This document shows, one piece after another, positions 1 to 64,000 of a DNA stretch of 64,000 nt (its first letter is position 1; every line of letters starts with the position of its first letter). A program made the position numbers and the translations under genes. The DNA is taken from NCBI RefSeq assembly GCF_013520865.1, contig NZ_JACDXJ010000001.1, forward strand, positions 2,099,001 through 2,163,000, read 5' to 3'. The DNA is from Microvirga mediterraneensis (lineage in GTDB: Bacteria > Pseudomonadota > Alphaproteobacteria > Rhizobiales > Beijerinckiaceae). The notes under the pieces were generated by a model, which saw only the letters and a program-made list of their open reading frames with translations, made no database searches and was not told where the DNA came from.

Positions 1-1793
1 GCGATGCGACGCGGATCGAGCTTGCCACCTTCACGGCCCGTCGCGGCAATCGCCGCCTGGCCCTCGCGCAGCCCGCAGCCATCACGCTGCAGAATGGCGC
101 CGTTACCCTGTCCAATCTCGTGATCGCGGCGGACCAGGGGCGCGTCACCGTCAACGGCACCGTCGCCGACAGGCTCGATCTCACCGTCGACGTCCGCAGC
201 CTGCCGCTTCAGGCGGCCGACATCCTGGTGCCCAATCTCGGTCTCGCCGGCACGGTCAACGGAAACGCCACCATCGGCGGTACGGCGGCTAATCCGACCG
301 GAAGCTACCGCGTCGCCGTCTCGGGCCTCGCCACAGCGGAAACTCGCCGGGCGGGGCTGCCCGCGCTCAGCATCGAAGCGCAGGGGCGACTGGCCGATCA
401 GCGTGCCGGCCTCGACGCGAGGATCGCCATCGGACGCGGCGGCACCTTGCAGGTGGCGGGAAGCGTGCCCCTCAGCCCGGCGGAGGAGCTTGCGCTTCGC
501 GTATCGGGCCGCACCGATCTCACCATCGCCAACTCGTTCCTGTCCGCATCCGGTCAACGTCTGACAGGTGCTGCCAATCTTGACCTGTCGATTGCCGGCA
601 CCTTTGCGAACCCGCGTGTCGAAGGCAACGTCACGCTCGCCAACGGCAGCTTCACCGATTCCCTGCAGGGCATCCGGCTCAACGGCATCGCCGGCCGGTT
701 TGTCGCGCGCGGGCAGGTGCTCACCATCGAGAACCTGAGTGCACAGACCCCGAGCGGCGGCTCCCTTGCGGCTCGCGGACAGGTAACGATCGATCCCGCC
801 GCCGGACTGCCCGGCGAGATTCGGATTACAGGTAATCGCGCGCAACTCGTCTCCAACGAGACCGTGGACGCGACCGCCGATCTGGACCTGACCCTCTCGG
901 GCCCGCTCATGAGCAGGCCGCGGGCCGCGGGACGCATCAACATCGTGTCGATGAACGTCTCCGTGCCGGACCGCCTTCCGACCACCTTGAGGCCGCTCCC
1001 CGGGACGAAGCATGTGCGGCCGACCCCGACCGCCGCCGCGCGGCTCGCCCTCGCCCAAAGGCGACAATCCGCCTCCGCGCGGGGCACGCCGTTCCGGGCG
1101 GAGCTCGACCTGACCCTGACGGCGCAGAACCGGATCTTCGTGCGCGGGCGCGGCATCAACGCCGAACTCGGCGGCGACCTGCGGCTTCAGGGCACGACCC
1201 AGGATCCCGTCGCCATCGGCGCCTTCGAGCTCCGACGCGGGCGCTTCGACATCCTGGGCAAGAGGCTCGATTTCGTCCGCGGGCGGCTCGACTTTACCGG
1301 CGATCTCACCCCGTCGCTCGACTTCCTGGCAGAGACGCAGGCAGGAGACGTGACCGCCCGCATCGGCGTCACGGGCCCGGCTTCGAGCCCGGAATTCACG
1401 TTCAGCTCCAGCCCGGATCTGCCTCAGGACGAGGTTCTCTCGCGCATCCTGTTCCAGCGGCCGTCCGGCGGCCTCTCGGCCGGGCAGGCGCTTCAGCTGG
1501 CGCAGGCCGTAGCGCAGCTCTCCGGCGGCTCCGGCAACGACGCCTTCGAGCAGCTGCGCCGATCGCTCGGCGTCGACAGCCTCGACATCACGGTCGGCGC
1601 CGACGGCGGGCCAGGCGTGGGCGTTTCGCGCTACATCAGCGACAATGTGCGGGTGGGCGTGAAGGCCGGCGCCCAGCCGGAGGAGAGCGGCGTGACCGTC
1701 GATATCGACCTGACCCGGCGCCTTAAGGCTCAGGGCGAGATCAACGCCGAGGGCGGAAGCTCCGTGGGGTTGGGCTTCGAGCTGGAATACTGA
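1..1793 (+). CDS. tamB: Translocation and assembly module TamB, C-terminal part (5' end outside window)
   Basis: The reading frame is open from base 3, so the gene starts before the window; about 596 residues are visible. TamB is an inner-membrane-anchored, periplasm-spanning protein that works with the outer-membrane protein TamA in envelope biogenesis and probably phospholipid transport. The visible part has the repetitive beta-strand pattern of the family (recurring L-x-G-T/N-A-x-V runs) and the conserved C-terminal TamB domain, with FELRRGRFDILGKRLDF, then LSRILFQRPSGGLSAGQALQ, and a final strand ending in FELEY that resembles an outer-membrane targeting end. An in-frame GTG at 120 is internal and should not be taken as the start. 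tamA would be expected upstream. Product is confident; the full length is unknown. Confidence 0.9.
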   Translation, partial: DATRIELATFTARRGNRRLALAQPAAITLQNGAVTLSNLVIAADQGRVTVNGTVADRLDLTVDVRSLPLQAADILVPNLGLAGTVNGNATIGGTAANPTGSYRVAVSGLATAETRRAGLPALSIEAQGRLADQRAGLDARIAIGRGGTLQVAGSVPLSPAEELALRVSGRTDLTIANSFLSASGQRLTGAANLDLSIAGTFANPRVEGNVTLANGSFTDSLQGIRLNGIAGRFVARGQVLTIENLSAQTPSGGSLAARGQVTIDPAAGLPGEIRITGNRAQLVSNETVDATADLDLTLSGPLMSRPRAAGRINIVSMNVSVPDRLPTTLRPLPGTKHVRPTPTAAARLALAQRRQSASARGTPFRAELDLTLTAQNRIFVRGRGINAELGGDLRLQGTTQDPVAIGAFELRRGRFDILGKRLDFVRGRLDFTGDLTPSLDFLAETQAGDVTARIGVTGPASSPEFTFSSSPDLPQDEVLSRILFQRPSGGLSAGQALQLAQAVAQLSGGSGNDAFEQLRRSLGVDSLDITVGADGGPGVGVSRYISDNVRVGVKAGAQPEESGVTVDIDLTRRLKAQGEINAEGGSSVGLGFELEY

Positions 1794-1801
1794 GAGCCAT
1801 A

Positions 1802-1912
1802 ATGTTCTTTTTCTACAAGTAGCTGGTCAAGGCAATACCGCTCAAGAGCGTCACCTCCCGCTTCGCCATGGAGCGCATCAAGTCCACCACGGCCTTCGTG
1901 CTGCGGTCGTGA
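1802..1912 (+). pseudogene. Possible decayed 3' fragment of an AsnC/Lrp-family regulator
   Basis: Read from 1802 this stretch encodes MFFFYK, a TAG stop at 1820, then LVKAIPLKSVTSRF and AMERIKSTTAFVLRS before TGA at 1910. The second part resembles the C-terminal strands of Lrp/AsnC regulators, which usually end in a pattern like V-T-S-x-F-x-x-x-x-I/V-K-x-T-T-A-L-P. No helix-turn-helix or effector-domain remainder was found upstream, where tamB ends eight bases before. The likely reading is a relic left by a deletion. The match is short and judged by eye, so it could be chance. Confidence 0.35.
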
Positions 1913-2235
1913 GGGTTCCCAGCCCAGCCATGACGGTGGAGAACGGCGTGGAGCACCATGCCGGCTAAATGCACGACTGCTGATCCGAGGTTTAGATCTG
2001 TTTCGACATGCAGCCCGATCCATGCGTGTTCCGCTTTCCAGCACGGCGTCAGAGAAGTAACAGAGTTCCGATATCAGGCGACTGTCAGAAAATTCCTTTC
2101 GGCCTGGAACTCTGGCGCCTGAAAAGCGTTAAGTAGGGTCGAATTCCATCTGAAGACGAACAAAGTAGCTTTTGGGATGTCGGCAAAAGGGGGCCAGGCG
2201 TTGGTTGAGCCTGGGACAGCGTAACGGGGGGCTTT
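1913..2235. other. Intergenic region upstream of the poly-HAMP kinase
   Basis: About 320 bases with no reading frame that looks coding on either strand. It is less GC-rich than the neighbouring genes and should hold the promoter of the kinase operon, but no clear -35/-10 pair or palindrome stands out. The ribosome binding site of the next gene is the G-run at 2226-2231, just before the ATG at 2236. Confidence 0.5.
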
Positions 2236-5200
2236 ATGTCACAAGTCGAAACCACCACTTCGCAGCTTGATCCCAAGCTGCTCCTCAAGACATTGCGTGC
2301 CTTTAGAAAAGGCGATTTCTCCGCCCGTCTTCCGTCGGACCTGACGGGCATCGACGGCGAGATCGCCGAGGCGTTCAACGACATTGCTGACCTGAACCAC
2401 GGCCTCGCGCAGGAACTGGAACGCGTCGCAAAGGTCGTCGGCAAAGAGGGGCGGATCGAGGAGCGCGGGCGCCTTGCAGGGGCGACCGGCTGCTGGAGCG
2501 AGTGCGTCGACTCCGTGAATGCCATGATCGGCGACATCGTTCAGCCGACCATTGAGGTGGCGCGTGTCATCGGCGCGGTGGCGAAGGGCGATTTGAGCCA
2601 GACGATCGATCTCGCCACCGACGGGCGTCCCCTGCGTGGCGAATTCCTGCGCATCGGCAAAGTGGTCAACACCATGGTGGGCCAGCTCGGCAGCTTCGCC
2701 TCGGAAGTGACCCGCGTGGCGCGCGAGGTGGGCTCGGAAGGCAAGCTCGGCGGCCAGGCGAAGGTGAAGGGCGTGGCCGGCACCTGGAAGGACCTGACCG
2801 AGAACGTGAACCTGATGGCGGCGAACCTGACGGGTCAGGTGCGAAACATCGCGGAGGTCACGACGGCGGTCGCGAACGGCGACCTCTCGAAGAAGATCAC
2901 CGTGGACGTGAAGGGTGAGATCCTCGAGCTGAAGGATACCATCAACACGATGGTGGACCAGCTCAACTCCTTCGCATCCGAAGTCACCCGCGTGGCGAAG
3001 GAAGTGGGTACGGAAGGCAAGCTCGGCGGCCAGGCGCAGGTGCGCGGCGTCGCCGGCGTGTGGAAGGACCTCACCGACAACGTCAACATGATGGCCGCGA
3101 ACCTCACCGGTCAGGTGCGAAACATCGCCGAAGTCACCACCGCGGTGGCCCGGGGCGACCTGTCGAAGAAGATCACCGTCGACGTGAAGGGTGAGATCCT
3201 GGCCCTCAAGTCCACCATCAATACGATGGTGGATCAGCTCAACTCCTTCGCGTCCGAAGTCACCCGCGTGGCGAAGGAAGTGGGCTCGGAAGGCAAGCTC
3301 GGCGGACAGGCGCAAGTGGAGGGTGTCGGCGGCGTCTGGCGCGACCTCACAGAGAACGTCAACATGATGGGCTCGAACCTCACCGCGCAGGTTCGCAACA
3401 TCGCCGAGGTGACGACGGCCGTCGCCAACGGCGACCTGTCGAAGAAGATCACCGTGGAGGTGAGGGGCGAGATCCTTGAGCTGAAGAACACCATCAACAC
3501 CATGGTGGACCAGCTTAACTCCTTCGCATCCGAAGTCACCCGCGTGGCGAAGGAAGTGGGCTCGGAAGGCAAGCTCGGCGGACAGGCCCAGGTGCGCGGC
3601 GTCGCCGGCACTTGGAAGGACCTCACCGACAACGTCAACCTGATGGCGGCGAACCTCACCGGGCAGGTGCGAAACATCGCCGAGGTGACGACCGCGGTCG
3701 CGAACGGTGACTTGTCGAAGAAGATCACGGTGGAGGTCCGCGGTGAAATCCTCGAGCTGAAATCGACCATCAACACGATGGTGGACCAGTTGAACTCCTT
3801 CGCGGGCGAAGTGACCCGTGTGGCCAAGGAGGTGGGTTCCGAAGGCAAGCTCGGCGGACAGGCGCGGGTGGAAGGCGTCGCCGGTATCTGGAAGGACCTC
3901 ACCGACAACGTGAACCTGATGGCGGCGAACCTCACCGGGCAGGTGCGAAACATCGCCGAGGTGACGACGGCGGTCGCGAACGGCGACCTCTCGAAGAAGA
4001 TCACCGTGGATGTGCGCGGCGAGATTCTTGAGCTGAAGTCCACGATCAACACCATGGTGGACCAGCTCAATTCGTTTGCCGGCGAGGTCACCCGCGTGGC
4101 TCGCGAGGTAGGAACGGAAGGCAAGCTCGGCGGACAGGCCCAGGTGCGCGGCGTCGCCGGCGTGTGGAAGGACCTCACCGACAACGTCAACATGATGGCG
4201 GCCAACCTCACCGGCCAGGTGCGAAACATTGCGGAAGTGACGACGGCGGTCGCGAACGGCGACCTCTCGAAGAAAATCACCGTTGCGGTCGAAGGCGAAA
4301 TTCTCGAGCTGAAATCGACCATCAACACGATGGTGGACCAGCTGAACTCCTTCGCGGGCGAAGTGACCCGCGTGGCGCGCGAGGTGGGCACCGAGGGCAA
4401 GCTCGGCGGCCAGGCGCAGGTGCGTGGTGTCGGCGGCGTCTGGAAGGACCTGACCGAGAACGTCAACATGATGGCGGCGAACCTGACCGGTCAGGTGCGA
4501 AACATCGCCGAGGTGACGACGGCGGTCGCGAATGGCGATCTCTCGAAGAAGATCACCGTCGACGTGCGCGGCGAGATCCTGGAGCTGAAATCGACCATCA
4601 ACACGATGGTGGACCAGCTGAACTCCTTCGCGTCCGAAGTGACCCGCGTGGCGCGCGAGGTGGGTATCGAAGGCAAACTGGGCGGTCAGGCGCAGGTGCG
4701 CGGCGTCGCCGGCACCTGGAAGGACCTCACCGACAACGTCAATATGATGGCGGACAACCTGACAGGGCAGGTCCGCGGCATCGCCAGCGTGGTGACAGCG
4801 GTCGCCGAGGGCGATCTCAAGCGCAAGCTCATCGTGGATGCCAAGGGCGAGATCGCGGCGCTCGCCGAGACCATCAACGAGATGATCGACACGCTTGCGA
4901 CCTTCGCCGATCAGGTGACGAACGTCGCCCGCGAAGTGGGTGTCGAAGGCAAACTGGGCGGTCAGGCGCGTGTGCCAGGCGCCGCGGGCCTGTGGCGGGA
5001 CCTCACCGACAACGTGAACCAGCTGGCGGCCAACCTGACCACGCAGGTGCGCGCCATCGCGGACGTGGCCACCGCCGTGACCAAGGGCGACCTCACCCGG
5101 TCGATCTCGGTGGAAGCCTCGGGCGAGCTGGCCTCGCTCAAGGACAACGTGAACGAGATGATCCGCAACTTGCGCGATACGACGCTCAAGAACGCGGAGC

Positions 5201-8088
5201 AGGATTGGCTCAAGACAAACCTCGCCAAGTTCACCCGCATGCTGCAGGGCGAGCGCGATCTCACCACCGTGTCCAACATGATCCTGTCTGAGATCGCCCC
5301 GCTCGTGAATGCCCAGCAGGGCGTGTTCTACACGATGGAGAGCGACGGCAACGAGCCGATCCTCGATATGGTGGCGTCGTACGCCTTCACGGAGAGAAAG
5401 CATCTCAACAACCGCTTCCGTCTGCGTGAGGGGCTTGTCGGGCAGGTCGCCTACGAGAAAAAGCGGATTCTCCTCACCAACGTTCCGGGCGACTACATTA
5501 CCATCAGCTCTGCTCTCGGCGAGGCGCCGCCGCTCAACATCATCGTGTTGCCCGTTCTGTTCGAACAGGAGGTGAAGGCGGTCATCGAGCTTGCTTCCTT
5601 CAGCCGCTTCTCGGAGACGCACCAGTCCTTCCTTGAGCAGCTCACGGAATCCATCGGCATCGTTCTGAATACCATCGCGGCGAACATGCGGACGGAAGGG
5701 CTGCTGAAGCAGTCCCAGCTTCTGACCACCGAGCTGCAGAGCCAGCAGGAAGAGCTGAGAAACACCAACGACCGGCTGGAGCAGCAGGCCGCCAGCCTGC
5801 GCCAGTCCGAGGAACTCCTGCGGCAGCAGCAGGAGGCGCTGCAGAAGACGAACGAAGAGCTGGAAGACAAGGCGCGGCTGCTCGAACTCCAGAAGAGGGA
5901 AGTCGAGACGAAGAACCAGGAGGTGTCCGTCGCGAAGACCGCCCTCGAGGAGAAAGCCGAGCAGCTCTCGCTCACGTCGCGCTACAAGTCGCAGTTCCTG
6001 GCCAATATGAGCCATGAGTTGCGGACGCCGCTGAACTCGCTCCTCATCCTCTCGAAGCTTCTGACCGAGAACTCGGACGGCAACCTGACCGACAAGCAGC
6101 GGGAGTTCGCCAAGACCATCCATGCGGCCGGTTCCGACCTGCTCTCGCTCATCAACGACATCCTGGACCTGTCGAAGATCGAGTCCGGCACCGTCAGCCT
6201 TGAGGTGTCGAGCGTCGCGTTCAAGGACCTCGTCGACAACATGGAGCGGACGTTCCGCCAAGTGGCGGAGGAGAGAAAGCTCGACTTCAACGTGGAGGTC
6301 GATCAGAAGCTGCCGGCGTCGATCAGAACGGATTCCAAGCGGCTACAGCAGGTGCTGCGCAACCTTTTGTCGAACGCCTTCAAGTTCACGGAGCGCGGAG
6401 GCGTGACGCTGCAGATCGGTTCGGCCGAGGGGACACCGCTGCGGGCCGGCAGCCAGTGGGTCGCCATATCGGTGACGGATACCGGTATCGGCATTCCGGA
6501 GGAGAAGCAGCGCATCATCTTCGAGGCTTTCCAGCAGGCGGACGGCACGACGAGCAGGAAATATGGCGGAACCGGTCTCGGCCTATCGATCAGCCGCGAG
6601 ATCGCCCGTCTGCCCGGCGGCGAGATCGTGGTATCGAGCACGCCGGGAAGCGGCTCGACCTTCACGCTCTTCGTGCCGGTTGAGCCGCCCGCCAGCCACG
6701 GAACGGCCGGTGCGGCCTCCTCCGTTCGGCCGAACGGGGACGGAGCCGGTCAGTTCACTGCCACGACGGACGAGCCCGCGGGAACGATGATCCGCCAGCC
6801 ATCGGCCGCGATGGCGCTTTCCGCCTCCCTCGATGACCGTCATGCGATCACGAGCGGAGACCGGGTCGTCCTCATCGTCGAGGATGACGCCATGTTCGCC
6901 TCGGTGCTGCTGGAGCTCGCCCGCGAGGAGGGCTTCAGGGGATTGATCGCCATGGACGGCGCTTCGGCGCTCGCCCTGGCACATCGCTACAAGCCCCATG
7001 CGATCACGCTCGATATAGGGTTGCCCGACATGGACGGCTGGGCGCTGCTCGATCTTCTCAAGCACGATCCGCGCACCCGGCATGTTCCGATCCATGTGAT
7101 CTCCGTCGATGACCAGAAGAAGCGCGGTCTCAAAGCGGGCGCCTTCGGCTTCTTGGAGAAGCCTGTCGACCGGGATGCGCTCATGGGGGCGCTCAACCGA
7201 ACCAAGGAGTTCATCGACCGTCCCGTGAAGAAGCTGCTTCTCGTCGAGGATGACGACATCCAGCGCATGAGCCTGTCCGAACTCATGAAGAGCGAGCAGG
7301 TCGACGTGACCGCCGTGGGAACGGCCGAGACGGCCCTGGAGGCCATCCAGGTGCGGCAGTTCGACTGCGCCGTCGTCGATTTGGGCCTGCCGGATCTGCC
7401 CGGGGCGGAACTCATCGAACGCATCCGCAGAACGAAAGGTGGTGAAGAGCTTCCGATCGTCATCTATACCGGTCAGGACCTGACCAAGGCCGAGGAGCGC
7501 CATCTGCAGGGCATGGCGGCCACACTCATCGTGAAGGGCGAGGGCTCGTCCGAGCGTCTTCTCAACGACACGGCTCTGTTCCTTCACCGGGCGATCAGCG
7601 CCATCCCCGAAGAGAAGCACATCGTCGTCAATCACCGCACCGATGAGGCGCTCGATGGCCGGAAGGTTCTGATCATCGACGACGACATGCGCAACATCTT
7701 CTCGCTGACGAGCGCGCTCGAGCAGCATGGGATCTCGGTGATCTTCGCCGAGAACGGCCTGGAGGGCATCGAGAAGCTCCAGGCGAACCCGGATGTCGAC
7801 GTTGCCCTGGTCGATATCATGATGCCCGAGATGGACGGCTACGAGACCATGCGCGAGATCCGCAATATCCCGCGCTATCGCGACCTTCCGCTCGTGGCTG
7901 TGACGGCGAAGGCCATGAAGGGCGATCGCGAGAAGTGCCTTGAGGCCGGCGCGACCGACTACGTGTCGAAGCCAGTCGATGTGGATCAACTTCTCGCCGT
8001 CTTGCGCGTTCAACTCAGTCGGAGCACATATATCCCGGGCGGGACGATGGCTCCCAATGGTGCGGCAGAGACCGGGTTGAACTCATGA
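2236..8088 (+). CDS. Soluble poly-HAMP / GAF hybrid histidine kinase with three receiver domains
   Basis: A 1950-residue cytosolic sensor kinase with no predicted membrane segment. Domains in order: an array of HAMP-type repeats (about residues 12-990), a GAF domain (about 1000-1150), a Gln/Glu-rich coiled coil (about 1153-1245), HisKA with phospho-acceptor His1260 ([11 protein letters not shown]), HATPase with N box NLLSNAFKF (1376), DTGIGI (1415) and GTGLGLS (1445), then three receivers with probable phosphorylated Asp1593, Asp1715 and Asp1860. The layout recalls fungal group III (Nik1-type) kinases, in which the HAMP chain senses osmotic or similar stress; the stimulus here is unknown. No Hpt domain is visible, so the phosphorelay partner lies elsewhere. 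The stop overlaps the next kinase start (ATGA), implying co-translation. Confidence 0.93.
2830..5037 (+). repeat. Tandem 276-bp coding repeat (eight units, HAMP pairs)
   Basis: Eight units of exactly 276 bp (92 codons) start at 2830, 3106, 3382, 3658, 3934, 4210, 4486 and 4762. Each begins with T-G/A-Q-V-R and contains a [12 protein letters not shown] strand, a [15 protein letters not shown] helix, an EGKLGGQA motif and W-K/R-D-L-T. The first seven are nearly identical in protein and very close in DNA; the eighth is more diverged, and less similar units lie on both sides. Such similarity suggests recent expansion or gene conversion, and makes copy number prone to change and to short-read misassembly. 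Confidence 0.92.
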
Positions 8089-10196
8089 CGGACGACCTAC
8101 GGCGCGGGGAGCTGAACCAGAGTCCGGATGACTTTCATCTGGTCCCGGCCCGACCTCCGTCAGATCCGATTCCGGCCAAGATCCTGGTGGTCGACGACGA
8201 TCCGCGAAACCTGATCGCCGTCGAAGAGGTGCTCCGGTCTCCAGGCGTGGAGATCGTGACCGCCGATTCAGGCGAGGGGGCCCTGCGCCACGTCCTGAAG
8301 GATGATTTCGCGGTCATCCTCCTCGACGTGCAGATGCCCCGGCTCGACGGTTACGAGGTTGCAAGCCTGATCAGGAACCGGCCGCGCTCCTCGCGCGTGC
8401 CGATCCTCTTCCTGACGGCTTTCAACAAGGACGACATGCATGTCTTCAAGGGATACTCGGCGGGCGCCGTCGACTACGTCTTCAAGCCCATAGAGCCGCT
8501 GATCCTCAGATCCAAGGTCGACATCTTCGTCGACCTTTATCGTAAGACGGAAGAGATCCGCCGGCAGGCCGAGCAGGAGCGACGCCTGCTGATGGACAAC
8601 CTTCATGTCCGCAGCGAGAAGCTGAAGGCGGAGCAGGCCCTGCGCCGCCGCGAGGAACATCAATCGATCGTCTTGAAGTCGCTGCCCATCGCGCTCTATA
8701 CGGCCTCCGTCGAGGAGGATCACCGGCGCCTACATTTCACCAATGAAAGCATCGAGCGCATCACGGGCTTCCGGCCCGAGGCTTTCCTCGAGCGGCCGGA
8801 TTTCTGGTCATCCCGCATCAATCCAGATGACCGGGAGCATGTTCTGGCCCAACTGAGGAGGCTGGAGGAGGAAGGCTCCGTCAATCTCGAATACCGCTGG
8901 CGCTGCGCCGACGATGTGGAGAGGCACTTTCTCGACCAGACCGTCCTCATGCGCGACGAGAACGGGCGTCCGCGCGAGTTCTTCGGTATGTGGTTCGATA
9001 TCACGGAGAGCAAGCAGATGGAGCAGAACCTGCTCCATGCCAGCAAGCTGGAAGCGGTCGGCCGTCTGACGGGCGGGATTGCGCACGATTTCAACAACAT
9101 GCTGAGCGTCGTGATCGGTAACCTCGATCTCCTGAAGAAATCCATTCAGGGAAACGAGAAAGCCGAACGCCGGGTGCGCATGGCGCTGGAAAGCGCCCAG
9201 CATTGCGCCGATCTCACCTACAGGCTCCTGACCTTCTCCCGGCGTCAGGCCCTGCAGGTTTCAACCATCGACGTCGCGGGCCTCATGCCGAGCCTTCTGG
9301 AGCTGATGCGCAGAACGCTGGGCGAGCACGTCAATGCGAGCCTGCACCTCGAAGACGGCATCTGGCCGATCCAGGTCGACCGCGCCCAATTCGAGGCGGC
9401 GCTTCTGAACCTTGCCGTCAATGCCCGCGATGCCATGCCCCATGGGGGCGATCTCACGATCTGCGTCAAGAACCAGGTGGTGGAGGAGGGGAAACCCGTT
9501 CCCGGCGGCGAGTTCGTCGTGATCTCCGTGAGCGATACGGGGATCGGCATGCCGCCCGATGTGCTGGAGAAGGTGTTCGAGCCGTTCTTCACCACGAAGG
9601 AAAGCGGGAAAGGCACGGGCCTGGGCCTGAGCATGGTCTATGGCTTCGTGCAGCAATGCCATGGCCACGTGGAAGTCGAGAGCGAGCCGAATGTGGGCAC
9701 GACGATCCGCATCTTCCTGCCTCGCTCGCATGATGCGGCGGAAAGACAGGAGGACGACGATCAATCGGCCATGGCACACCCTTTCGGGGATGGTCGCATG
9801 GTGCTCGTCGTCGAGGACAATCCCGCCGTACGACAGGTGGCGCTGTCCACCCTGCATTCCCTCGGATTCAAGGTGATGGAGGCCGAAACCGGCGATGAGG
9901 CCGCCCGACTCCTGAAATCGAAGAAGGACATCAAGCTCGTTCTCTCCGACGTGAGGATGCCGGGAGCCCTCAGCGGCATAGATCTGGCCCGCCTCATTCA
10001 GAAGGAGCAGCCGGACGTGCAGGTTCTCCTGACCACCGGATATTTCGACGGTGAGGACAAGCTCGAAGATCTCAATCTTCTCTACAAGCCCTACCGGGCG
10101 AGCGACCTGGCGGACAGGATCCAATCGCTGATGAGTTCTCCGCAGAATGTCCAGATGGACAAGACGGCTCCACGTCAGGCCGCCGCCGTCGCATAG
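8085..10196 (+). CDS. Hybrid histidine kinase, REC-PAS-HisKA-HATPase-REC
   Basis: A 703-residue soluble sensor kinase. An N-terminal receiver (about residues 28-145, [12 protein letters not shown], Asp81 in [13 protein letters not shown]) precedes a short coiled coil, a PAS fold (about 200-320), a HisKA with His334 in [12 protein letters not shown], a HATPase ([24 protein letters not shown]) and a C-terminal receiver with Asp622 in SDVRMPG. Its start overlaps the stop of the poly-HAMP kinase by four bases, so the pair is co-translated. The N-terminal receiver could take phosphate from the first kinase and gate this one, which is an inference from domain order and coupling. No DNA-binding output domain is present. 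Confidence 0.92.
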
Positions 10197-10214
10197 ATCC
10201 GCCGTGACATCGGG

Positions 10215-10252
10215 CCGGGAGGGAATGAGTTTGCCGGAACTTTCCTTCCCGG
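10215..10252 (+). terminator. Imperfect stem-loop after the kinase operon
   Basis: Eleven paired bases (10215-10225 with 10242-10252, one G-T pair) enclose a 16-base loop, 19 bases after the kinase stop and just beyond the 3' end of the convergent small gene. There is no T-run, so it is not a canonical intrinsic terminator; it may simply protect 3' ends. Confidence 0.3.
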
Positions 10253-10273
10253 GCTCCTCTCTGAGGTAAATGC

Positions 10274-10504
10274 TCAGATTTTGGCCGAGAGACTGTCCCG
10301 GTCACCGCGCCAGGCGGTATAGAAATCGCCTGTCCGGTCGAGAACGAAAACCGTCGGATGGTTCGATACGGCCGACCAGCAGGCGGCTTCGACGGCGAAT
10401 TTCAATGCCTTTGCGCGGAAATAAAACGATCCGAGATCCCGGCCGAATTGAGAAACCGTCCAACGATCGTGCTTAAATGCAACGCAATACGCTCCGTGGG
10501 GCAT
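10274..10504 (-). CDS. Small hypothetical protein (76 aa)
   Basis: Not recognised. I chose the ATG at 10504 because GGGAGG lies six bases before it; a longer frame from 10579 lacks a comparable site. The product starts MPHGAYCVAFKHDRW and reads like a compact soluble alpha/beta domain with several aromatic residues and no membrane segment or signal peptide. It is convergent with the kinase operon and shares no obvious unit with the sugar-acid genes to its right. The strong ribosome binding site and protein-like composition argue that it is real. Confidence 0.6.
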   Translation of the reverse strand: MPHGAYCVAFKHDRWTVSQFGRDLGSFYFRAKALKFAVEAACWSAVSNHPTVFVLDRTGDFYTAWRGDRDSLSAKI

Positions 10505-10720
10505 GAAGCACCTCCCAAGTCGCTCTTCCGGCACATCGTGCGGCCCTCCGGGTGTGCCCCGAACGATGCGCTGTTCCAATAGATGAACATCGGATCAATC
10601 CCGAAAACGGGTCCCGATGCTTCGCAAAACACAGGTGCCGTTGCTAACCATCCTGAACGGATATGGCAACCGGGAATGACGGTCTACGATCCAAACATTA
10701 AGGATGGGTTTCGAAATGCC
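10505..10720. other. Gap between the small gene and the SDR gene
   Basis: About 215 bases. It should contain the promoter of the leftward small gene and the 3' flank of the leftward SDR gene. A phrase around 10597-10620 (CCCGAAAACGGG and flank) resembles short palindromic repeats scattered in rhizobial genomes, but only one copy is visible here. No credible gene is seen. Confidence 0.4.
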
Positions 10721-11497
10721 TCAAAGCGAGGCCGTCACGCCTCCGTCGACGTAGATGATCTGGCCGTTGACGAAGTTTGATGCGTTCGAGGCGAGGAAGA
10801 TCGCTGCGCCGATCAGGTCCTCCAGTTCGCCCCAGCGGCGAGAGGGCGTGCGGCCGATGAGCCACTCGGAAAAGGCCTCGTCATCGACCAGGGCCTGATT
10901 CAGCTCCGTCTTGAAGTAGCCGGGCCCGATGCCGTTCACCTGGAGACCATGCTTGCCCCAATCGATGGCCATGCCCTTCGTGAGCATCTTCACGGCTCCT
11001 TTCGTGGCCGTGTAGGGCGCGATCGAGGGACGACCGAGTTCGCTCTGAACCGAGCAGATGTTGATGATCTTCCCCCGTCCGCGCGGGATCATTTTCCTTG
11101 CAACGGCCTGGCTCACATAGAAGACGCTGTCCACATTCGTGGTCATCAGCTCGTGCCAGGTTTCTTCCGGATATTCCTCCAGAGGGCCCCGGCGCTGCAT
11201 GCCCGCATTGTTGATCAGGATGTCGATGGGGCCGATGTCGGCCTCGATCCGGTCGGTGGCCATCCGGACGGCATTGCTGTCCGTCACATCGAAGGGCATC
11301 TCGAACACGGATGAGCCTTCATCTCGCAGGATCCGGGCCGCTCCCGCGACCCGGTCCGGCTGGCGTCCGTTGAGGACGACGCGTGAGCCGGCCCGCCCGA
11401 GACCTCGGGCGAGCGCAAAGCCGATTCCCGCGCTCGATCCCGTCACGAGGGCGACGCGGCCCGACAGATCGAACAGGTTCGCAATGTTCGTGTTCAT
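10721..11497 (-). CDS. SDR-family oxidoreductase, gluconate 5-dehydrogenase-like
   Basis: A 258-residue classical short-chain dehydrogenase. It has the nucleotide-binding TGSSAGIG, the NNAG motif, a catalytic Ser and the Y-T-A-T-K signature (Tyr and Lys of the active site), and a C-terminal QIIYVDGGVTASL of the gluconate 5-dehydrogenase/3-oxoacyl reductase type. These enzymes interconvert a hydroxyl and a ketone with NAD(P). It is last of three leftward genes (dehydratase, FAD oxidase, SDR), ten bases after the oxidase stop, so oxidation or reduction of a sugar acid is the best guess. The exact substrate cannot be read from sequence. Confidence 0.85.
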   Translation of the reverse strand: MNTNIANLFDLSGRVALVTGSSAGIGFALARGLGRAGSRVVLNGRQPDRVAGAARILRDEGSSVFEMPFDVTDSNAVRMATDRIEADIGPIDILINNAGMQRRGPLEEYPEETWHELMTTNVDSVFYVSQAVARKMIPRGRGKIINICSVQSELGRPSIAPYTATKGAVKMLTKGMAIDWGKHGLQVNGIGPGYFKTELNQALVDDEAFSEWLIGRTPSRRWGELEDLIGAAIFLASNASNFVNGQIIYVDGGVTASL

Positions 11498-11507
11498 GAA
11501 ACCGCTT

Positions 11508-12884
11508 CTAGAGAATACGACCGGGATTGAGGATCCCGGCAGGATCGAGCGTCTGCTTCATCTGCCTCATCAAGGCGAGTTCGGGCTCCGTCCGGCTCAG
11601 GGGAAGATAGGGACGCTTGATGCGCCCGATTCCGTGTTCCGCCGAGATCGAGCCGCCGAGACGAGAGACAAGATCGTAGACGAGGCCCTGGACGCCTTTC
11701 TTGACCGCATCGTCCATGTCGCGGATGGCGACATTGATATGGATGTTGCTGTCGGCCACGTGTCCGAACACGACGTAGACGGCATCGGGCCATCGCTTCG
11801 GCATTTCATGTCGAAGATGGGCGACGGCCTCCGTCATGCGGTTGAGCGGTACGCTGACGTCGAAGCGGATTTCCTCCGGCAGGAAGCGGCCGTATTCGTA
11901 GGGTGTTTCCCGGTAGGCCCAGAAGCGGTTCCGGTCGGCGCGCGACTGGGCCACCACGGCGTCCTTGAGGAGATCCTGCTCGTAGAACTCTTCAAGGAGG
12001 AGGGAAAAGGCCTCCGTTCCTGCCGGATCCGCTCCCATGTCGGCTTCGATCAGGAGCGTCACGTCGTGCTCGGCCTCGAATGCGGGCGCAAGGCCGCAGA
12101 TCTCGGTCGCGACGGTCATGAATTCCCGCCACATCGCTTCGAAGACCAGCAGGCGTCCCGGATGAGCCTGCTGGAACCGGCGCAGGACCACGAGGGCGTC
12201 CTCGAAGCTGGCTACTGCGCAGAGAGCCGTCTGCAACCCTTGAGGCTTGGGATGCAGGCCGATCACGCCCCGGGTCACGACGCCGAGCGTTCCCTCGCTG
12301 CCGATGAAGAGCTGCGTCCAGTCGTACCCGGCATTGTTCTTCAGCATCTTGTTGAGCGATCGAACCACCGTGCCGTCCGCCAGGACCACTTCCAGGCCGA
12401 GAACGTTGCGCCGGGTCATGCCATAGCGCAGCACTTGGTTGCCTCCCGCATTGGTCGCGATATTGCCGCCGATCGTGCAGGTTCCGCGTGCGCCGAGATC
12501 GATCCCGCATAGGAACCCTGCCTCGTCCGCCGCCTGTTGAATGACCGCGAGGGGCGTGCCGGCCAGGGCCGTCAGCGTCGCGCTTGCCGGGTCGATCTCT
12601 TCGATCCCGGTCATCCGCTCCAGGGACAGGGCAATCTCTCCCACCTGCGGGTGCGCGCCGCCCGCAAGGCCGGTCAACCCGCCCTGCGTGACGACGGGTT
12701 GGCGGTGCTCGTGGCAAATCCGTAGGGCGGTCGAAACATCCTCCGCAGTCTGCGGTAGGATCAACGCCTGGGGTGCAAGGGGTTGCAGGCCGCTGGCATC
12801 GGCGTGATTCCGGGAGGGAATGTCACTTCCGACGCGGATCCGGGATCCCAGGGCTGCAACCAGGGCATCGATCACATGGCTCAT
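11508..12884 (-). CDS. FAD-binding oxidase, GlcD / D-lactate dehydrogenase type
   Basis: A 458-residue flavoprotein of the 2-hydroxyacid oxidase/dehydrogenase family. The N-terminal half is an FAD-binding PCMH fold (QGGLTGLAGGAHP, GGNIATNAGGNQVLRYG, GSEGTLGVVT). The C-terminal half has GHVADSNIHIN and SAEHGIG, matching metal- and flavin-contact motifs of this family. Such enzymes oxidise D-2-hydroxyacids (lactate, glycolate, 2-hydroxyglutarate or sugar-derived acids) to 2-oxo acids and pass electrons to the respiratory chain or a carrier. I prefer the ATG at 12884; a TTG at 12899 would add five residues. It sits 26 bases after the dehydratase gene in one operon, which points to a sugar-acid substrate. 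Confidence 0.87.
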   Translation of the reverse strand: MSHVIDALVAALGSRIRVGSDIPSRNHADASGLQPLAPQALILPQTAEDVSTALRICHEHRQPVVTQGGLTGLAGGAHPQVGEIALSLERMTGIEEIDPASATLTALAGTPLAVIQQAADEAGFLCGIDLGARGTCTIGGNIATNAGGNQVLRYGMTRRNVLGLEVVLADGTVVRSLNKMLKNNAGYDWTQLFIGSEGTLGVVTRGVIGLHPKPQGLQTALCAVASFEDALVVLRRFQQAHPGRLLVFEAMWREFMTVATEICGLAPAFEAEHDVTLLIEADMGADPAGTEAFSLLLEEFYEQDLLKDAVVAQSRADRNRFWAYRETPYEYGRFLPEEIRFDVSVPLNRMTEAVAHLRHEMPKRWPDAVYVVFGHVADSNIHINVAIRDMDDAVKKGVQGLVYDLVSRLGGSISAEHGIGRIKRPYLPLSRTEPELALMRQMKQTLDPAGILNPGRIL

Positions 12885-12910
12885 CGTGTTCTCACTCAAA
12901 ATCCGCTGCT

Positions 12911-14113
12911 CTAATCCCCGAGATCCGTCCGCCGTACAATGGCATCAGGACGCTGCCAGAGATCCGGCAGCAGTTCGAGGCCAAGCCCCGGCTTCATGTT
13001 CACCGTGACCTCGCCTTTCGTGACGGTTGGCAGTTCCGTCACAAGCTCCGTGTACCAGCCCGTATAGAAGGCCCGGACGCTCTCCTGGATCAGCGCGTTG
13101 CGTGCATGGAGGGAGAAGTGGCAGGACGCGGCGTAGACGACCGGGCCCGTGCAGTCATGCGGCGCGACCGGCACATGCCAAGCTTCCGCGAGGGCTGCTA
13201 TCTTGCGCGCTTCGGTCAGGCCTCCGCACCAGGACAGGTCGAGCATGGCGACACCCGCGACGCCGGTTTCGAGATATTCGCGGAAGGCGTGGGTGTAGGA
13301 GAGGGTCTCCGACGCGCAGACCCAGGCTTTCGAGTGCTGCGCGTATTCCTTGAGGTCGCCGATATTGTCGAGGCGGAAGGGGTCCTCGTGCCAGTAGGTA
13401 TCGAACTCGGCCAGGGCCGCGGCGAGCTTCTTGGCCATCGGCAGGCTCCAAAGGGAGTGGAACTCGACCATGATGTCCATCTTGTCGCCCACCGCCTTGC
13501 GGATCTTGGCAAAGGGTTCGAGCGCCGTCCTGAGTTCGTCCGGCGAGATGTCGTAGCCCTGGCTGCGCTCGGCAGCGACATCGAAGGGCCAGATCTTCAT
13601 GCCCGTGATACCCTGTTCGAGCAGGGAATGGGCGAGATCGTCCGCACGGTGCAGGAACGCGTCCAGGTCCTCGTAGGCGCCCTCCGTTTCGCCGACCCCC
13701 CAATTGGCGACTTTCTGCGCGCGGCTGTCGCGAATGTAGCGGTAGCCCGCACAGGTGTTGTAGACTCGGATCCTGTCGCGGGAGCGGCCGCCCAGCATGT
13801 CGCAGACGGGCTTGCCGTGCGCCTTGCCGAAGAGATCCCACAAGGCGATGTCGACGGCCGAATTGCCGCGCGTCTCGACTCCGGCCGAGCGCCAGCCCAG
13901 ATAGTTCTGGAGGTCGCGGTTGATCCCTTCGATCTGCAGGGGATCGCGTCCGATCAGCTTGGCCGCGACGGTCTCGTGGATATACGCTTCGACGGCCGCC
14001 GCTCCCATAAAGGTTTCGCCGAGGCCGATGAGTCCTTCGTCCGTGTGCAGGCGGATCCAAACGATATTCGCGAATTCCTGGAGACGGATTGTTTCGACGC
14101 CTGTGATCTTCAT
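12911..14113 (-). CDS. Mandelate racemase / muconate lactonizing family acid-sugar dehydratase
   Basis: A 400-residue enolase-superfamily enzyme. The capping domain starts at MKITGVETIRL, and the barrel holds likely metal ligands Glu217, Glu243 (HEDP) and Glu269 (ASE). Lys173 (GMKIW), His219 (EFH) and His319 (PHDCTGP) are candidate acid/base residues. The EFH and PHD arrangement is like galactonate dehydratase-type members, which remove water from an aldonate to give a 2-keto-3-deoxy acid. The start at 14113 has GAGGA five bases upstream; a longer frame to 14227 has no such support. It is first of the leftward operon and divergent from the TRAP genes that probably import its substrate. Confidence 0.87.
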   Translation of the reverse strand: MKITGVETIRLQEFANIVWIRLHTDEGLIGLGETFMGAAAVEAYIHETVAAKLIGRDPLQIEGINRDLQNYLGWRSAGVETRGNSAVDIALWDLFGKAHGKPVCDMLGGRSRDRIRVYNTCAGYRYIRDSRAQKVANWGVGETEGAYEDLDAFLHRADDLAHSLLEQGITGMKIWPFDVAAERSQGYDISPDELRTALEPFAKIRKAVGDKMDIMVEFHSLWSLPMAKKLAAALAEFDTYWHEDPFRLDNIGDLKEYAQHSKAWVCASETLSYTHAFREYLETGVAGVAMLDLSWCGGLTEARKIAALAEAWHVPVAPHDCTGPVVYAASCHFSLHARNALIQESVRAFYTGWYTELVTELPTVTKGEVTVNMKPGLGLELLPDLWQRPDAIVRRTDLGD

Positions 14114-14303
14114 GGGATCCTCGTTGGGGCTGCACTCTTGCGGCAATCGGAAGAGGTGGATGGTTTGATGCCTCTTGCGGACGGGATGGAAGCTGCCGCT
14201 CCTATGATATCCACCGAAATGCTCCACGCGAGCAGGTATTCATAAGTCTAATCTGCAACAAAGATGCAAATCGCAAAGGTTCTCGCTTGTGCGTTGAAGG
14301 CGA

Positions 14304-14325
14304 GTGCCAAGTTTCTGCATGGCAC
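14304..14325. promoter_or_regulatory. Candidate operator dyad GTGCCA-N10-TGGCAC
   Basis: Perfect six-base inverted repeats separated by ten bases, near the middle of the divergent dehydratase/TRAP control region. Spacing and symmetry would suit a dimeric regulator such as a GntR- or LacI-type protein. No protein partner can be named from the window. Confidence 0.35.
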
Positions 14326-14431
14326 GCTTGGATGCTGCCGCAGGTGAAAGTACGGAGGGAACGCGACGCAACGGAGATTAAGCCGTCGCCCAGTATCGTC
14401 GTTTGCCTGCGGGATCGCCCCATCGGCTGAA

Positions 14432-14460
14432 TTGACACCCCAGGCAACTGCGCCTTAGAT
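14432..14460 (+). promoter_or_regulatory. Candidate sigma-70 promoter for the TRAP operon
   Basis: TTGACA at 14432-14437 is a perfect -35 hexamer. Seventeen bases later TTAGAT gives a weak -10. It faces the TRAP genes and ends about 95 bases before the small permease start. The weak -10 fits a promoter needing an activator. Confidence 0.4.
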
Positions 14461-14555
14461 CGACTGACATGTTTGTCGTTCCCGAGGCTTGAAGGATGCT
14501 TCGGGCAGCACAGAATAATGAGCGCTGAAACGGGTGCGCAAGGCAGGGAGAACGT

Positions 14556-15098
14556 GTGAGCAGGCTAATATCCATCTTTTTCAAAGGCTTGGAAGGGCTG
14601 CTGGTTCTTCTGCTGGCCGCCATGGTCGTCATGGTATTCGGCAATGTCGTGTTGCGTTATCTCTTCGATACCGGCATCGACGTTTCGGAAGAGTTGTCTC
14701 GTTTCTTCTTCGTCTGGCTGACCTTCATCGGCGCCGTCGTGGTCGGGCGCGAGAATGCGCATCTGGGTGTCGAGACCCTGGTGGCGCGTCTTGGCGACAT
14801 GGGACGCAAGGTCTGCATGGTCTTGTCCGACCTGTTCATCATCGGCTGCTGCGCAGTCTTCTTTTGGGGAACATGGCGGCAGGCCGAGATCAATGCCACG
14901 AATTACGCGCCCATCACCGAGATCTCGATGCTCTGGGTCTACGGCATCGGGTATTTCACGAGCATCGGTCTGGGATTGATGGCGCTCCTTCGGATCATGC
15001 GTGTCGCGACCGGACGGATCAGCGAGCATGAACTCAAGACCTTCGCCGGCGACTATAGTGGCGACGAAGCCCATGCCTTGAGGGAGCGTCTCGAGTGA
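14556..15098 (+). CDS. TRAP transporter small permease subunit (DctQ type)
   Basis: A 180-residue inner-membrane protein with four hydrophobic segments, the usual DctQ topology (first GLLVLLLAAMVVMVFGNVVL, then a conserved EELSRFFFVWLTFIGA). It forms the membrane complex with the large permease and takes part in sodium- or proton-driven uptake of organic acids delivered by a binding protein. The start is GTG with GGGAG upstream. Its stop overlaps the start of the large permease. The divergent dehydratase and the downstream DenD-like dehydrogenase suggest a sugar acid as ligand. Confidence 0.9.
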   Translation: MSRLISIFFKGLEGLLVLLLAAMVVMVFGNVVLRYLFDTGIDVSEELSRFFFVWLTFIGAVVVGRENAHLGVETLVARLGDMGRKVCMVLSDLFIIGCCAVFFWGTWRQAEINATNYAPITEISMLWVYGIGYFTSIGLGLMALLRIMRVATGRISEHELKTFAGDYSGDEAHALRERLE

Positions 15099-16378
15099 CC
15101 ATTCTCGTCTTCCTCGTCTCGCTTCTGGGGTCCATGGCGCTCGGGATGCCGATCGCCTTCTCCCTGATCGTCTGCGCTCTCGCGCTCATGCTCTGGCTCG
15201 GTAACTTCGACAGCCAGATCGTGGCTCAGAACATGATCATCGGGGCCGACAACTTTCAGCTTCTGGCCGTTCCGTTCTTCCTGCTGGCCGGAGAGTTGAT
15301 GAATGTCGGCGGCCTGTCGAAGCGCATCGTCAATTTCGCCCTGGCCTGCCTCGGGCACATTCATGGCGGCCTCGGTTACGTGGCCATCGTGGCGGCGCTC
15401 ATCCTCGCCGCCTTGTCCGGTTCGGCGGCTGCGGATACGGCGGCTCTGGCGGCCATTCTGATTCCGATGATGCGGAATGCCGGCTATGACATTCCGCGAG
15501 CGGCCGGCCTCATCGCGGCCGGCGGCATCATCGCGCCGGTGATCCCGCCGTCGATCGGCTTCATCGTCTTCGGCGTCGCGGCCAACGTTTCTATCTCGCA
15601 GCTCTTTCTCGCGGGTGTCGTCCCCGGTTTGATGATGGGCGTGGCGCTCGTCGTCGCTTGGGCTATCGTCAGCCGAAGAGACAAGATGAAGACAGCGCCG
15701 CGGGCCTCCATGCGTGAACGCGGCAAGGCCTTCGTCGATGGATTCTACGCGCTTCTCATGCCCGTGATGATCCTGGGCGGCATCAAGTGGGGGATCGTCA
15801 CGCCGACCGAGGCGGCGGTCCTCGCTGCCGTCTATGCGCTGATCATCGGGATGTTCGTCTATCGCGAGCTGAAGCCCTCGATGCTCTACGGCGTCTTCCT
15901 CACGGCAGCGAAAACGACCGCCGTTGTGATGTTCCTTGTCGCGGCGGCGCTCGTCTCCGCATGGCTCATCACCCAGGCCAACATTCCGGGAGAGATCAGC
16001 GGGCTCATCCAGCCGCTCATGGGCAACAAGACGCTGCTCATGTTCGCCCTTATGTTCCTGGTCGTCATCGTCGGAACCGCGTTGGATTTCTCCCCCACGG
16101 TTCTGATCCTGACGCCGGTTCTCATGCCGATCGTGAAGCAGGCCGGCATCGACCCGGTCTATTTCGGCGTGCTGTTCATCATCAACAACGCCATCGGGTT
16201 GATCACGCCCCCGGTCGGTATCGTGCTGAATGTGGTGAGCGGCGTCGCCCGCGTGCCCATGGGTGCGGTCATCCGCGGCGTGAACCCGTTCCTGATCGCC
16301 CAGCTCATCGTGCTTTTCCTGCTCATCATCTTCCCCGACTTGGTCATGGTACCCCTGGCCTGGCTGCGGGGACGCTGA
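15095..16378 (+). CDS. TRAP transporter large permease subunit (DctM type)
   Basis: A 427-residue polytopic inner-membrane protein with about twelve hydrophobic segments. It shows DctM-family signatures: GMPIAFSLIVCALALML near the start, LSGSAAADTAALAAILIPMM, and GLITPPVGIVLNVVSGVA near the end. It is the ion-coupled translocation channel of a tripartite ATP-independent periplasmic transporter. It begins with GTG inside the stop of the small permease (GTGA overlap), so the two are translationally coupled. The binding protein follows 42 bases later, giving the order small permease, large permease, binding protein. Confidence 0.93.
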   Translation: MTILVFLVSLLGSMALGMPIAFSLIVCALALMLWLGNFDSQIVAQNMIIGADNFQLLAVPFFLLAGELMNVGGLSKRIVNFALACLGHIHGGLGYVAIVAALILAALSGSAAADTAALAAILIPMMRNAGYDIPRAAGLIAAGGIIAPVIPPSIGFIVFGVAANVSISQLFLAGVVPGLMMGVALVVAWAIVSRRDKMKTAPRASMRERGKAFVDGFYALLMPVMILGGIKWGIVTPTEAAVLAAVYALIIGMFVYRELKPSMLYGVFLTAAKTTAVVMFLVAAALVSAWLITQANIPGEISGLIQPLMGNKTLLMFALMFLVVIVGTALDFSPTVLILTPVLMPIVKQAGIDPVYFGVLFIINNAIGLITPPVGIVLNVVSGVARVPMGAVIRGVNPFLIAQLIVLFLLIIFPDLVMVPLAWLRGR

Positions 16379-16420
16379 GACGGCAGGTCTGTTGAAAACC
16401 AAAAGAGAGAGGAAACGACC

Positions 16421-17431
16421 ATGAAAGCATTCAAATACGCACTTGCCGCCGGTGTCGCCGCGACCGTCATGGCGGCCGTTCCGGCCAGCGCCCAATTCAC
16501 GGAGCGCAACATCCGCTTGTCCAACGGCGTGAACGAGGATCATCCGAACGGGAAGGGTGTCGAGAAGTTTCGGGCTTGCCTTACCGACAAGTCAGGCGGC
16601 AAGATGAAGGTGCAGGGCTTCTGGGGCAACGCCCTCGGGGGCGATCTGCAGGCCACGCAGGCGCTTCGTTCGGGAACGCAGGAGATGGTTGTCACGTCGA
16701 GCTCGCCGCTCATCGGCATCCTGCCCGATCTCGGGGTGTTCGATCTGCCGTTCCTGTTCGCCAACAACAAGGAGGCCGATTCCGTCCTCGATGGCGAGTT
16801 CGGCAAGTATATCGACGGCAAGCTCGAAACGGTCGGCCTCGTCAATCTGGCCTATTGGGAGAACGGCTTCCGGAACCTCACCAACTCGCGCCGCCCGGTC
16901 GAGAAGTGGGAGGACTTCAAAGGTTTGAAGGTTCGCGTCATGCAGAACAACGTGTTCCTCGACACGTTCAAGAACATGGGCGCCAACGCGGTGCCGATGG
17001 CGTTCGGCGAAGTCTTCACGGCTCTGGAGACAAAGGCCATCGACGGGCAGGAGAACCCGTTCGTGACCATCGACACGTCGAAGTTCTATGAGGTTCAGAA
17101 GTATTTGTCCGTGACGCGTCACGCCTACACGCCGTTCCTCGTTCTCTACTCCAAGAAGCTGTGGGACGGCCTGTCGAAGGACGAGCAGGCCGCCCTGCGG
17201 GAATGCGCGGCCGTATCGCGCGACGAGCAGCGCAAGGTTTCCCGCGAGCTGTCGGAAGCCTCGCTGACCAAGATCAAGGGCGCGGGCATCGTGGTCAACG
17301 AGCTGAACGAACAGGAGGCCAACCGCATGCGCGAGCAGGCGAAGCCTGTCTGGGAGAAGCACGCCGCGACCATTGGGCCCGAGACGGTGAAGATGATGCA
17401 GGCAGAACTGGACAAGGTCCGCAAGAAGTAA
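16421..17431 (+). CDS. TRAP transporter substrate-binding protein (DctP family)
   Basis: A 336-residue periplasmic protein with a Sec signal peptide (MKAFKYALAAGVAATVMA, cleavage near PASA-QF). DctP-family features include the conserved Arg in GLKVRVM, expected to hold the ligand carboxylate, and the segment MAFGEVFTALETKAIDGQEN. An RGAGA-like ribosome site (GAGAGAGG type, 16405-16412) precedes the ATG. It captures an acidic substrate and delivers it to the two permeases encoded just upstream. The neighbouring sugar-acid enzymes suggest an aldonate, uronate or tetronate ligand. Confidence 0.92.
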   Translation: MKAFKYALAAGVAATVMAAVPASAQFTERNIRLSNGVNEDHPNGKGVEKFRACLTDKSGGKMKVQGFWGNALGGDLQATQALRSGTQEMVVTSSSPLIGILPDLGVFDLPFLFANNKEADSVLDGEFGKYIDGKLETVGLVNLAYWENGFRNLTNSRRPVEKWEDFKGLKVRVMQNNVFLDTFKNMGANAVPMAFGEVFTALETKAIDGQENPFVTIDTSKFYEVQKYLSVTRHAYTPFLVLYSKKLWDGLSKDEQAALRECAAVSRDEQRKVSRELSEASLTKIKGAGIVVNELNEQEANRMREQAKPVWEKHAATIGPETVKMMQAELDKVRKK

Positions 17432-17559
17432 ACACCGTCGTAAAGTCCGGATCGCCGCCGTTCGGAGCCTTCATGCGCCGGACGGCAGCGGCCATCCCTT
17501 TCCTTCCGCCTGGACGACCGCTCCGGTCTTCCGGCACGATTTGAAAAGATTGCCGATCG

Positions 17560-18540
17560 ATGCAGATCCTCATTCTCGGGGCGGCCGGAATGGTCGGCCG
17601 CAAGCTCACGGAACGCCTTGTCAAGGAGGGCCGGCTTGGGGGAGAGGCGATCACGCGGCTCGTTCTGCACGATGTGGTCGAGCCCGCGCGCCCTCAGGCG
17701 TCCTTTGCCGTCGATACGCTGACGTCCGATTTTTCAATGCCCGGAGAGGCGGGGAAGCTTGTTGCGAGCCGTCCCGACGTGATCTTCCATCTCGCCGCCA
17801 TCGTGTCCGGCGAGGCCGAGGCCGATTTCGACAAGGGCTATCGGATCAATCTCGACGGCACCCGGTTCCTGTTCGATGCCATTCGCACCATCGGGGACGG
17901 CTACAAGCCGCGCCTCGTCTTCACGTCGTCCATCGCGGTGTTCGGTGCTCCGTTCCCGGACGCGATCGGCGATGAGTTCTTCCTGACGCCGCTCACGAGC
18001 TATGGGGCGCAGAAGGCGATGGGCGAGCTGCTGCTGGCCGACTACACCCGGCGTGGGTTCTTCGACGGCGTCGGGATTCGCCTTCCTACGATCTGCGTCC
18101 GCCCGGGAAAGCCCAACAAGGCGGCGTCGGGCTTTTTCTCGAGCATCATCCGCGAGCCCTTGAACGGTCAGGAAACCGTCCTGCCGGTTTCGCTGGATGT
18201 CCGCCACGCCCATGCCTCGCCGCGATCAGCCGTCAATTTTCTCGTCCATGCGGCGAGCATGGATACGTCCAAGATCGGCCCACGGCGCAATCTGACCATG
18301 CCGAGTGTATCGGTGACCGTCGGCGATCAGATCGACGCGCTACGGCGCATCGCCGGAGAGCAGGCCGTTGCCCGGATCCGTCACGACCTCGATCCGACCA
18401 TCATCCGCTTCGTGGAAGGATGGCCCCGCCGCTTCGATGCAAGTCGTGCCGAAAGCCTTGGTTTTCGCGCGGAGTCCAGTTTCGACGAGATCATCTCCAT
18501 CTATATCGAGGACGAACTCGGCGGCATCGTTCCGACCTGA
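17560..18540 (+). CDS. denD: NAD-dependent epimerase/dehydratase family, D-erythronate dehydrogenase-like
   Basis: A 326-residue extended SDR. The N-terminal Rossmann motif is GAAGMVGRK, followed by HLAAIVSGEAEADF, the catalytic TSSIAVFGAP and Y-G-A-Q-K (active-site Tyr and Lys). The overall sequence, including RLPTICVRPGKPNKAASGFF, looks like DenD, which oxidises D-erythronate at C2 to 2-oxo-tetronate. In known pathways an isomerase (OtnI), a kinase and a decarboxylase/aldolase follow; none is next to it here, so the wider pathway is either dispersed or different. It follows the TRAP genes after 128 bases and is probably in the same unit. The family is confident, the exact substrate moderate. 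Confidence 0.8.
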   Translation: MQILILGAAGMVGRKLTERLVKEGRLGGEAITRLVLHDVVEPARPQASFAVDTLTSDFSMPGEAGKLVASRPDVIFHLAAIVSGEAEADFDKGYRINLDGTRFLFDAIRTIGDGYKPRLVFTSSIAVFGAPFPDAIGDEFFLTPLTSYGAQKAMGELLLADYTRRGFFDGVGIRLPTICVRPGKPNKAASGFFSSIIREPLNGQETVLPVSLDVRHAHASPRSAVNFLVHAASMDTSKIGPRRNLTMPSVSVTVGDQIDALRRIAGEQAVARIRHDLDPTIIRFVEGWPRRFDASRAESLGFRAESSFDEIISIYIEDELGGIVPT

Positions 18541-18559
18541 TCGCCGTCCGGGAAGGCAA

Positions 18560-18886
18560 TCAGTTTCGGGGCCGTTCGGGGAAAAATCTCTGCCTGAGCG
18601 ATGCCCATTTCTGGATCGACCAGAGGGTGAACCGCCCTACGGGCCTCTGCAGGATCGGGACGTCCCGGGCGATCAGCAGAAGGCCCAGGGGCAGCATCCA
18701 GATCCCGAGGAACGGCAGGATCGAGAAGATGCCGCCCAGGATGAGGAGCAGGCCTGCGGGAATCCTGACCCACCGCGAGTTCGGGTGGCGAAGGCTGCGA
18801 AGCACGCGAGCGACCTTGCCCGGCACCTCATGCTCCAGGCGCCTGAACGCCTGCCTCAGGACGGCTCTTCCGCTTTGGTGTCCCAT
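18560..18886 (-). CDS. Small membrane protein, hypothetical
   Basis: About 108 residues from the ATG at 18886; a GTG at 18976 would add 30 residues, and neither has a strong ribosome site. A basic, amphipathic N-terminal part (RRLEHEVPGKVARVLRSLRH) is followed by a hydrophobic hairpin of two membrane segments (IPAGLLLILGGIFSILPFLG and MLPLGLLLIARDVP) and a conserved-looking QRPVGRFTLW tail. I recognise this style of small two-helix inner-membrane protein in related bacteria but know no function. It runs behind the next leftward small gene. Confidence 0.65.
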   Translation of the reverse strand: MGHQSGRAVLRQAFRRLEHEVPGKVARVLRSLRHPNSRWVRIPAGLLLILGGIFSILPFLGIWMLPLGLLLIARDVPILQRPVGRFTLWSIQKWASLRQRFFPERPRN

Positions 18887-18984
18887 GCTCTTCGAAATGT
18901 CCGCCCAGAGGGAGCTCTCGTGATGCGCCTTTGTGAATCCGGGACTGTGAACGTGGGCTGAAGGCCGAGCCTTCACTGACGGGC

Positions 18985-19284
18985 CTAGCAGGTGAAGCCC
19001 GCGAGGGCTTCGGCCACGGCCTGCGTGCCCTGCTCCCGAACCCGCATGATCCGGAGTGCCCGCTCTTTCTGCTCGAGGCGATAGAGATAGGGATCGAACT
19101 CGAGCGGGAGCGCGGGATCGCCGAGATAACGCGGCTTGTCGGCCCGCTCATAATAGTCCGCCCTCAGCAACCGTCCGAGATGCTCCTGGACCGAGTGTGG
19201 CAGCGGCGGCACGTTATGGCCGGCAGGCCGCGCCATGGAAGCAGGGAGGGATGAAATGGGATCATTAGCAATGTTATCAAGCAT
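18985..19284 (-). CDS. Small hypothetical protein (99 aa)
   Basis: A soluble, charged protein with the middle motif PHSVQEHLGRLLRADYYE, then KPRYLGDPALPLEFDPYLYR and a helical C-terminus ending LAGFTC. GGGG lies eight bases before the ATG. It has no signal peptide, membrane segment or known catalytic motif. Leftward and just upstream of the small membrane protein gene, it may share its transcript. The composition suggests a true gene of unknown role. Confidence 0.65.
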   Translation of the reverse strand: MLDNIANDPISSLPASMARPAGHNVPPLPHSVQEHLGRLLRADYYERADKPRYLGDPALPLEFDPYLYRLEQKERALRIMRVREQGTQAVAEALAGFTC

Positions 19285-19440
19285 CGTTGAGCCCCGTAAA
19301 ACTGCCTAGATTAACGCGCGGCGACCCGTCCGGTTTCAGGCGCAGGTGGTGCAAACTGCCGCAGGCTTGGCCGGGAGAGCAAGCTTCGGCCAAGCCTGCC
19401 ACCTTAGATCTCCGCAGAAGACGAGATTTGGGAAAGAATT

Positions 19441-20775
19441 GTGCAAAACGACCTGTTTCTTGCCGAGCGGCTCGAATTTTTGGGAATCGACGACGGCATC
19501 TGCCGGGAGCTTCGCGGAATCTGGCAGGACATCTCCCCCGAGCTGCCGAAGATCCTCGAAGGCTTTTACGCGCATATGCATCGGCAGCCGCAGCTGTCCC
19601 GGCTGATCGGAACGCAGCAATCCCGGCTCGTATCCGCTCAGATGCAGCATTGGGGCCGGCTCTTCAGCGGCAGTTTCGACGGCGCCTACGTGGAAGGCAT
19701 CCGCCGCATCGGGCTCATCCATAATAAGATCGGCCTCGAGCCGCGCTGGTACATCGGAGGCTATGCCTTCATCCTCAGCGAACTGATCCATGTGCTGTCC
19801 AGGAAGCATCGCTTCAGTGGCGGGACTCTCGCCCGCAAGCTGGCGGCGGTGAACCAGGCGGTGATGCTCGACATGGATTTCGCCATTTCCGTCTATCAGG
19901 AAGCCTTCGTTCAGGATCGCCAGAAGAAGGGTGAGGACCTGTCGCAGGCCGTCGCGTCCTTCTCCGATGCCGTGCAGGAGAGCCTGGAGATTTCGGGGCA
20001 GGCGAGCAGCGCCCTCTCCGAAAGCGCAACGGTTCTCGACGAGGCGACCGGAAGCGCCAGGAGCCTCGCGGTTCAGGTTACGACGGCGGCCGAGCAGACC
20101 GCGTCCCACATGCAGTCAGGAGCAGCCGCGACGGAGCAGCTCGCATCGTCCGTTCGCGAGATCGGTGAGCAGGCCAGCCGCTCGGCGGATGTGGCGCGCC
20201 ATGCCCTGGAGAGCTCCCAGCGGACGAAGGAAACCGTCAACGGTTTGGCCGAACAGGCGAAGGAAATCGGAGACGTTGTCGATCTGATCGAGCGCATCGC
20301 GGCTCAGACCAACCTGCTCGCCCTGAACGCCACCATCGAGGCGGCCCGCGCCGGGGAGATGGGCAAGGGCTTTGCCGTCGTGGCGCAGGAGGTCAAGACC
20401 CTGGCCAACCAGACCGCCCGGGCGACGACGGAAATCGGCTCGCGCATCGGGGCGATTCAGGAAGCGACGCAGCGGAGCGTGTCTGAGATCGACAATATCG
20501 GGCGCATCATGGAAGAGCTGAGCGGTATCGCCACGGCCATCGCGGCCGCCGTCGAGGAGCAGGCTGCGGTCACGTCGGAAATATCCGTCAACGTCAACCA
20601 GACGACCGACCATACTCATGCGGTCGTGCGAAGCATCGAGGCGCTGACCGGGTCGACTTCCTCCGCGGCCGCTGCTGCGCAGGAAGTTTCGAGCGCCAAG
20701 CACACCCTCGACCAGCAGCTTCAACGCCTGAGACAGGACATCGACCGGTTCCTTGCAACGGCCAGGGCCGCCTGA
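19441..20775 (+). CDS. Globin-coupled sensor / methyl-accepting chemotaxis-type transducer
   Basis: A 444-residue soluble protein. Residues 1-155 match a protoglobin-type sensor domain, with probable proximal haem ligand His94 in [19 protein letters not shown] linker leads to an MCP signalling domain (about 200-440) with the hairpin tip [20 protein letters not shown] and [15 protein letters not shown]. No membrane segments are present, so it signals from the cytoplasm, as HemAT aerotaxis transducers do by binding oxygen and controlling CheA. Start is GTG at 19441. It is monocistronic, with no che genes nearby. Alternative gaseous ligands (NO, CO) cannot be excluded. Confidence 0.92.
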
Positions 20776-20917
20776 CGAGTGTAAAGCCTGCAACGGCGGT
20801 TTGTGGCCGAATCGTGTCTTTTTGGATACAGACATGAATCCGCAAATCAGACACCTTGCCGACAGTTGACGCCGGATTTGTATTCGGCGCATCTGGCGGA
20901 GCCGCGAGGGCTCCTGT

Positions 20918-21142
20918 GTGGGGGCACAGGTGGATCAGACGGACCAGGAAATCGAGCAGATCGCTCGTGCATTCTTTATCGCACGGCATGAAGACGGAAT
21001 TTGGGAGACCGCGTCACGGCTTCTAAAGCACGAATTTCGTCTTTATGCCCGGCAGGCTTTGAGCATGCTTGAAAAGAAGCAGGAGCAGATTTGGAGCGAG
21101 GCTCCTATCTTGGCCCCGGCGGGCATTCTTGAAGCGGCATAA
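20918..21142 (+). CDS. Small hypothetical protein (74 aa)
   Basis: Reads MGAQVDQTDQEIEQIARAFF..., an acidic helical start followed by HEFRLYARQALSMLEKKQ and a short hydrophobic tail. GTG at 20918 has GAGGG seven bases upstream; another GTG at 20930 also has a G-run before it. A canonical terminator follows at 21200, which supports a real transcription unit. No family recognised. Confidence 0.5.
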   Translation: MGAQVDQTDQEIEQIARAFFIARHEDGIWETASRLLKHEFRLYARQALSMLEKKQEQIWSEAPILAPAGILEAA

Positions 21143-21199
21143 CGAAACGTTGCCTTCGGCGGTTCTCCTTGGGGCGCCGGCCACTTGCTTTCCGCCAAA

Positions 21200-21223
21200 C
21201 GCGATATCGTATCGCGGCTTTTT
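21200..21223 (+). terminator. Rho-independent terminator
   Basis: Perfect seven-base stem CGCGATA/TATCGCG (21200-21206 with 21210-21216), three-base loop, then GC and five T residues (21219-21223). It sits 58 bases after the stop of the small gene and ends that transcript before the HtrA-like gene. Confidence 0.8.
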
Positions 21224-21315
21224 GTGCGTCAAATAGGGAAGGGCCGTTGAAGGCGCCGCATGCCCTGCCATTTTTACAGGGTGCAGACTCTCTGCCGAGG
21301 GTCTAGGAGCTGTGC

Positions 21316-22296
21316 ATGCAATCACCCGACGAATGGGAAATTCCTCCTGAGTATCAGCCCGATCCGAGAGCGCTCGGCTATGACCTCAAAGATGCTCTGG
21401 CTGCCGTTGTTTCGCTAAGGGCGCGGGTTCCCGACGATGCCTTCACGGCGGAAACCCTCGGGACCGAACGGGCCGGGCAGGGCGTCGTGATCAGGGATGA
21501 CGGGCTTGTCGTCACTATCGGCTATCTGATTGCCGAGGCCGAGGAGGTCTGGCTCACCACCAACAAGGGTCGGGTCGTTCAGGCAGATGTGCTCGCTTAC
21601 GACTACGAGAGCGGTTTCGGTTTGGTGCAGGCGCTGGAGCCCCTCGGGGTGCCGGTGCTGGCCCTGGGAGATTCCCGCCATCTGAAGCCGGGCGATCAGG
21701 TGGTCGTCGGCGGGAGCGGAGGGCCGAGCCATTCCCTTGCGGCGCAAGTGGTCGCCTGCCAAGAATTCGCAGGTTATTGGGAATATCTCATCGACCCCGC
21801 CATCTTTACCGCGCCGGCTCATCCCAATTGGGGCGGCACGGCCCTGATCGGGCCTCGTGGCGATTTAGTCGGGATTGGTTCGCTCCAGCTCCAGCATCAG
21901 GCCTCCGGCGGGGCTGTGGTACCGCTCAACATGAGCGTGCCGATCGATCTTCTGAAGCCGATCCTGGACGATCTCCTGACCCTCGGGCGGACCAAGAGCA
22001 AGCCGCGGCCATGGCTCGGATTCTATGTCGCGGAGGCCGAGGACGATCAGATCACGGTCATCGGTCTCGCCGGTGACACGCCGGCGCAGCGGGCGGGCTT
22101 GCGGGCCGGGGACCAGATCCACGCGGTGGCCGGCCAAGCGGTGACGTCGCTGGCGGAATTCTATCGCGCCGTCTGGGCGCTCGGCGCGGCGGGCGTCGAT
22201 GTCCCGCTCACGCTTGAGCGGGAGGGGGATACGTTCGACGTGACGATCCGGTCCGCCGATCGGGGCCGCTTCATGAAGGGACCGCGCCTGCAGTGA
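21316..22296 (+). CDS. HtrA/DegP-fold protein with PDZ domain, catalytic residues lost
   Basis: A 326-residue protein whose first part follows the S1C (HtrA) trypsin fold: GQGVVIRDDGLVVT, DVLAYDYESGFGLVQA, then NWGGTALIGPRGDLVGIG. A PDZ domain occupies about residues 232-315 (PWLGFYV, AGLRAGDQIHAVAG). Aligned by eye with HtrA, the catalytic His position is Tyr70, the Asp position Gly100 and the Ser position Trp172 (GNSGG becomes PNWGG). All three are gone, so it should not be a protease; binding or regulation through the PDZ domain is more likely. No signal peptide is visible, so it appears cytosolic. It has its own unit after a terminator, with the aldo/keto reductase 95 bases downstream. 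Confidence 0.85.
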   Translation: MQSPDEWEIPPEYQPDPRALGYDLKDALAAVVSLRARVPDDAFTAETLGTERAGQGVVIRDDGLVVTIGYLIAEAEEVWLTTNKGRVVQADVLAYDYESGFGLVQALEPLGVPVLALGDSRHLKPGDQVVVGGSGGPSHSLAAQVVACQEFAGYWEYLIDPAIFTAPAHPNWGGTALIGPRGDLVGIGSLQLQHQASGGAVVPLNMSVPIDLLKPILDDLLTLGRTKSKPRPWLGFYVAEAEDDQITVIGLAGDTPAQRAGLRAGDQIHAVAGQAVTSLAEFYRAVWALGAAGVDVPLTLEREGDTFDVTIRSADRGRFMKGPRLQ

Positions 22297-22391
22297 TCGC
22301 CCGGGCGCCATGGCACCTGCCTGGCGCTGAGTTGTTCCCGCGAGCAGTCGTACAATGTCCAAGCGGAGGACGCTCCGGGCGGAGGTGGAAC

Positions 22392-23228
22392 ATGAGCCTT
22401 GAAGTGATGCTGCCGGGCGGTGAAGCCGTTCCGGCCCTTGGGCAGGGAACCTGGCAGATGGCCGAGACGGCAAGCCGCCGTGAGCGGGAGATCGATGCGC
22501 TCCGCCTCGGCGTCGAGCTCGGCATGACACTCATCGACACGGCTGAGATGTACGGCGAGGGCACGGCAGAGCAACTCGTCGCGGAGGCGCTCGCAGGGCA
22601 GCGGGACCGGCTCTTCCTCGTAAGCAAGGTCTATCCCCACAACGCGAGCCGCCAGGGGGTGATGCAGGCCTGTGAACGCAGCCTTAGGCGGTTGAAGACG
22701 GAACGGCTCGACCTTTATCTTCTGCACTGGCGCGGCGGCGTGCCCTTGGAGGAAACCGTTGCCGGCTTCGAGGAGCTTCGCCGTGCCGGCAAGATACGCC
22801 ACTGGGGCGTCAGCAACTTTGATACCGATGACATGGAAGAGCTGTTCGCGATTCCGGAAGGAGCGAACTGCGTCACCAATCAGGTGCTCTACAACGTGAG
22901 CCGGAGAGGGCCGGAATTCGATCTCATTCCCTGGATGCAGAACCATCGCATGCCGCTCATGGCCTACAGCCCGATCGAGCAGGGCAGGCTCCCGGACAGC
23001 AGCGTCCTGGAGAGGATCGCGAAGAAACATGGGGCGAGCCCGTTCCAGATCGCCTTGGCCTGGGTTCTTCATCAGCCTAACGTGATCGCAATCCCGAAGG
23101 CTTCGAGCGCGCATCATGTGCGGGACAATCATCGAGCGCTTGAGATCCGGCTGGAGAGCGATGACCTTGAGGCCATTGATTCAGAGTTTCCGCCGCCGCG
23201 CCGCAAGCGCCCGCTCGAAATGATCTGA
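22392..23228 (+). CDS. Aldo/keto reductase
   Basis: A 278-residue NADPH-dependent reductase with the AKR tetrad: Asp and Tyr in LIDTAEMYGEG, Lys in VSKVYP, His in LLHWRG. The cofactor region IPKASSAHHVRDN is also typical. The start at 22392 has a strong GGAGG eight bases upstream; the frame extends further 5' without support. Similar proteins reduce small aldehydes or ketones, including methylglyoxal and sugar-derived carbonyls. It is followed after 33 bases by an inositol-monophosphatase family gene, possibly in one transcript. Confidence 0.9.
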   Translation: MSLEVMLPGGEAVPALGQGTWQMAETASRREREIDALRLGVELGMTLIDTAEMYGEGTAEQLVAEALAGQRDRLFLVSKVYPHNASRQGVMQACERSLRRLKTERLDLYLLHWRGGVPLEETVAGFEELRRAGKIRHWGVSNFDTDDMEELFAIPEGANCVTNQVLYNVSRRGPEFDLIPWMQNHRMPLMAYSPIEQGRLPDSSVLERIAKKHGASPFQIALAWVLHQPNVIAIPKASSAHHVRDNHRALEIRLESDDLEAIDSEFPPPRRKRPLEMI

Positions 23229-23261
23229 CCCGTTGCCGAGACAGCAGGACACGACAAGGCC

Positions 23262-24092
23262 ATGACCTTCACCCGATCCGATGCCCTCGCCGTTGCGGAG
23301 ATCCTCAGGACGACGGCCCAAGCCGAGATCCTGCCACGGTTCCGGAACCTGTCGGCCGGCGCGATCCGGACGAAGACCTCGCAGCTCGACCTCGTGACGG
23401 ATGCGGACGAGGCCGCCGAGCGCGTCATCGAGGCCGAGCTGCTGCGCCGGTTTCCGGGAGCGCTCGTCGTCGGAGAAGAGGGCGTCAGCAGGGATGCGAG
23501 CCTGCTCGACGGCATCGGTGATGCCGAACTCGTCTTCATCCTTGATCCCGTCGACGGCACGTTGAACTTCGCTTCGGGCCTTCCGCTCTTCGGTGTGATG
23601 GCGGCCGTTCTGGTCAAAGGCGAGATCGTCGGCGGCGTGATCCTGGATCCGATCTCGGACGACTGGGCCATCGCCGTGCGTGGTGAAGGCGCATGGATTC
23701 AGCGCACCGACGGCAGCACCAGCCCGCTGCAGGTTGCCGCGAAGGCGCCCCTGTCGCAGATGGCGGGCAATGTCTCATGGCGCTACCTGCCGGAGGAGCT
23801 ACGCCCCGTGGTGACGGGTAACCTGCCGAAGGTCGCCATGGCGGCCGATCTGCGCTGCGCGGCACATACCTATCGCCAGACGGCCGCCGGCCACCTGCAC
23901 TTCTCGTTCTCATCGAGCGTGATGCCCTGGGACCATGCGGCCGGCTGGCTGATCCATCGCGAGGCCGGTGGATACACGGCGCATTTCGACGGCTCGCCTT
24001 ATCGTCCCGTCAATCGGGGCGGCGGTCTCATCAGTGCGCCGGACAAGGAGAGCTGGCAGGCTGTGCGCGATGCGCTGCTGCCTCAGGTCTGA
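23262..24092 (+). CDS. Inositol monophosphatase family protein
   Basis: A 276-residue magnesium-dependent phosphatase. Metal-binding motifs are LVTDADEAAE, GEEGVS, DPVDGTLNF and the C-terminal MPWDHAAGWLI. Family members hydrolyse inositol-1-phosphate, histidinol phosphate, PAP or fructose bisphosphate; nothing here fixes the substrate. The last ten bases overlap the end of the convergent regulator gene. The gene probably belongs with the aldo/keto reductase upstream. Confidence 0.88.
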   Translation: MTFTRSDALAVAEILRTTAQAEILPRFRNLSAGAIRTKTSQLDLVTDADEAAERVIEAELLRRFPGALVVGEEGVSRDASLLDGIGDAELVFILDPVDGTLNFASGLPLFGVMAAVLVKGEIVGGVILDPISDDWAIAVRGEGAWIQRTDGSTSPLQVAAKAPLSQMAGNVSWRYLPEELRPVVTGNLPKVAMAADLRCAAHTYRQTAAGHLHFSFSSSVMPWDHAAGWLIHREAGGYTAHFDGSPYRPVNRGGGLISAPDKESWQAVRDALLPQV

Positions 24093-24724
24093 TCCTTCTT
24101 GAGATAGTTGTAGACCGTGGCGCGCCCAAGGCCCAGCACGCGCGAGATATAGGCTGCCGCGTTGCGCCCGCCGAAAGCGCCGTCGCCGGCGAGATCCGTG
24201 ACGAGCTGCTGCTTCTGCGCACGGCTCATCTCGGCGATGGTCAGGCCGCGTTCGCGGGTCCACGACTGGATATATTCGTTGATGCGTTCGTGCCAGTCTT
24301 CCTTGAACAGCGAAGCCGGCTTCTCGGGCGTTTGCGGAACGGTGACGAGCGCCGTCAACGTCTGCATGACGGCATGGAAATGCGACACGTCCACGTTGAT
24401 GCAGAGGATGCCGATGGCCCTTTCCTGCACACGCAGGACGGCGCTGACCGATTTGATGCGCCGCCCGTCCCAGTTCACCTTCTCATAGGGGCCGATGATG
24501 ATGTCGGACGGCTTGAAGTCGATCTCGTGCAGAAGGGACGGCTCGCCGAGTTCGCGCTTGGAGAAGGGGTTGGACAGGTGCACCACGGTCTCGGTCGAAA
24601 GATCGTGGAGCACCACTTCCGCATAAGGCTGGAAGAGCAGCGCGATGGCGTCGCAGACGGGCGCATAGCTCGCCAGCTCCGGCGAGAGCGCCGTCTTCGC
24701 GCCGGTTTTTCGCGTGCGGCTCAT
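24083..24724 (-). CDS. YheO/DauR-type PAS and helix-turn-helix transcriptional regulator
   Basis: A 213-residue regulator. Residues about 15-130 form the YheO-like PAS domain (YAPVCDAIALLFQPYAEVVL, HDLSTETVVHLSNPFSKREL). The C-terminal part (about 160-213) is a DNA-binding domain with GAFGGRNAAAYISRVLG and LGRATVYNYLKK. DauR of this family controls D-arginine catabolism in Pseudomonas. The ATG at 24724 overlaps the stop of the aminotransferase gene (ATGA), so it is co-translated with it and most likely controls this locus, with the palindrome at 25897-25911 as a possible operator. The ligand is probably an amino acid; that is inference. Confidence 0.88.
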   Translation of the reverse strand: MSRTRKTGAKTALSPELASYAPVCDAIALLFQPYAEVVLHDLSTETVVHLSNPFSKRELGEPSLLHEIDFKPSDIIIGPYEKVNWDGRRIKSVSAVLRVQERAIGILCINVDVSHFHAVMQTLTALVTVPQTPEKPASLFKEDWHERINEYIQSWTRERGLTIAEMSRAQKQQLVTDLAGDGAFGGRNAAAYISRVLGLGRATVYNYLKKDQT

Positions 24725-25836
24725 GCCGCCTGCGCGCGCACGAAGGCAGCGAGACGCTCCAGGCCCGCTTCCAGATGGTGAGCGGGGGCGCCGATGCCGA
24801 TCCGGATGTAACGGTCCATGCCGTAGACGTCGCCCGGCAGCAGCATGACGCCGCGCTCCTCGCGCAGGCGGTGCACCAGCTCGGTCGAGTTCATCGGCAT
24901 GGCGTAGCGGATGAAGGCCATCCCGCCGGCCTTGGGCGGCACGAAGGAGAAGAGATCGCTGTTGGCGTCGACCCAACCCTGCAGCAGCGCGAGGTTCTCG
25001 CGCAGGATGCGCTTGCTGCGGGACAGGATCTCCTGCCGTTTGGCCGGCTGCACGGCGATTTCCGCCACGAACTCGCTGACAGCGCCCGTCGTGATCGAGG
25101 TGTAGTCCTTGCGCTGCCAGGACGTGTAGATCTCCTCGACGGGGCCGACGAGCCAGCCGATGCGCAGGCCGGGCAGCGCCATGGCCTTCGACAGCCCGTT
25201 CGTGACGATAGCCTTCTCGTAGAGATCCGCGAAGCTCGGAGGCTCGTCCTGGTCGAGTTCCGCGCCCTTGTAGACCTCATCCGCATGAAGGTAGATGCCA
25301 TGCTCTCGCGCGATCGCCACGAGACCGTCCATCGTCTCGCGCGGCAAGACGGCGCCGGTCGGGTTGTTGGGATTGCAGATCGTCATCATCTTTGTGCGGC
25401 TCGTGACCGTCTTGCGCACGTCGTCGAGATCGGGCGTCCACCCGAGTTCCTCTTGGAGCAGGACTTCCTTGACGGTCACGCCGATGGCCCGGGCCCAGCC
25501 CCAGATCTGCAGGTAGTTCGGCACGAAGACCATGAGTTCGTCGCCGGGTTCGAGCAGCGACATCACGAGCAGGAAATTCGCCTCGGCCGAGCCGTTGGTG
25601 ACCATCACGTGGTCAGAGTCGCGGTTGGGATGCAGGTTGGCGATGGCTTGCCGCAATGTCACGCCACCGTTGGTCCAGCCGTAGCCGAGTTCGACGTCGA
25701 GAACTTGGCTCTGCTGTTCGGGCGTCAAAAGCTCACGCAGGGAGTAGGGATGCACGCCGCTGTCGGACAGGTTGTACTCGACCGTGTTCTCGTAGAGCGA
25801 TTGAATGCGTTCGAGCGTGAACTCTTCGATCTTCAT
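24721..25836 (-). CDS. PLP-dependent class I/II aminotransferase (copy 1)
   Basis: A 371-residue fold-type I enzyme. Conserved sites are NGSAEANF (phosphate cup), NPNNPTG, HADEVYKG and the Schiff-base Lys217 in NGLSKAMALPGLRIGW. An Arg in IRIGIG near the end is the likely carboxylate binder. Start at 25836 is preceded by GGGGG six bases upstream; the longer frame lacks a site. It is close in length and order of motifs to the divergent aminotransferase at 26025, so the two are paralogues. With the co-translated regulator behind it, it probably deaminates or transaminates the amino acid handled by this locus. Amino donor unknown. Confidence 0.9.
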   Translation of the reverse strand: MKIEEFTLERIQSLYENTVEYNLSDSGVHPYSLRELLTPEQQSQVLDVELGYGWTNGGVTLRQAIANLHPNRDSDHVMVTNGSAEANFLLVMSLLEPGDELMVFVPNYLQIWGWARAIGVTVKEVLLQEELGWTPDLDDVRKTVTSRTKMMTICNPNNPTGAVLPRETMDGLVAIAREHGIYLHADEVYKGAELDQDEPPSFADLYEKAIVTNGLSKAMALPGLRIGWLVGPVEEIYTSWQRKDYTSITTGAVSEFVAEIAVQPAKRQEILSRSKRILRENLALLQGWVDANSDLFSFVPPKAGGMAFIRYAMPMNSTELVHRLREERGVMLLPGDVYGMDRYIRIGIGAPAHHLEAGLERLAAFVRAQAA

Positions 25837-26024
25837 GGCAACCCCCGCGATGCAAAATGATTCATCGGCTCTTAGCATCGTGAAAATAGACTTCATAGTC
25901 CAAATTGGACTTGACGGTTCAATCTTGGGCCTGCCATGGTCCACCCCAGCCGCGTGCCCGGGTCATTCGTTGGTGCGGCCATTCTCTCCATTTTTCGCGA
26001 CCCCATTCCAGATCGGAGCCTTTG
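25837..26024. other. Divergent promoter region of the paired aminotransferases
   Basis: A 188-bp AT-richer region. It contains the perfect 15-bp palindrome described separately and no gene. Both flanking ribosome sites (GGGGG before 25836, GGAG before 26025) are clear. Promoter hexamers could not be assigned with confidence. Confidence 0.5.
25897..25911. promoter_or_regulatory. Candidate operator AGTCCAA-A-TTGGACT
   Basis: Perfect seven-base inverted repeat around a single central A, midway between the two divergent aminotransferase starts (61 bases from one and 114 from the other). Position and symmetry fit the binding site of a local dimeric regulator; the YheO/DauR-type protein at 24083-24724 is the obvious candidate. 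Confidence 0.55.
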
Positions 26025-27137
26025 GTGCAGTTCGATACTTTCCTGATGGAGCGGAACCAGACGCTGTTCGAGAACGGTGTCGAGATCAACCTGACCGAGA
26101 GCGGGGTGCATCCCTGCACCATCGAAGAGATCCTGTCCGCCGACGACGCTCAGGCGCTGCTGCGCCAGCCGCTCGGCTACGGCTGGACGGACGGGCGTCC
26201 CGATCTCAGGAACGCCATCGCCGGCTGGTATCCGGAGGCGTCCGCTTCCAACGTGCTGGTGACGAACGGCTCCTCCGAGGCGACGATGATCACCCTGATG
26301 GCGATGATCGATCCCGGCGATAAGGTTCTCTTCGCGGTTCCCAACTTCATGCAGGTGGACGGTCTCGGGCGCGCACTCGGCATGGACATCCAGCGCCTTC
26401 CCCTGCTGGCGGACCAGGGCTGGCAGGTGGATCCGGAAGCCCTCGCGAAGACGATGGACGGCGTGAAGCTGATCGCGGTCACCAATCCCGGCAATCCGAC
26501 CGGCGCCGTTCTGTCGCGCAGGAGCCGCGAGGCGCTGCTCGATGCCGCGCAAAAGGCCGGTGCCTGGCTTCTGGTCGACGAGATCTATCGCGGCGGCGAG
26601 ATCGACGGTGCCGAGACGGAGACGTTCTATGGTGAGTATCCACGCGTCATCGTCACGAGCAGCCTGTCGAAATCCTTCGCCTGTCCAGGCCTGCGTCTCG
26701 GCTGGATCGTCGGACCGGAAGTGGTGGTCGAAGAGGCGGCCAAGCGGCAGGATTACACGACGATCGGCAGCGGAATCCTGAGCCAGATCCTCGGCGCGGC
26801 CGTCATGGAGCCGAAGAACCGCGAGCGCATCCTGGCGCGCGGACGCGCCCTTCTGCGTGAGAACGCCGACATCGTCGAAAGATGGGTCGAGAAGCGGAAC
26901 CGCTGGTCCTGGCAGCGTCCGGCAGCGGGCGGCATGGCGTTCCTGCATTATGATTTCGACATGTCTTCCGAGGATCTGTCGAACCGGCTGCGGGAAGAGG
27001 AGAGCGTGTTCGTCGTTGCCGGAAGCTGGTTCGGAATCGAGAACCACATCCGCATCGGCATCGGCGTGCAGACCGAGCATCTGGTGGAGGGGCTGGCCCG
27101 TCTCGATGCCTTCCTGTCCCGTCACGGCCTCGCCTAG
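26025..27137 (+). CDS. PLP-dependent class I/II aminotransferase (copy 2)
   Basis: A 370-residue fold-type I enzyme, paralogue of the divergent copy: both begin with an acidic first helix, then N-L-x-x-S-G-V-H-P and L-G-Y-G-W-T-x-G. Key sites are NGSSEATM, NPGNPTG, LVDEIYRGG, Lys216 in SSLSKSFACPGLRLGW and IRIGIG. The GTG at 26025 has GGAG six bases upstream, so I prefer it over the longer frame from 25905. It heads the rightward operon with the M20 peptidase, dehydratase and reductase. The two copies may act on different substrates or enantiomers of one pathway; no sequence feature decides. Confidence 0.9.
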   Translation: MQFDTFLMERNQTLFENGVEINLTESGVHPCTIEEILSADDAQALLRQPLGYGWTDGRPDLRNAIAGWYPEASASNVLVTNGSSEATMITLMAMIDPGDKVLFAVPNFMQVDGLGRALGMDIQRLPLLADQGWQVDPEALAKTMDGVKLIAVTNPGNPTGAVLSRRSREALLDAAQKAGAWLLVDEIYRGGEIDGAETETFYGEYPRVIVTSSLSKSFACPGLRLGWIVGPEVVVEEAAKRQDYTTIGSGILSQILGAAVMEPKNRERILARGRALLRENADIVERWVEKRNRWSWQRPAAGGMAFLHYDFDMSSEDLSNRLREEESVFVVAGSWFGIENHIRIGIGVQTEHLVEGLARLDAFLSRHGLA

Positions 27138-27149
27138 AAGGCGCGAGCG

Positions 27150-28535
27150 ATGCTGCCGAAAGAAAACCTTCAGCGGGCGCGAGAGGATCTGAGGCGCCTC
27201 GTCGGCATTCCATCCGTGAGTGCGCGCGGAGAGGGGCTTTCCGAGTGCGCCGAGGCAGTGCGCGATCTGCTTGCTGGGGCCGGTTTCGAAACGGAGATCT
27301 GTGACGGAGCAATCGGTCCGTTCGTCGTGGGCGAGATCGGTGACGGCCCTCTGACCGTCATCGTATACAACCATTACGACGTGCAGCCCGAGGATCCGGT
27401 TTCCTTGTGGCAAAGCTCACCATTCGACCTGAGCGAGCGCGACGGGCGCTGGTATGGACGTGGCGTCGCCGACGACAAGGGCGAGTTCGTCAGCCGACTC
27501 GAAGGTTGGCGCCTATTTCGGGAGCAGCATTCGGGTCCCTTGCCCTTCCGGCTTATCTGGCTTGTCGACGGCGAAGAGGAGATCGGCAGCCCGTCGCTCA
27601 AGGCGTTCCTGAAGACGCGCTTCTCCGGGGTGAAGGCCGACATCTGCTGGTGGGAATACGGCGAGATCGACTCGAGCGGACGTCCCATCATCCTTTGTGG
27701 GTTCAAGGGCGTAATGGCCGTCGAACTGCGCTGCCGGACGGCGAGTGCCGATCTGCATTCGAGCCTGGGTGCAGTGTTCGATAATCCGCTGTGGCGGCTC
27801 GCGGCGGCGACCGCCTCCCTGCGCGACGGTTCCGGCCGTGTGCTGATCGACGGGTTCTACGACACGGTCCGGCAGCCCACGCAGCAGGAACGGGATCTTG
27901 CCGCCGAGCCGCCGTTCTCGTTCGACAGCCTGGTTCGGGCCACGGGTGGACGGCGGGTTCTGGACTGCATCGACGACACCCGTTTCTACGAGGCGATGAA
28001 CTTCGCGCCGTGCATGAACGTCAACGGCTTCTCCGGCGGATATGCAGGAGAGGGCGCCAAGACCGTGCTGCCTGCAGAGGGGGCGGTCAAGATCGACTTC
28101 CGCCTCGTTCCCGACCAGGATCCGCAGCACATCGTGAGCCTACTTCGCGCCCATCTCAACCGCCACGGTTTCGCCGATATAGACCTCCTTGTTCACGATG
28201 CCAACGTGAAGCCTGTCCGGTCATCGACGGACCACTGGTTCATTCAGGATGCGAAGGAACTTCTGGAGCGGCATCTCGGCCAGACTGTCATCGTGCAGCC
28301 GAGTTCGCCCGCGTCCGGAACCTCTCACCCCTTCGTCGAACAGCTCGGCGCGAATGTCGTCGGCATCGGCCTCACGCATCATGGAGCCATGCTCCACTCG
28401 CCGAACGAGAACATCATCGTTGCGCAATTCGAGGCGATGATCGCCTGTTCGGCGGCCATCTTCCGGAGGCTTTCGGAACGCGCAGGAGAAATCAGATCCC
28501 TTAAGACTGCTCCAATGGATGGAGGGACGCCATGA
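27150..28535 (+). CDS. M20-family metallopeptidase / deacylase
   Basis: A 461-residue zinc hydrolase of the M20 dipeptidase group. The first metal motif is YNHYDVQPEDP, then GRGVADDKGEF (bridging Asp) and DGEEEIGSPSL (catalytic Glu pair). A late His lies in SGTSHPFVEQ. The lid domain lies between. Such enzymes cleave dipeptides or N-acyl amino acids. It follows the aminotransferase by 12 bases and overlaps the dehydratase by four (ATGA), so it likely frees the amino acid that the next enzymes consume. Its cytosolic location is inferred from the lack of a signal peptide. Confidence 0.9.
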   Translation: MLPKENLQRAREDLRRLVGIPSVSARGEGLSECAEAVRDLLAGAGFETEICDGAIGPFVVGEIGDGPLTVIVYNHYDVQPEDPVSLWQSSPFDLSERDGRWYGRGVADDKGEFVSRLEGWRLFREQHSGPLPFRLIWLVDGEEEIGSPSLKAFLKTRFSGVKADICWWEYGEIDSSGRPIILCGFKGVMAVELRCRTASADLHSSLGAVFDNPLWRLAAATASLRDGSGRVLIDGFYDTVRQPTQQERDLAAEPPFSFDSLVRATGGRRVLDCIDDTRFYEAMNFAPCMNVNGFSGGYAGEGAKTVLPAEGAVKIDFRLVPDQDPQHIVSLLRAHLNRHGFADIDLLVHDANVKPVRSSTDHWFIQDAKELLERHLGQTVIVQPSSPASGTSHPFVEQLGANVVGIGLTHHGAMLHSPNENIIVAQFEAMIACSAAIFRRLSERAGEIRSLKTAPMDGGTP

Positions 28536-29494
28536 ACAGCATCGTTCTCGAGTCTGCAGCGCGGTCGATCCAGGCCCGCCGGCGCATTCGCCCGCATATC
28601 TACGAGACGCCTTTGCTGCCATCCCGACGGATCGGCCATGAGATGGGATCATCCGTTTTGTTCAAGGCCGAGAACTTTCAGCTCACCGGCTCCTTCAAGA
28701 TCCGGGGGGCGGCGAGCAAGATGACGGCGCTCGGGCTCGGCCGTGCGGTCATCACCGCTTCCTCCGGCAACCACGGAATCGCATCGGCGCAGGCGGCGAG
28801 CTCGATCGGCCAGGCCTTGACCGTCGTGCTGCCCGAAAGCGTCGCCCAGGCGAAGCTCGACCGGATCCGCTCGTTCAATGTCGATGTAATCCTGCACGGA
28901 GCCGAGAGCGGGCTCGCGGAACTCCACGCCCAGCAGGAAGCCGCTTCGCGCGGGCTCGTCTATGTCTCTCCCTACAACGACCCTGAGATCGTAGCCGGGC
29001 AGGGGACCATCGGGCTCGAACTGCTGGAGCAGGCCGAGAGCATCGACAATGTCTTCGTCGCCATGGGCGGCGGCGGCCTGATCGGCGGCATAGGTTCAGT
29101 ACTCAAGAGCTTCAGTCCGCGAACGCGGATCTTCGGTGTGGCGGCTCGAAATTCGGCCGCCCTCGCCGCCGCAATGGCGGCTCGGCGCGTGGTCGAGACG
29201 GACCATCTCGATACGCTCGCCGACGGCGTCGCCGGCGGCATGGACGAGGACAGCATGACCCTGCCGCTGGCCCTGTTCGTCATCGACGAGGTCATCACCT
29301 GCACGGAAGACGAAATTGCGGCCGCCCTCAAGGATCTCGCTTTCAAAGAAAACCAGATCGTCGAGGGCGCGGCGGCCCTCGCCCTTGCCGGGTTCCTCAA
29401 GGTTGCCGCAAGCTGCAAGGGGCAGACGAATGTCGTCGTCCTGTGCGGGGCCAATTACGACCGCGACAAGATCTTCTCCCTTCTGAACGGTTAG
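28532..29494 (+). CDS. Threonine/serine dehydratase-like PLP enzyme (EutB/BhcB-like)
   Basis: A 320-residue fold-type II PLP enzyme. Lys56 in LTGSFKIRGAASKM is the Schiff-base residue, SSGNHGIA binds the phosphate end of the substrate, and GGGGLIGGIG is the PLP phosphate loop. There is no C-terminal ACT domain, so it resembles biodegradative or specialised dehydratases. It is paired directly with an ornithine-cyclodeaminase-like gene. That pair is known from two systems: EutB-EutC of hydroxyectoine use, and beta-hydroxyaspartate dehydratase with iminosuccinate reductase (BhcB-BhcD). Substrate here is probably a beta-hydroxy amino acid. GGAGGG precedes the ATG. Confidence 0.88.
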   Translation: MNSIVLESAARSIQARRRIRPHIYETPLLPSRRIGHEMGSSVLFKAENFQLTGSFKIRGAASKMTALGLGRAVITASSGNHGIASAQAASSIGQALTVVLPESVAQAKLDRIRSFNVDVILHGAESGLAELHAQQEAASRGLVYVSPYNDPEIVAGQGTIGLELLEQAESIDNVFVAMGGGGLIGGIGSVLKSFSPRTRIFGVAARNSAALAAAMAARRVVETDHLDTLADGVAGGMDEDSMTLPLALFVIDEVITCTEDEIAAALKDLAFKENQIVEGAAALALAGFLKVAASCKGQTNVVVLCGANYDRDKIFSLLNG

Positions 29495-29506
29495 GTCGCA
29501 AGAGTC

Positions 29507-30466
29507 ATGCTGTTGTCCTCGTCCATCACCTTTCTCGATCTTCCGCAAATCGAAGAACGTCTGAAAGGCGTTGATCCGGTGGCCCTCATGGAGAGCGCTT
29601 TCGCGGCTTTCTCCTGCGGCGAGGCCGTGGTGCCGGCGCCGGGCGAACTGCTCCTCGAGGATCCGCCGGGAGAGGTGCACATCAAGTATGGATATCTGAC
29701 CGGCGGCGACACCTATGTGATCAAGATCGCCTCGGGTTTCTGGAATAATCCGGCGCGAGGCCTCAGCAGCAGCGACGGATTGCTTCTTGTTTTCAGGAAG
29801 GACACGGGAGAGCTGGCGGCGGTGCTGAACGATCGCGGACGGTTGACGGATCTCCGCACCGCCGCCGCCGGTGCGGTCGCCGCAAAGCACTTGGCGCCCG
29901 AGAAGGTCGATTCCATCGGCGTGCTCGGGTGCGGCATCCAGGCGGAGCTTCAGGCGCAACTGCTGCAATCGGTCAGGTCTTGCCGCACCATCGTCGTCTG
30001 GGGGCGCAACGCGGAGCGGGCATCGGCCTATGCGCGACGAATGCAGGAGAAGGATTTTTCCGTCGAGATCGCATCGTCGCCGGCTGAGGTTGCGTCCCGC
30101 TGCCGTCTGATCGTCACGGCGACCGCCAGTCCGTCGCCATTGCTGCGATGGAGCGATCTCTACCCGGGAACCCACATCACCGCCATCGGAGCCGACAGCG
30201 CCGACAAGCAGGAACTGGAGGCAGCCATCATCCGCAACGCCGATATTGTCGTGACGGACAGCAGGGTCCAGGCCCGGTCGCGCGGCGAGCTGGGGAACGC
30301 CTATGGCTCCGATGATTCCGCCATGAATGCGGTGGTCGAAATCGGCGAGATCGTCATGGGAGCGGCAAAGGGCCGTTCGACGGAGGACCAGATCACCGTT
30401 TCGACATTCTCGGGACTGGCCGTCCAGGATATCGTGATGGCATCGGCCATCCTGAAACAGCCTTGA
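29507..30466 (+). CDS. Ornithine cyclodeaminase / mu-crystallin family reductase (EutC/BhcD-like)
   Basis: A 319-residue NAD(P)-binding protein. It has HIKYGYLTGGDTYVIKIA and DRGRLTDLRTAAAGAVAAKH of the substrate side, and the Rossmann motif GVLGCGIQAELQAQ. The family includes ornithine and lysine cyclodeaminases, imine (ketimine) reductases and amino-acid dehydrogenases. Placed just behind a dehydratase, it is best read as the enzyme that reduces or traps the imine formed by dehydration. It ends the rightward operon; the next genes run the other way seven bases after its stop. True substrate unknown. Confidence 0.88.
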   Translation: MLLSSSITFLDLPQIEERLKGVDPVALMESAFAAFSCGEAVVPAPGELLLEDPPGEVHIKYGYLTGGDTYVIKIASGFWNNPARGLSSSDGLLLVFRKDTGELAAVLNDRGRLTDLRTAAAGAVAAKHLAPEKVDSIGVLGCGIQAELQAQLLQSVRSCRTIVVWGRNAERASAYARRMQEKDFSVEIASSPAEVASRCRLIVTATASPSPLLRWSDLYPGTHITAIGADSADKQELEAAIIRNADIVVTDSRVQARSRGELGNAYGSDDSAMNAVVEIGEIVMGAAKGRSTEDQITVSTFSGLAVQDIVMASAILKQP

Positions 30467-30472
30467 CTCCGA

Positions 30473-31075
30473 TCAGCACACCCGCTCGATGCGATCGATC
30501 AGGACATCGATGTCAGAGATTTTCTTGCGACGGCGCTTGCATGCCCGGTCGAGATACCAGGCTCTGCCGATGCTGAAGCCGAGAAAGGGCAGGGCCCAGA
30601 GAAGGCTGACGGCATTCAGGAGAACGAGGCCGAGAAACGACAGGGAGAGAATCCAGGACTCGATGCGCCCGAAGCCTTCGGTGAGTTGGTTCTTCACCAG
30701 CAATTGTTGCCGTTCGATCAGCAGCTGGAACCGGGCATGATCCATCCGCGACTTCTGCGAAACGGTCGAGAGTCTGCCGCGCAGGTTTTCGAGAGAGCCT
30801 TTGACGTCGCTGAGGTGCGATGAGCGTTCCGGCGAATGGGGCTCCATCGCCACCGGGGTGAACGCGGTGGAGATCCTACGGTAGAACGCCACGAGCGCAG
30901 GTGGCCGGTTGTCCTGGTCGGTCTGGATTTCGCCGAGCTGAAAATTATCCGTAATGTGGTTGCGGCTGCGGGCCGCGAGGGTGACATCCGTGCTTCGGCG
31001 GCTGCGTTGAAAGGAAATCGCGACATGTCTGGCGATAGCAATCTCAAGCGCCGCTTCGGCCCGTTCCGTCGACAT
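30473..31075 (-). CDS. Hypothetical membrane protein
   Basis: About 200 residues from the ATG at 31075, which has AGGGA eight bases upstream; a GTG at 31120 is less likely. A long polar, partly helical N-terminal region (residues 1-130) is followed by two closely spaced hydrophobic segments (ILSLSFLGLVLLNAVSLLW and LPFLGFSIGRAW) and a basic tail (CKRRRKKISDID). It looks like a cytoplasmic helical domain tethered to the membrane. No family recognised. It may be transcribed with the leftward gene upstream of it. Confidence 0.65.
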   Translation of the reverse strand: MSTERAEAALEIAIARHVAISFQRSRRSTDVTLAARSRNHITDNFQLGEIQTDQDNRPPALVAFYRRISTAFTPVAMEPHSPERSSHLSDVKGSLENLRGRLSTVSQKSRMDHARFQLLIERQQLLVKNQLTEGFGRIESWILSLSFLGLVLLNAVSLLWALPFLGFSIGRAWYLDRACKRRRKKISDIDVLIDRIERVC

Positions 31076-31235
31076 AACTTGGTTCCCTGGCCTCTGGAAT
31101 AACAGACGCGGCAGCTCCACGCTGGCGGTTTCCTCAACGTGAAGGAACGTGGTTAACGGATCCTTACTCGGCTGGCGGATTCACCTGCCTGTTAAGAAGA
31201 TCCTCTGAAGCCTCTCTGCTTGTTTTCATAACTTC

Positions 31236-31883
31236 TCAGCGCTGATCGTCCGGAAGCATCCCGGCGAGATCCTGCAGGAATTTGATGGACGCGGGCGGGC
31301 GGCCTTCCTGTTCCGCGATCTTGATGATGTTGTTCAAGATATGGGCGATTTCGCTCAGCTTGGCGACGCGCCCCGCCGACAGGACGTGGAAGAAGGTCGA
31401 GAAGGCGACCGCGATAGCCTGATCGTGTTCTTCGAGCCTGCGGCATTGCTCCTTGAGCGCCTTGATGTCCCTTTCCTGGGCCGAGACGATGTCCACGAGG
31501 GTCAGCATCTGTTCGGCCAGGGTATCCACGGAAGCATTCATGTCGATTGAGCGTCCCAAGTCTTCGATGCCTGAGCGGGGTGGAGGAGTGAAGTCGTCGG
31601 CAACGTGGTGCCGAAGCGACGCGCCGACGGAGTGGAGCGCGGATGATACGCGATCCACCTCGTCCGGGCGAGCATAGACCTTCGTGGAAGCCGGTTGGCC
31701 ACGAGCGGCGACGGATGCATCACCTCCAGTTCCGGGCCGGTCCTCCATACGAAGGAAGCCGGGCGAAATCCGCCGCAGGAAACCGCGTAACTTTACTCGA
31801 ACTTCGGAAATCACGGTCTCACGCCTGCTCCGCCAACCTGCACTCTCGCCTTCTGGTGAGGAGGGCCTCCCTGACCGTAGCAT
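31236..31883 (-). CDS. Hypothetical protein with C-terminal coiled coil
   Basis: A 215-residue protein of unknown function. The N-terminal third is basic and probably disordered. The rest is helical, with VDIVSAQERDIKALKEQCRR forming a likely coiled coil and then IAHILNNIIKIAEQEGRPP. The start is uncertain: ATG at 31883 has only GGAAG very close by, and GTG at 31814 is an alternative. It lies between serA and the hypothetical membrane protein on the same strand. No signal peptide or catalytic motif seen. Confidence 0.6.
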   Translation of the reverse strand: MLRSGRPSSPEGESAGWRSRRETVISEVRVKLRGFLRRISPGFLRMEDRPGTGGDASVAARGQPASTKVYARPDEVDRVSSALHSVGASLRHHVADDFTPPPRSGIEDLGRSIDMNASVDTLAEQMLTLVDIVSAQERDIKALKEQCRRLEEHDQAIAVAFSTFFHVLSAGRVAKLSEIAHILNNIIKIAEQEGRPPASIKFLQDLAGMLPDDQR

Positions 31884-31930
31884 GACTTCCGCATGAATGC
31901 TTCAGGAAGCTTCCTTCGGATCCGCGCCGT

Positions 31931-33178
31931 TTATCCTCTGGCGTAGAGCAACCGCGCCCGGATGGTCCCGTCGAGAGCGCGGATCTCGTTGAGGGTCTCG
32001 CGGCTTTGACCGGGCAGCCCTTCCGCTTCGATCACGACGTAGCCGATCTCGCCGTCCGTCTGCAGATGCTGGCCCGTGATGTTGAGGCCCCGCTGCGAGA
32101 AGACGTTGTTGAGCCGACCGAGAATGCCGGGCACATTCCGGTGCACATGGATATAGCGTGTCCCCGTTGCCCGCGAGGGGAGCTGAACCTGTGGAAAGTT
32201 GACCGCTCCGACCGTCGTACCGACATCGGAATATTCGACGAGCTTCTTCGCAACCTCGGCGCCGATGCGTTCCTGCGCCTCTTCCGTCGATCCGCCGATA
32301 TGCGGTGTCAGAATAACGTTGGGAATACCCTGCAGCGGCGTGACGAACGGCTCATTGTTCGAGGCGGGCTCGACGGGGAACACGTCCACGGCGGCGCCGC
32401 GCAGGTGGCCGCTCCGCAGCGCCTCGGCCAGCGCATCGAGGTCCACGACCGTGCCGCGGCTGTTGTTGATGAGATAGGCGCCCTTCTTCATCGCGGCGAT
32501 CTCAGCCTTGCCGATCATGCCATGCGTCGCCGGCGTCTCGGGAACGTGCAGGCTGACCACGTCGCTCTGGCTCAACAGGGCATGCAGGCTGTCGGCCGGC
32601 TCCGTGTTGCCGTGGCGGAGCTTGTCGGTCTGGTCGAAGAAGATCACCCGCATGCCCATGGCTTCGGCCAGGTAGGAAAGCTGCGAGCCGATATTGCCAT
32701 AGCCGACGATGCCCAGCGTCTTGCCGCGGACCTCGTGGCTGTCGGCGGCGGATTTGTCCCATTGCCCGGCATGGGCGGCGACGGATTTGGGGAACGTCCG
32801 CCGCAACAGCATGACGATCTCGCCGATGACGAGTTCGGCGACGCTTCGGGTGTTGGAGAAGGGGGCATTGAAGACCGGAATGCCCGCGTGCCGTGCAGCT
32901 TCCAGATCCACCTGATTGGTGCCGACGCTGAAGCAGCCGACGGCGATCAGCCTGTTGGCTGCTTGCAGGACCTTACCCGTCAGCTGCGTCCGGGAGCGAA
33001 TGCCCAGCAGATGGACACCCTGCAAAGCTTCAATCAACTCGGCTTCGTCAAGGGCTGTCTTGAGATGGGTCAGGTTCGTGTAGCCGGCGCCTCTGATCAG
33101 TTCGACAGCACTGTCGTTCACGCCTTCGAGCAGGAGAACGCGGATCTTGTCTTTCTGAAGAGAGAACATCTCGGACAT
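31931..33178 (-). CDS. serA: D-3-phosphoglycerate dehydrogenase
   Basis: A 415-residue first enzyme of serine biosynthesis, oxidising 3-phosphoglycerate with NAD. It has the NAD motif VGYGNIGSQL, the catalytic Arg, Glu and His regions (NNSRGTVVD, LTPHIGGSTEEAQ) and a C-terminal ACT domain (about 340-415, HVHRNVPGILGRLNNVFS) that usually mediates serine feedback. The E. coli-like length indicates the short form with a single ACT domain. ATG at 33178 has GGAG six bases upstream. No serC is adjacent. The leader carries two strong hairpins, described separately. Confidence 0.95.
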   Translation of the reverse strand: MSEMFSLQKDKIRVLLLEGVNDSAVELIRGAGYTNLTHLKTALDEAELIEALQGVHLLGIRSRTQLTGKVLQAANRLIAVGCFSVGTNQVDLEAARHAGIPVFNAPFSNTRSVAELVIGEIVMLLRRTFPKSVAAHAGQWDKSAADSHEVRGKTLGIVGYGNIGSQLSYLAEAMGMRVIFFDQTDKLRHGNTEPADSLHALLSQSDVVSLHVPETPATHGMIGKAEIAAMKKGAYLINNSRGTVVDLDALAEALRSGHLRGAAVDVFPVEPASNNEPFVTPLQGIPNVILTPHIGGSTEEAQERIGAEVAKKLVEYSDVGTTVGAVNFPQVQLPSRATGTRYIHVHRNVPGILGRLNNVFSQRGLNITGQHLQTDGEIGYVVIEAEGLPGQSRETLNEIRALDGTIRARLLYARG

Positions 33179-33227
33179 GTCAGCTCCAATTCGCCGTGTG
33201 AAGGGCATGGCATACCGCGCGGGAGCA

Positions 33228-33292
33228 GGGGCGCAAGCCCCTTTCGGCGCATCGCGCCCATGTTCCGGAGGGCAGGGTGCGATGCGCCGAAA
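33228..33292 (-). promoter_or_regulatory. Two adjacent hairpins in the serA leader
   Basis: A perfect 14-base stem (33242-33255 with 33279-33292) has a 23-base loop. Directly beside it a five-base GC stem (33228-33232 with 33237-33241) closes a four-base loop. Read toward serA, the large hairpin comes first and the small one second, ending 50 bases before the start codon. If transcription begins right of 33292, both lie in the 5' untranslated region and could serve regulation of serA. The serC RNA motif is known upstream of alphaproteobacterial serC-serA genes; I cannot confirm a match. Confidence 0.5.
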
Positions 33293-33380
33293 AGTGCCCG
33301 TACCCCCAATGCACCGTCCCCACCGGGCCGGGCTGGGCTATGATGAGTCAATCCGGGTGCAGCGGCAGCCGGTCGAGGAG

Positions 33381-33424
33381 ACGGGAGCTGATGCCGGATG
33401 TACGCATGGCTCCCGTTTCTTTTT
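33381..33424 (+). terminator. Rho-independent terminator with no gene upstream
   Basis: Perfect eight-base stem ACGGGAGC/GCTCCCGT (33381-33388 with 33409-33416) with a 20-base loop and a following T-rich run (TTCTTTTT). It faces right, yet the gene to its left, serA, runs away from it. It may end a short RNA or attenuate the transcript of the ligase-like gene. Confidence 0.7.
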
Positions 33425-33562
33425 ACAATGTCACCCGACAGCCTCTAGAACTGATCCTACTCAGCCGGGGAGGCGCCGACGATGACAAGCCCAGAGGCGG
33501 GTCCACTTCTGAGCTTGATGTTCTTGGTTTTCACCAGGGGCAATCTCCCGTTGCATCGAACT

Positions 33563-33576
33563 TAACCGATCGGTTA
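33563..33576. promoter_or_regulatory. Candidate operator TAACCGATCGGTTA
   Basis: A perfect 14-base palindrome about 205 bases before the ligase-like gene. The shape ACCGATCGGT is common in sites of TetR-type repressors. No such regulator gene is in the window. Confidence 0.4.
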
Positions 33577-33780
33577 CGATGAAATGTCGCGGATAGAATC
33601 TGCCTGAGCCTGGTCGTCGGATCTACCGAGGCAGCGACATTCCGCCGTTCGAGTGGAATACCGATCTGTCTGGGCTATGAATGTTGTTTCGTATGACCTA
33701 TTCATGCTGCTGTGCACCAGATCGGCGTTCGCGAAAGGTCCGGCTGCCGGATTCCAGGATGTTGAATAACGAGAAGGCGT

Positions 33781-35082
33781 ATGGTCGCGACTGCTAAAGA
33801 GGATCATGAGCAAGAGCATGTCGGCGATCTGCAAAAGAATATAAAGTTGAAAGCAACTTCTCCTGGTTTGATTTCTGGCAGCCAGAATAAGCTTAGTATT
33901 CGTCTGAACAATATTGGTCATGGATTGATCGTTCTATTGCCTATAGCAATGGTGGCTGCCAATCGGTCCTCCCCTTTGTTTATGGCCTGTGCTGCCTGCT
34001 TCGTGCTTGCTTCACGTCTTGCCTCTAGAGCTATCGGCCTCGATAGCTCGCATCTCAAGAATGTACGGGTGGGCGTCCTGATCCTCGTCCTCTGCGGGAT
34101 TGCCTATCCTCTGGTCTCCCTCGCCTGGGCGATGGATCCTATCATAGGTCTCTTTTCCTGGGGCGAGGCCGTGCTTCCCGCCGTGTCGAGCGCTGTCTTG
34201 ATCGTGAGCTGGCGCGCCGCCCCTCCACCGCGATGGATGGTCGGGGCGCTCGCATGGACGATGCTGATCGCCGCAGGAATGATAGCGGCCGAGCTTTTGC
34301 TCGGTTTTCCATTGAGGCGACTTCTGTCCGATCGCGTCGACGGCTTCATTTACAATCGGCCGGTGGTAACGCTCCTGCTCCTGCTGGCACCGGTTCTCGT
34401 CTTGGTCGGGTTTCGCCGACAGCGCGCGCTCTGCTTCGCGCTAGCGTTCTTGGGCGTCGCCACCATCCTTGGATCTGCCAGTGAGGCCGCCAAGCTCGGC
34501 CTCCTGGCTGCCATCGGGACTTTCGTGCTGAGCTACGCTCCCTTCCTTTGGGTAAGGCGCCTGCTGACGGTCGTCCTTCTTGGACTGATCTGGATGCAGC
34601 CCTTTTTCGGGAGTGTCATGAGGAATATGCCCGAAACTGTGGTCGAAGCCACCAAGGCAGGTCACTCGCGGGAACGCATCGCCCTCTGGCAGGCCTTCAG
34701 TGATGTCACGCACCACTTCCCGGTCTTCGGAACGGGCTTCTCATCCTCGCCGCTTCTGGGCGGCCATCCGGTCGCGGCGAACATCGACCCTGCCTACCGC
34801 AAGATGCTCAGGATCGGCCATCCTCATAATGCCTTCCTGCAGGTTTGGGTCGAGCTGGGAGCCGTCGGCGCCTTGCTTTTGTCTGCGCTTATCCTTTGGG
34901 TTCTGAAATGCCTTTCAGAGGCGCCGGCCGATATCCGCCGCGTGGGCCTGATGACCCTCATGACGGCCAGCGCCATTGCCCTTGTCAGCCATGGCGCCTG
35001 GCAAGGATGGTGGATTGCCGCCGTTTCCCTGGCGGCCGCGCTCCTGACTCTCCGTCCTGTCCAGCAGAAACCCATGGACTGA
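33781..35082 (+). CDS. O-antigen ligase family protein (Wzy_C type)
   Basis: A 433-residue polytopic membrane protein with about ten hydrophobic segments after a polar 40-residue start. The diagnostic part is the large periplasmic loop and HPHNAFLQVWVELGAVGALL, the H-P-H-N-x-F-L motif of O-antigen ligases and polymerases. Such enzymes transfer or polymerise lipid-linked glycans at the periplasmic face. AGAAGG precedes the ATG. The first 150 bases are clearly lower in GC than neighbours, and no other glycan genes are adjacent, so it may have arrived alone. Glycan acceptor unknown. Confidence 0.82.
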   Translation: MVATAKEDHEQEHVGDLQKNIKLKATSPGLISGSQNKLSIRLNNIGHGLIVLLPIAMVAANRSSPLFMACAACFVLASRLASRAIGLDSSHLKNVRVGVLILVLCGIAYPLVSLAWAMDPIIGLFSWGEAVLPAVSSAVLIVSWRAAPPPRWMVGALAWTMLIAAGMIAAELLLGFPLRRLLSDRVDGFIYNRPVVTLLLLLAPVLVLVGFRRQRALCFALAFLGVATILGSASEAAKLGLLAAIGTFVLSYAPFLWVRRLLTVVLLGLIWMQPFFGSVMRNMPETVVEATKAGHSRERIALWQAFSDVTHHFPVFGTGFSSSPLLGGHPVAANIDPAYRKMLRIGHPHNAFLQVWVELGAVGALLLSALILWVLKCLSEAPADIRRVGLMTLMTASAIALVSHGAWQGWWIAAVSLAAALLTLRPVQQKPMD

Positions 35083-35227
35083 CGGCTGGCCGTTGGTCGG
35101 GTCTCGCCTGAATTGTCAGGCTTGCCGGGATCCAACGCGCCCGATCCGAGTTTGGCTTGAAACCGGATCGGATGAGCCCTCCCGGATCGGACCCGGTCGC
35201 GCAGGGAGGGACGAGACAGGGGGGCAA

Positions 35228-36001
35228 GTGCCGCGAATCCTGACCTACAACGTGCACCGCTGTCTCGGGACGGACGGGCAGCTTTCCCCTTCGCGGATCG
35301 CCGATGTGATCGCCGCCTATGAGCCGGATGTGGTTGCCCTTCAGGAGCTCGATGTGGGGCGCCTCCGCACGGGCGGGATCGACCAGGCTCATGCGATCGC
35401 CCAGGCGCTGGGGATGCATGTGCATTTCCATGCCAGCTTGAAGGTCCTCGAGGAGGAGTACGGCAACGCCATCCTGACTCACAGGCCATCGCAGCTCATG
35501 AAAGCGGAGGCGCTTCCGGGATGGGCACGAAAGCCCGGGCTGGAGCCGAGAGGGGCTCTCTGGGCCTGCGTCCAGATCGGCGGCACCGACGTTCAGGTGA
35601 TCAACACCCATCTGGGCCTGCGCCGGCATGAGCGGCTCGCCCAGATCGATGCCCTGCTGGGCCCGCAATGGCTCGGGCATCCGGCCTGCCGGGAGCCGGT
35701 GATCCTCGTCGGCGACCTCAATGCCACGCCCCGGTCCAGGGCCTATCGGTGGCTGACCTCGCACCTATGGGACGCGCAGGCGCAGGTGCCGCTTCCCCGG
35801 CCCAAGGCGACCTTTCCCTCTCGCCTGCCGATGCTGCGCATCGACCATGCCTTCGTCAGCCGCTCGGTGCGCGTCCTGCGGGTCGAGACCGTGCGGACGC
35901 CGCTCGCCCGCGTCGCCTCGGATCACTTGCCGCTCCTGGTCGAATTCCAGGTCGGCCAGGTCAAGGGGCACAGGCCGGCCTTTGCTCATGCACAGGAATA
36001 A
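35228..36001 (+). CDS. Endonuclease/exonuclease/phosphatase family protein (YbhP-like)
   Basis: A 257-residue metal-dependent phosphodiesterase fold. Motifs are ILTYNVHRC, ALQELDVGR (metal Glu), VINTHLGLRRHERL, LVGDLNATPRS (catalytic Asp/Asn) and SDHLPLLVEF. I use the GTG at 35228, behind a G-run; the frame upstream to 35093 lacks a site. In E. coli ybhP lies with clsB and ybhN, and homologues of both follow here, which supports a role in phospholipid metabolism. The true substrate is not established. Confidence 0.87.
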   Translation: MPRILTYNVHRCLGTDGQLSPSRIADVIAAYEPDVVALQELDVGRLRTGGIDQAHAIAQALGMHVHFHASLKVLEEEYGNAILTHRPSQLMKAEALPGWARKPGLEPRGALWACVQIGGTDVQVINTHLGLRRHERLAQIDALLGPQWLGHPACREPVILVGDLNATPRSRAYRWLTSHLWDAQAQVPLPRPKATFPSRLPMLRIDHAFVSRSVRVLRVETVRTPLARVASDHLPLLVEFQVGQVKGHRPAFAHAQE

Positions 36002-36106
36002 CAGAGTCCTGAGGCGCGCGGAGCGGATCGCACGGCGATCCGCTGCGTTTAGCTCCACGGAGCGGAGCCGTTTCGGAGGCCCGCCGAATAACGTCGAGGA
36101 GTGCGG

Positions 36107-37048
36107 ATGCGGAACTGGAAATACGTGATTGCTGCGGCGGCCGTCGGCCTTGCGGCTTTCCTCCTCTACCGCACCCTCAGCCGCTACAGCCTGGACCAGT
36201 TGGTCGCCGCCGTAGCGGCCGTGCCGGTGCCACGGCTCCTGGGCGCGATGGGTTTCGCTGCCGCAAGCTACCTGTCCCTGACCTTCTTCGACTATCTCGC
36301 TCTGCATTACGTGAAACGGCCGCTGCCTTATCGGAAGGCGGCCCTGGCCTCGTTCACGGCCCTGTCCCTCGGGCACAATATCGGGCTGGCTGCCTTGAGC
36401 AGCGGCGCGGTCCGCTATCGCTTCTACAACCGCTGGGGCCTGAAGACCGGCGAGGTCGCCAAGGTCATCGTCTTCTGCGGGATCACGGTCGGGCTGGGTC
36501 TTCTCGTGCTCGGAGGAGCTGCCCTCCTGCTGCGCTCCGGGCTGGCCGTGGAGATCACGGGGCTGACCCGGCCCGTCGTCCTTGCTCTTGGAGCCGGCTG
36601 CCTGGCGCTTCCCGCCCTGTACCTGATCCTGTCGGCTTTCCTTCGGACACCCCTGACGATCAGGCGCTGGTCGCTTGAAATGCCACCCCTGAAGCTCGCG
36701 ATCGGGCAGGTGGTGGTCGGCTCCGTCAACTTCGCCTTCGTGGCGGCCTGCTTGCATCAGGCGCTCGCGGCGGTGGCCGATGTGGCCTATCCAGGCGTCG
36801 CGTCCGTCTATGTGATCGCCAACGCGACGGCCCTCGTCAGCCATGTCCCCGGCGGCCTCGGGGTCATCGAGAGCGTCGTCATGTATCTGCTGCCGCAGAA
36901 AGACCTGATCGGGCCGCTGCTGGTGTTCCGGTTCGTCTATTTCCTCGTGCCGCTGGTTCTCGGCAGCATCCTGTTCGCGGTCACGGAGCTGGTCTACCGC
37001 CGCAAGGGCGGCGCCTATGTGGCCGATGGGATCGGCGCAAAGGCATGA
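36107..37048 (+). CDS. LPG-synthase-type membrane protein (YbhN/UPF0104 family)
   Basis: A 313-residue inner-membrane protein with about eight hydrophobic segments. It carries family-typical ALSLGHNIGLAALSSGAVRY, RFYNRWGLKTGEVAKVI and HVPGGLGVIESVV. It corresponds to the flippase-like membrane part of lysyl-phosphatidylglycerol synthases but lacks their C-terminal synthase domain. GAGGA lies six bases before the ATG at 36107. It follows the YbhP-like gene and ends three bases before the end of the convergent phospholipase D gene. Confidence 0.87.
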   Translation: MRNWKYVIAAAAVGLAAFLLYRTLSRYSLDQLVAAVAAVPVPRLLGAMGFAAASYLSLTFFDYLALHYVKRPLPYRKAALASFTALSLGHNIGLAALSSGAVRYRFYNRWGLKTGEVAKVIVFCGITVGLGLLVLGGAALLLRSGLAVEITGLTRPVVLALGAGCLALPALYLILSAFLRTPLTIRRWSLEMPPLKLAIGQVVVGSVNFAFVAACLHQALAAVADVAYPGVASVYVIANATALVSHVPGGLGVIESVVMYLLPQKDLIGPLLVFRFVYFLVPLVLGSILFAVTELVYRRKGGAYVADGIGAKA

Positions 37049-37051
37049 TGC

Positions 37052-38566
37052 TTATTCCTTGCGGCGCTTGAACAGGGACAGGGGCTCGAAGGGCTCGAGC
37101 GGATCGAGCAGCCCCGTACCTGCCGCCGGGACGGCCGGGCCGTCATCCGTCATGGCTTTGAAAGCGCGAAGGCCGCGAATGTTCGTGTTGAGCTTCTCGA
37201 CGGCCGCGATAACGGACCCGCCATTCGCATCGAGGGCCACGCCGAACGTTTCCGGGGCCACATCCAGATGTTCCGCGAGGAGGCGGTTGCGAAGCGCCAC
37301 GATGGTCCGGCGCATTTCCTCCGTCGTGGCCTCGATGGCGGCGTCGCATTCGCTGTCGAGGCCAATGGAGCGGTTGTTCAGGTTCGAGGAGCCGATGCGG
37401 AGAAAGACGTCATCCACGATGATGAGCTTGGAATGAATCAGAACCTGGCATTCCCCGCCTTTTCCGTTGGGAATGACCGGATAATAAACCCGAAGGCGGC
37501 CATGCCGGTCGCATTGGCGCAGGCGGCGGATCAGCCGGTCCCGGTTGGTGCCCATGACGAGCTCCTCGGCCCAACCATGGGATTCGTGAGTCTGGACGAC
37601 GACGATCTCGGGTCCGTCGGGATCGGCGAGACGCCGCTCCAATACGTCGCCAATATAGGGCGCCGTCATGTACTGCGCTTCGATGTAGATTGTGTCCTTC
37701 GCCGCCGAGAGCGCATCCAGGGTCAGCGCCGCCGCCTCGTTGGCGGCCGGCTGTTCGCCCCAGGCGGGATAGGTGCGCGCGATGGCGACCGGCGCATGAC
37801 GGAAATCGGGCGCGAGACCATCAGGCCAGGGAGCAGGTCCCGCCTGGGCAGGAGGAGTAAGTTCTTCGCCAGTGGCGAATTTCCAGCGCTCGCGGCCGAC
37901 CTCGGCAATCGCGCGCGCGGCTTCGCCGTCCACCGCCATCTGGAGATCGTGAACGGGTTCGTAGATGGTTCCGTCATCCTTCAGCCGGATTGGGTCGTCG
38001 CAGGCATGGCGGCAGGTGTCCCAGCGCTCGACGGTGAGGTCCATGCCGCCGATGAAGGCCAGGCTGTCGTCGATGCAGACGATCTTCTGGTGATGGGCGG
38101 CGTAGAGCGGATGATGCGTGTCGAGCTTGAGCTGCAGGCGCGGGTGGTTCTGCCAATCGGCGCCGAAGATCAGAGGACCCGGCGCGCCCGGCGCATGAAC
38201 GACCGCGACGCTCCACACGAGAATTCTGACCTCGAGGTCAGGGCGCTCCTCGACGAGCGATCGGAGCAGGGGGCCGAGCGGTGGCGACTCCTCGACGCCG
38301 AGATCGGGCCGCAGGCGGATGCTGCCGTCGAAATCCCACCCGACGATGAAGATCGAGCGGCGGGCCTTTCGCAGGGCGGCTTCGAGATTTGCGAAATAGG
38401 CGGCGCCGTCGATGAGCACGCTCGCCCGGTCGGCCTTGGCCACGCGCCAACAATTCTGCCCCGGACGCAGGATCGGACCCGGGGGCGGTGTCGTTGCCGC
38501 CGGGACCCTGTCGAGCACCTGCCTGCTTGTCGTCTCGTTTAAAACTTGCACGTCAGCCATGACCAT
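37052..38566 (-). CDS. Phospholipase D family protein, cardiolipin synthase-like (ClsB/YbhO group)
   Basis: About 504 residues with two HKD motifs: HHQKIVCIDDSLAFIGGMDL and IHSKLIIVDDVFLRIGSSNL. These form the two-lobed active site of enzymes that transfer phosphatidyl groups to alcohols or hydrolyse phospholipids. The start lies at ATG 38566 or 38560, neither with a clear ribosome site; the frame stays open far upstream only as overlap with dedA. With YbhP-like and YbhN-like genes next to it, the set matches E. coli ybhP-clsB-ybhN, though here this gene runs in the opposite direction. A phospholipase with a different substrate remains possible. Confidence 0.88.
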   Translation of the reverse strand: MVMADVQVLNETTSRQVLDRVPAATTPPPGPILRPGQNCWRVAKADRASVLIDGAAYFANLEAALRKARRSIFIVGWDFDGSIRLRPDLGVEESPPLGPLLRSLVEERPDLEVRILVWSVAVVHAPGAPGPLIFGADWQNHPRLQLKLDTHHPLYAAHHQKIVCIDDSLAFIGGMDLTVERWDTCRHACDDPIRLKDDGTIYEPVHDLQMAVDGEAARAIAEVGRERWKFATGEELTPPAQAGPAPWPDGLAPDFRHAPVAIARTYPAWGEQPAANEAAALTLDALSAAKDTIYIEAQYMTAPYIGDVLERRLADPDGPEIVVVQTHESHGWAEELVMGTNRDRLIRRLRQCDRHGRLRVYYPVIPNGKGGECQVLIHSKLIIVDDVFLRIGSSNLNNRSIGLDSECDAAIEATTEEMRRTIVALRNRLLAEHLDVAPETFGVALDANGGSVIAAVEKLNTNIRGLRAFKAMTDDGPAVPAAGTGLLDPLEPFEPLSLFKRRKE

Positions 38567-38707
38567 GAATGGTGTGAGTCGCCAACTCGGGACTGAAGCC
38601 AAGGTTCCGGGTGGAAACCGGCATGGGTTCGTGCGTTGCCCTCCGGCCCGGCAATGGTCGGCCCCACAGGGCGGACCTCGTTTAATCCTCCAATCACGGA
38701 AAGACGC
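38567..38707. other. Divergent promoter region, phospholipase D and DedA genes
   Basis: About 140 bases serving both starts. No palindrome or clear hexamers noted. Confidence 0.35.
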
Positions 38708-39313
38708 GTGTTCGACTGGATCGTCAGCCTCATCGACAGGACCGGGTATCTCGGCATCGCCCTTCTCATGCTGCTGGAAAATCTCTTCCCGCCGATTCCG
38801 TCCGAGGTGATCATGCCGCTGGCGGGCTTCTCCGCCGCGAAGGGGACGCTCAGCTTCGCAGGCGTGGTCGCGTCCGGGACGATCGGTTCCCTCGCTGGAG
38901 CCTATTTCTGGTTCCTGATCGGCCGCTGGCTCGGCTTGGTGCGCCTGAAGCGTTTCGCCGGCCGGCATGGGTGCTGGCTCACGCTTCATCCTGACGAAAT
39001 CGATCAGGCCGGAGCCTTCTTCGCGCGCCATAGGGTGCTGGCGCTGTTCCTGGGACGGCTGGTTCCCGCCATCCGTTCCATCATTTCCGTCCCGGCCGGC
39101 GTCTACGACATTCCAATCCGCACTTTCTTCTTGTGGAGTTCGCTTGGAACCGCCCTCTGGACGCTCCTGCTGGCGAGCGCCGGATATCTGCTGCAGAGTC
39201 AATACGAGCGCGTCTCGGAATGGCTCAATCCAGTCTCGAATGTCGTCTTCGCCGGATTGGCGCTCTGGTACCTGTACCGGGTTGTCCGGTTCAAGACGCC
39301 GAAATCCTCCTGA
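38708..39313 (+). CDS. DedA family (VTT domain) membrane protein
   Basis: A 201-residue inner-membrane protein. It shows the VTT/DedA pattern: ENLFPPIPSEVIMPLAGF, GSLAGAYFWFLIGRWLG, then FFARHRVLALFLGRLVPAIR and SVPAGVYDIPIRTFF. Family members recycle the lipid carrier undecaprenyl phosphate or scramble phospholipids across the inner membrane. GTG at 38708 is preceded by GGAAAG. Its place beside phospholipid genes and an O-antigen ligase-like gene is consistent with envelope lipid handling. Confidence 0.9.
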   Translation: MFDWIVSLIDRTGYLGIALLMLLENLFPPIPSEVIMPLAGFSAAKGTLSFAGVVASGTIGSLAGAYFWFLIGRWLGLVRLKRFAGRHGCWLTLHPDEIDQAGAFFARHRVLALFLGRLVPAIRSIISVPAGVYDIPIRTFFLWSSLGTALWTLLLASAGYLLQSQYERVSEWLNPVSNVVFAGLALWYLYRVVRFKTPKSS

Positions 39314-39524
39314 TCCCCGGCGCTGAAAACTTCATCCGAATGCGCATCAAGTTCAGGCAAACATTTGCCGCTGATTCAGCGGGCAGCCGTTGCCATTCGC
39401 GGAAACTGCCTAATAACTTACACAGTTCAGTTTCCGATGGACGCGCAACCTTGTGACTGGTGGATGATCCCAGTCCGCTTGGCGCGGCATCCGGGTGGGC
39501 ACGGCATCAGGACGAAGGGCAGTC
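39314..39524. other. Gap with 9-bp stem upstream of the DUF2934 gene
   Basis: About 210 bases, no gene. A perfect inverted repeat CGGAAACTG/CAGTTTCCG (39400-39408 with 39428-39436, 19-base spacer) lies 89 bases before the DUF2934 start. The left arm followed by GTT 17-18 bases later loosely recalls the EcfG general-stress promoter (GGAAC-N17-CGTT) but matches neither hexamer exactly. Confidence 0.35.
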
Positions 39525-39866
39525 ATGGACAAGCAGATCGAAGAAAGAATCCGCGAAAGAGCATACGAGCTCTGGATGCGGCACGGCAGCATTCACGGGC
39601 GCGCCGATGAGTACTGGTATCAGGCCGAGCGCGAGGTTCTCGGCGGTGGCAGCGGGACGGAAGGCATGAAGGCGCCGATCATCGATCCGGCGCCGCTGGG
39701 CATGACGAGCATGACGGCCGATGAGGAGCTTGTGAGCCCCGCCGCTCCGAAAACCCGCAAGAAGCGCAGTCCCGCGGCTGCTCCTGCGGCGGCCGCGCCT
39801 GTCGCGGACGAAAGCGAGGCGCCCGCAGCCGTGCCGAAGCGCAGGCGCTCGACGCGCGCAACATGA
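39525..39866 (+). CDS. DUF2934 domain-containing protein
   Basis: A 113-residue protein. The N-terminal RIRERAYELWMRHGSIHGRA with DEYWYQAERE is the DUF2934 signature; the rest is a low-complexity Ala/Pro/Lys-rich tail ending KRRRSTRAT that looks disordered and could bind nucleic acid. The family is widespread in Rhizobiales, often near glycogen, trehalose and stress genes, and has no known biochemical role. It precedes glgC here by 124 bases. AAGGG upstream supports ATG 39525. Confidence 0.85.
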   Translation: MDKQIEERIRERAYELWMRHGSIHGRADEYWYQAEREVLGGGSGTEGMKAPIIDPAPLGMTSMTADEELVSPAAPKTRKKRSPAAAPAAAAPVADESEAPAAVPKRRRSTRAT

Positions 39867-39990
39867 AGACGTGACGTGACACGAGCCTTCGACCGGTGCG
39901 GCCGGAGGCTCAAGGGGCAAGAGGAAAACTGAGGCCGGCATCGAAAGCCAAGAACTTGCGGGCGGTTTCAGCGTCTATAAAGCGGGGCAG

Positions 39991-41304
39991 GTGGCTGCCT
40001 TCGATGTGAGGAACCCGGTCTTGCCAATTTCCAGCGTTTCGAATGCCCCTCTCGCCCGCCATGCGATGGCGTACATTCTCGCCGGTGGACGCGGCAGCCG
40101 CCTGATGGAGTTGACCGATATCCGCGCCAAGCCCGCCGTCTATTTCGGCGGCAACACGCGGATCATCGACTTCGCCCTGTCCAACGCCCTGAACTCCGGC
40201 ATCAGGCGCATCGGCGTGGCCACGCAGTACAAGGCGCACAGCCTCATCCGCCATCTCCAGCGCGGCTGGAACTTCTTCCGTGCCGAGCGGAACGAGAGCT
40301 TCGACATCCTGCCGGCCAGCCAGCGCGTCTCCGAAACGATGTGGTATGAGGGCACGGCCGACGCGGTGTACCAGAACATCGACATCATCTCGAGCATCGA
40401 CCCGGAATACATCATCATCCTCGCGGGTGACCATGTCTACAAGATGGACTACGAGATCATGCTGCGGCAGCACGTGGATTCGGGAGCCGATGTCACCGTC
40501 GGCTGTCTCGAAGTGCCGCGCATGGAGGCGGTGGGCTTCGGCGTGATGGCCGTCGACGAGACGGACCGCATCATCTCGTTCCTGGAGAAGCCCGCCGATC
40601 CTCCCGGCATGCCGGACAAGCCCGACATGGCGCTGGCCAGCATGGGCATCTACGTCTTCAACACCCGGTTCCTCTTCGAGCAATTGCGGCGCGACGCGGA
40701 AACGCCCGGCTCGAACCGGGATTTCGGCAAGGACATCATCCCCTATCTGGTCCAGCACGGGAAAGCCGTGGCCCATCGCTTCACCAGTTCCTGCGTCCGT
40801 TCGGGCGCCGAGGCCGGCGGGAGCGACGCGGAATCCTATTGGCGCGATGTGGGAACGGTCGATGCCTACTGGGAAGCCAATATCGATCTCACGGCCATCG
40901 TCCCGTCCCTCGATCTCTACGACCGTGACTGGCCGATCTCAACCTTCTCGGAGACATGGCCGCCGGCCAAGTTCGTTCACGACGAGGACGGACGGCGCGG
41001 GCACGCGATCAACTCGCTCGTTTCCAGCGGCTGCATCGTGTCCGGTGCGGCCCTGCGCCGGTCTCTCGTCTTCACGGCCGTGCATCTGCATTCCCATGCC
41101 GACGTGGAGGGCGCGGTCATTCTTCCCTTCGTGGAAATCGGCCGCGGCGCGCGGTTGAAGAACGTGGTCATCGATCGCGGCGTCCGCATTCCCGACGGGC
41201 TGGTGGTCGGCGAGGATCCCGAGCTGGATGCCCGCCGCTTCCGCCGCACCGAGAAGGGCGTGTGCCTCATCACCAGGCCGATGATCGAGAGATTGACGGA
41301 ATGA
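39991..41304 (+). CDS. glgC: Glucose-1-phosphate adenylyltransferase
   Basis: A 437-residue enzyme that makes ADP-glucose from ATP and glucose-1-phosphate, the committed step of glycogen synthesis. The nucleotide loop is [17 protein letters not shown], followed by [20 protein letters not shown] and the substrate region [10 protein letters not shown] left-handed beta-helix forms the C-terminal part ([17 protein letters not shown]). GTG at 39991 follows GGGGC. Its stop overlaps the glgA start (ATGA), showing coupled synthesis of both enzymes. Bacterial members are allosterically controlled by glycolytic intermediates. Confidence 0.96.
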
Positions 41305-42746
41305 AGCCTCTGAACGTTCTGTCGGTCGCGTCGGAGGTCTATCCCATCATCAAGACAGGCGGATTGGCCGATGTGGCCGGCGCCCTTCCGTCCGCGCTTG
41401 CCGAGGAGGGGGTGACGGTCGTCACGCTCGTTCCGGGCTATCGGGCCGTTTTGAACGCCCTGGAGAACGCGGAAACCTTGCATCACTATTCCGCCTTCTT
41501 CGGTGGAGCGGCGCGGCTTCTGTCCGGCCGGGCGGGCGGCCTCGATCTCTTCGTCATCGATGCGCCCCATCTCTTCGAGCGCCCCGGCTCGCCTTATCTT
41601 GCGCCGAACGGCCGCGACTGGCCGGACAATGCCCGGCGCTTCGCGGCGCTCGGCCGGGCGGCCGCCGATATCGGACAGGGGCTTGCCCCCGGCTTCATGC
41701 CCGATATCGTTCACGCCCATGACTGGCAGGCGGGACTCGCGCCCGTTTATCTGAGTCTCACCGGCCAGCCGCGTCCCGGCACGGTCTTCACCATTCACAA
41801 CATCGCCTTCCAGGGCATCTTTCCGGCCGACCTCCTGTTCGAACTCGGCCTGCCCGCGAGCGTCTTCACGGTGGATGGCGTCGAGTATTACGGGCAGATC
41901 GGATTCCTGAAGGGCGGCCTGCAGCTCGCGGACCGCATCACCACCGTGTCGCCGACCTACGCCAAGGAGATCCAGACGCCGGAGGGCGGGATGGGGCTCG
42001 ACGGCTTGCTGCGCGCCCGGTCGGGCATCGTGTCGGGCATTCTCAACGGCATCGACGACACGGTGTGGGATCCGGCGACCGACCAGCACCTGGCGCTCAC
42101 CTACGACCGCGACAGCCTCGAACGGCGTGCGATCAACAAGCGGGCGCTCCAGGAGCGGCTGGGTTTGAACCCCGATCCCGATGCTCTCCTGTTCGGTGTC
42201 GTCAGCCGCCTGTCGGAGCAGAAGGGCCTCGACCTCGTTCTCGCTGGTCTCGCGCGCCTGCTCGCAGGCGGCGCCCAGCTGGCTCTGCTGGGGGCAGGGG
42301 ATCGCGCCTTGGAGGAGAGCTTCCAGACCGCGCGCATCGTCTATCCCGGACAGGTCGGATGCGTCATCGGCTACGACGAAAAGCTGGCTCATCAGATCCA
42401 GGGCGGAAGCGACGCGCTTCTCGTGCCGTCGCGTTTCGAGCCCTGCGGCCTGACTCAGCTCTGCGCCATGCGCTACGGGAGCATCCCGGTCGTGTCGCGC
42501 GTGGGCGGATTGGCCGACACGATCATCGACGCCAACGAGATGGCCATCGCCACCGGGGCCGCGACAGGCTTCCAGTTCGGCCCCACCACCTTCGGCGCGG
42601 CCTTGGATGCCATCGATCGTGTGAAGCATCTGTGGCGTGACAAGGACGCCTGGCATCGCCTGCAGGTGAACGGCATGGGAGCCGACCTGAGCTGGCGTCG
42701 CCCGGCGCGGCAATACGCCGATTTGTATCGTGGTCTTCGCGGGTAG
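41301..42746 (+). CDS. glgA: Glycogen synthase, first copy
   Basis: A 481-residue GT5 glycosyltransferase that extends alpha-1,4-glucan from ADP-glucose. It begins [15 protein letters not shown] and carries the ADP-glucose-binding KTGGLADV, plus [23 protein letters not shown] and [12 protein letters not shown] (the retaining-GT-B Glu motif). The ATG overlaps the glgC stop by four bases. Frames further upstream are read-through of the glgC region. A second GT5 gene with a KAGGLGEV motif lies at 55014, on the far side of the branching and trehalose genes. Confidence 0.96.
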
Positions 42747-43151
42747 CGAGGACGAATCCTGCCAATCGGAGCGTTCCGCCGGTGGCACCGGCCTTGTGCC
42801 GAGGATCCCGATACGGTGAGGCACGGCGATTCAGAGCGCCGGGATGGCCATGCCGCGGGTTGGGTGATCCGTTCGTGTCAAAGAGCCAGCACCTTGGGGC
42901 CCGCAGCGTGCGCTGCGAGCCTGAAGGTCAGTCGAGGGAGGGTGCGGTGCATCGCCCGGCTCGCTGTGAGAGTGAGAGTGGAAGAGCCGGACGGCGCCTC
43001 GCACGCGGTTCTTTTCAGGTGGACCAGCTGGGGAGCCCCCAAGGTCGACCTCCCGCGACCACAGGTGTGCGAGACCTGCGGCGGGACCGCCTCCCGCCCC
43101 GCACTGGCTGACGCCTCGCGAGCGCGCCCCTCGGCGGGCGGGAATACGAAC

Positions 43152-43195
43152 GATATAGCCGAGCTTGTCCGCCCTGTCAAGAACAAAGTAAGAAC
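43152..43195 (-). promoter_or_regulatory. Leftward sigma-70 promoter with overlapping SOS (LexA) box
   Basis: On the minus strand: GTTC-N7-GTTC at 43195-43181, exactly the direct-repeat LexA box of alphaproteobacteria, directly followed by TTGACA (43180-43175), a 17-base spacer and TATATC (43157-43152). A LexA dimer here would touch the -35 and block transcription until DNA damage. Predicted start near 43145. The transcript carries no recognised gene. Confidence 0.7.
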
Positions 43196-43220
43196 ATAAC
43201 ACTCGCCTCGCACCCGGAGC

Positions 43221-43312
43221 CCTCCTCCTGAGGAGCGAAGCGTCTCGAAGGATCGTCCAGTGCTCTCCAGCTCCTCCTTCGCGACGCCACGGCGGGGCGC
43301 CTCAGGATGAGG
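43221..43312. repeat. Rhizobial-type intergenic inverted repeat
   Basis: Ends CCTCCTCCTGAGG (43221-43233) and CCTCAGGATGAGG (43300-43312) are inverted copies with one mismatch. Inside, GCGTCTCGAAGGA and TCCTTCGCGACGC pair again with one mismatch. The CTGAGG...TCTCGAAGGAT phrase is familiar from intergenic palindromic elements found in many copies in Bradyrhizobium, Methylobacterium and relatives. Only one copy is in this window. Confidence 0.65.
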
Positions 43313-43414
43313 CCGGAGGAATGTAAGGAAGGCGTGCGCGGCCGCAACAAGTGCGGCCATGACGTCATCGGATCAGTGGGGGAAGAAGCTTTCTCTCATG
43401 GCCTGCTTCTCAGA

Positions 43415-45622
43415 TCATGCGCTCTTCTTCCTCTCCGCCTTACGCTGCTTCTCCGGCTTCAGCTGGAAGAGCAGCAGGGAATGGGCGGTCACGGTGTATT
43501 CCTTGCCGAACCGGAATTCGGTCGGAGCTTCCAGATCGGGCTGGTTGGTGTCGATGTGGCACATCCAGGCTTCGCCGCCCACCACTTCGGGCAATGTGCA
43601 TTTCACCACGTCGTGATGCGCGTTGAGGATCAGCAGCAGGGTCACGTCCGTGCCGCGTCGGCGGATACCGGTCGGCTGGGCGCGGCCGTCGAGCAGGATG
43701 CTGATGCAGCGGGCGTTCGGATCCTGCCAATGCTCCGGCGTCATCTCGTCCCCGGCGGGCGTGAGCCAGGTCACGTCCTTGACGTCGAGCTCCTCGTTGT
43801 AAACGCCCGACAGGAACCGGCCCCGGCGCAGGATCGGCAGGTCCTGGCGCAGCTGGATGAGCTTGCGGGTGAATTCGAGAAGCTCGATGCCGTCGTCGTC
43901 GATCCCCTCCCAGTCGATCCAGGAAATCTCGTTATCCTGACAATAGGCGTTGTTGTTGCCCCGCTGGGTGCGGGCGAATTCGTCGCCCGCGAGCAGCATC
44001 GGCGTTCCCTGCGAGAAGAGCAGGGTGGCGAGCATATTGCGCATCTGGCGCAGCCGGAGCGAGCGGATCTCCGGATCGTCCGTCGGCCCCTCGACACCGT
44101 AATTGAACGACAGGTTGTGATCGTGCCCGTCCTTGTTGTCCTCGCCGTTGGCCTCGTTGTGCTTGTCGTTGTAGGAGACGAGATCGTTCAGCGTGAAGCC
44201 GTCATGGGCGGTGATGAAATTGACCGACGCCCACGGCCGGCGCCCGCGCTTGTTGAAGATGTCTGCCGATGCGGTGATACGCGAGGCGAGTTCCGGAAGC
44301 TTCCCGTCCTCGCCTTTCCAGTAGGCGCGCACCGTGTCGCGATAGCGGTCGTTCCATTCCGCCCATCCGGGCGAGAAACGCCCGACCTGATAACCGCCAG
44401 GTCCGCAATCCCACGGTTCGGCGATGAGCTTGACCTGGCTGAGAGCCGGATCCTGCCGACAGGTGTCGAGGAAGCGGCCGTCCTCCTCGAAGCCGTGCGG
44501 CTCCCGGCCCAGGATCGTCGCGAGATCGAAGCGGAAGCCGTCGATCTGCACCTCCTGCGCCCAGTAGCGCAGCGAGTCGGTGACCATCTGCAGCACGCGC
44601 GAATGACTGAGATTGACCGTGTTTCCGGTGCCGGTGTCGTTGATGTAGTAGCGCTTGTCGGGCGCGAGCCGGTAATAGGATGCGTTGTCGATGCCCTTGA
44701 AGGACAGGGTCGGTCCGAGCTCGTTGCCCTCGGCCGTGTGGTTGTAGACCACGTCGAGGATGACCTCGATCCCGGCATCGTGGAGATGGCTCACCATCTC
44801 CTTCACCTCGTTCACGAAGGGCGTCGCGAGATAGCGCGGCTGCGGCGCGAAGAAGCCGATGGAGTTGTAGCCCCAGTAGTTCCGCAATCCCTTGTCGATG
44901 AGATAGCTGTCGTCCACGAAGGCATGGATGGGAAGCAGCTCGACGGCGGTGACGCCGAGGTTGCGGATGTACTCGATCACCTCATGCTGCATGAGGCCGG
45001 AGAAGGTCCCCCGCAGCTCGCGCGGGACGGCCGGGTGCTGCATGGTGAAGCCGCGCAGATGCGTCTCGTAGACGATCGTGCGCTCCCACGGAATCTGCGG
45101 ACGGCGCACGCGCCCCCAGGTGAAGGCCGATTCCACGACGCGGCATTTGGGCATGAACCGCGCGCTGTCCCGCTTGTCGAAGGACAGGTCGGCATCCGGC
45201 GAGCCGATGGTGTAGCCGAACAGGGCCGGGTCCCAGGTCAGGTCGCCGATGAGCTGGCGGGCGTAGGGGTCGAGCAGGAGCTTGTTCGGGTTGAAACGGT
45301 GGCCTTCCTTGGGATCGTACGGACCGTGGACGCGATAGCCGTAGGTCGTGCCGGGCCGCGCATCCGGCAGGTAGCCGTGCCAGACCTCGTCGGTGTATTC
45401 GGGCAGTTCCACCCGCTCCAGCTCCGTGACCCCGTCGAGATCGAACAGGCACAGCTCGACCTTGGTGGCGTTGGCGGAGAAGATGGCGAAATTGACCCCC
45501 AGGCCATCCCAGGTCGCTCCGAGGGGATAGGGCAGTCCTTCACGCACACGGGACGTGCGCCTCACGTTCGGGGCGACGATCTGAGCTGCGGAGAGCTCAC
45601 GGGTATCGACTTTGTCGTTCAT
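43415..45622 (-). CDS. glgX: Glycogen debranching enzyme
   Basis: A 735-residue GH13 isoamylase-type enzyme that cuts alpha-1,6 branches of limit glycogen. An N-terminal CBM48-like domain (GVNFAIFSANATKVELC) precedes the barrel with VVYNHTAEGNE, DGFRFDLATILGREP (nucleophile Asp), KLIAEPWDCGPGGYQVG (acid Glu) and NFITAHDGFTLNDLVSYN. It follows glgB after 81 bases as the last gene of the leftward block. The products, short linear maltooligosaccharides, are the substrates of TreY and MalQ encoded upstream in the same block. Confidence 0.96.
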   Translation of the reverse strand: MNDKVDTRELSAAQIVAPNVRRTSRVREGLPYPLGATWDGLGVNFAIFSANATKVELCLFDLDGVTELERVELPEYTDEVWHGYLPDARPGTTYGYRVHGPYDPKEGHRFNPNKLLLDPYARQLIGDLTWDPALFGYTIGSPDADLSFDKRDSARFMPKCRVVESAFTWGRVRRPQIPWERTIVYETHLRGFTMQHPAVPRELRGTFSGLMQHEVIEYIRNLGVTAVELLPIHAFVDDSYLIDKGLRNYWGYNSIGFFAPQPRYLATPFVNEVKEMVSHLHDAGIEVILDVVYNHTAEGNELGPTLSFKGIDNASYYRLAPDKRYYINDTGTGNTVNLSHSRVLQMVTDSLRYWAQEVQIDGFRFDLATILGREPHGFEEDGRFLDTCRQDPALSQVKLIAEPWDCGPGGYQVGRFSPGWAEWNDRYRDTVRAYWKGEDGKLPELASRITASADIFNKRGRRPWASVNFITAHDGFTLNDLVSYNDKHNEANGEDNKDGHDHNLSFNYGVEGPTDDPEIRSLRLRQMRNMLATLLFSQGTPMLLAGDEFARTQRGNNNAYCQDNEISWIDWEGIDDDGIELLEFTRKLIQLRQDLPILRRGRFLSGVYNEELDVKDVTWLTPAGDEMTPEHWQDPNARCISILLDGRAQPTGIRRRGTDVTLLLILNAHHDVVKCTLPEVVGGEAWMCHIDTNQPDLEAPTEFRFGKEYTVTAHSLLLFQLKPEKQRKAERKKSA

Positions 45623-45703
45623 CGAGGGTCTCGGAAAACAAGCGGAGCAAAAACGTTCATGCCATCAACGCGCGAGCCTGCACGAGGTCCCGCGCAAGCT
45701 GAA

Positions 45704-47980
45704 CTATATCTTTGCCTCGGATCCCTCGTGGTCGAGGACGAGAATGACCGTCGCAAGCGGCGGAATCGTGAGGCTCAGGGAGCATGGACGGCCATGGCTC
45801 GGAACGGCCTCGGCCGTCACGCCGCCGAGGTTGCCCACGTTGCCGCCACCGTACCGACCGGCATCCGTATTGATGGCCTCGCGGTAGAAGCCCGGAACCG
45901 GAACGCCGATGCGATAGGCTTCCCGCACGACCGGCGTGAAGTTCGACACCACGACGGCGATCGAACCCTCGTCGTCGCCGCGCCGCATCCAGGCGATGAC
46001 GCTGTTGTCGCGGTCGTCGGAGACCAGCCACTCGAAGCCCTTCGCCTCGCAATCGCGCTCGTGCAGGGCGGGAATGGAGCGATAGGCGTGGTTGAGGTCC
46101 CTGATCAGCGACTGCACACCCTTGTGGGCGGAGCTGTCGAGGAGATGCCAGTCGAGGCTCACGTCGTGGTTCCATTCCCGCTCCTGCGCGATCTCTCCGC
46201 CCATGAACAGGAGCTTCTTGCCGGGATGGCCCCACATGAAGCCGAAATAGGCACGCAGGTTGGCGAAGCGCTGCCACTGATCGCCGGGCATCTTGCCGAG
46301 GAGCGATCCCTTGCCGTGAACGACCTCGTCATGGCTCAGGGGCAGAATGAAATTCTCGGAAAAGGCGTAGAGCAGCCCGAAGGTGAGATCGTGATGATGG
46401 TATTGGCGGAAGACGGGATCCTTGCTGATGTAGCGCAAGGTGTCGTGCATCCAGCCCATGTTCCATTTGAACCCGAAGCCGAGACCTCCCGTGTAGGTCG
46501 GCTGGGACACGCCCGGCCATGCGGTCGATTCCTCCGCGATGGTGATCGCGCCCGGCGAGGTGGCATAGGCGACCTCGTTCATCTTGCGGATGAAGTCGAT
46601 GGCGCCGAGATTCTCGTTGCCGCCGTAGCGGTTGGGAATCCACTCTCCGGCCTTGCGCGAATAATCGAGGTAGAGCATCGAGGCGACCGCGTCGACGCGC
46701 AATCCGTCGAGGTGATACCGCTCCAGCCAGAAGCGGGCATTCGCCACGAGGAAGCTCATCACCTCCCGGCGCTCGAAATTATAGATGTAGGTGCCCCAAT
46801 CCTGATGGAATCCCAGGCGAGGATCGGCATGCTCGTAGAGATGCGTGCCGTCGAAATAGGACAGCCCGTGCGGGTCGTTCGGGAAATGCGCCGGGACCCA
46901 ATCGAGGATGATGCCGATGCCGGCCGCGTGCGCCGCCTCGACGAAAGCGGCGAAATCCTCCGGCGTTCCGAAGCGGCTCGTCGGCGCATAAAGCGAGATC
47001 GGCTGATAGCCCCATGAGCCGTCGAACGGATATTCCGTGATCGGCAGTAGCTCGATATGCGTGAAGCCGAGATCCTTCACATAAGGAATAAGGCGCACGG
47101 CTAATTCGCGATAAGTCAGATAGCGGTTGCCCTCCTCGGGGACGCGCGCCCATGAGCCGAGATGGCACTCGTAGATCGACATCGGCGCCTTGCGGTGGTT
47201 CTGCGCCGACCGGGAGGTCATCCACTCCGCATCCTGCCAGTCGAAGCCCGGAGCACTTTTGAGGATGGAGGCCGTTTCCGGCGGATGCTCAGCCGCGAAG
47301 GCGATGGGATCGGCCTTCAGGGCGAGCAGATTGCCGTGCAGGCCGATGATCTCGAACTTGTAGCGCTGCTCCGGCGTCACGTCCGGAATGAACAGCTCCC
47401 AGATCCCGCCTTCATGGCGGCGGCGCATCAGGTGGCGACGCCCGTCCCAGGAGTTGAAGTCGCCGACCACGCTCACCCGACGCGCATTGGGCGCCCAGAC
47501 CGTGAACAGGAACCCTTGAATGCCTCCGAGATCCAGAAAATGCGCCCCGAGCTTCGTGTAGACCGCATCGCTCGTCGGATCGCCGATCCGCACCAGATCG
47601 TCGTCGGACAGGAAGGTGCCGAAGCTGTAGGGGTCGTGCCGGATTTCCGTGCTGCCGTGCCGCTCGATCCGCAGCCTGTAATCGGGCCGCTCGGCGGCGC
47701 TGAACGAGGCGACGAGAAGCCCGTCCGGAGGCATCCGCTCCATCGGGGCGAGGACCGTCTGCCCATCGCGGTCGAGAACCGTCACGGCGTCGACATCCGG
47801 CACGATGGCGCGGATCTCCCATCGGCCGGGCGAGACCTCGTGAGGCCCGAGCACGGAGAAGGGATCGCCCGAATTGACGATGTCGGCAACCGATGGCGGT
47901 TCGGCCGGGCGCGGCGATGCGCTCTGCGATCCACGACGGTGCTGATCCATTCGGCTATCCCCCTTCATCCGCTGTTCCAT
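45704..47980 (-). CDS. glgB: 1,4-alpha-glucan branching enzyme
   Basis: A 758-residue GH13 enzyme that makes alpha-1,6 branches. N-terminal module [20 protein letters not shown], a CBM48 domain ([20 protein letters not shown]) and the barrel with [28 protein letters not shown] (nucleophile Asp), [12 protein letters not shown] (acid Glu) and [14 protein letters not shown] place the start at ATG 47980, which has AGGAG just upstream; ATG 47950, with a G-run eight bases before, is an alternative. About 114 bases follow the MalQ-TreY gene, and glgX comes next. Confidence 0.95.
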
Positions 47981-48094
47981 AGGCGCTCCTGGACCGGCCT
48001 GCCCGGCCGATCCCTCGAGAGATTCCATTATGGAGCAGGTGCTGCCTTGGACCAGAAGCGGCACGGCTCCTAAAGGGTCCTGCGCGAATCTTTG

Positions 48095-51000
48095 TTAATG
48101 CGGGATGCCGTCGCCTCCATGGCGCTTGAGAACGGCAAAGGGCAAAGTGCCCATGAGCGACGCGATCCTCTCCTGATCCGAGCCGATGAGAATATCCTCT
48201 CCCGTGAGCACGTCCTGCCAGCGCCCATGAGGCAGGGAGATGGTCGTGTCTCTCCAGGCTGCCTGAAGGGGGGTATGGCCTTCGCTGTCCGTCAAACCGT
48301 TCCAGAGGCGCGGCACGACGACGGCAAGAGCCTCCTCGCCGTGTTGCCTGAGATAGCCTAGCAGATGAGCCGAAAGCGCGCCCTCGATCGGCAGAGGCCG
48401 ATAATCGCCCTCCGCATAAAGATCCGGGGATGCCGCGCGGTCGTGAAGCAGCCGCATGAGGATATGCTGCTTGATCCGGCCGTCTGACCAGTCTTTCACC
48501 AGGGCCGCAACCGGCTCGTTCGTGTCGAGCGCCGTGATCCGGGCGCTGTAATCCACCGGCCGCCGGTTGTCCGGATCGACAAGGGAGAAGTCCCAGAACT
48601 CGGTGCCCTGGTAGATGTCGGGGACACCCGGAAGAGTCATCTTCAGGACGGTCCGCGAGAGCCCGTTCAACATGCCGAGGCGCGAGAGGCGCCGGGCCAA
48701 AGGCTGCAGGCGATCGAGGATGCGGTTCTTCGGATCGAGCACCGCATGCAGGAGCCTGCCGGCGGCTTGCTCATAAGCCTCGTTGGGGGCGACCCAGCTC
48801 GTATGCCGCTTGGCTTCCCTGAGAGCCTTGATGAGATATCCGTCCATCCGCTCCTGGAACGCAGGGAGCAGCGTGGCGTCGTCGCCTTCCAGAAGCTCCA
48901 TCGGCCATGCGCCGAGGAGCGCCTGAAGCAGGATCGCCTGGTCGTTGGCATCCGGCGACGGCGCGCCGTCGACATCGGACAGGTGAGGAGTAACGACGTC
49001 CCGCCAAAGATCCAGCGCTTGTGCCCATTCTTCCGGCATCTCCGAGAGCGCGAGAAGGCGCGCTCGCGCATCCTCGCCGCGCTTTGTGTCATGCGTCGCG
49101 GTGGCGATCATCGCGTGTGGCCAGGTGCGGGCCCGATCCGCATTCGCCTGGTGGAATGCCTGCGAAGAAAGCCCGAAATGGCCCGGATCGCCGCCGACCT
49201 CGTTGAGCGCGATCAGGCGGCCATAGCGATAGAACAGGGTGTCCTCCAGGCTCTTGGCCATGACCGGGCCCGTCAGCTGCTGGAAGCGCCGCCGGAAGCG
49301 GCGGATATCTGCCGAATCGGCCTTGGCCTTGCCGAGGAGCGCCGCGGCGATGAAATCGTGCACGCTGCGGTCGGGCAGGGTGCTCTCTTGCTGCGCCTTG
49401 TGGATCGTGTCCCCGATCAAACGCACATCCTCCGGCGCCGGCTCACCCTCGCCGAGATAACTGCGATAGACCGGGAAGGCCGCAATGATCTCGACAAGGG
49501 CCTGGCGTAACGAGAAAGCCGTGTAATCCCGCGTGCGCCGGTCGGCATCCGCGACGGCCTTGATGTCGGAGACCAGAACCTCCAGCTCGCTGGCGAAATT
49601 CTTCTCCGTGATCTCGACCTTGGCCTCTCTCAGAAGATCCTCATAGGAACCCTGAAGGCCCGAAGCGTCCCGGTAGATGCGCTCGAAGGTCTCGCCCGCC
49701 TCATCGTTCACGAGAACGCCGTCGATCACGTTGAGCACGTCATAGCCCGACGTTCCCGCAACCGGCCACGGACGCAGCTCCTCGCCGGGCTCCAGGATCT
49801 TCTCGACCGCGACGAAGAAGCCCGGCCCCACCTTCCGCTGAAGGGCGCGGGTATATCCCTCAGGATCGGCGAGCCCGTCGATATGGTCGATCCGCAGGCC
49901 GTGGACGTGGCCCTCCTCGACCAGACGGACGATGAGTTCGTGCGTCTTCTCGAAGATCTCGGGGATCTCGACCCGGATGCCCGCCAGGGTGTTGATGTCG
50001 AAGAAGCGGCGGTAGTTGATGTCGCTCGATGCGACGCGCCAGTACGAGAGGCGGTAGGCCTGGTCCTCCAGGAGGCGGTGCAAGGTGTTGAAGCTCTCCG
50101 GCTGACCGGGAGTGCCGTTGACGATTGCAACCGCGCTGTCGATGGCCTTCCTCATGGCTGGCGAAGCCGCGGCGGCTTGGGCGAGCTCGCGCTTCATGGC
50201 CTCGGCTTTTTCCGGCGAGGATCCGGTTTCCTCCAGCGCCTTCAGCCGTTCGGTCAAGCCGCGCAATTCACCGGCCTTCGTGGGATCTGCAAGGGCGGCA
50301 AGCGCGAGATCGAGCACGACCGGATAGGTCGTCGGGCGGAGCGGGAACCGGTGCTCCCAGTGCCAGACGCTGAGGGAGCCCTCCGTGGGATCGAATTTCA
50401 GCTGGAGTTCGCCCTTCTCCAACACCTCTCCGTAGAGACCGCCAAGCGATGGAACGATCAGCTTGCCGCCGGTGCCGGTCCGCTTCCAGTCGATGTCGAA
50501 GGCATCGGCGACGGGCGAGAGCCGGCCCCATTCCAGCACCGACAGCCACCAGCCGTTATCCTTCCCCCCCACGCCCATATGGTTCGGAACGATGTCGAGG
50601 AGGAGCTTGAGGCCATGCTCCTTCAGCGCGTCCGAGAGGCGGCGGAATCCGTCCTCTCCGCCGAGTTCCGGATTGATCGTGGAATGGTCGACGATGTCAT
50701 AGCCGTGGGTCGATCCGGGTGCTGCCGTCTGGATCGGCGAGGAATAGACATGGCTGATGCCGAGCTTCGCCAGATACGGCACGATCTTGACCGCGTCGTC
50801 GAAGGTGAAGTCCTTGTGGAACTGCAGGCGGTAGGTGGCCCGGGGCGGAGGAGAGGCGAGGGCGTTGCGGCGGGCGCGGACGTCTCGTCCTTCCTCCGCC
50901 AGGGCGACGGCGAGCCTGGGCATCAGGCTGCCCGGCGAGGCGATGGCCTCGATGGTGCTCGACAGGCGTCGGCGCCAGTTGGGATGACCCGCATCCATGC

Positions 51001-52942
51001 CCGGCATGTTGGGCTGGTTCAGCTCGCCCGAGGCGTCTTCGATCTGCAGGGCCGTGAGCACGGATGACGTACGTCCGAGATAGCGCACCGTTTCCTCGAG
51101 CGGCGGCTTCTCCGGCGGATGCGACGGCGGAAGGAGGCCCTGCTCGGCCAGGGCTTCCGTCAGGTGCTCCTTGTCGGCGGCCCTGGCGACGCGCTCGTCG
51201 GCAGCTTTTGCGGGATCGAAGATGCCGAGCGTCTGGCGCAGGTCGATGTCGAGGCCGCGCCACCAGCCGGTGAAGGTCGGCAGGTCGTGGGTGCTGATGA
51301 CAGCCATGGCCGAGCGGGGATAGTCCTCCGGCCGCTTGAACGCGGATCCGTCCCGCTCGAAGGGCAGCACCCGGTAGCTGAGGACGCCGGATTTCATGAT
51401 CGCGTCGGAGAAGCCCTCCGGGGCCGTGCCGAGATCCTCGGCGATCACGAGACATTGTGCGCGGTGGCTCTCCACGCGCAGCACCGCGAGCATCGCGTCG
51501 AACGGATAATCCACATAGGCGCCTTGCGACGCGGGAGCGCCGGACGGGATGAGGAAAAGGCGTTGGAGCTGGAACGCATGGTCGATCCGGATCGCCCCGG
51601 CATGGCGCATATTGGCCGCGACGAGGTCCCGGAACGCCGCTAGTCCCTGCTCATCGAGGGTGAGCGGGTTGAAGGGCGGCAGGCCCCAATCCTGTCCCTG
51701 GGGCCCGAGCGGATCAGGAGGCGCTCCGATGGAAAGCCGCGGGGCATAGCGCTCCGGCGTCGCCCAGATCTCGGAGCCGCCGCCATCGGCCCCGACGGCG
51801 AGGTCCCGGTAGAGGCCGATGGGAAGCCCTGCGACGCGCGCCCGTTCCGCCGCCTGCGCGAGCTGCGTATCGGCAAGCCATTGCAGCCAGACATGGAAGG
51901 TCACGCGTTCCGCGTGGTCCATGCGGAACCGCCTGACGGCGACCGAATGGACCGAACAATACTCCTCGGGCCAATCGCCGCTCCAGAACCGGCCCTGCTC
52001 CCGGAAATGCTCGGCAAGGGCCTCGAAAGCGGCGTGGGCCTCCAGGGCTTCACCGCCGGCCCGCCGGAATGCCTCGAAGATCCTATGGTCGGCCGATTGC
52101 CGGAAATGAATCCAGAGTGCATCGAGAAGCGGGCGCTTGAGAGCCCAGACCTCGGCATAATCGATGAGCTGGGCGTTCCGGAGCCGGGCGAGGCGCGCCT
52201 GTGCGTCCGCTTCATCGAGAAGCCTTTGGGCGCCGCTCTCGGCAAACCCCGCGACCGCCGTCGGGTCGATATAGATCGACTCGAGGAACAGCCGCGAGGA
52301 GGGCGAGTAGGGAGAGATCTTCGAACGATCCGAGGCGAAGAGGGCATGGACCGGGCTGAGGCCCAGGAAGGCTCCGCCGAGCCGGGCGACGCTCTCGGCC
52401 GCCAGCGCCACGTCGGAATAGTCGCCGATGCCGAAGTCGCGCTCCGACCGCAGGGAATAGATCTGTGCGACAGCGCCCCAGAGCCTTGCCTCGTTTTGGA
52501 ACGCGTCCGGCTCCCAGCACCGGGGCGGGGCGGCGATGATGGTCGTCTCCCGGTCTCCAATACGGAGACGGTGATACCCGGTTGGCAGGACGGGAAGGTC
52601 CAGTCTGCTCTCGTTTCTGCCGAGGCGTCCCTCATGGACCGCGCCGTTCTCTTCGATCAGGATCCACGCATGCGGGCCGGGAGCCGCGCGAAATTCGATC
52701 GTCGAGGGCTTGTCCGCATCGACCGTCACGACGGCTGGGACCAGACCGTTCTTCAGGCGCTCCAGCCGGTCGAGGCTCTCGCGGGCGCCGGCCTCGGACG
52801 AGATATCGAGCCCAAGGGCGGTCAGCAGCGCCTGCCGGGTTGCCGGGCTGGTCTCGACGCTGTTCCCGAATGCATCGGTGTAGTCAGACGAAATACCGAC
52901 AAGGGCGGCCATGCGCTCCAACAGAGCGTCCAGCTTGCTCAT
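48095..52942 (-). CDS. malQ-treY: Fused 4-alpha-glucanotransferase and maltooligosyl trehalose synthase
   Basis: A 1615-residue bifunctional enzyme. Residues 1 to about 690 are MalQ (GH77): SPVHALFASDRSKISPYSPS, nucleophile Asp454 in AIRIDHAFQLQR, VIAEDLG and STHDLPTFTGWW. From about 700 a full TreY (GH13) follows: ATYRLQFHKDFTFDDAVKI, DIVPNHMGV, nucleophile Asp1019 in LRIDHIDGLADPEGY, VEKILEPGEELR, TATHDTKRGEDARAR and GVPDIYQGTEFWD. MalQ shuffles glucan chains to lengthen oligosaccharides; TreY turns their reducing end into a trehalosyl unit, which TreZ releases. The start overlaps the treZ stop (ATGA). All key residues of both halves look intact, so the fusion should be active in both steps. 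Confidence 0.95.
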   Translation of the reverse strand: MSKLDALLERMAALVGISSDYTDAFGNSVETSPATRQALLTALGLDISSEAGARESLDRLERLKNGLVPAVVTVDADKPSTIEFRAAPGPHAWILIEENGAVHEGRLGRNESRLDLPVLPTGYHRLRIGDRETTIIAAPPRCWEPDAFQNEARLWGAVAQIYSLRSERDFGIGDYSDVALAAESVARLGGAFLGLSPVHALFASDRSKISPYSPSSRLFLESIYIDPTAVAGFAESGAQRLLDEADAQARLARLRNAQLIDYAEVWALKRPLLDALWIHFRQSADHRIFEAFRRAGGEALEAHAAFEALAEHFREQGRFWSGDWPEEYCSVHSVAVRRFRMDHAERVTFHVWLQWLADTQLAQAAERARVAGLPIGLYRDLAVGADGGGSEIWATPERYAPRLSIGAPPDPLGPQGQDWGLPPFNPLTLDEQGLAAFRDLVAANMRHAGAIRIDHAFQLQRLFLIPSGAPASQGAYVDYPFDAMLAVLRVESHRAQCLVIAEDLGTAPEGFSDAIMKSGVLSYRVLPFERDGSAFKRPEDYPRSAMAVISTHDLPTFTGWWRGLDIDLRQTLGIFDPAKAADERVARAADKEHLTEALAEQGLLPPSHPPEKPPLEETVRYLGRTSSVLTALQIEDASGELNQPNMPGMDAGHPNWRRRLSSTIEAIASPGSLMPRLAVALAEEGRDVRARRNALASPPPRATYRLQFHKDFTFDDAVKIVPYLAKLGISHVYSSPIQTAAPGSTHGYDIVDHSTINPELGGEDGFRRLSDALKEHGLKLLLDIVPNHMGVGGKDNGWWLSVLEWGRLSPVADAFDIDWKRTGTGGKLIVPSLGGLYGEVLEKGELQLKFDPTEGSLSVWHWEHRFPLRPTTYPVVLDLALAALADPTKAGELRGLTERLKALEETGSSPEKAEAMKRELAQAAAASPAMRKAIDSAVAIVNGTPGQPESFNTLHRLLEDQAYRLSYWRVASSDINYRRFFDINTLAGIRVEIPEIFEKTHELIVRLVEEGHVHGLRIDHIDGLADPEGYTRALQRKVGPGFFVAVEKILEPGEELRPWPVAGTSGYDVLNVIDGVLVNDEAGETFERIYRDASGLQGSYEDLLREAKVEITEKNFASELEVLVSDIKAVADADRRTRDYTAFSLRQALVEIIAAFPVYRSYLGEGEPAPEDVRLIGDTIHKAQQESTLPDRSVHDFIAAALLGKAKADSADIRRFRRRFQQLTGPVMAKSLEDTLFYRYGRLIALNEVGGDPGHFGLSSQAFHQANADRARTWPHAMIATATHDTKRGEDARARLLALSEMPEEWAQALDLWRDVVTPHLSDVDGAPSPDANDQAILLQALLGAWPMELLEGDDATLLPAFQERMDGYLIKALREAKRHTSWVAPNEAYEQAAGRLLHAVLDPKNRILDRLQPLARRLSRLGMLNGLSRTVLKMTLPGVPDIYQGTEFWDFSLVDPDNRRPVDYSARITALDTNEPVAALVKDWSDGRIKQHILMRLLHDRAASPDLYAEGDYRPLPIEGALSAHLLGYLRQHGEEALAVVVPRLWNGLTDSEGHTPLQAAWRDTTISLPHGRWQDVLTGEDILIGSDQERIASLMGTLPFAVLKRHGGDGIPH

Positions 52943-54759
52943 GCCGATTGTCCTTTCAAGATGATGCCCGACCAGGGCGTGAGTTGGAGATGTGTTCTGC
53001 TCACGTCGATGCCGGGGCTCGCCCAGAGCGCGCGGACACTGTCCTCGACGGGGATGGTCATGGGAGCGCTGCCGAAATTCGCAAAAAGGCGCAGCGTGTT
53101 CTCGGCGAAACGCCAGGTCACGTCGAGCGTGTTCTCCGGCGAAACCTTATAGTGGGAGCCGCGATAATCGCGCTTGAGCAGCGGGACGATCTCCGTTCGC
53201 CTGATATCGAGGAGATGACGGGTCCGTGACAGAACCTCGCGATGCGGGGAACGCTCCGCTTCCGACCAGTCGATCCGGGAATTGTCGAAAGTTGATCGAT
53301 CCGTCGGGTCGGGGATCCTTTGCGACATTTCCGGATCCGTGAAGGCCTTGAAGCGCTTGAACTCGCCGCGTCGCCCGTCGCGGACTGCCTTGGCGAGATC
53401 CGGCTCGCTCTCGAAATCGACGAAGAACTGGAACGGACTCGACGCCGCCCATTCCTCGCCCATGAACAGCAGCGGGATCTGCGGCGAGAGCAGGAAGATG
53501 GCTTGTGCGAGTTCGAGGCGCTCCGACGGAATCAGATGGGCTAGCCGCTCGCCGAAGGCGCGGTTGCCGATCTGGTCGTGGTTCTGGAGGAAGGCCACGA
53601 AGGCGCTCGGCGGCAGATGCCCCGATGGCTCGCCGCGCATGAACCCGCCCTTGTGCGGTGACGGATCGCCCTGATAGGCGAAGCCTTCCGCCAGGGAGCG
53701 GCCGAGGTGCTGGAGCGGCTTGTTCGCGTAATCCTCGTAATAGCCCTCGTTCTCCCCGGTCAGGAGCGCGTGCCAGGCATTGTGAATGTCGTCCGCCCAT
53801 TGCGCCGTGTGAAGCTTCGGCCGTCGTGCCTCGTCGCGATTGAGCCAGCGCGCCTGGTTGGCCTCGTTCTCAAGCACCAGGTGAACGTGGCGGTCGGGGA
53901 TCGCCTGCCTGATGCGGTCCGCCAGCTCCCCGACAAAATGTGTTTCTCCATCGTCGACGATGGCATGGACCGCGTCGAAGCGCAGACCGTCGAAATGGAA
54001 CTCCTCCAGCCAGTAGAGCGCATTATGGAAGAAGAAATCGCGCACGGTGCGACTGCCTTCGTCATCCACATTGATCCCCGCGCCCCAGGGCGTTGGGTGT
54101 CGTTCGGTGAAGAAGGTCTTGGCGTAGGCGTGGAGATAGTTTCCGGACGGCCCGAAATGATTGTAGACCACATCGAGGAACATCATGAGCCCAAGCTCGT
54201 GCGCGCGCTCCACGAGGCGCTTGAGATCCTCCGGGCTTCCATAGGCCGCGTCCGGCGCATAGGGCAGCACACCGTCATAGCCCCAGTTGCGGCGCCCTGG
54301 GAAGTCGCCGATCGGCATGAGTTCGATCGCCGTGACGCCGAGGTCTCTCAATTGTTCAAGCTTGCCCATCAGCCCCGCATAGGTGCCCTCCGGCGTCGCC
54401 GTTCCCACATGGATCTCGTAGAGGACAGTCTCCTCCCAGGGACGGCCCGTCCAGGAGGTGTCCGACCAATCGTAGGATTGCGGATCGATCACGAGGCTGC
54501 GCCCGTGGACATCGTCGGGTTGGAAGCGGGATGCCGGATCGGGCACGACGAGGTTGCCGTCGATCCTGTAGCCGTAGCGACTTCCGACCCGCGCTTGTCT
54601 GGAGACATGGCGATGCCATCCGTCGGCGTCGGCCTTCAGCGGATGTTCCGTGTCGTCGAGTAAAAGGCTCACCTCGCGTGCTGTCGGCGCCCACAAGGCA
54701 AAGCGAATGCCATCGGAGGTTATCTCTGCCCCAAAGGGCATGGAGTGAACGCGCCGCAT
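52939..54759 (-). CDS. treZ: Malto-oligosyltrehalose trehalohydrolase
   Basis: A 606-residue GH13 enzyme that releases trehalose from maltooligosyl trehalose. CBM48-like N-terminus (GIRFALWAPTAREVSLLL), then DVVYNHFGPSGNYLH, DGLRFDAVHAIVDD (nucleophile Asp), LVLENEANQARWL (acid Glu) and FLQNHDQIGNRAFGERL. It is the first gene of the leftward block and is translationally coupled to the MalQ-TreY fusion, so both trehalose-forming steps are made together. GGGGA lies five bases before the ATG. Confidence 0.95.
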   Translation of the reverse strand: MRRVHSMPFGAEITSDGIRFALWAPTAREVSLLLDDTEHPLKADADGWHRHVSRQARVGSRYGYRIDGNLVVPDPASRFQPDDVHGRSLVIDPQSYDWSDTSWTGRPWEETVLYEIHVGTATPEGTYAGLMGKLEQLRDLGVTAIELMPIGDFPGRRNWGYDGVLPYAPDAAYGSPEDLKRLVERAHELGLMMFLDVVYNHFGPSGNYLHAYAKTFFTERHPTPWGAGINVDDEGSRTVRDFFFHNALYWLEEFHFDGLRFDAVHAIVDDGETHFVGELADRIRQAIPDRHVHLVLENEANQARWLNRDEARRPKLHTAQWADDIHNAWHALLTGENEGYYEDYANKPLQHLGRSLAEGFAYQGDPSPHKGGFMRGEPSGHLPPSAFVAFLQNHDQIGNRAFGERLAHLIPSERLELAQAIFLLSPQIPLLFMGEEWAASSPFQFFVDFESEPDLAKAVRDGRRGEFKRFKAFTDPEMSQRIPDPTDRSTFDNSRIDWSEAERSPHREVLSRTRHLLDIRRTEIVPLLKRDYRGSHYKVSPENTLDVTWRFAENTLRLFANFGSAPMTIPVEDSVRALWASPGIDVSRTHLQLTPWSGIILKGQSA

Positions 54760-54900
54760 CGGATCCCCGTAAACTCTTTATGGAAAGCACTTGCGAACGA
54801 GCATCTTAAGGCAATGTTCCAGGCGATATCAAAAAAACAGCCAAGCTCGGATTTCATGCAACGCTTCCGTCCGTTCAAGCTCGGCTGTTCTCGCGGTTCG

Positions 54901-54957
54901 GGGTACCCGAAAATTTTCCGAAATTTCTGCGGAACCCAATCCGGGGTCAGTGAGTTT
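54901..54957. promoter_or_regulatory. Tandem palindromes and stress-type promoter-like sequence between treZ and glgA copy 2
   Basis: Three palindromes stand in a row: GGGTACCC (54901-54908), GAAAATTTTC (54909-54918) and GAAATTTC (54920-54927), an AT-rich island in GC-rich DNA. Right after it GGAAC (54931-54935) and TTT 19 bases later are in the range of EcfG/RpoE2 general-stress promoters (GGAAC-N18/19-TT). The order would place the start about 50 bases before the second glgA. Suggestive only. Confidence 0.35.
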
Positions 54958-55013
54958 ATCAGCGCGACTGCCTATGGCGCGGGGGTCGCTGGGGATTGCG
55001 CCGCTGAGCGAAC

Positions 55014-56540
55014 ATGCTGGAATCATTTCAACTGGAAGCCGATGCGGCTTTCCCGACAACGGCGCATGCCGAATTGCAGGACAGCGTCCAGCCGTCCGTT
55101 TCCGTTAAACGACGCCAATCCATCCTCTTCGTCACGTCCGAGATCGCCGATTACATCAAGGCCGGGGGGCTCGGCGAGGTTTCCGCAGCGCTTCCGCGCG
55201 CTCTTCGGCGCCAATACGACGTGCGCATTCTCATTCCGGGCTATCGTCAGGTTCTGTCGCAGATCGGTCCGGTGGAAGAAATCGCCCGTCTGCCGGCTTC
55301 CTTCGGGATTCCCGCCTGCGGCCTGGGGCGCGGCACGACGCAGGACGGCCTGACGGTCTATGTCCTGCTCTGTCCCGAACTCTATGACCGCGACGGCTCG
55401 CCTTATGTCGATGGCTTCGGCATGGACTGGAGCGACAACGACATCCGTTTCGCGCGCCTCGGCCTTGCGGCGGCCGACATCGCCTGCGGCAGCGGCGATC
55501 CTCTATGGCGCGCCGATCTCATGCATCTCAACGACTGGCCGTCGGGTCTCGCATCGGCTTACCTGGCTTGGCGCGGACAGCACATCCCGACCATCCTGAC
55601 AATTCACAACCTGGCCTACCAGGGCAACTTCGACAGAAGCCGGCTGTCGTATCTCGGCATTCCCGACGCGGCGTTTCAGATCAACGGCGTCGAGTTCTAC
55701 GGAAAAGTCTCCTTCCTGAAGGCGGGCATTTACTACTCTTCCCATATCACGACGGTGAGCTCCACCTATGCCCAGGAGATCACGCGGCCGGAATTCGGAT
55801 GCGGTCTCGACGGCCTGCTGCGGACCTGTGCCGAGCAGGGACGGCTGGACGGCATCATCAACGGCATCGACGAGAGCTGGGATCCGAGCCGGGATCCCTA
55901 TCTCGTGAGCCCGTTCTCGGCGGAGAACTGGCGCGGCAAACGCATCAATGCCGACAACGTGCGCGAGAATTTCGGGCTCGCCCTGTCGAATGGGCCGCTC
56001 TTCGCTGTCGTGTCCCGCCTCGTTCACCAGAAAGGCGTCGATCTCGCCATCTCGGCGGCGGAAACCATCGTCTCGCAGGGCGGGCAGATCGCCGTCATCG
56101 GCCAGGGCGAACCGCGTTTCGAATCCGACCTGCAGGCCCTCGCAAACCGTCATCCCGGTTCCGTCGGCGTGAAGATCGGTTACGACGAGGGCGATGCGCG
56201 GCGCATGTATGCCGGCAGCGATTTCCTGCTCATGCCGTCCCGCTTCGAGCCCTGCGGCCTGAGCCAGATGTATGCGCAGCGTTTCGGCTCCCTGCCGATT
56301 GCGCATCGAACCGGCGGACTTGCGGATACCATCGAAGACGGCATCAACGGATTCCTGTTCGGGGAACCTTCGCTCAACCGCTTCATGGATGCCATCAAGA
56401 GAGGCCTGGAAACCTTCCGGTCGGGATCTCGCCTCACAGCCATGCGAAGGGCTGCGATGAGCCGACCGCACGGTTGGGACCGATCCGCGTCGCGCTATCA
56501 GGAAGTCTACGAGCGTGCCTGCCGGACGGCGCTTGCGTAA
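55014..56540 (+). CDS. glgA: Glycogen synthase, second copy (GT5 family)
   Basis: A 508-residue paralogue of the glgA at 41301. It carries KAGGLGEVSAALPRAL in place of KTGGLADV, with LTIHNLAYQGNF, VSRLVHQKGVDLA and [12 protein letters not shown], so the catalytic set is present. An extra 35-residue acidic N-terminal stretch precedes the fold (MLESFQLEADAAFPTTAHAE). The two copies differ clearly over their length, so it is an old duplication or separate acquisition. It stands alone, divergent from treZ and ended by a terminator at 56569, suggesting its own regulation, possibly making maltooligosaccharides for trehalose. Confidence 0.92.
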   Translation: MLESFQLEADAAFPTTAHAELQDSVQPSVSVKRRQSILFVTSEIADYIKAGGLGEVSAALPRALRRQYDVRILIPGYRQVLSQIGPVEEIARLPASFGIPACGLGRGTTQDGLTVYVLLCPELYDRDGSPYVDGFGMDWSDNDIRFARLGLAAADIACGSGDPLWRADLMHLNDWPSGLASAYLAWRGQHIPTILTIHNLAYQGNFDRSRLSYLGIPDAAFQINGVEFYGKVSFLKAGIYYSSHITTVSSTYAQEITRPEFGCGLDGLLRTCAEQGRLDGIINGIDESWDPSRDPYLVSPFSAENWRGKRINADNVRENFGLALSNGPLFAVVSRLVHQKGVDLAISAAETIVSQGGQIAVIGQGEPRFESDLQALANRHPGSVGVKIGYDEGDARRMYAGSDFLLMPSRFEPCGLSQMYAQRFGSLPIAHRTGGLADTIEDGINGFLFGEPSLNRFMDAIKRGLETFRSGSRLTAMRRAAMSRPHGWDRSASRYQEVYERACRTALA

Positions 56541-56568
56541 CTCCTTCCCACACCGGGACACGGACACG

Positions 56569-56597
56569 ATGGGCTGACCTATGTTCAGCCCATTTTT
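56569..56597 (+). terminator. Rho-independent terminator after the second glgA
   Basis: Perfect nine-base stem ATGGGCTGA/TCAGCCCAT (56569-56577 with 56585-56593), seven-base loop, then a T-run from the end of the stem (56593-56597). It lies 29 bases after the glgA stop and isolates it from the urea operon. Confidence 0.88.
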
Positions 56598-56717
56598 CGT
56601 TCATCCTGATCGACGAATAAATGGCGCCGACATGATGTTGCAGCCTTATTCTTAAGCCTCTGCCGTTTTTTCGGGCATGTGCCGTATGACCGGATTCCCG
56701 TCGTCGGCTGTAGAGAA

Positions 56718-56737
56718 ATGCTTCGGACCTGAAGCAT
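56718..56737. promoter_or_regulatory. Dyad ATGCTTC-N6-GAAGCAT upstream of the sigma-54 promoter
   Basis: Perfect seven-base inverted repeat with a six-base spacer, ending 17 bases before the -24 element. It does not match the NtrC consensus (TGCACC-N5-GGTGCA) well, so the factor is uncertain. Confidence 0.35.
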
Positions 56738-56753
56738 AAGGCGTTCTTCGAAC

Positions 56754-56769
56754 TGGCATGGTTCTTGCG
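56754..56769 (+). promoter_or_regulatory. Sigma-54 (-24/-12) promoter of the urea uptake operon
   Basis: TGGCATGGTTCTTGCG matches the RpoN consensus TGGCAC-N5-TTGC with one change, with GG and GC ten bases apart as required. Transcription would start about 12 bases later, giving a leader near 40 bases before the urtA ATG at 56819. Sigma-54 control fits nitrogen limitation and an NtrC-type activator. Confidence 0.75.
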
Positions 56770-56818
56770 TAATCACCCGGCGTTGCACCTGAAACAGGGC
56801 GGCCGAGGGAGAGGACCT

Positions 56819-58108
56819 ATGTCGATGTTGAAGATGACCCGTAGACACCTGATGGCGCTGGCCTCCGCCGCGCTGGTCTCCGGCGCTGTCATGGGAACGG
56901 CGCAGGCGCAGGAGACCATCAAGGTCGGCGTTCTGCATTCCCTGTCCGGCACGATGGCGATCAGCGAGACGACGCTGAAGGACGTCATGCTGATGCTCAT
57001 CGAGGAGCAGAACAGGAAGGGCGGCCTGCTCGGCAAAAAGCTCGAGGCCGTGGTCGTCGATCCTGCTTCCAACTGGCCTCTCTTCGCCGAGAAAGCACGC
57101 GAGCTGATCAGCCAGAACAAGGTTGCGGCCGTGTTCGGATGCTGGACCTCCGTATCCCGCAAATCCGTTCTCCCGGTGTTCAAGGAACTCAACAGCATCC
57201 TCTTCTATCCCGTGCAATACGAGGGCGAGGAAAGCGAGCGGAACGTGTTCTACACGGGCGCCGCGCCGAACCAGCAGGCCATTCCGGCCGTCGATTATCT
57301 CGCCAAGGAAGAGAAGGTCGAGCGCTGGGTGCTTGCCGGCACCGACTACGTCTATCCGCGCACGACCAACAAGATCCTCGAAGCCTACCTGAAGTCCAAG
57401 GGCGTGAAGTCCGAGGACATCATGATCAACTATACGCCGTTCGGTCATTCCGATTGGCAGACCATCGTGGCCGATATCAAGAAGTTCGGATCGGCCGGCA
57501 AGAAGACCGCCGTCGTCTCCACCATCAACGGCGACGCCAACGTGCCGTTCTACAAGGAACTCGCCAACCAGGGCGTGAAGGCGACGGACATTCCGGTCGT
57601 GGCCTTCTCCGTCGGCGAGGAGGAACTTGCCGGGATCGACACGAAGCCTCTCGTCGGACACCTCGCCGCGTGGAACTATTTCCAGTCCGTCGACACGCCC
57701 GACAACAAGGCCTTCATCGAAAAATGGAAGGCCTTCACCAAGAACGACAAGCGCGTCACCAACGACCCCATGGAGGCTCACGTGATCGGCTTCAACATGT
57801 GGGTGAAGGCGGTCGAGAAGGCAGGGAGCACCGATCCCGACAAGGTCATCGACGCCATCGTGGGCGTCGAGGTTCCGAACCTGACCGGCGGCGTTTCCAA
57901 GATGCTCCCGAACCATCACATCACCAAGCCGGTTCTCATCGGCGAGATCAAGGAGGATGGGCAATTCGAAACGGTCTCGCAGACGGACGCGCTCGTCCCG
58001 GGCGATGCCTGGTCCAAGTACCTCGAAGGCTCGAAGGACATGATCGCCGACTGGAAGGATCTCAAGTGCGGCAACTACAACACCGTCACGAAGAAGTGCG
58101 GCGCCTGA
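56819..58108 (+). CDS. urtA: Urea ABC transporter substrate-binding protein
   Basis: A 429-residue periplasmic binding protein. The signal peptide has twin arginines (MTRRHLMALASAALVSGAVM, cleavage near AQA-QE), so Tat export is possible. The mature part matches UrtA of the branched-chain amino acid binding family: IKVGVLHSLSGTMAISET, EEQNRKGGLLGKKLE, and a urea-site region FGCWTSVSRKSVLP. AGAGGA precedes the ATG. First gene of the urt-ure unit, expressed from the sigma-54 promoter 50 bases upstream. Confidence 0.94.
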   Translation: MSMLKMTRRHLMALASAALVSGAVMGTAQAQETIKVGVLHSLSGTMAISETTLKDVMLMLIEEQNRKGGLLGKKLEAVVVDPASNWPLFAEKARELISQNKVAAVFGCWTSVSRKSVLPVFKELNSILFYPVQYEGEESERNVFYTGAAPNQQAIPAVDYLAKEEKVERWVLAGTDYVYPRTTNKILEAYLKSKGVKSEDIMINYTPFGHSDWQTIVADIKKFGSAGKKTAVVSTINGDANVPFYKELANQGVKATDIPVVAFSVGEEELAGIDTKPLVGHLAAWNYFQSVDTPDNKAFIEKWKAFTKNDKRVTNDPMEAHVIGFNMWVKAVEKAGSTDPDKVIDAIVGVEVPNLTGGVSKMLPNHHITKPVLIGEIKEDGQFETVSQTDALVPGDAWSKYLEGSKDMIADWKDLKCGNYNTVTKKCGA

Positions 58109-58178
58109 TCTAGGCGCGCGACGCAACGAGGGCGGCCCTCCAGCCGTCCTCGCCCGATCCTCCGTTCGAAGTGATTGC

Positions 58179-59768
58179 ATGACCAGCTTGCGCAGCATTC
58201 TGCAGACCTTCGTTCTGCTCATCGGAACGATGTCGGCCGCCATGGCCGGGCCCTATGAGGACGCCCTGCCCAAATTCGCGACTGACAGCTATTCCGACAC
58301 GGAGGTCGCCATCGGGGCCGTTGCGGGCAGTGGCCATGCCCAGGCCATGAGCCTCGTCGAAGCCCTGCGCGACGGGCGGCTGATGGCCGTTGCGGGTCAG
58401 GTCTATATCCGCGAGGCTGCAGGCGGGTTCGTCGACGCCGCGACAGGACAGGCGGTCGCGCCTCCCGCCGGTGCCAAGCCGGTGCGGGTCAACAATCGCG
58501 TCCGTCGCGCCATTGAGGCTGCGCTCGGCAGCATGACCTTGCTCAGCCCCGACGCAGGGATCCGCATGGATGCAGCCCGTGCCGTCTTTCGCTCACGCGA
58601 TGCTGCGGCGCTTCCGACGCTCGATCGAGCCATCGCTCAGGAGCGCGACATCGGCGTGCGAGAGGCGCTTGCAAGTGCACGCGCTGCAATTCTCCTCGGC
58701 AAACCTGATGCCTCATCGGCCGAAAAGATTTCCGCCATCGAAACCCTGCGAGTTCGGGGCGACCAGGATGTGCTGGCGCTCCTGTCCTCTCTGCCGTCCG
58801 GAACGCCCGGGGAGGTCTCCGATGCTGCGAGTAAGGCCGCCGACGGCATTCGCTCGCGGCTGGCGCTCTGGAGCGGCGTGCAGAATGTCTGGTATGGGAT
58901 CTCCCTCGGTTCCGTGCTGCTGCTGGCCGCCATCGGCCTCGCCATAACCTTCGGCACCATGGGCGTCATCAACATGGCCCATGGCGAGATGGTCATGATC
59001 GGCGCCTATACAACCTTCCTGGTGCAGGAGGTGATCCGAAACCACGCTCCCGGTCTCTTCGGAGGATCCTTGTTCATCGCGCTGCCGCTCGCCTTCCTGG
59101 TGGCAGGATCGATCGGCATCCTCATCGAGCGGACCATCATCCGCTTCCTGTACGGGCGGCCGCTCGAAACGCTTCTCGCCACATGGGGCCTGTCGCTCAT
59201 CCTGCAGCAGGGCGTGCGCACGATCTTCGGCCCCACCAACCGTGAGGTCGGCACGCCCGCATGGATGAGCGGAGCGCTGGAGATCGGGGGCTTAAGCCTC
59301 ACTTACAACCGTATCGCCATCGTGATCTTCGCCTTCGCGGTCTTTTCGGCGCTGCTCCTCGTGCTGCGCTACACGCCGCTCGGCCTCCATGTCCGTGCCG
59401 TCACGCAGAATCGACGGATGGCGGGCTCCATGGGCATCCGCACCAACCGCATCGACGCGCTGGCCTTCGGGCTCGGATCCAGCGTCGCCGGGATTGCCGG
59501 CGTGGCTCTCTCGCAGATCGACAACGTCAGTCCCAATCTCGGCCAGGGCTATATCATCGACAGCTTCATGGTGGTCGTGTTCGGCGGCGTCGGCAACCTC
59601 TGGGGCACGCTGGTCGGCGCCATGACGCTCGGCGTCGCCAACAAGCTGCTCGAACCCTATGCGGGCGCGGTGCTCGGCAAGATCGTGCTGCTCGTCGCGA
59701 TCATTCTCTTCATCCAGAGGCGTCCGCGCGGTCTGTTCGCGCTCAAAGGCAGGGCGGTGGAAGCATGA
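58179..59768 (+). CDS. urtB: Urea ABC transporter permease UrtB
   Basis: A 529-residue protein: a signal-like first segment and a long, Ala-rich soluble region (about residues 25-230) precede a LivH-type permease domain (about 235-529, GLAITFGTMGVINMAHGEM, GTLVGAMTLG). The N-terminal extension is usual in UrtB and probably periplasmic, with helical-repeat character. Its start lacks a strong ribosome site, and 70 bases separate it from urtA. The stop overlaps urtC (ATGA). Confidence 0.93.
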   Translation: MTSLRSILQTFVLLIGTMSAAMAGPYEDALPKFATDSYSDTEVAIGAVAGSGHAQAMSLVEALRDGRLMAVAGQVYIREAAGGFVDAATGQAVAPPAGAKPVRVNNRVRRAIEAALGSMTLLSPDAGIRMDAARAVFRSRDAAALPTLDRAIAQERDIGVREALASARAAILLGKPDASSAEKISAIETLRVRGDQDVLALLSSLPSGTPGEVSDAASKAADGIRSRLALWSGVQNVWYGISLGSVLLLAAIGLAITFGTMGVINMAHGEMVMIGAYTTFLVQEVIRNHAPGLFGGSLFIALPLAFLVAGSIGILIERTIIRFLYGRPLETLLATWGLSLILQQGVRTIFGPTNREVGTPAWMSGALEIGGLSLTYNRIAIVIFAFAVFSALLLVLRYTPLGLHVRAVTQNRRMAGSMGIRTNRIDALAFGLGSSVAGIAGVALSQIDNVSPNLGQGYIIDSFMVVVFGGVGNLWGTLVGAMTLGVANKLLEPYAGAVLGKIVLLVAIILFIQRRPRGLFALKGRAVEA

Positions 59769-60901
59769 CAACGCAATCCGTGCTCGATCGCCAGAGCATC
59801 ATCGTTCTTGTCCTGCTGGGAGCGGCCGCCATTCTGGTGCCGGTCCTGAACATGGCGGTCGCTCAAGGATCGCCGCTTCACCTGTCCGACCATCTCGTGC
59901 CGCTCATCGGGAAGTATGTCTGCTTCGCCCTGCTGGCGCTCTCGGTCGACCTGATCTGGGGCTTCTGCGGCATTCTCTCGCTCGGCCACGGGGCCTTCTT
60001 CGCCCTCGGCGGCTATGCGATGGGCATGCATCTCATGCGCCAGATCGGTCCGCGCGGAGTTTATGCCGATCCGATCCTGCCGGACTTCATGGTCTTCCTG
60101 AACTGGAAGGATCTGCCCTGGTTCTGGCATGGCTTCGACTGGTTCCCGTTCGCGGCCCTCATGGTGCCTGTCGTGCCGGGCCTTCTCGCCTTCGTGTTCG
60201 GCTGGTTCGCCTTCCGCTCGCGGGTGACCGGCGTCTACCTTTCCATCATCACGCAGGCCATGACCTTCGCGCTGATGCTCGCCTTCTTTCGCAATGACAT
60301 GGGCTTCGGCGGCAATAACGGATTGACCGACTTCAAGGACATTCTCGGCTTCCCGGTCCAATCCGCGTCCACGCGCATCGTTCTCTTCGTCCTGTCCGTC
60401 GCGGCACTCGCCGGGGGCTATCTGCTGTGCCGCTGGGTCGTGAACTCCAAGTTCGGCAAGGTACTCGTGGCTTTACGCGACGCGGAGAGCCGGACACGCT
60501 TTCTCGGTTACCGTGTCGAGCACTACAAGCTCGCGGTCTTCACGCTCTCGGCCATGCTGGCTGGCGTGGCGGGCGCGCTCTACGTGCCGCAGGTCGGCAT
60601 CATCAACCCGAGCGAGTTCGCGCCGGCCAATTCCATCGAGGTCGTGGTCTGGGTGGCAGTCGGCGGCCGCGGGACCCTGGCTGGTCCCATCCTCGGCGCG
60701 CTTCTGGTCAATGCGGGCAAGACCTGGTTCACCGGGGTTCTGCCGGAATTCTGGCTCTTCGCCCTCGGTGGCCTCTTCGTCTTCGTCACGCTCCTGATGC
60801 CGCGGGGCATCCTCTGCGCGGTCAAGGATTTCTGGACCAACGTCACCCAAAGAATGCAGTCCCGGCCTGTTCCTGAGACCGCCTCGCAGGCGGCGGAGTA
60901 G
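59765..60901 (+). CDS. urtC: Urea ABC transporter permease UrtC
   Basis: A 378-residue LivM-type permease with about ten hydrophobic segments. Family motifs are LIWGFCGILSLGHGAFFALGG, FRNDMGFGGNNGLTDFKDIL and VWVAVGGRGTLAGPILGALL. Forms the heterodimeric membrane channel with UrtB. Coupled by ATGA overlap with urtB; frames extending further upstream are only overlap with urtB. urtD follows five bases after the stop. Confidence 0.94.
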   Translation: MTTQSVLDRQSIIVLVLLGAAAILVPVLNMAVAQGSPLHLSDHLVPLIGKYVCFALLALSVDLIWGFCGILSLGHGAFFALGGYAMGMHLMRQIGPRGVYADPILPDFMVFLNWKDLPWFWHGFDWFPFAALMVPVVPGLLAFVFGWFAFRSRVTGVYLSIITQAMTFALMLAFFRNDMGFGGNNGLTDFKDILGFPVQSASTRIVLFVLSVAALAGGYLLCRWVVNSKFGKVLVALRDAESRTRFLGYRVEHYKLAVFTLSAMLAGVAGALYVPQVGIINPSEFAPANSIEVVVWVAVGGRGTLAGPILGALLVNAGKTWFTGVLPEFWLFALGGLFVFVTLLMPRGILCAVKDFWTNVTQRMQSRPVPETASQAAE

Positions 60902-60905
60902 GCAC

Positions 60906-61658
60906 ATGACGGCACCCATCACTCCGACTCTGCTTTACCTCGACAATGTCTCCGTATCCTTCGATGGGTTCCGCGCCCTGAACGCCCTATCGCTCGCCGT
61001 CGACCATGCGGAGATGCGCGCCATCATCGGCCCCAACGGAGCGGGCAAGACCACGATGATGGACGTGATCACCGGCAAGACCCGCCCGAACGAAGGCACG
61101 GCGCTCTTCGAGGGAACGCACGACCTGACGGCACTCGACGAGGCCGCGATCGCGGAACTCGGGATCGGTCGCAAGTTCCAGACGCCGACCGTGTTCGAGA
61201 TGCACAGCGTCGAGGACAATATCCTGCTCGCCCTCAAGGAGAACCGGTCGCCCATCGCCACGCTCCTGTCGCGGCGCAGCGCCCGGGAGCGCGAGCGGAT
61301 CGATGTTCTGTTGGAGCGGGTGCGCCTGACGACGCATCGTCGCCGCAAGGCAGGGGAATTGTCGCATGGACAGAAGCAATGGCTGGAGATCGGCATGCTG
61401 CTGGCGCAGCAGCCCAAGCTTCTGCTGATCGACGAGCCGGCCGCCGGCATGACCGATCAGGAAACGGCCGAAACGGCCGAGCTTCTGCGCGACATTGCGA
61501 AGACGCAGGCCGTCGTCGTGGTGGAGCATGACATGACCTTCGTGCGCGATCTCGACGTGAAGGTCACCTGCCTTCACGAAGGCTCCGTGCTCGCCGAGGG
61601 GACGCTCGATGCGGTGAGTGCAAACGAGCGGGTCGTCGAGGTTTATCTGGGACGATGA
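60906..61658 (+). CDS. urtD: Urea ABC transporter ATP-binding protein UrtD
   Basis: A 250-residue LivG-type ATPase. Walker A GPNGAGKTTMMDV, signature region GELSHGQKQWLEIGM, Walker B LLLIDEPAAGMTDQE and the H-loop VVVEHDMTFVR. Powers uptake with UrtE. Start has GGAG seven bases upstream; its stop overlaps urtE (ATGA). Confidence 0.95.
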   Translation: MTAPITPTLLYLDNVSVSFDGFRALNALSLAVDHAEMRAIIGPNGAGKTTMMDVITGKTRPNEGTALFEGTHDLTALDEAAIAELGIGRKFQTPTVFEMHSVEDNILLALKENRSPIATLLSRRSARERERIDVLLERVRLTTHRRRKAGELSHGQKQWLEIGMLLAQQPKLLLIDEPAAGMTDQETAETAELLRDIAKTQAVVVVEHDMTFVRDLDVKVTCLHEGSVLAEGTLDAVSANERVVEVYLGR

Positions 61659-62356
61659 CCATGCTCTCTGTCGAAAACCTCTCCGTCTATTACGGTGCCG
61701 CACAGGCCCTGCGCGGCGTCTCCGTCAGCGCCTCCATCGGCGAGGTCACCTGCGTGCTCGGGCGGAACGGCGTCGGCAAGACATCGTTGCTGCGCGCCAT
61801 CGCCGGGCATCGTCCGATTGTGGGCGGCAGCATCCATTTCGAAGGCCGTGACATCGCACGTCTGAAACCCTTCGAGCGGGCGGCGCTCGGCATCGCCTAT
61901 GTGCCGCAGGGCCGCGAGATCTTTCCGCTCCTGACGGTCAAGGAGAACCTCGAGACGGGCTTTGCGCCATTGAAGCGCGGCGAGAAGACGATCCCAGAGG
62001 AGGTCTTCGAGCTGTTCCCGGTTCTGAAATCCATGCTGGGCCGGCGCGGGGGCGACCTGTCCGGCGGTCAGCAGCAGCAACTGGCCATCGGGCGAGCCCT
62101 CGTGACCCGTCCGCGCCTGCTCGTGCTCGACGAGCCCACGGAGGGCATCCAGCCGTCCATCATCAAGGATATCGGTCGGGCCATCGCTTATCTGCGCGGG
62201 CGGAAGGACATGGCGATCCTCCTGGTCGAGCAGTATTTCGACTTCGCTCGCGACCTGGCCGACCGGTTCGTGGTGATGGAGCGGGGCGAGGTCGTGCAGC
62301 ATGGCGACCGCTCGGCACTTGAGGGAGACGATGTCCGTCAGCGCTTGGCCATTTGA
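61655..62356 (+). CDS. urtE: Urea ABC transporter ATP-binding protein UrtE
   Basis: A 233-residue LivF-type ATPase. Walker A GRNGVGKTSLLRA, signature GGDLSGGQQQQLAIGRAL, Walker B LLVLDEPTEGIQPS and VEQYFDFARDLADR, the last two typical of UrtE. Overlaps urtD by four bases and ureD by 26, so translation continues into the urease genes. Confidence 0.95.
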   Translation: MTMLSVENLSVYYGAAQALRGVSVSASIGEVTCVLGRNGVGKTSLLRAIAGHRPIVGGSIHFEGRDIARLKPFERAALGIAYVPQGREIFPLLTVKENLETGFAPLKRGEKTIPEEVFELFPVLKSMLGRRGGDLSGGQQQQLAIGRALVTRPRLLVLDEPTEGIQPSIIKDIGRAIAYLRGRKDMAILLVEQYFDFARDLADRFVVMERGEVVQHGDRSALEGDDVRQRLAI

Positions 62357-63188
62357 TGGCGTCTCCCAATCGGTATCTCAACAGCGTCAGAGGGCGGTCG
62401 GGCGGGTTGCGTTCGGCGCCGTCGGCTTGGACGGCCGCACCCGTCCCATGCGCATTGAGGAGAGCGGGTCCATGCGGATCAGGCTCCCGAAGGGGCAGGG
62501 GAGCGGTCTCGACGCGGTCCTCGTCAACACGGCGGGCGGGATCGCCTGTGGGGATCGCTTTTCCGTTCAGGTCGAAGTGCGTTCCGGTGCCACGGTGACG
62601 GTGGCGACACCGGCGGCCGAGAAGGTCTACCGGTCGGATGGTCCGGTTGCCGAGCTCGTGGTTGACCTCAAGGTCGCGGTGGAGGCGCGGCTCGACTGGC
62701 TGCCTCAGGAGACCATCCTGTTCGACCGGGCGCGCCTCCGCCGGAGCCTCTCTGTCGAAATGGCCGAGAATGCGAGCCTGACATTGTTCGAGGCCGTCGT
62801 GTTCGGGCGCGAAGCGCGGGCGGAGCGCATCGTCGACGGGCTTTTCGAGGATCGTTGGCGCGTCCGGCGGGGAGGGCGTCTCGTCTATGCCGATACGCTG
62901 CGGCTCGACGGCCCGATCGACGATCTTCTTCAGAAACCCGTCGTCGGCAGGGGAGCGCGCGTCTTCGCCACAATGATCCATGCCGCGCCCGATGCGGAGG
63001 CGCGCCTGGACGCCGCGCGCGAACATCTCTCGTCCGTCGCCGACGGCTGCGATGCCGCGGCCAGCGCGTGGAACGGCCTTCTCGCCGTGCGCTTCTGCGC
63101 GATGAAGGTCGAAGCGCTCCGTTCTGCCGCGATACCGTTCCTGCTCGCCTTTCGCGGCGAGCCCCTGCCTCGCGTCTGGCTCAGCTAG
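62331..63188 (+). CDS. ureD: Urease accessory protein UreD
   Basis: A 285-residue chaperone that, with UreF and UreG, loads carbamylated nickel into urease. Family motifs are NTAGGIACGDRFSV, TPAAEKVYRSDGPVA, LDWLPQETILFDRARLRRSL and LFEAVVFGREAR. Start at ATG 62331 behind GAGGGAG, inside urtE; an earlier ATG at 62301 in the same frame is less likely. First of the urease genes. Confidence 0.93.
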   Translation: MSVSAWPFDGVSQSVSQQRQRAVGRVAFGAVGLDGRTRPMRIEESGSMRIRLPKGQGSGLDAVLVNTAGGIACGDRFSVQVEVRSGATVTVATPAAEKVYRSDGPVAELVVDLKVAVEARLDWLPQETILFDRARLRRSLSVEMAENASLTLFEAVVFGREARAERIVDGLFEDRWRVRRGGRLVYADTLRLDGPIDDLLQKPVVGRGARVFATMIHAAPDAEARLDAAREHLSSVADGCDAAASAWNGLLAVRFCAMKVEALRSAAIPFLLAFRGEPLPRVWLS

Positions 63189-63197
63189 GGTCGAACC

Positions 63198-63817
63198 ATG
63201 CAACTCACCCCCCGTGAAAAAGACAAGCTCCTCATCGCCATGGCGGCCATGGTCGCACGCCGCAGGCTGGAGCGCGGCGTGAAGCTCAATCATCCGGAGG
63301 CCATCGCCCTCATCACCGACACGGTCGTCGAAGGCGCGCGCGACGGGCGATCCGTCGCCGAGCTGATGGAAGCGGGCGCACATGTCATTACCGCCGATCA
63401 GGTGATGGAAGGCATCGCCGAGATGATCCACGACGTGCAGGTGGAAGCGACCTTTCCCGATGGCACCAAGCTCGTCACCGTGCATCACCCGATCCGTGGC
63501 GCGGCTTCCAGGGACGTTCCCGGGGAGGTGACCGCGCAGGAGGGCGAGATCGTCTTCAACGAAGGCGCCGAGCGCACCGTTCTCACGGTCGCCAATACGG
63601 GCGACCGGCCGATTCAGGTCGGCAGCCATTACCACTTCTTCGAAACCAATCCGGCCCTGTCCTTCGACCGCGAGAAGGCGCGCGGCATGCGGCTCGACAT
63701 CGCGCCCGGCACGGCTGTGCGCTTCGAGCCCGGCGCCACGCGCGAGGTGGTGCTGGTTCCGCTGTCCGGAAAGCGTGAGGTCTATGGATTCCGCCAGGGT
63801 GTGATGGGGGCGCTGTG

Positions 63818-63818
<1 letters not shown>
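63198..63818 (+). CDS. ureAB: Urease gamma and beta subunits fused in one protein
   Basis: A 206-residue fusion. Residues 1-100 are the gamma subunit ([40 protein letters not shown]); residues about 107-206 are the beta subunit ([35 protein letters not shown]). Most bacteria encode these separately (ureA and ureB), while fused forms occur in Helicobacter and scattered others, including some Rhizobiales. The catalytic site is in UreC, encoded next. The stop touches the ureC start. Confidence 0.95.

Positions 63819-64000
<182 letters not shown>

Follow-up and report, generated by a model that had tools for sequence, protein, structure and literature searches.

What does an SOS-type promoter transcribe when it points into the spacer between glgA and glgX of Microvirga mediterraneensis, where no protein-coding gene was found? 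The question concerns one site in a 64-kb stretch of the genome (hereafter the window), for which the first-pass annotation had likewise noted the lack of a recognised gene downstream of the promoter. From comparison of the sequences we consider it probable, at roughly 0.7, that the window element is an intact member of a multicopy family of SOS-controlled structured RNA genes.

The promoter and its copies

The promoter lies on the minus strand. A GTTC-N7-GTTC box of the SOS (LexA) type (GTTCTTACTTTGTTC, 43181-43195) abuts the -35 element TTGACA (43175-43180), which is followed, after a spacer of 17, by the -10 element TATATC (43152-43157), as placed by the alignment of 27 copies from the same genome. 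The sequence reads exactly as the first-pass annotation had described it. The accompanying argument, that the match is too good for chance, holds for the box joined directly to TTGACA, which occurs at 29 sites genome-wide against 0 for the reversed control pattern. It does not hold for the box alone, which has 3 matches in the 64-kb window against 1.59 expected, a number reached by 20 of 100 shuffles and not significant. The two other matches in the window (37957-37971 and 57167-57181) both lack TTGACA, and their number is as chance predicts.

Transcription of the window copy is predicted to start near 43145 on the minus strand, and the conserved structured RNA would extend over some 270 nt (42876-43148, minus strand, both ends predicted). 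Comparison and alignment of the copies place the conserved unit at about 42876-43197, nearly equal to the bounds of 42878-43195 proposed earlier; in the alignment of copies from this genome it begins at about ATGTTC and ends, in most of them, at about GCTCTTTGACA. Some 130 nt still separate the end of the unit from the glgA stop codon, and the conserved unit therefore lends no support to the suggestion of an RNA antisense to the glgA end. Alignment to four relatives (G021, G003, G017 and G238) shows the window unit inside a palindrome-rich spacer. Palindromic REP-like repeats lie on both sides of it (42750-42870 and 43213-43363), and similar ones are found at many other copies.

A search for repeated copies, as had been suggested, was run with 42870-43210 and returned 29 BLAST rows in the same genome, at 72–100% identity to the window copy. 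Two of these rows lie at either end of contig 1 and, having 126 bases in common, represent one copy, so that the distinct copies number 28; a model search also gives 28 matches. The box and TTGACA are intact in all 28. The 29th site with a box joined to TTGACA belongs to a divergent, longer relative between rnd and aspS (genes named from reading their translations), which is not one of the 28 copies and may be an older single-copy form. This aspS-linked relative (L189:2001-2450, from G000:C1:2442346 on) has its own SOS box. When the 64 kb of the window were searched with R2, a model of the 5' domain, only the copy described here was found (E 3.1e-13), the next match being 22752-22796 with E 0.93. 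Both ends of contig G000:C1 (1-301 and 4703258-4703417) fall inside the one copy that contains the 126-base overlap, and thus the contig probably represents a circular chromosome whose end was left untrimmed.

In this genome lexA, recA and a second recA are all preceded by the same motif, which makes the box a credible LexA site. GTTC-N7-GTTC is also the Caulobacter motif in the available text of a published account (PMC12700426). We collected 159 Microvirga copies (152 distinct sequences) with a pattern that fixed the second half-site only and did not require the first, and the first GTTC is present in 157 of them; the last three bases of the box spacer are TT(T/C), while the four preceding bases vary. 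Together with the motif before lexA and recA, this agrees with the earlier proposal of an SOS-type promoter ahead of a small non-coding RNA. At the second recA (L186), the SOS box is in the spacer toward a UvrD-like gene (named from its translation). The element resembles the alphaproteobacterial LexA regulon in having GTTC-N7-GTTC at a sigma-70-type promoter, as at lexA and recA of this genome, but differs in that its box precedes a multicopy non-coding RNA gene. In the available text of a Caulobacter study, no SOS box was found close to where mitomycin-induced sRNA genes start (PMC6237742); control of an RNA by LexA would thus be out of the ordinary in Alphaproteobacteria.

Outside Microvirga, a box within 120 nt upstream was found in none of the 25 distinct relatives whose core was located (28 rows, with three loci doubled; the core of 2 of 30 rows was not located). 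On this evidence the core does not include SOS control, which looks peculiar to Microvirga. In place of the SOS box, TTATCC(C)CG is found upstream of the core in 11 of the 28 located rows, equal to 10 of the 25 distinct relatives (L198/L218, L210, L211, L213, L217, L221, L223, L227, L231 and L232), and is perhaps the mark of another promoter class or regulator.

The predicted RNA fold

The predicted RNA opens with two interleaved helices (all coordinates of the fold are on the minus strand). P1 joins a strand just past the -10 element, UCCCGCCC (43136-43143), to a strand past the P3 hairpin, GGGCGGGA (43092-43099). P2 pairs CGAGGG (43128-43133) with CCCUCG (42933-42938), and encloses P3 and the 3' strand of P1. 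The interleaving of P1 and P2 would make a pseudoknot. P1 was assessed by a swap test and by pair counts. The swap test used 81 copies with 52 distinct strand combinations and involved no choice of register; P1 strands from the same copy scored 22.8, against 16.7 (sd 0.57) for swapped strands and 18.5 for the top of 200 swaps. The P1 pair counts are biased upward, coming from an alignment (A3) of 16 of the 25 rows of alignment A2 that were picked for pairing in one register, and their further pair types were matched by 45 of 500 shuffles.

Both strands of P2 are nearly invariant and show little covariation: an A-U pair is broken in 5 of 69 copies, and the helix otherwise hardly varies. The best support for P2 comes from the aspS-linked relative: its two strands are GAGGGA and UCCCUC, one matched change as judged by eye. 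The first G of the P3 hairpin competes with the last base of P2, and RNAalifold on alignment A1 favoured a partly different P3/P2 pairing.

The remaining helices follow in order. P3 is the hairpin GGCGC-GCUCGCGAG-GCGUC (43110-43128). P4 pairs GCGGU (43086-43090), which opens the variable middle domain, with ACCGC (43005-43009), just before which stands AAAAGA; the helix was placed by pair counts. P5 is a long hairpin (42942-43004), placed by pair counts and a loop survey, with a GUGCG/CGCAC base, an upper stem of 12 pairs (42984-42995 with 42951-42962) and a G-poor loop (42963-42983). Across 136 P5 loops from 144 distinct copies, the loop averages 20.7 nt and 4.1% G, compared with 33.2% G in the whole RNA. 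A further hairpin near the 3' end, GGCUCGCAGC-GCAC-GCUGCGGGCC (42898-42921), is replaced in copy L033 by a different stem that is still paired by eye. The RNA would end in the motif GGCUCUUUGACA (42876-42887), which is like a motif of rRNA leaders.

Alignment A1 holds 34 diverse short-class copies, taken from 59 non-redundant copies by omitting 3 in which no P2 3' strand was found, 21 that belong to the long class, and L018, a short row that is truncated. In A1, 95.4% of the cells of P3, P4, the P4 inner stem and P5 are paired. Pairing in these helices falls to 34–45% when the strands are slid, and their two-sided changes amount to 43 cells, where 500 shuffles gave 14.6 (sd 4.8). These compensatory changes, together with the P1 swap test, support an RNA fold in which two helices interleave. 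The window RNA alone has a minimum free energy of -141.5 kcal/mol (z -2.47), and 2 of 200 shuffles were as low.

The P3 loop contains the palindrome CUCGCGAG. We surveyed this loop in 21 core strings, those left after 9 of 30 were dropped as chance matches (5 elsewhere in Microvirga loci and 4 on phage contigs). In 18 of the 21 the loop ends in a palindrome of at least 6 bases (exceptions L189, L210 and L212), a count from a list that is biased, as the pattern demanded AGG after the loop, some loci were found via CTCGCGAG or TCGCGA, and model R2, trained mostly on CTCGCGAG, adds to the bias. The palindrome middles are CGCG, CTAG, CATG, TCGA and CCGG, and differ between lineages. Lineage-specific palindromes are not needed by a single hairpin but are needed for loop–loop pairing. 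Their symmetry suggests self-pairing of the RNA through the P3 loop.

We compared the fold with known RNAs. The covariance models of Rfam 15 gave no match at gathering score for the window stretch, where 3 weak hits lay far below it, 0 hits for the aspS-linked relative, and 5 weak hits among 12 relatives, all far below gathering scores; a known RNA family was ruled out on the lack of any Rfam match above threshold. Searches of the openly licensed PMC literature brought up no paper recognised as describing this RNA family, and the folded RNA gene is apparently undescribed so far. OLE, ROOL and GOLLD form homo-oligomers, according to the available text of one report (PMC12286853). The element resembles them as a heavily structured non-coding RNA whose self-complementary P3 loop suggests self-pairing, but differs in its tens of copies per genome, its SOS box and its lack of an Rfam match above threshold. 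All three are larger than this RNA of about 270 nt, and presumably they are in Rfam, so that the absence of a match would cover their models.

HDV-like ribozymes have the strand order P1, P2, P3 hairpin, P1', P4, P2', with P1 and P2 interleaved, a P3–P1' joint of 1–2 nt and a C-N-A-A-like joint before P2'. The element has the same P1/P2 interleaving and a P3 hairpin between P2 and P1', P2 being weakly tested. In contrast, its P3–P1' joint is about 10 nt, a C-N-A-A-like joint before P2' was not seen by eye, the P5 hairpin is extra, and P1 begins near the expected transcript start.

Host gene or selfish element

The element is common in Microvirga and patchy beyond it. Model R1 matched 39 of 48 Microvirga genomes, with up to 34 copies each, and 39 is a floor since G179 lacks an R1 match yet holds 9 exact core strings. 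The exact core pattern was found in 7 of 199 family genomes, from 2 of 43 genera. Among 397 genomes of the order, R1 matched 5, the source genome included, while R2 matched 12, two of them Microvirga, which belong to 8 of 137 genera and to six families. Outside Microvirga, R2 found 1 to 8 copies per genome, and a genome of the sibling genus (G076) has 5 copies. Divergent, often multicopy relatives without the box are present in five Hyphomicrobiales families besides that of Microvirga, and in several of these relatives 260–900 bases are common to the copies of one genome. A scan of genome contigs with the element pattern gave at least 120 stretches, and all 80 of those with names are Microvirga.

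The main rival to a host gene, which we think unlikely, is a selfish, SINE-like structured RNA that bears its own promoter. An enzyme encoded elsewhere would copy it in trans to new sites, and the SOS response would time its transcription. The multicopy state and the patchy spread over six Hyphomicrobiales families, that of Microvirga among them, are in its favour, and so are several features of the loci. A query with glgA-glgX matched all 48 genus genomes somewhere, and the loci were retrieved for 30; the source locus has the element, while the core and box strings are absent from the retrieved stretches of 29 of 29 relatives (L238-L266). We could map 13 of 27 loci of the source genome within 2.4 Mb of the relative G017, the other 14 being unmappable. 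Ten of the mapped loci hold a copy in G017 and three are empty, the window locus among them. Two mapped copies were aligned with their G017 counterparts: L034 is in the opposite direction there, and L045 is not. Two copies, L031 and L049, have swapped flanks when compared with two groups from other genomes, and G017 has the arrangement of the source genome.

Other observations on the loci point away from a selfish element. No terminal inverted repeats were seen by eye in the alignment of copies from the source genome, and no clear target duplication was seen, by eye, at glgA-glgX or in the G017 alignments, the empty sites having diverged too far for the junction to be placed exactly. Copies from different genomes form 25 groups that have both flanks in common, the largest made up of 9 different copies (27 groups before rows with flanks more than 97% alike, from species entered twice, were merged), which indicates that many of the sites are old. 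Beyond the unit the flanks mostly differ, and some copies of the source genome share additional repeat sequence in the alignment; these common flanking repeats suggest recombination. The best copy in the same genome was more alike than the copy at the same site elsewhere in 196 of 214 comparisons, and in 159 of 214 when the mean over same-genome copies was taken instead (134 cross-genome pairs, with flanks more than 97% alike left out and some species counted twice). This pattern indicates concerted evolution. The element is like dispersed repeats of the REP/MITE type in its many intergenic copies, often with palindromic repeats alongside, but unlike them in its conserved promoter, its long covarying fold and the lack of visible inverted ends.

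The host-gene and selfish readings share all of the anatomy. The old shared sites and concerted evolution favour a host gene, whereas the patchiness and the empty sites favour a selfish element; an RNA found in 12 of 397 genomes of the order, and giving no model match in 9 of the 48 from Microvirga, fits the latter as well as the former. We give only modest credence to the wider idea of a bacterial SINE counterpart, selfish or domesticated, pseudoknotted and self-pairing, that would have captured a LexA-controlled promoter in Microvirga. If that idea is right, transcription, and perhaps spread, would be coupled to DNA damage at about 28 places at once. A selfish element would then be a bacterial structured RNA repeat that bears a promoter and whose transcription follows DNA damage.

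Proposed mechanism and lesser alternatives

We propose that the SOS-controlled RNA genes would act as follows. LexA would occupy the box and block the -35 element in all 28 copies, and RecA-driven cleavage of LexA after DNA damage would open all copies together. Some 28 strong promoters would then supply an abundant, stable, structured RNA, possibly dimerising, that would act in trans; its most likely role would be that of a scaffold for protein, able to self-pair via the P3 loop. Gene conversion would keep the copies alike, as for multicopy RNA genes. The case for a working RNA is made by the promoter, box and fold being maintained in 28 copies; the same maintenance of promoter and structure tells against a decayed SOS gene, which had been offered as one explanation. 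If expressed as predicted, the RNA would be a branch of the DNA-damage response in which one RNA owns 28 promoters in a single genome, with a fold beyond the reach of the Rfam models.

It is very improbable that the DNA rather than the RNA matters, with about 28 extra LexA boxes that titrate LexA and set the SOS threshold. Conservation of the box in every copy would suit such a role, but conservation extends to the -10 element, the geometry of the spacer and the helices of the RNA, and relatives outside Microvirga retain the RNA core without the box.

Hardly any credence attaches to a displaced promoter and leader of an rRNA operon. TTGACA/TATATC and the terminal CTCTTTGACA resemble rrn signals. 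In 77 of 141 copies TCTTTGA stands no more than 90 nt past the 3' strand of P2, against 1 of 141 in the reversed control; it resembles TTCTTTGACATTG, which is found in all five rrn leaders of this genome 191 nt before 16S and which we take to be the boxA antitermination site. However, 0 of 28 copies stand in front of any of the five 16S genes, and the single leader that was read from end to end does not otherwise resemble the element. A leader remnant was rejected as contradicted by the genome positions of the 28 copies.

A short SOS-induced peptide, for example a small type I toxin, had also been raised and is just as implausible: SOS-induced small toxins are known (tisB) and several ORFs span the region, but only 5 of 215 indels in the 26 other copies of the genome, relative to the window copy, are multiples of three, and the longest ATG-started ORF inside the RNA has 29 aa. 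Only 7, 7 and 8 of 27 copies have their frames open across 225 nt, and no frame is kept in all. Substitutions counted by position modulo 3 are uneven (403, 305 and 243), which alone could hint at coding but is found together with frames that are not kept; we attribute it to related copies varying at the same sites.

Finally, we looked for linkage to mobile or tRNA loci. No tRNA was found in the window or in the 28 loci of the source genome that were checked, and the plasmid and phage collections were without a match, so that both tRNA linkage and carriage by plasmids or phages were rejected. In viral contigs one pattern had no match and a second had 10, of which 8 look like chance. Two viral contigs, L269 and L273, show the promoter and P1 by eye. 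In these IMG/VR contigs (L269:1380-1620 and L273) a sequence that resembles the end of an IS21-type element comes after the RNA core, in nearly the same position in both.
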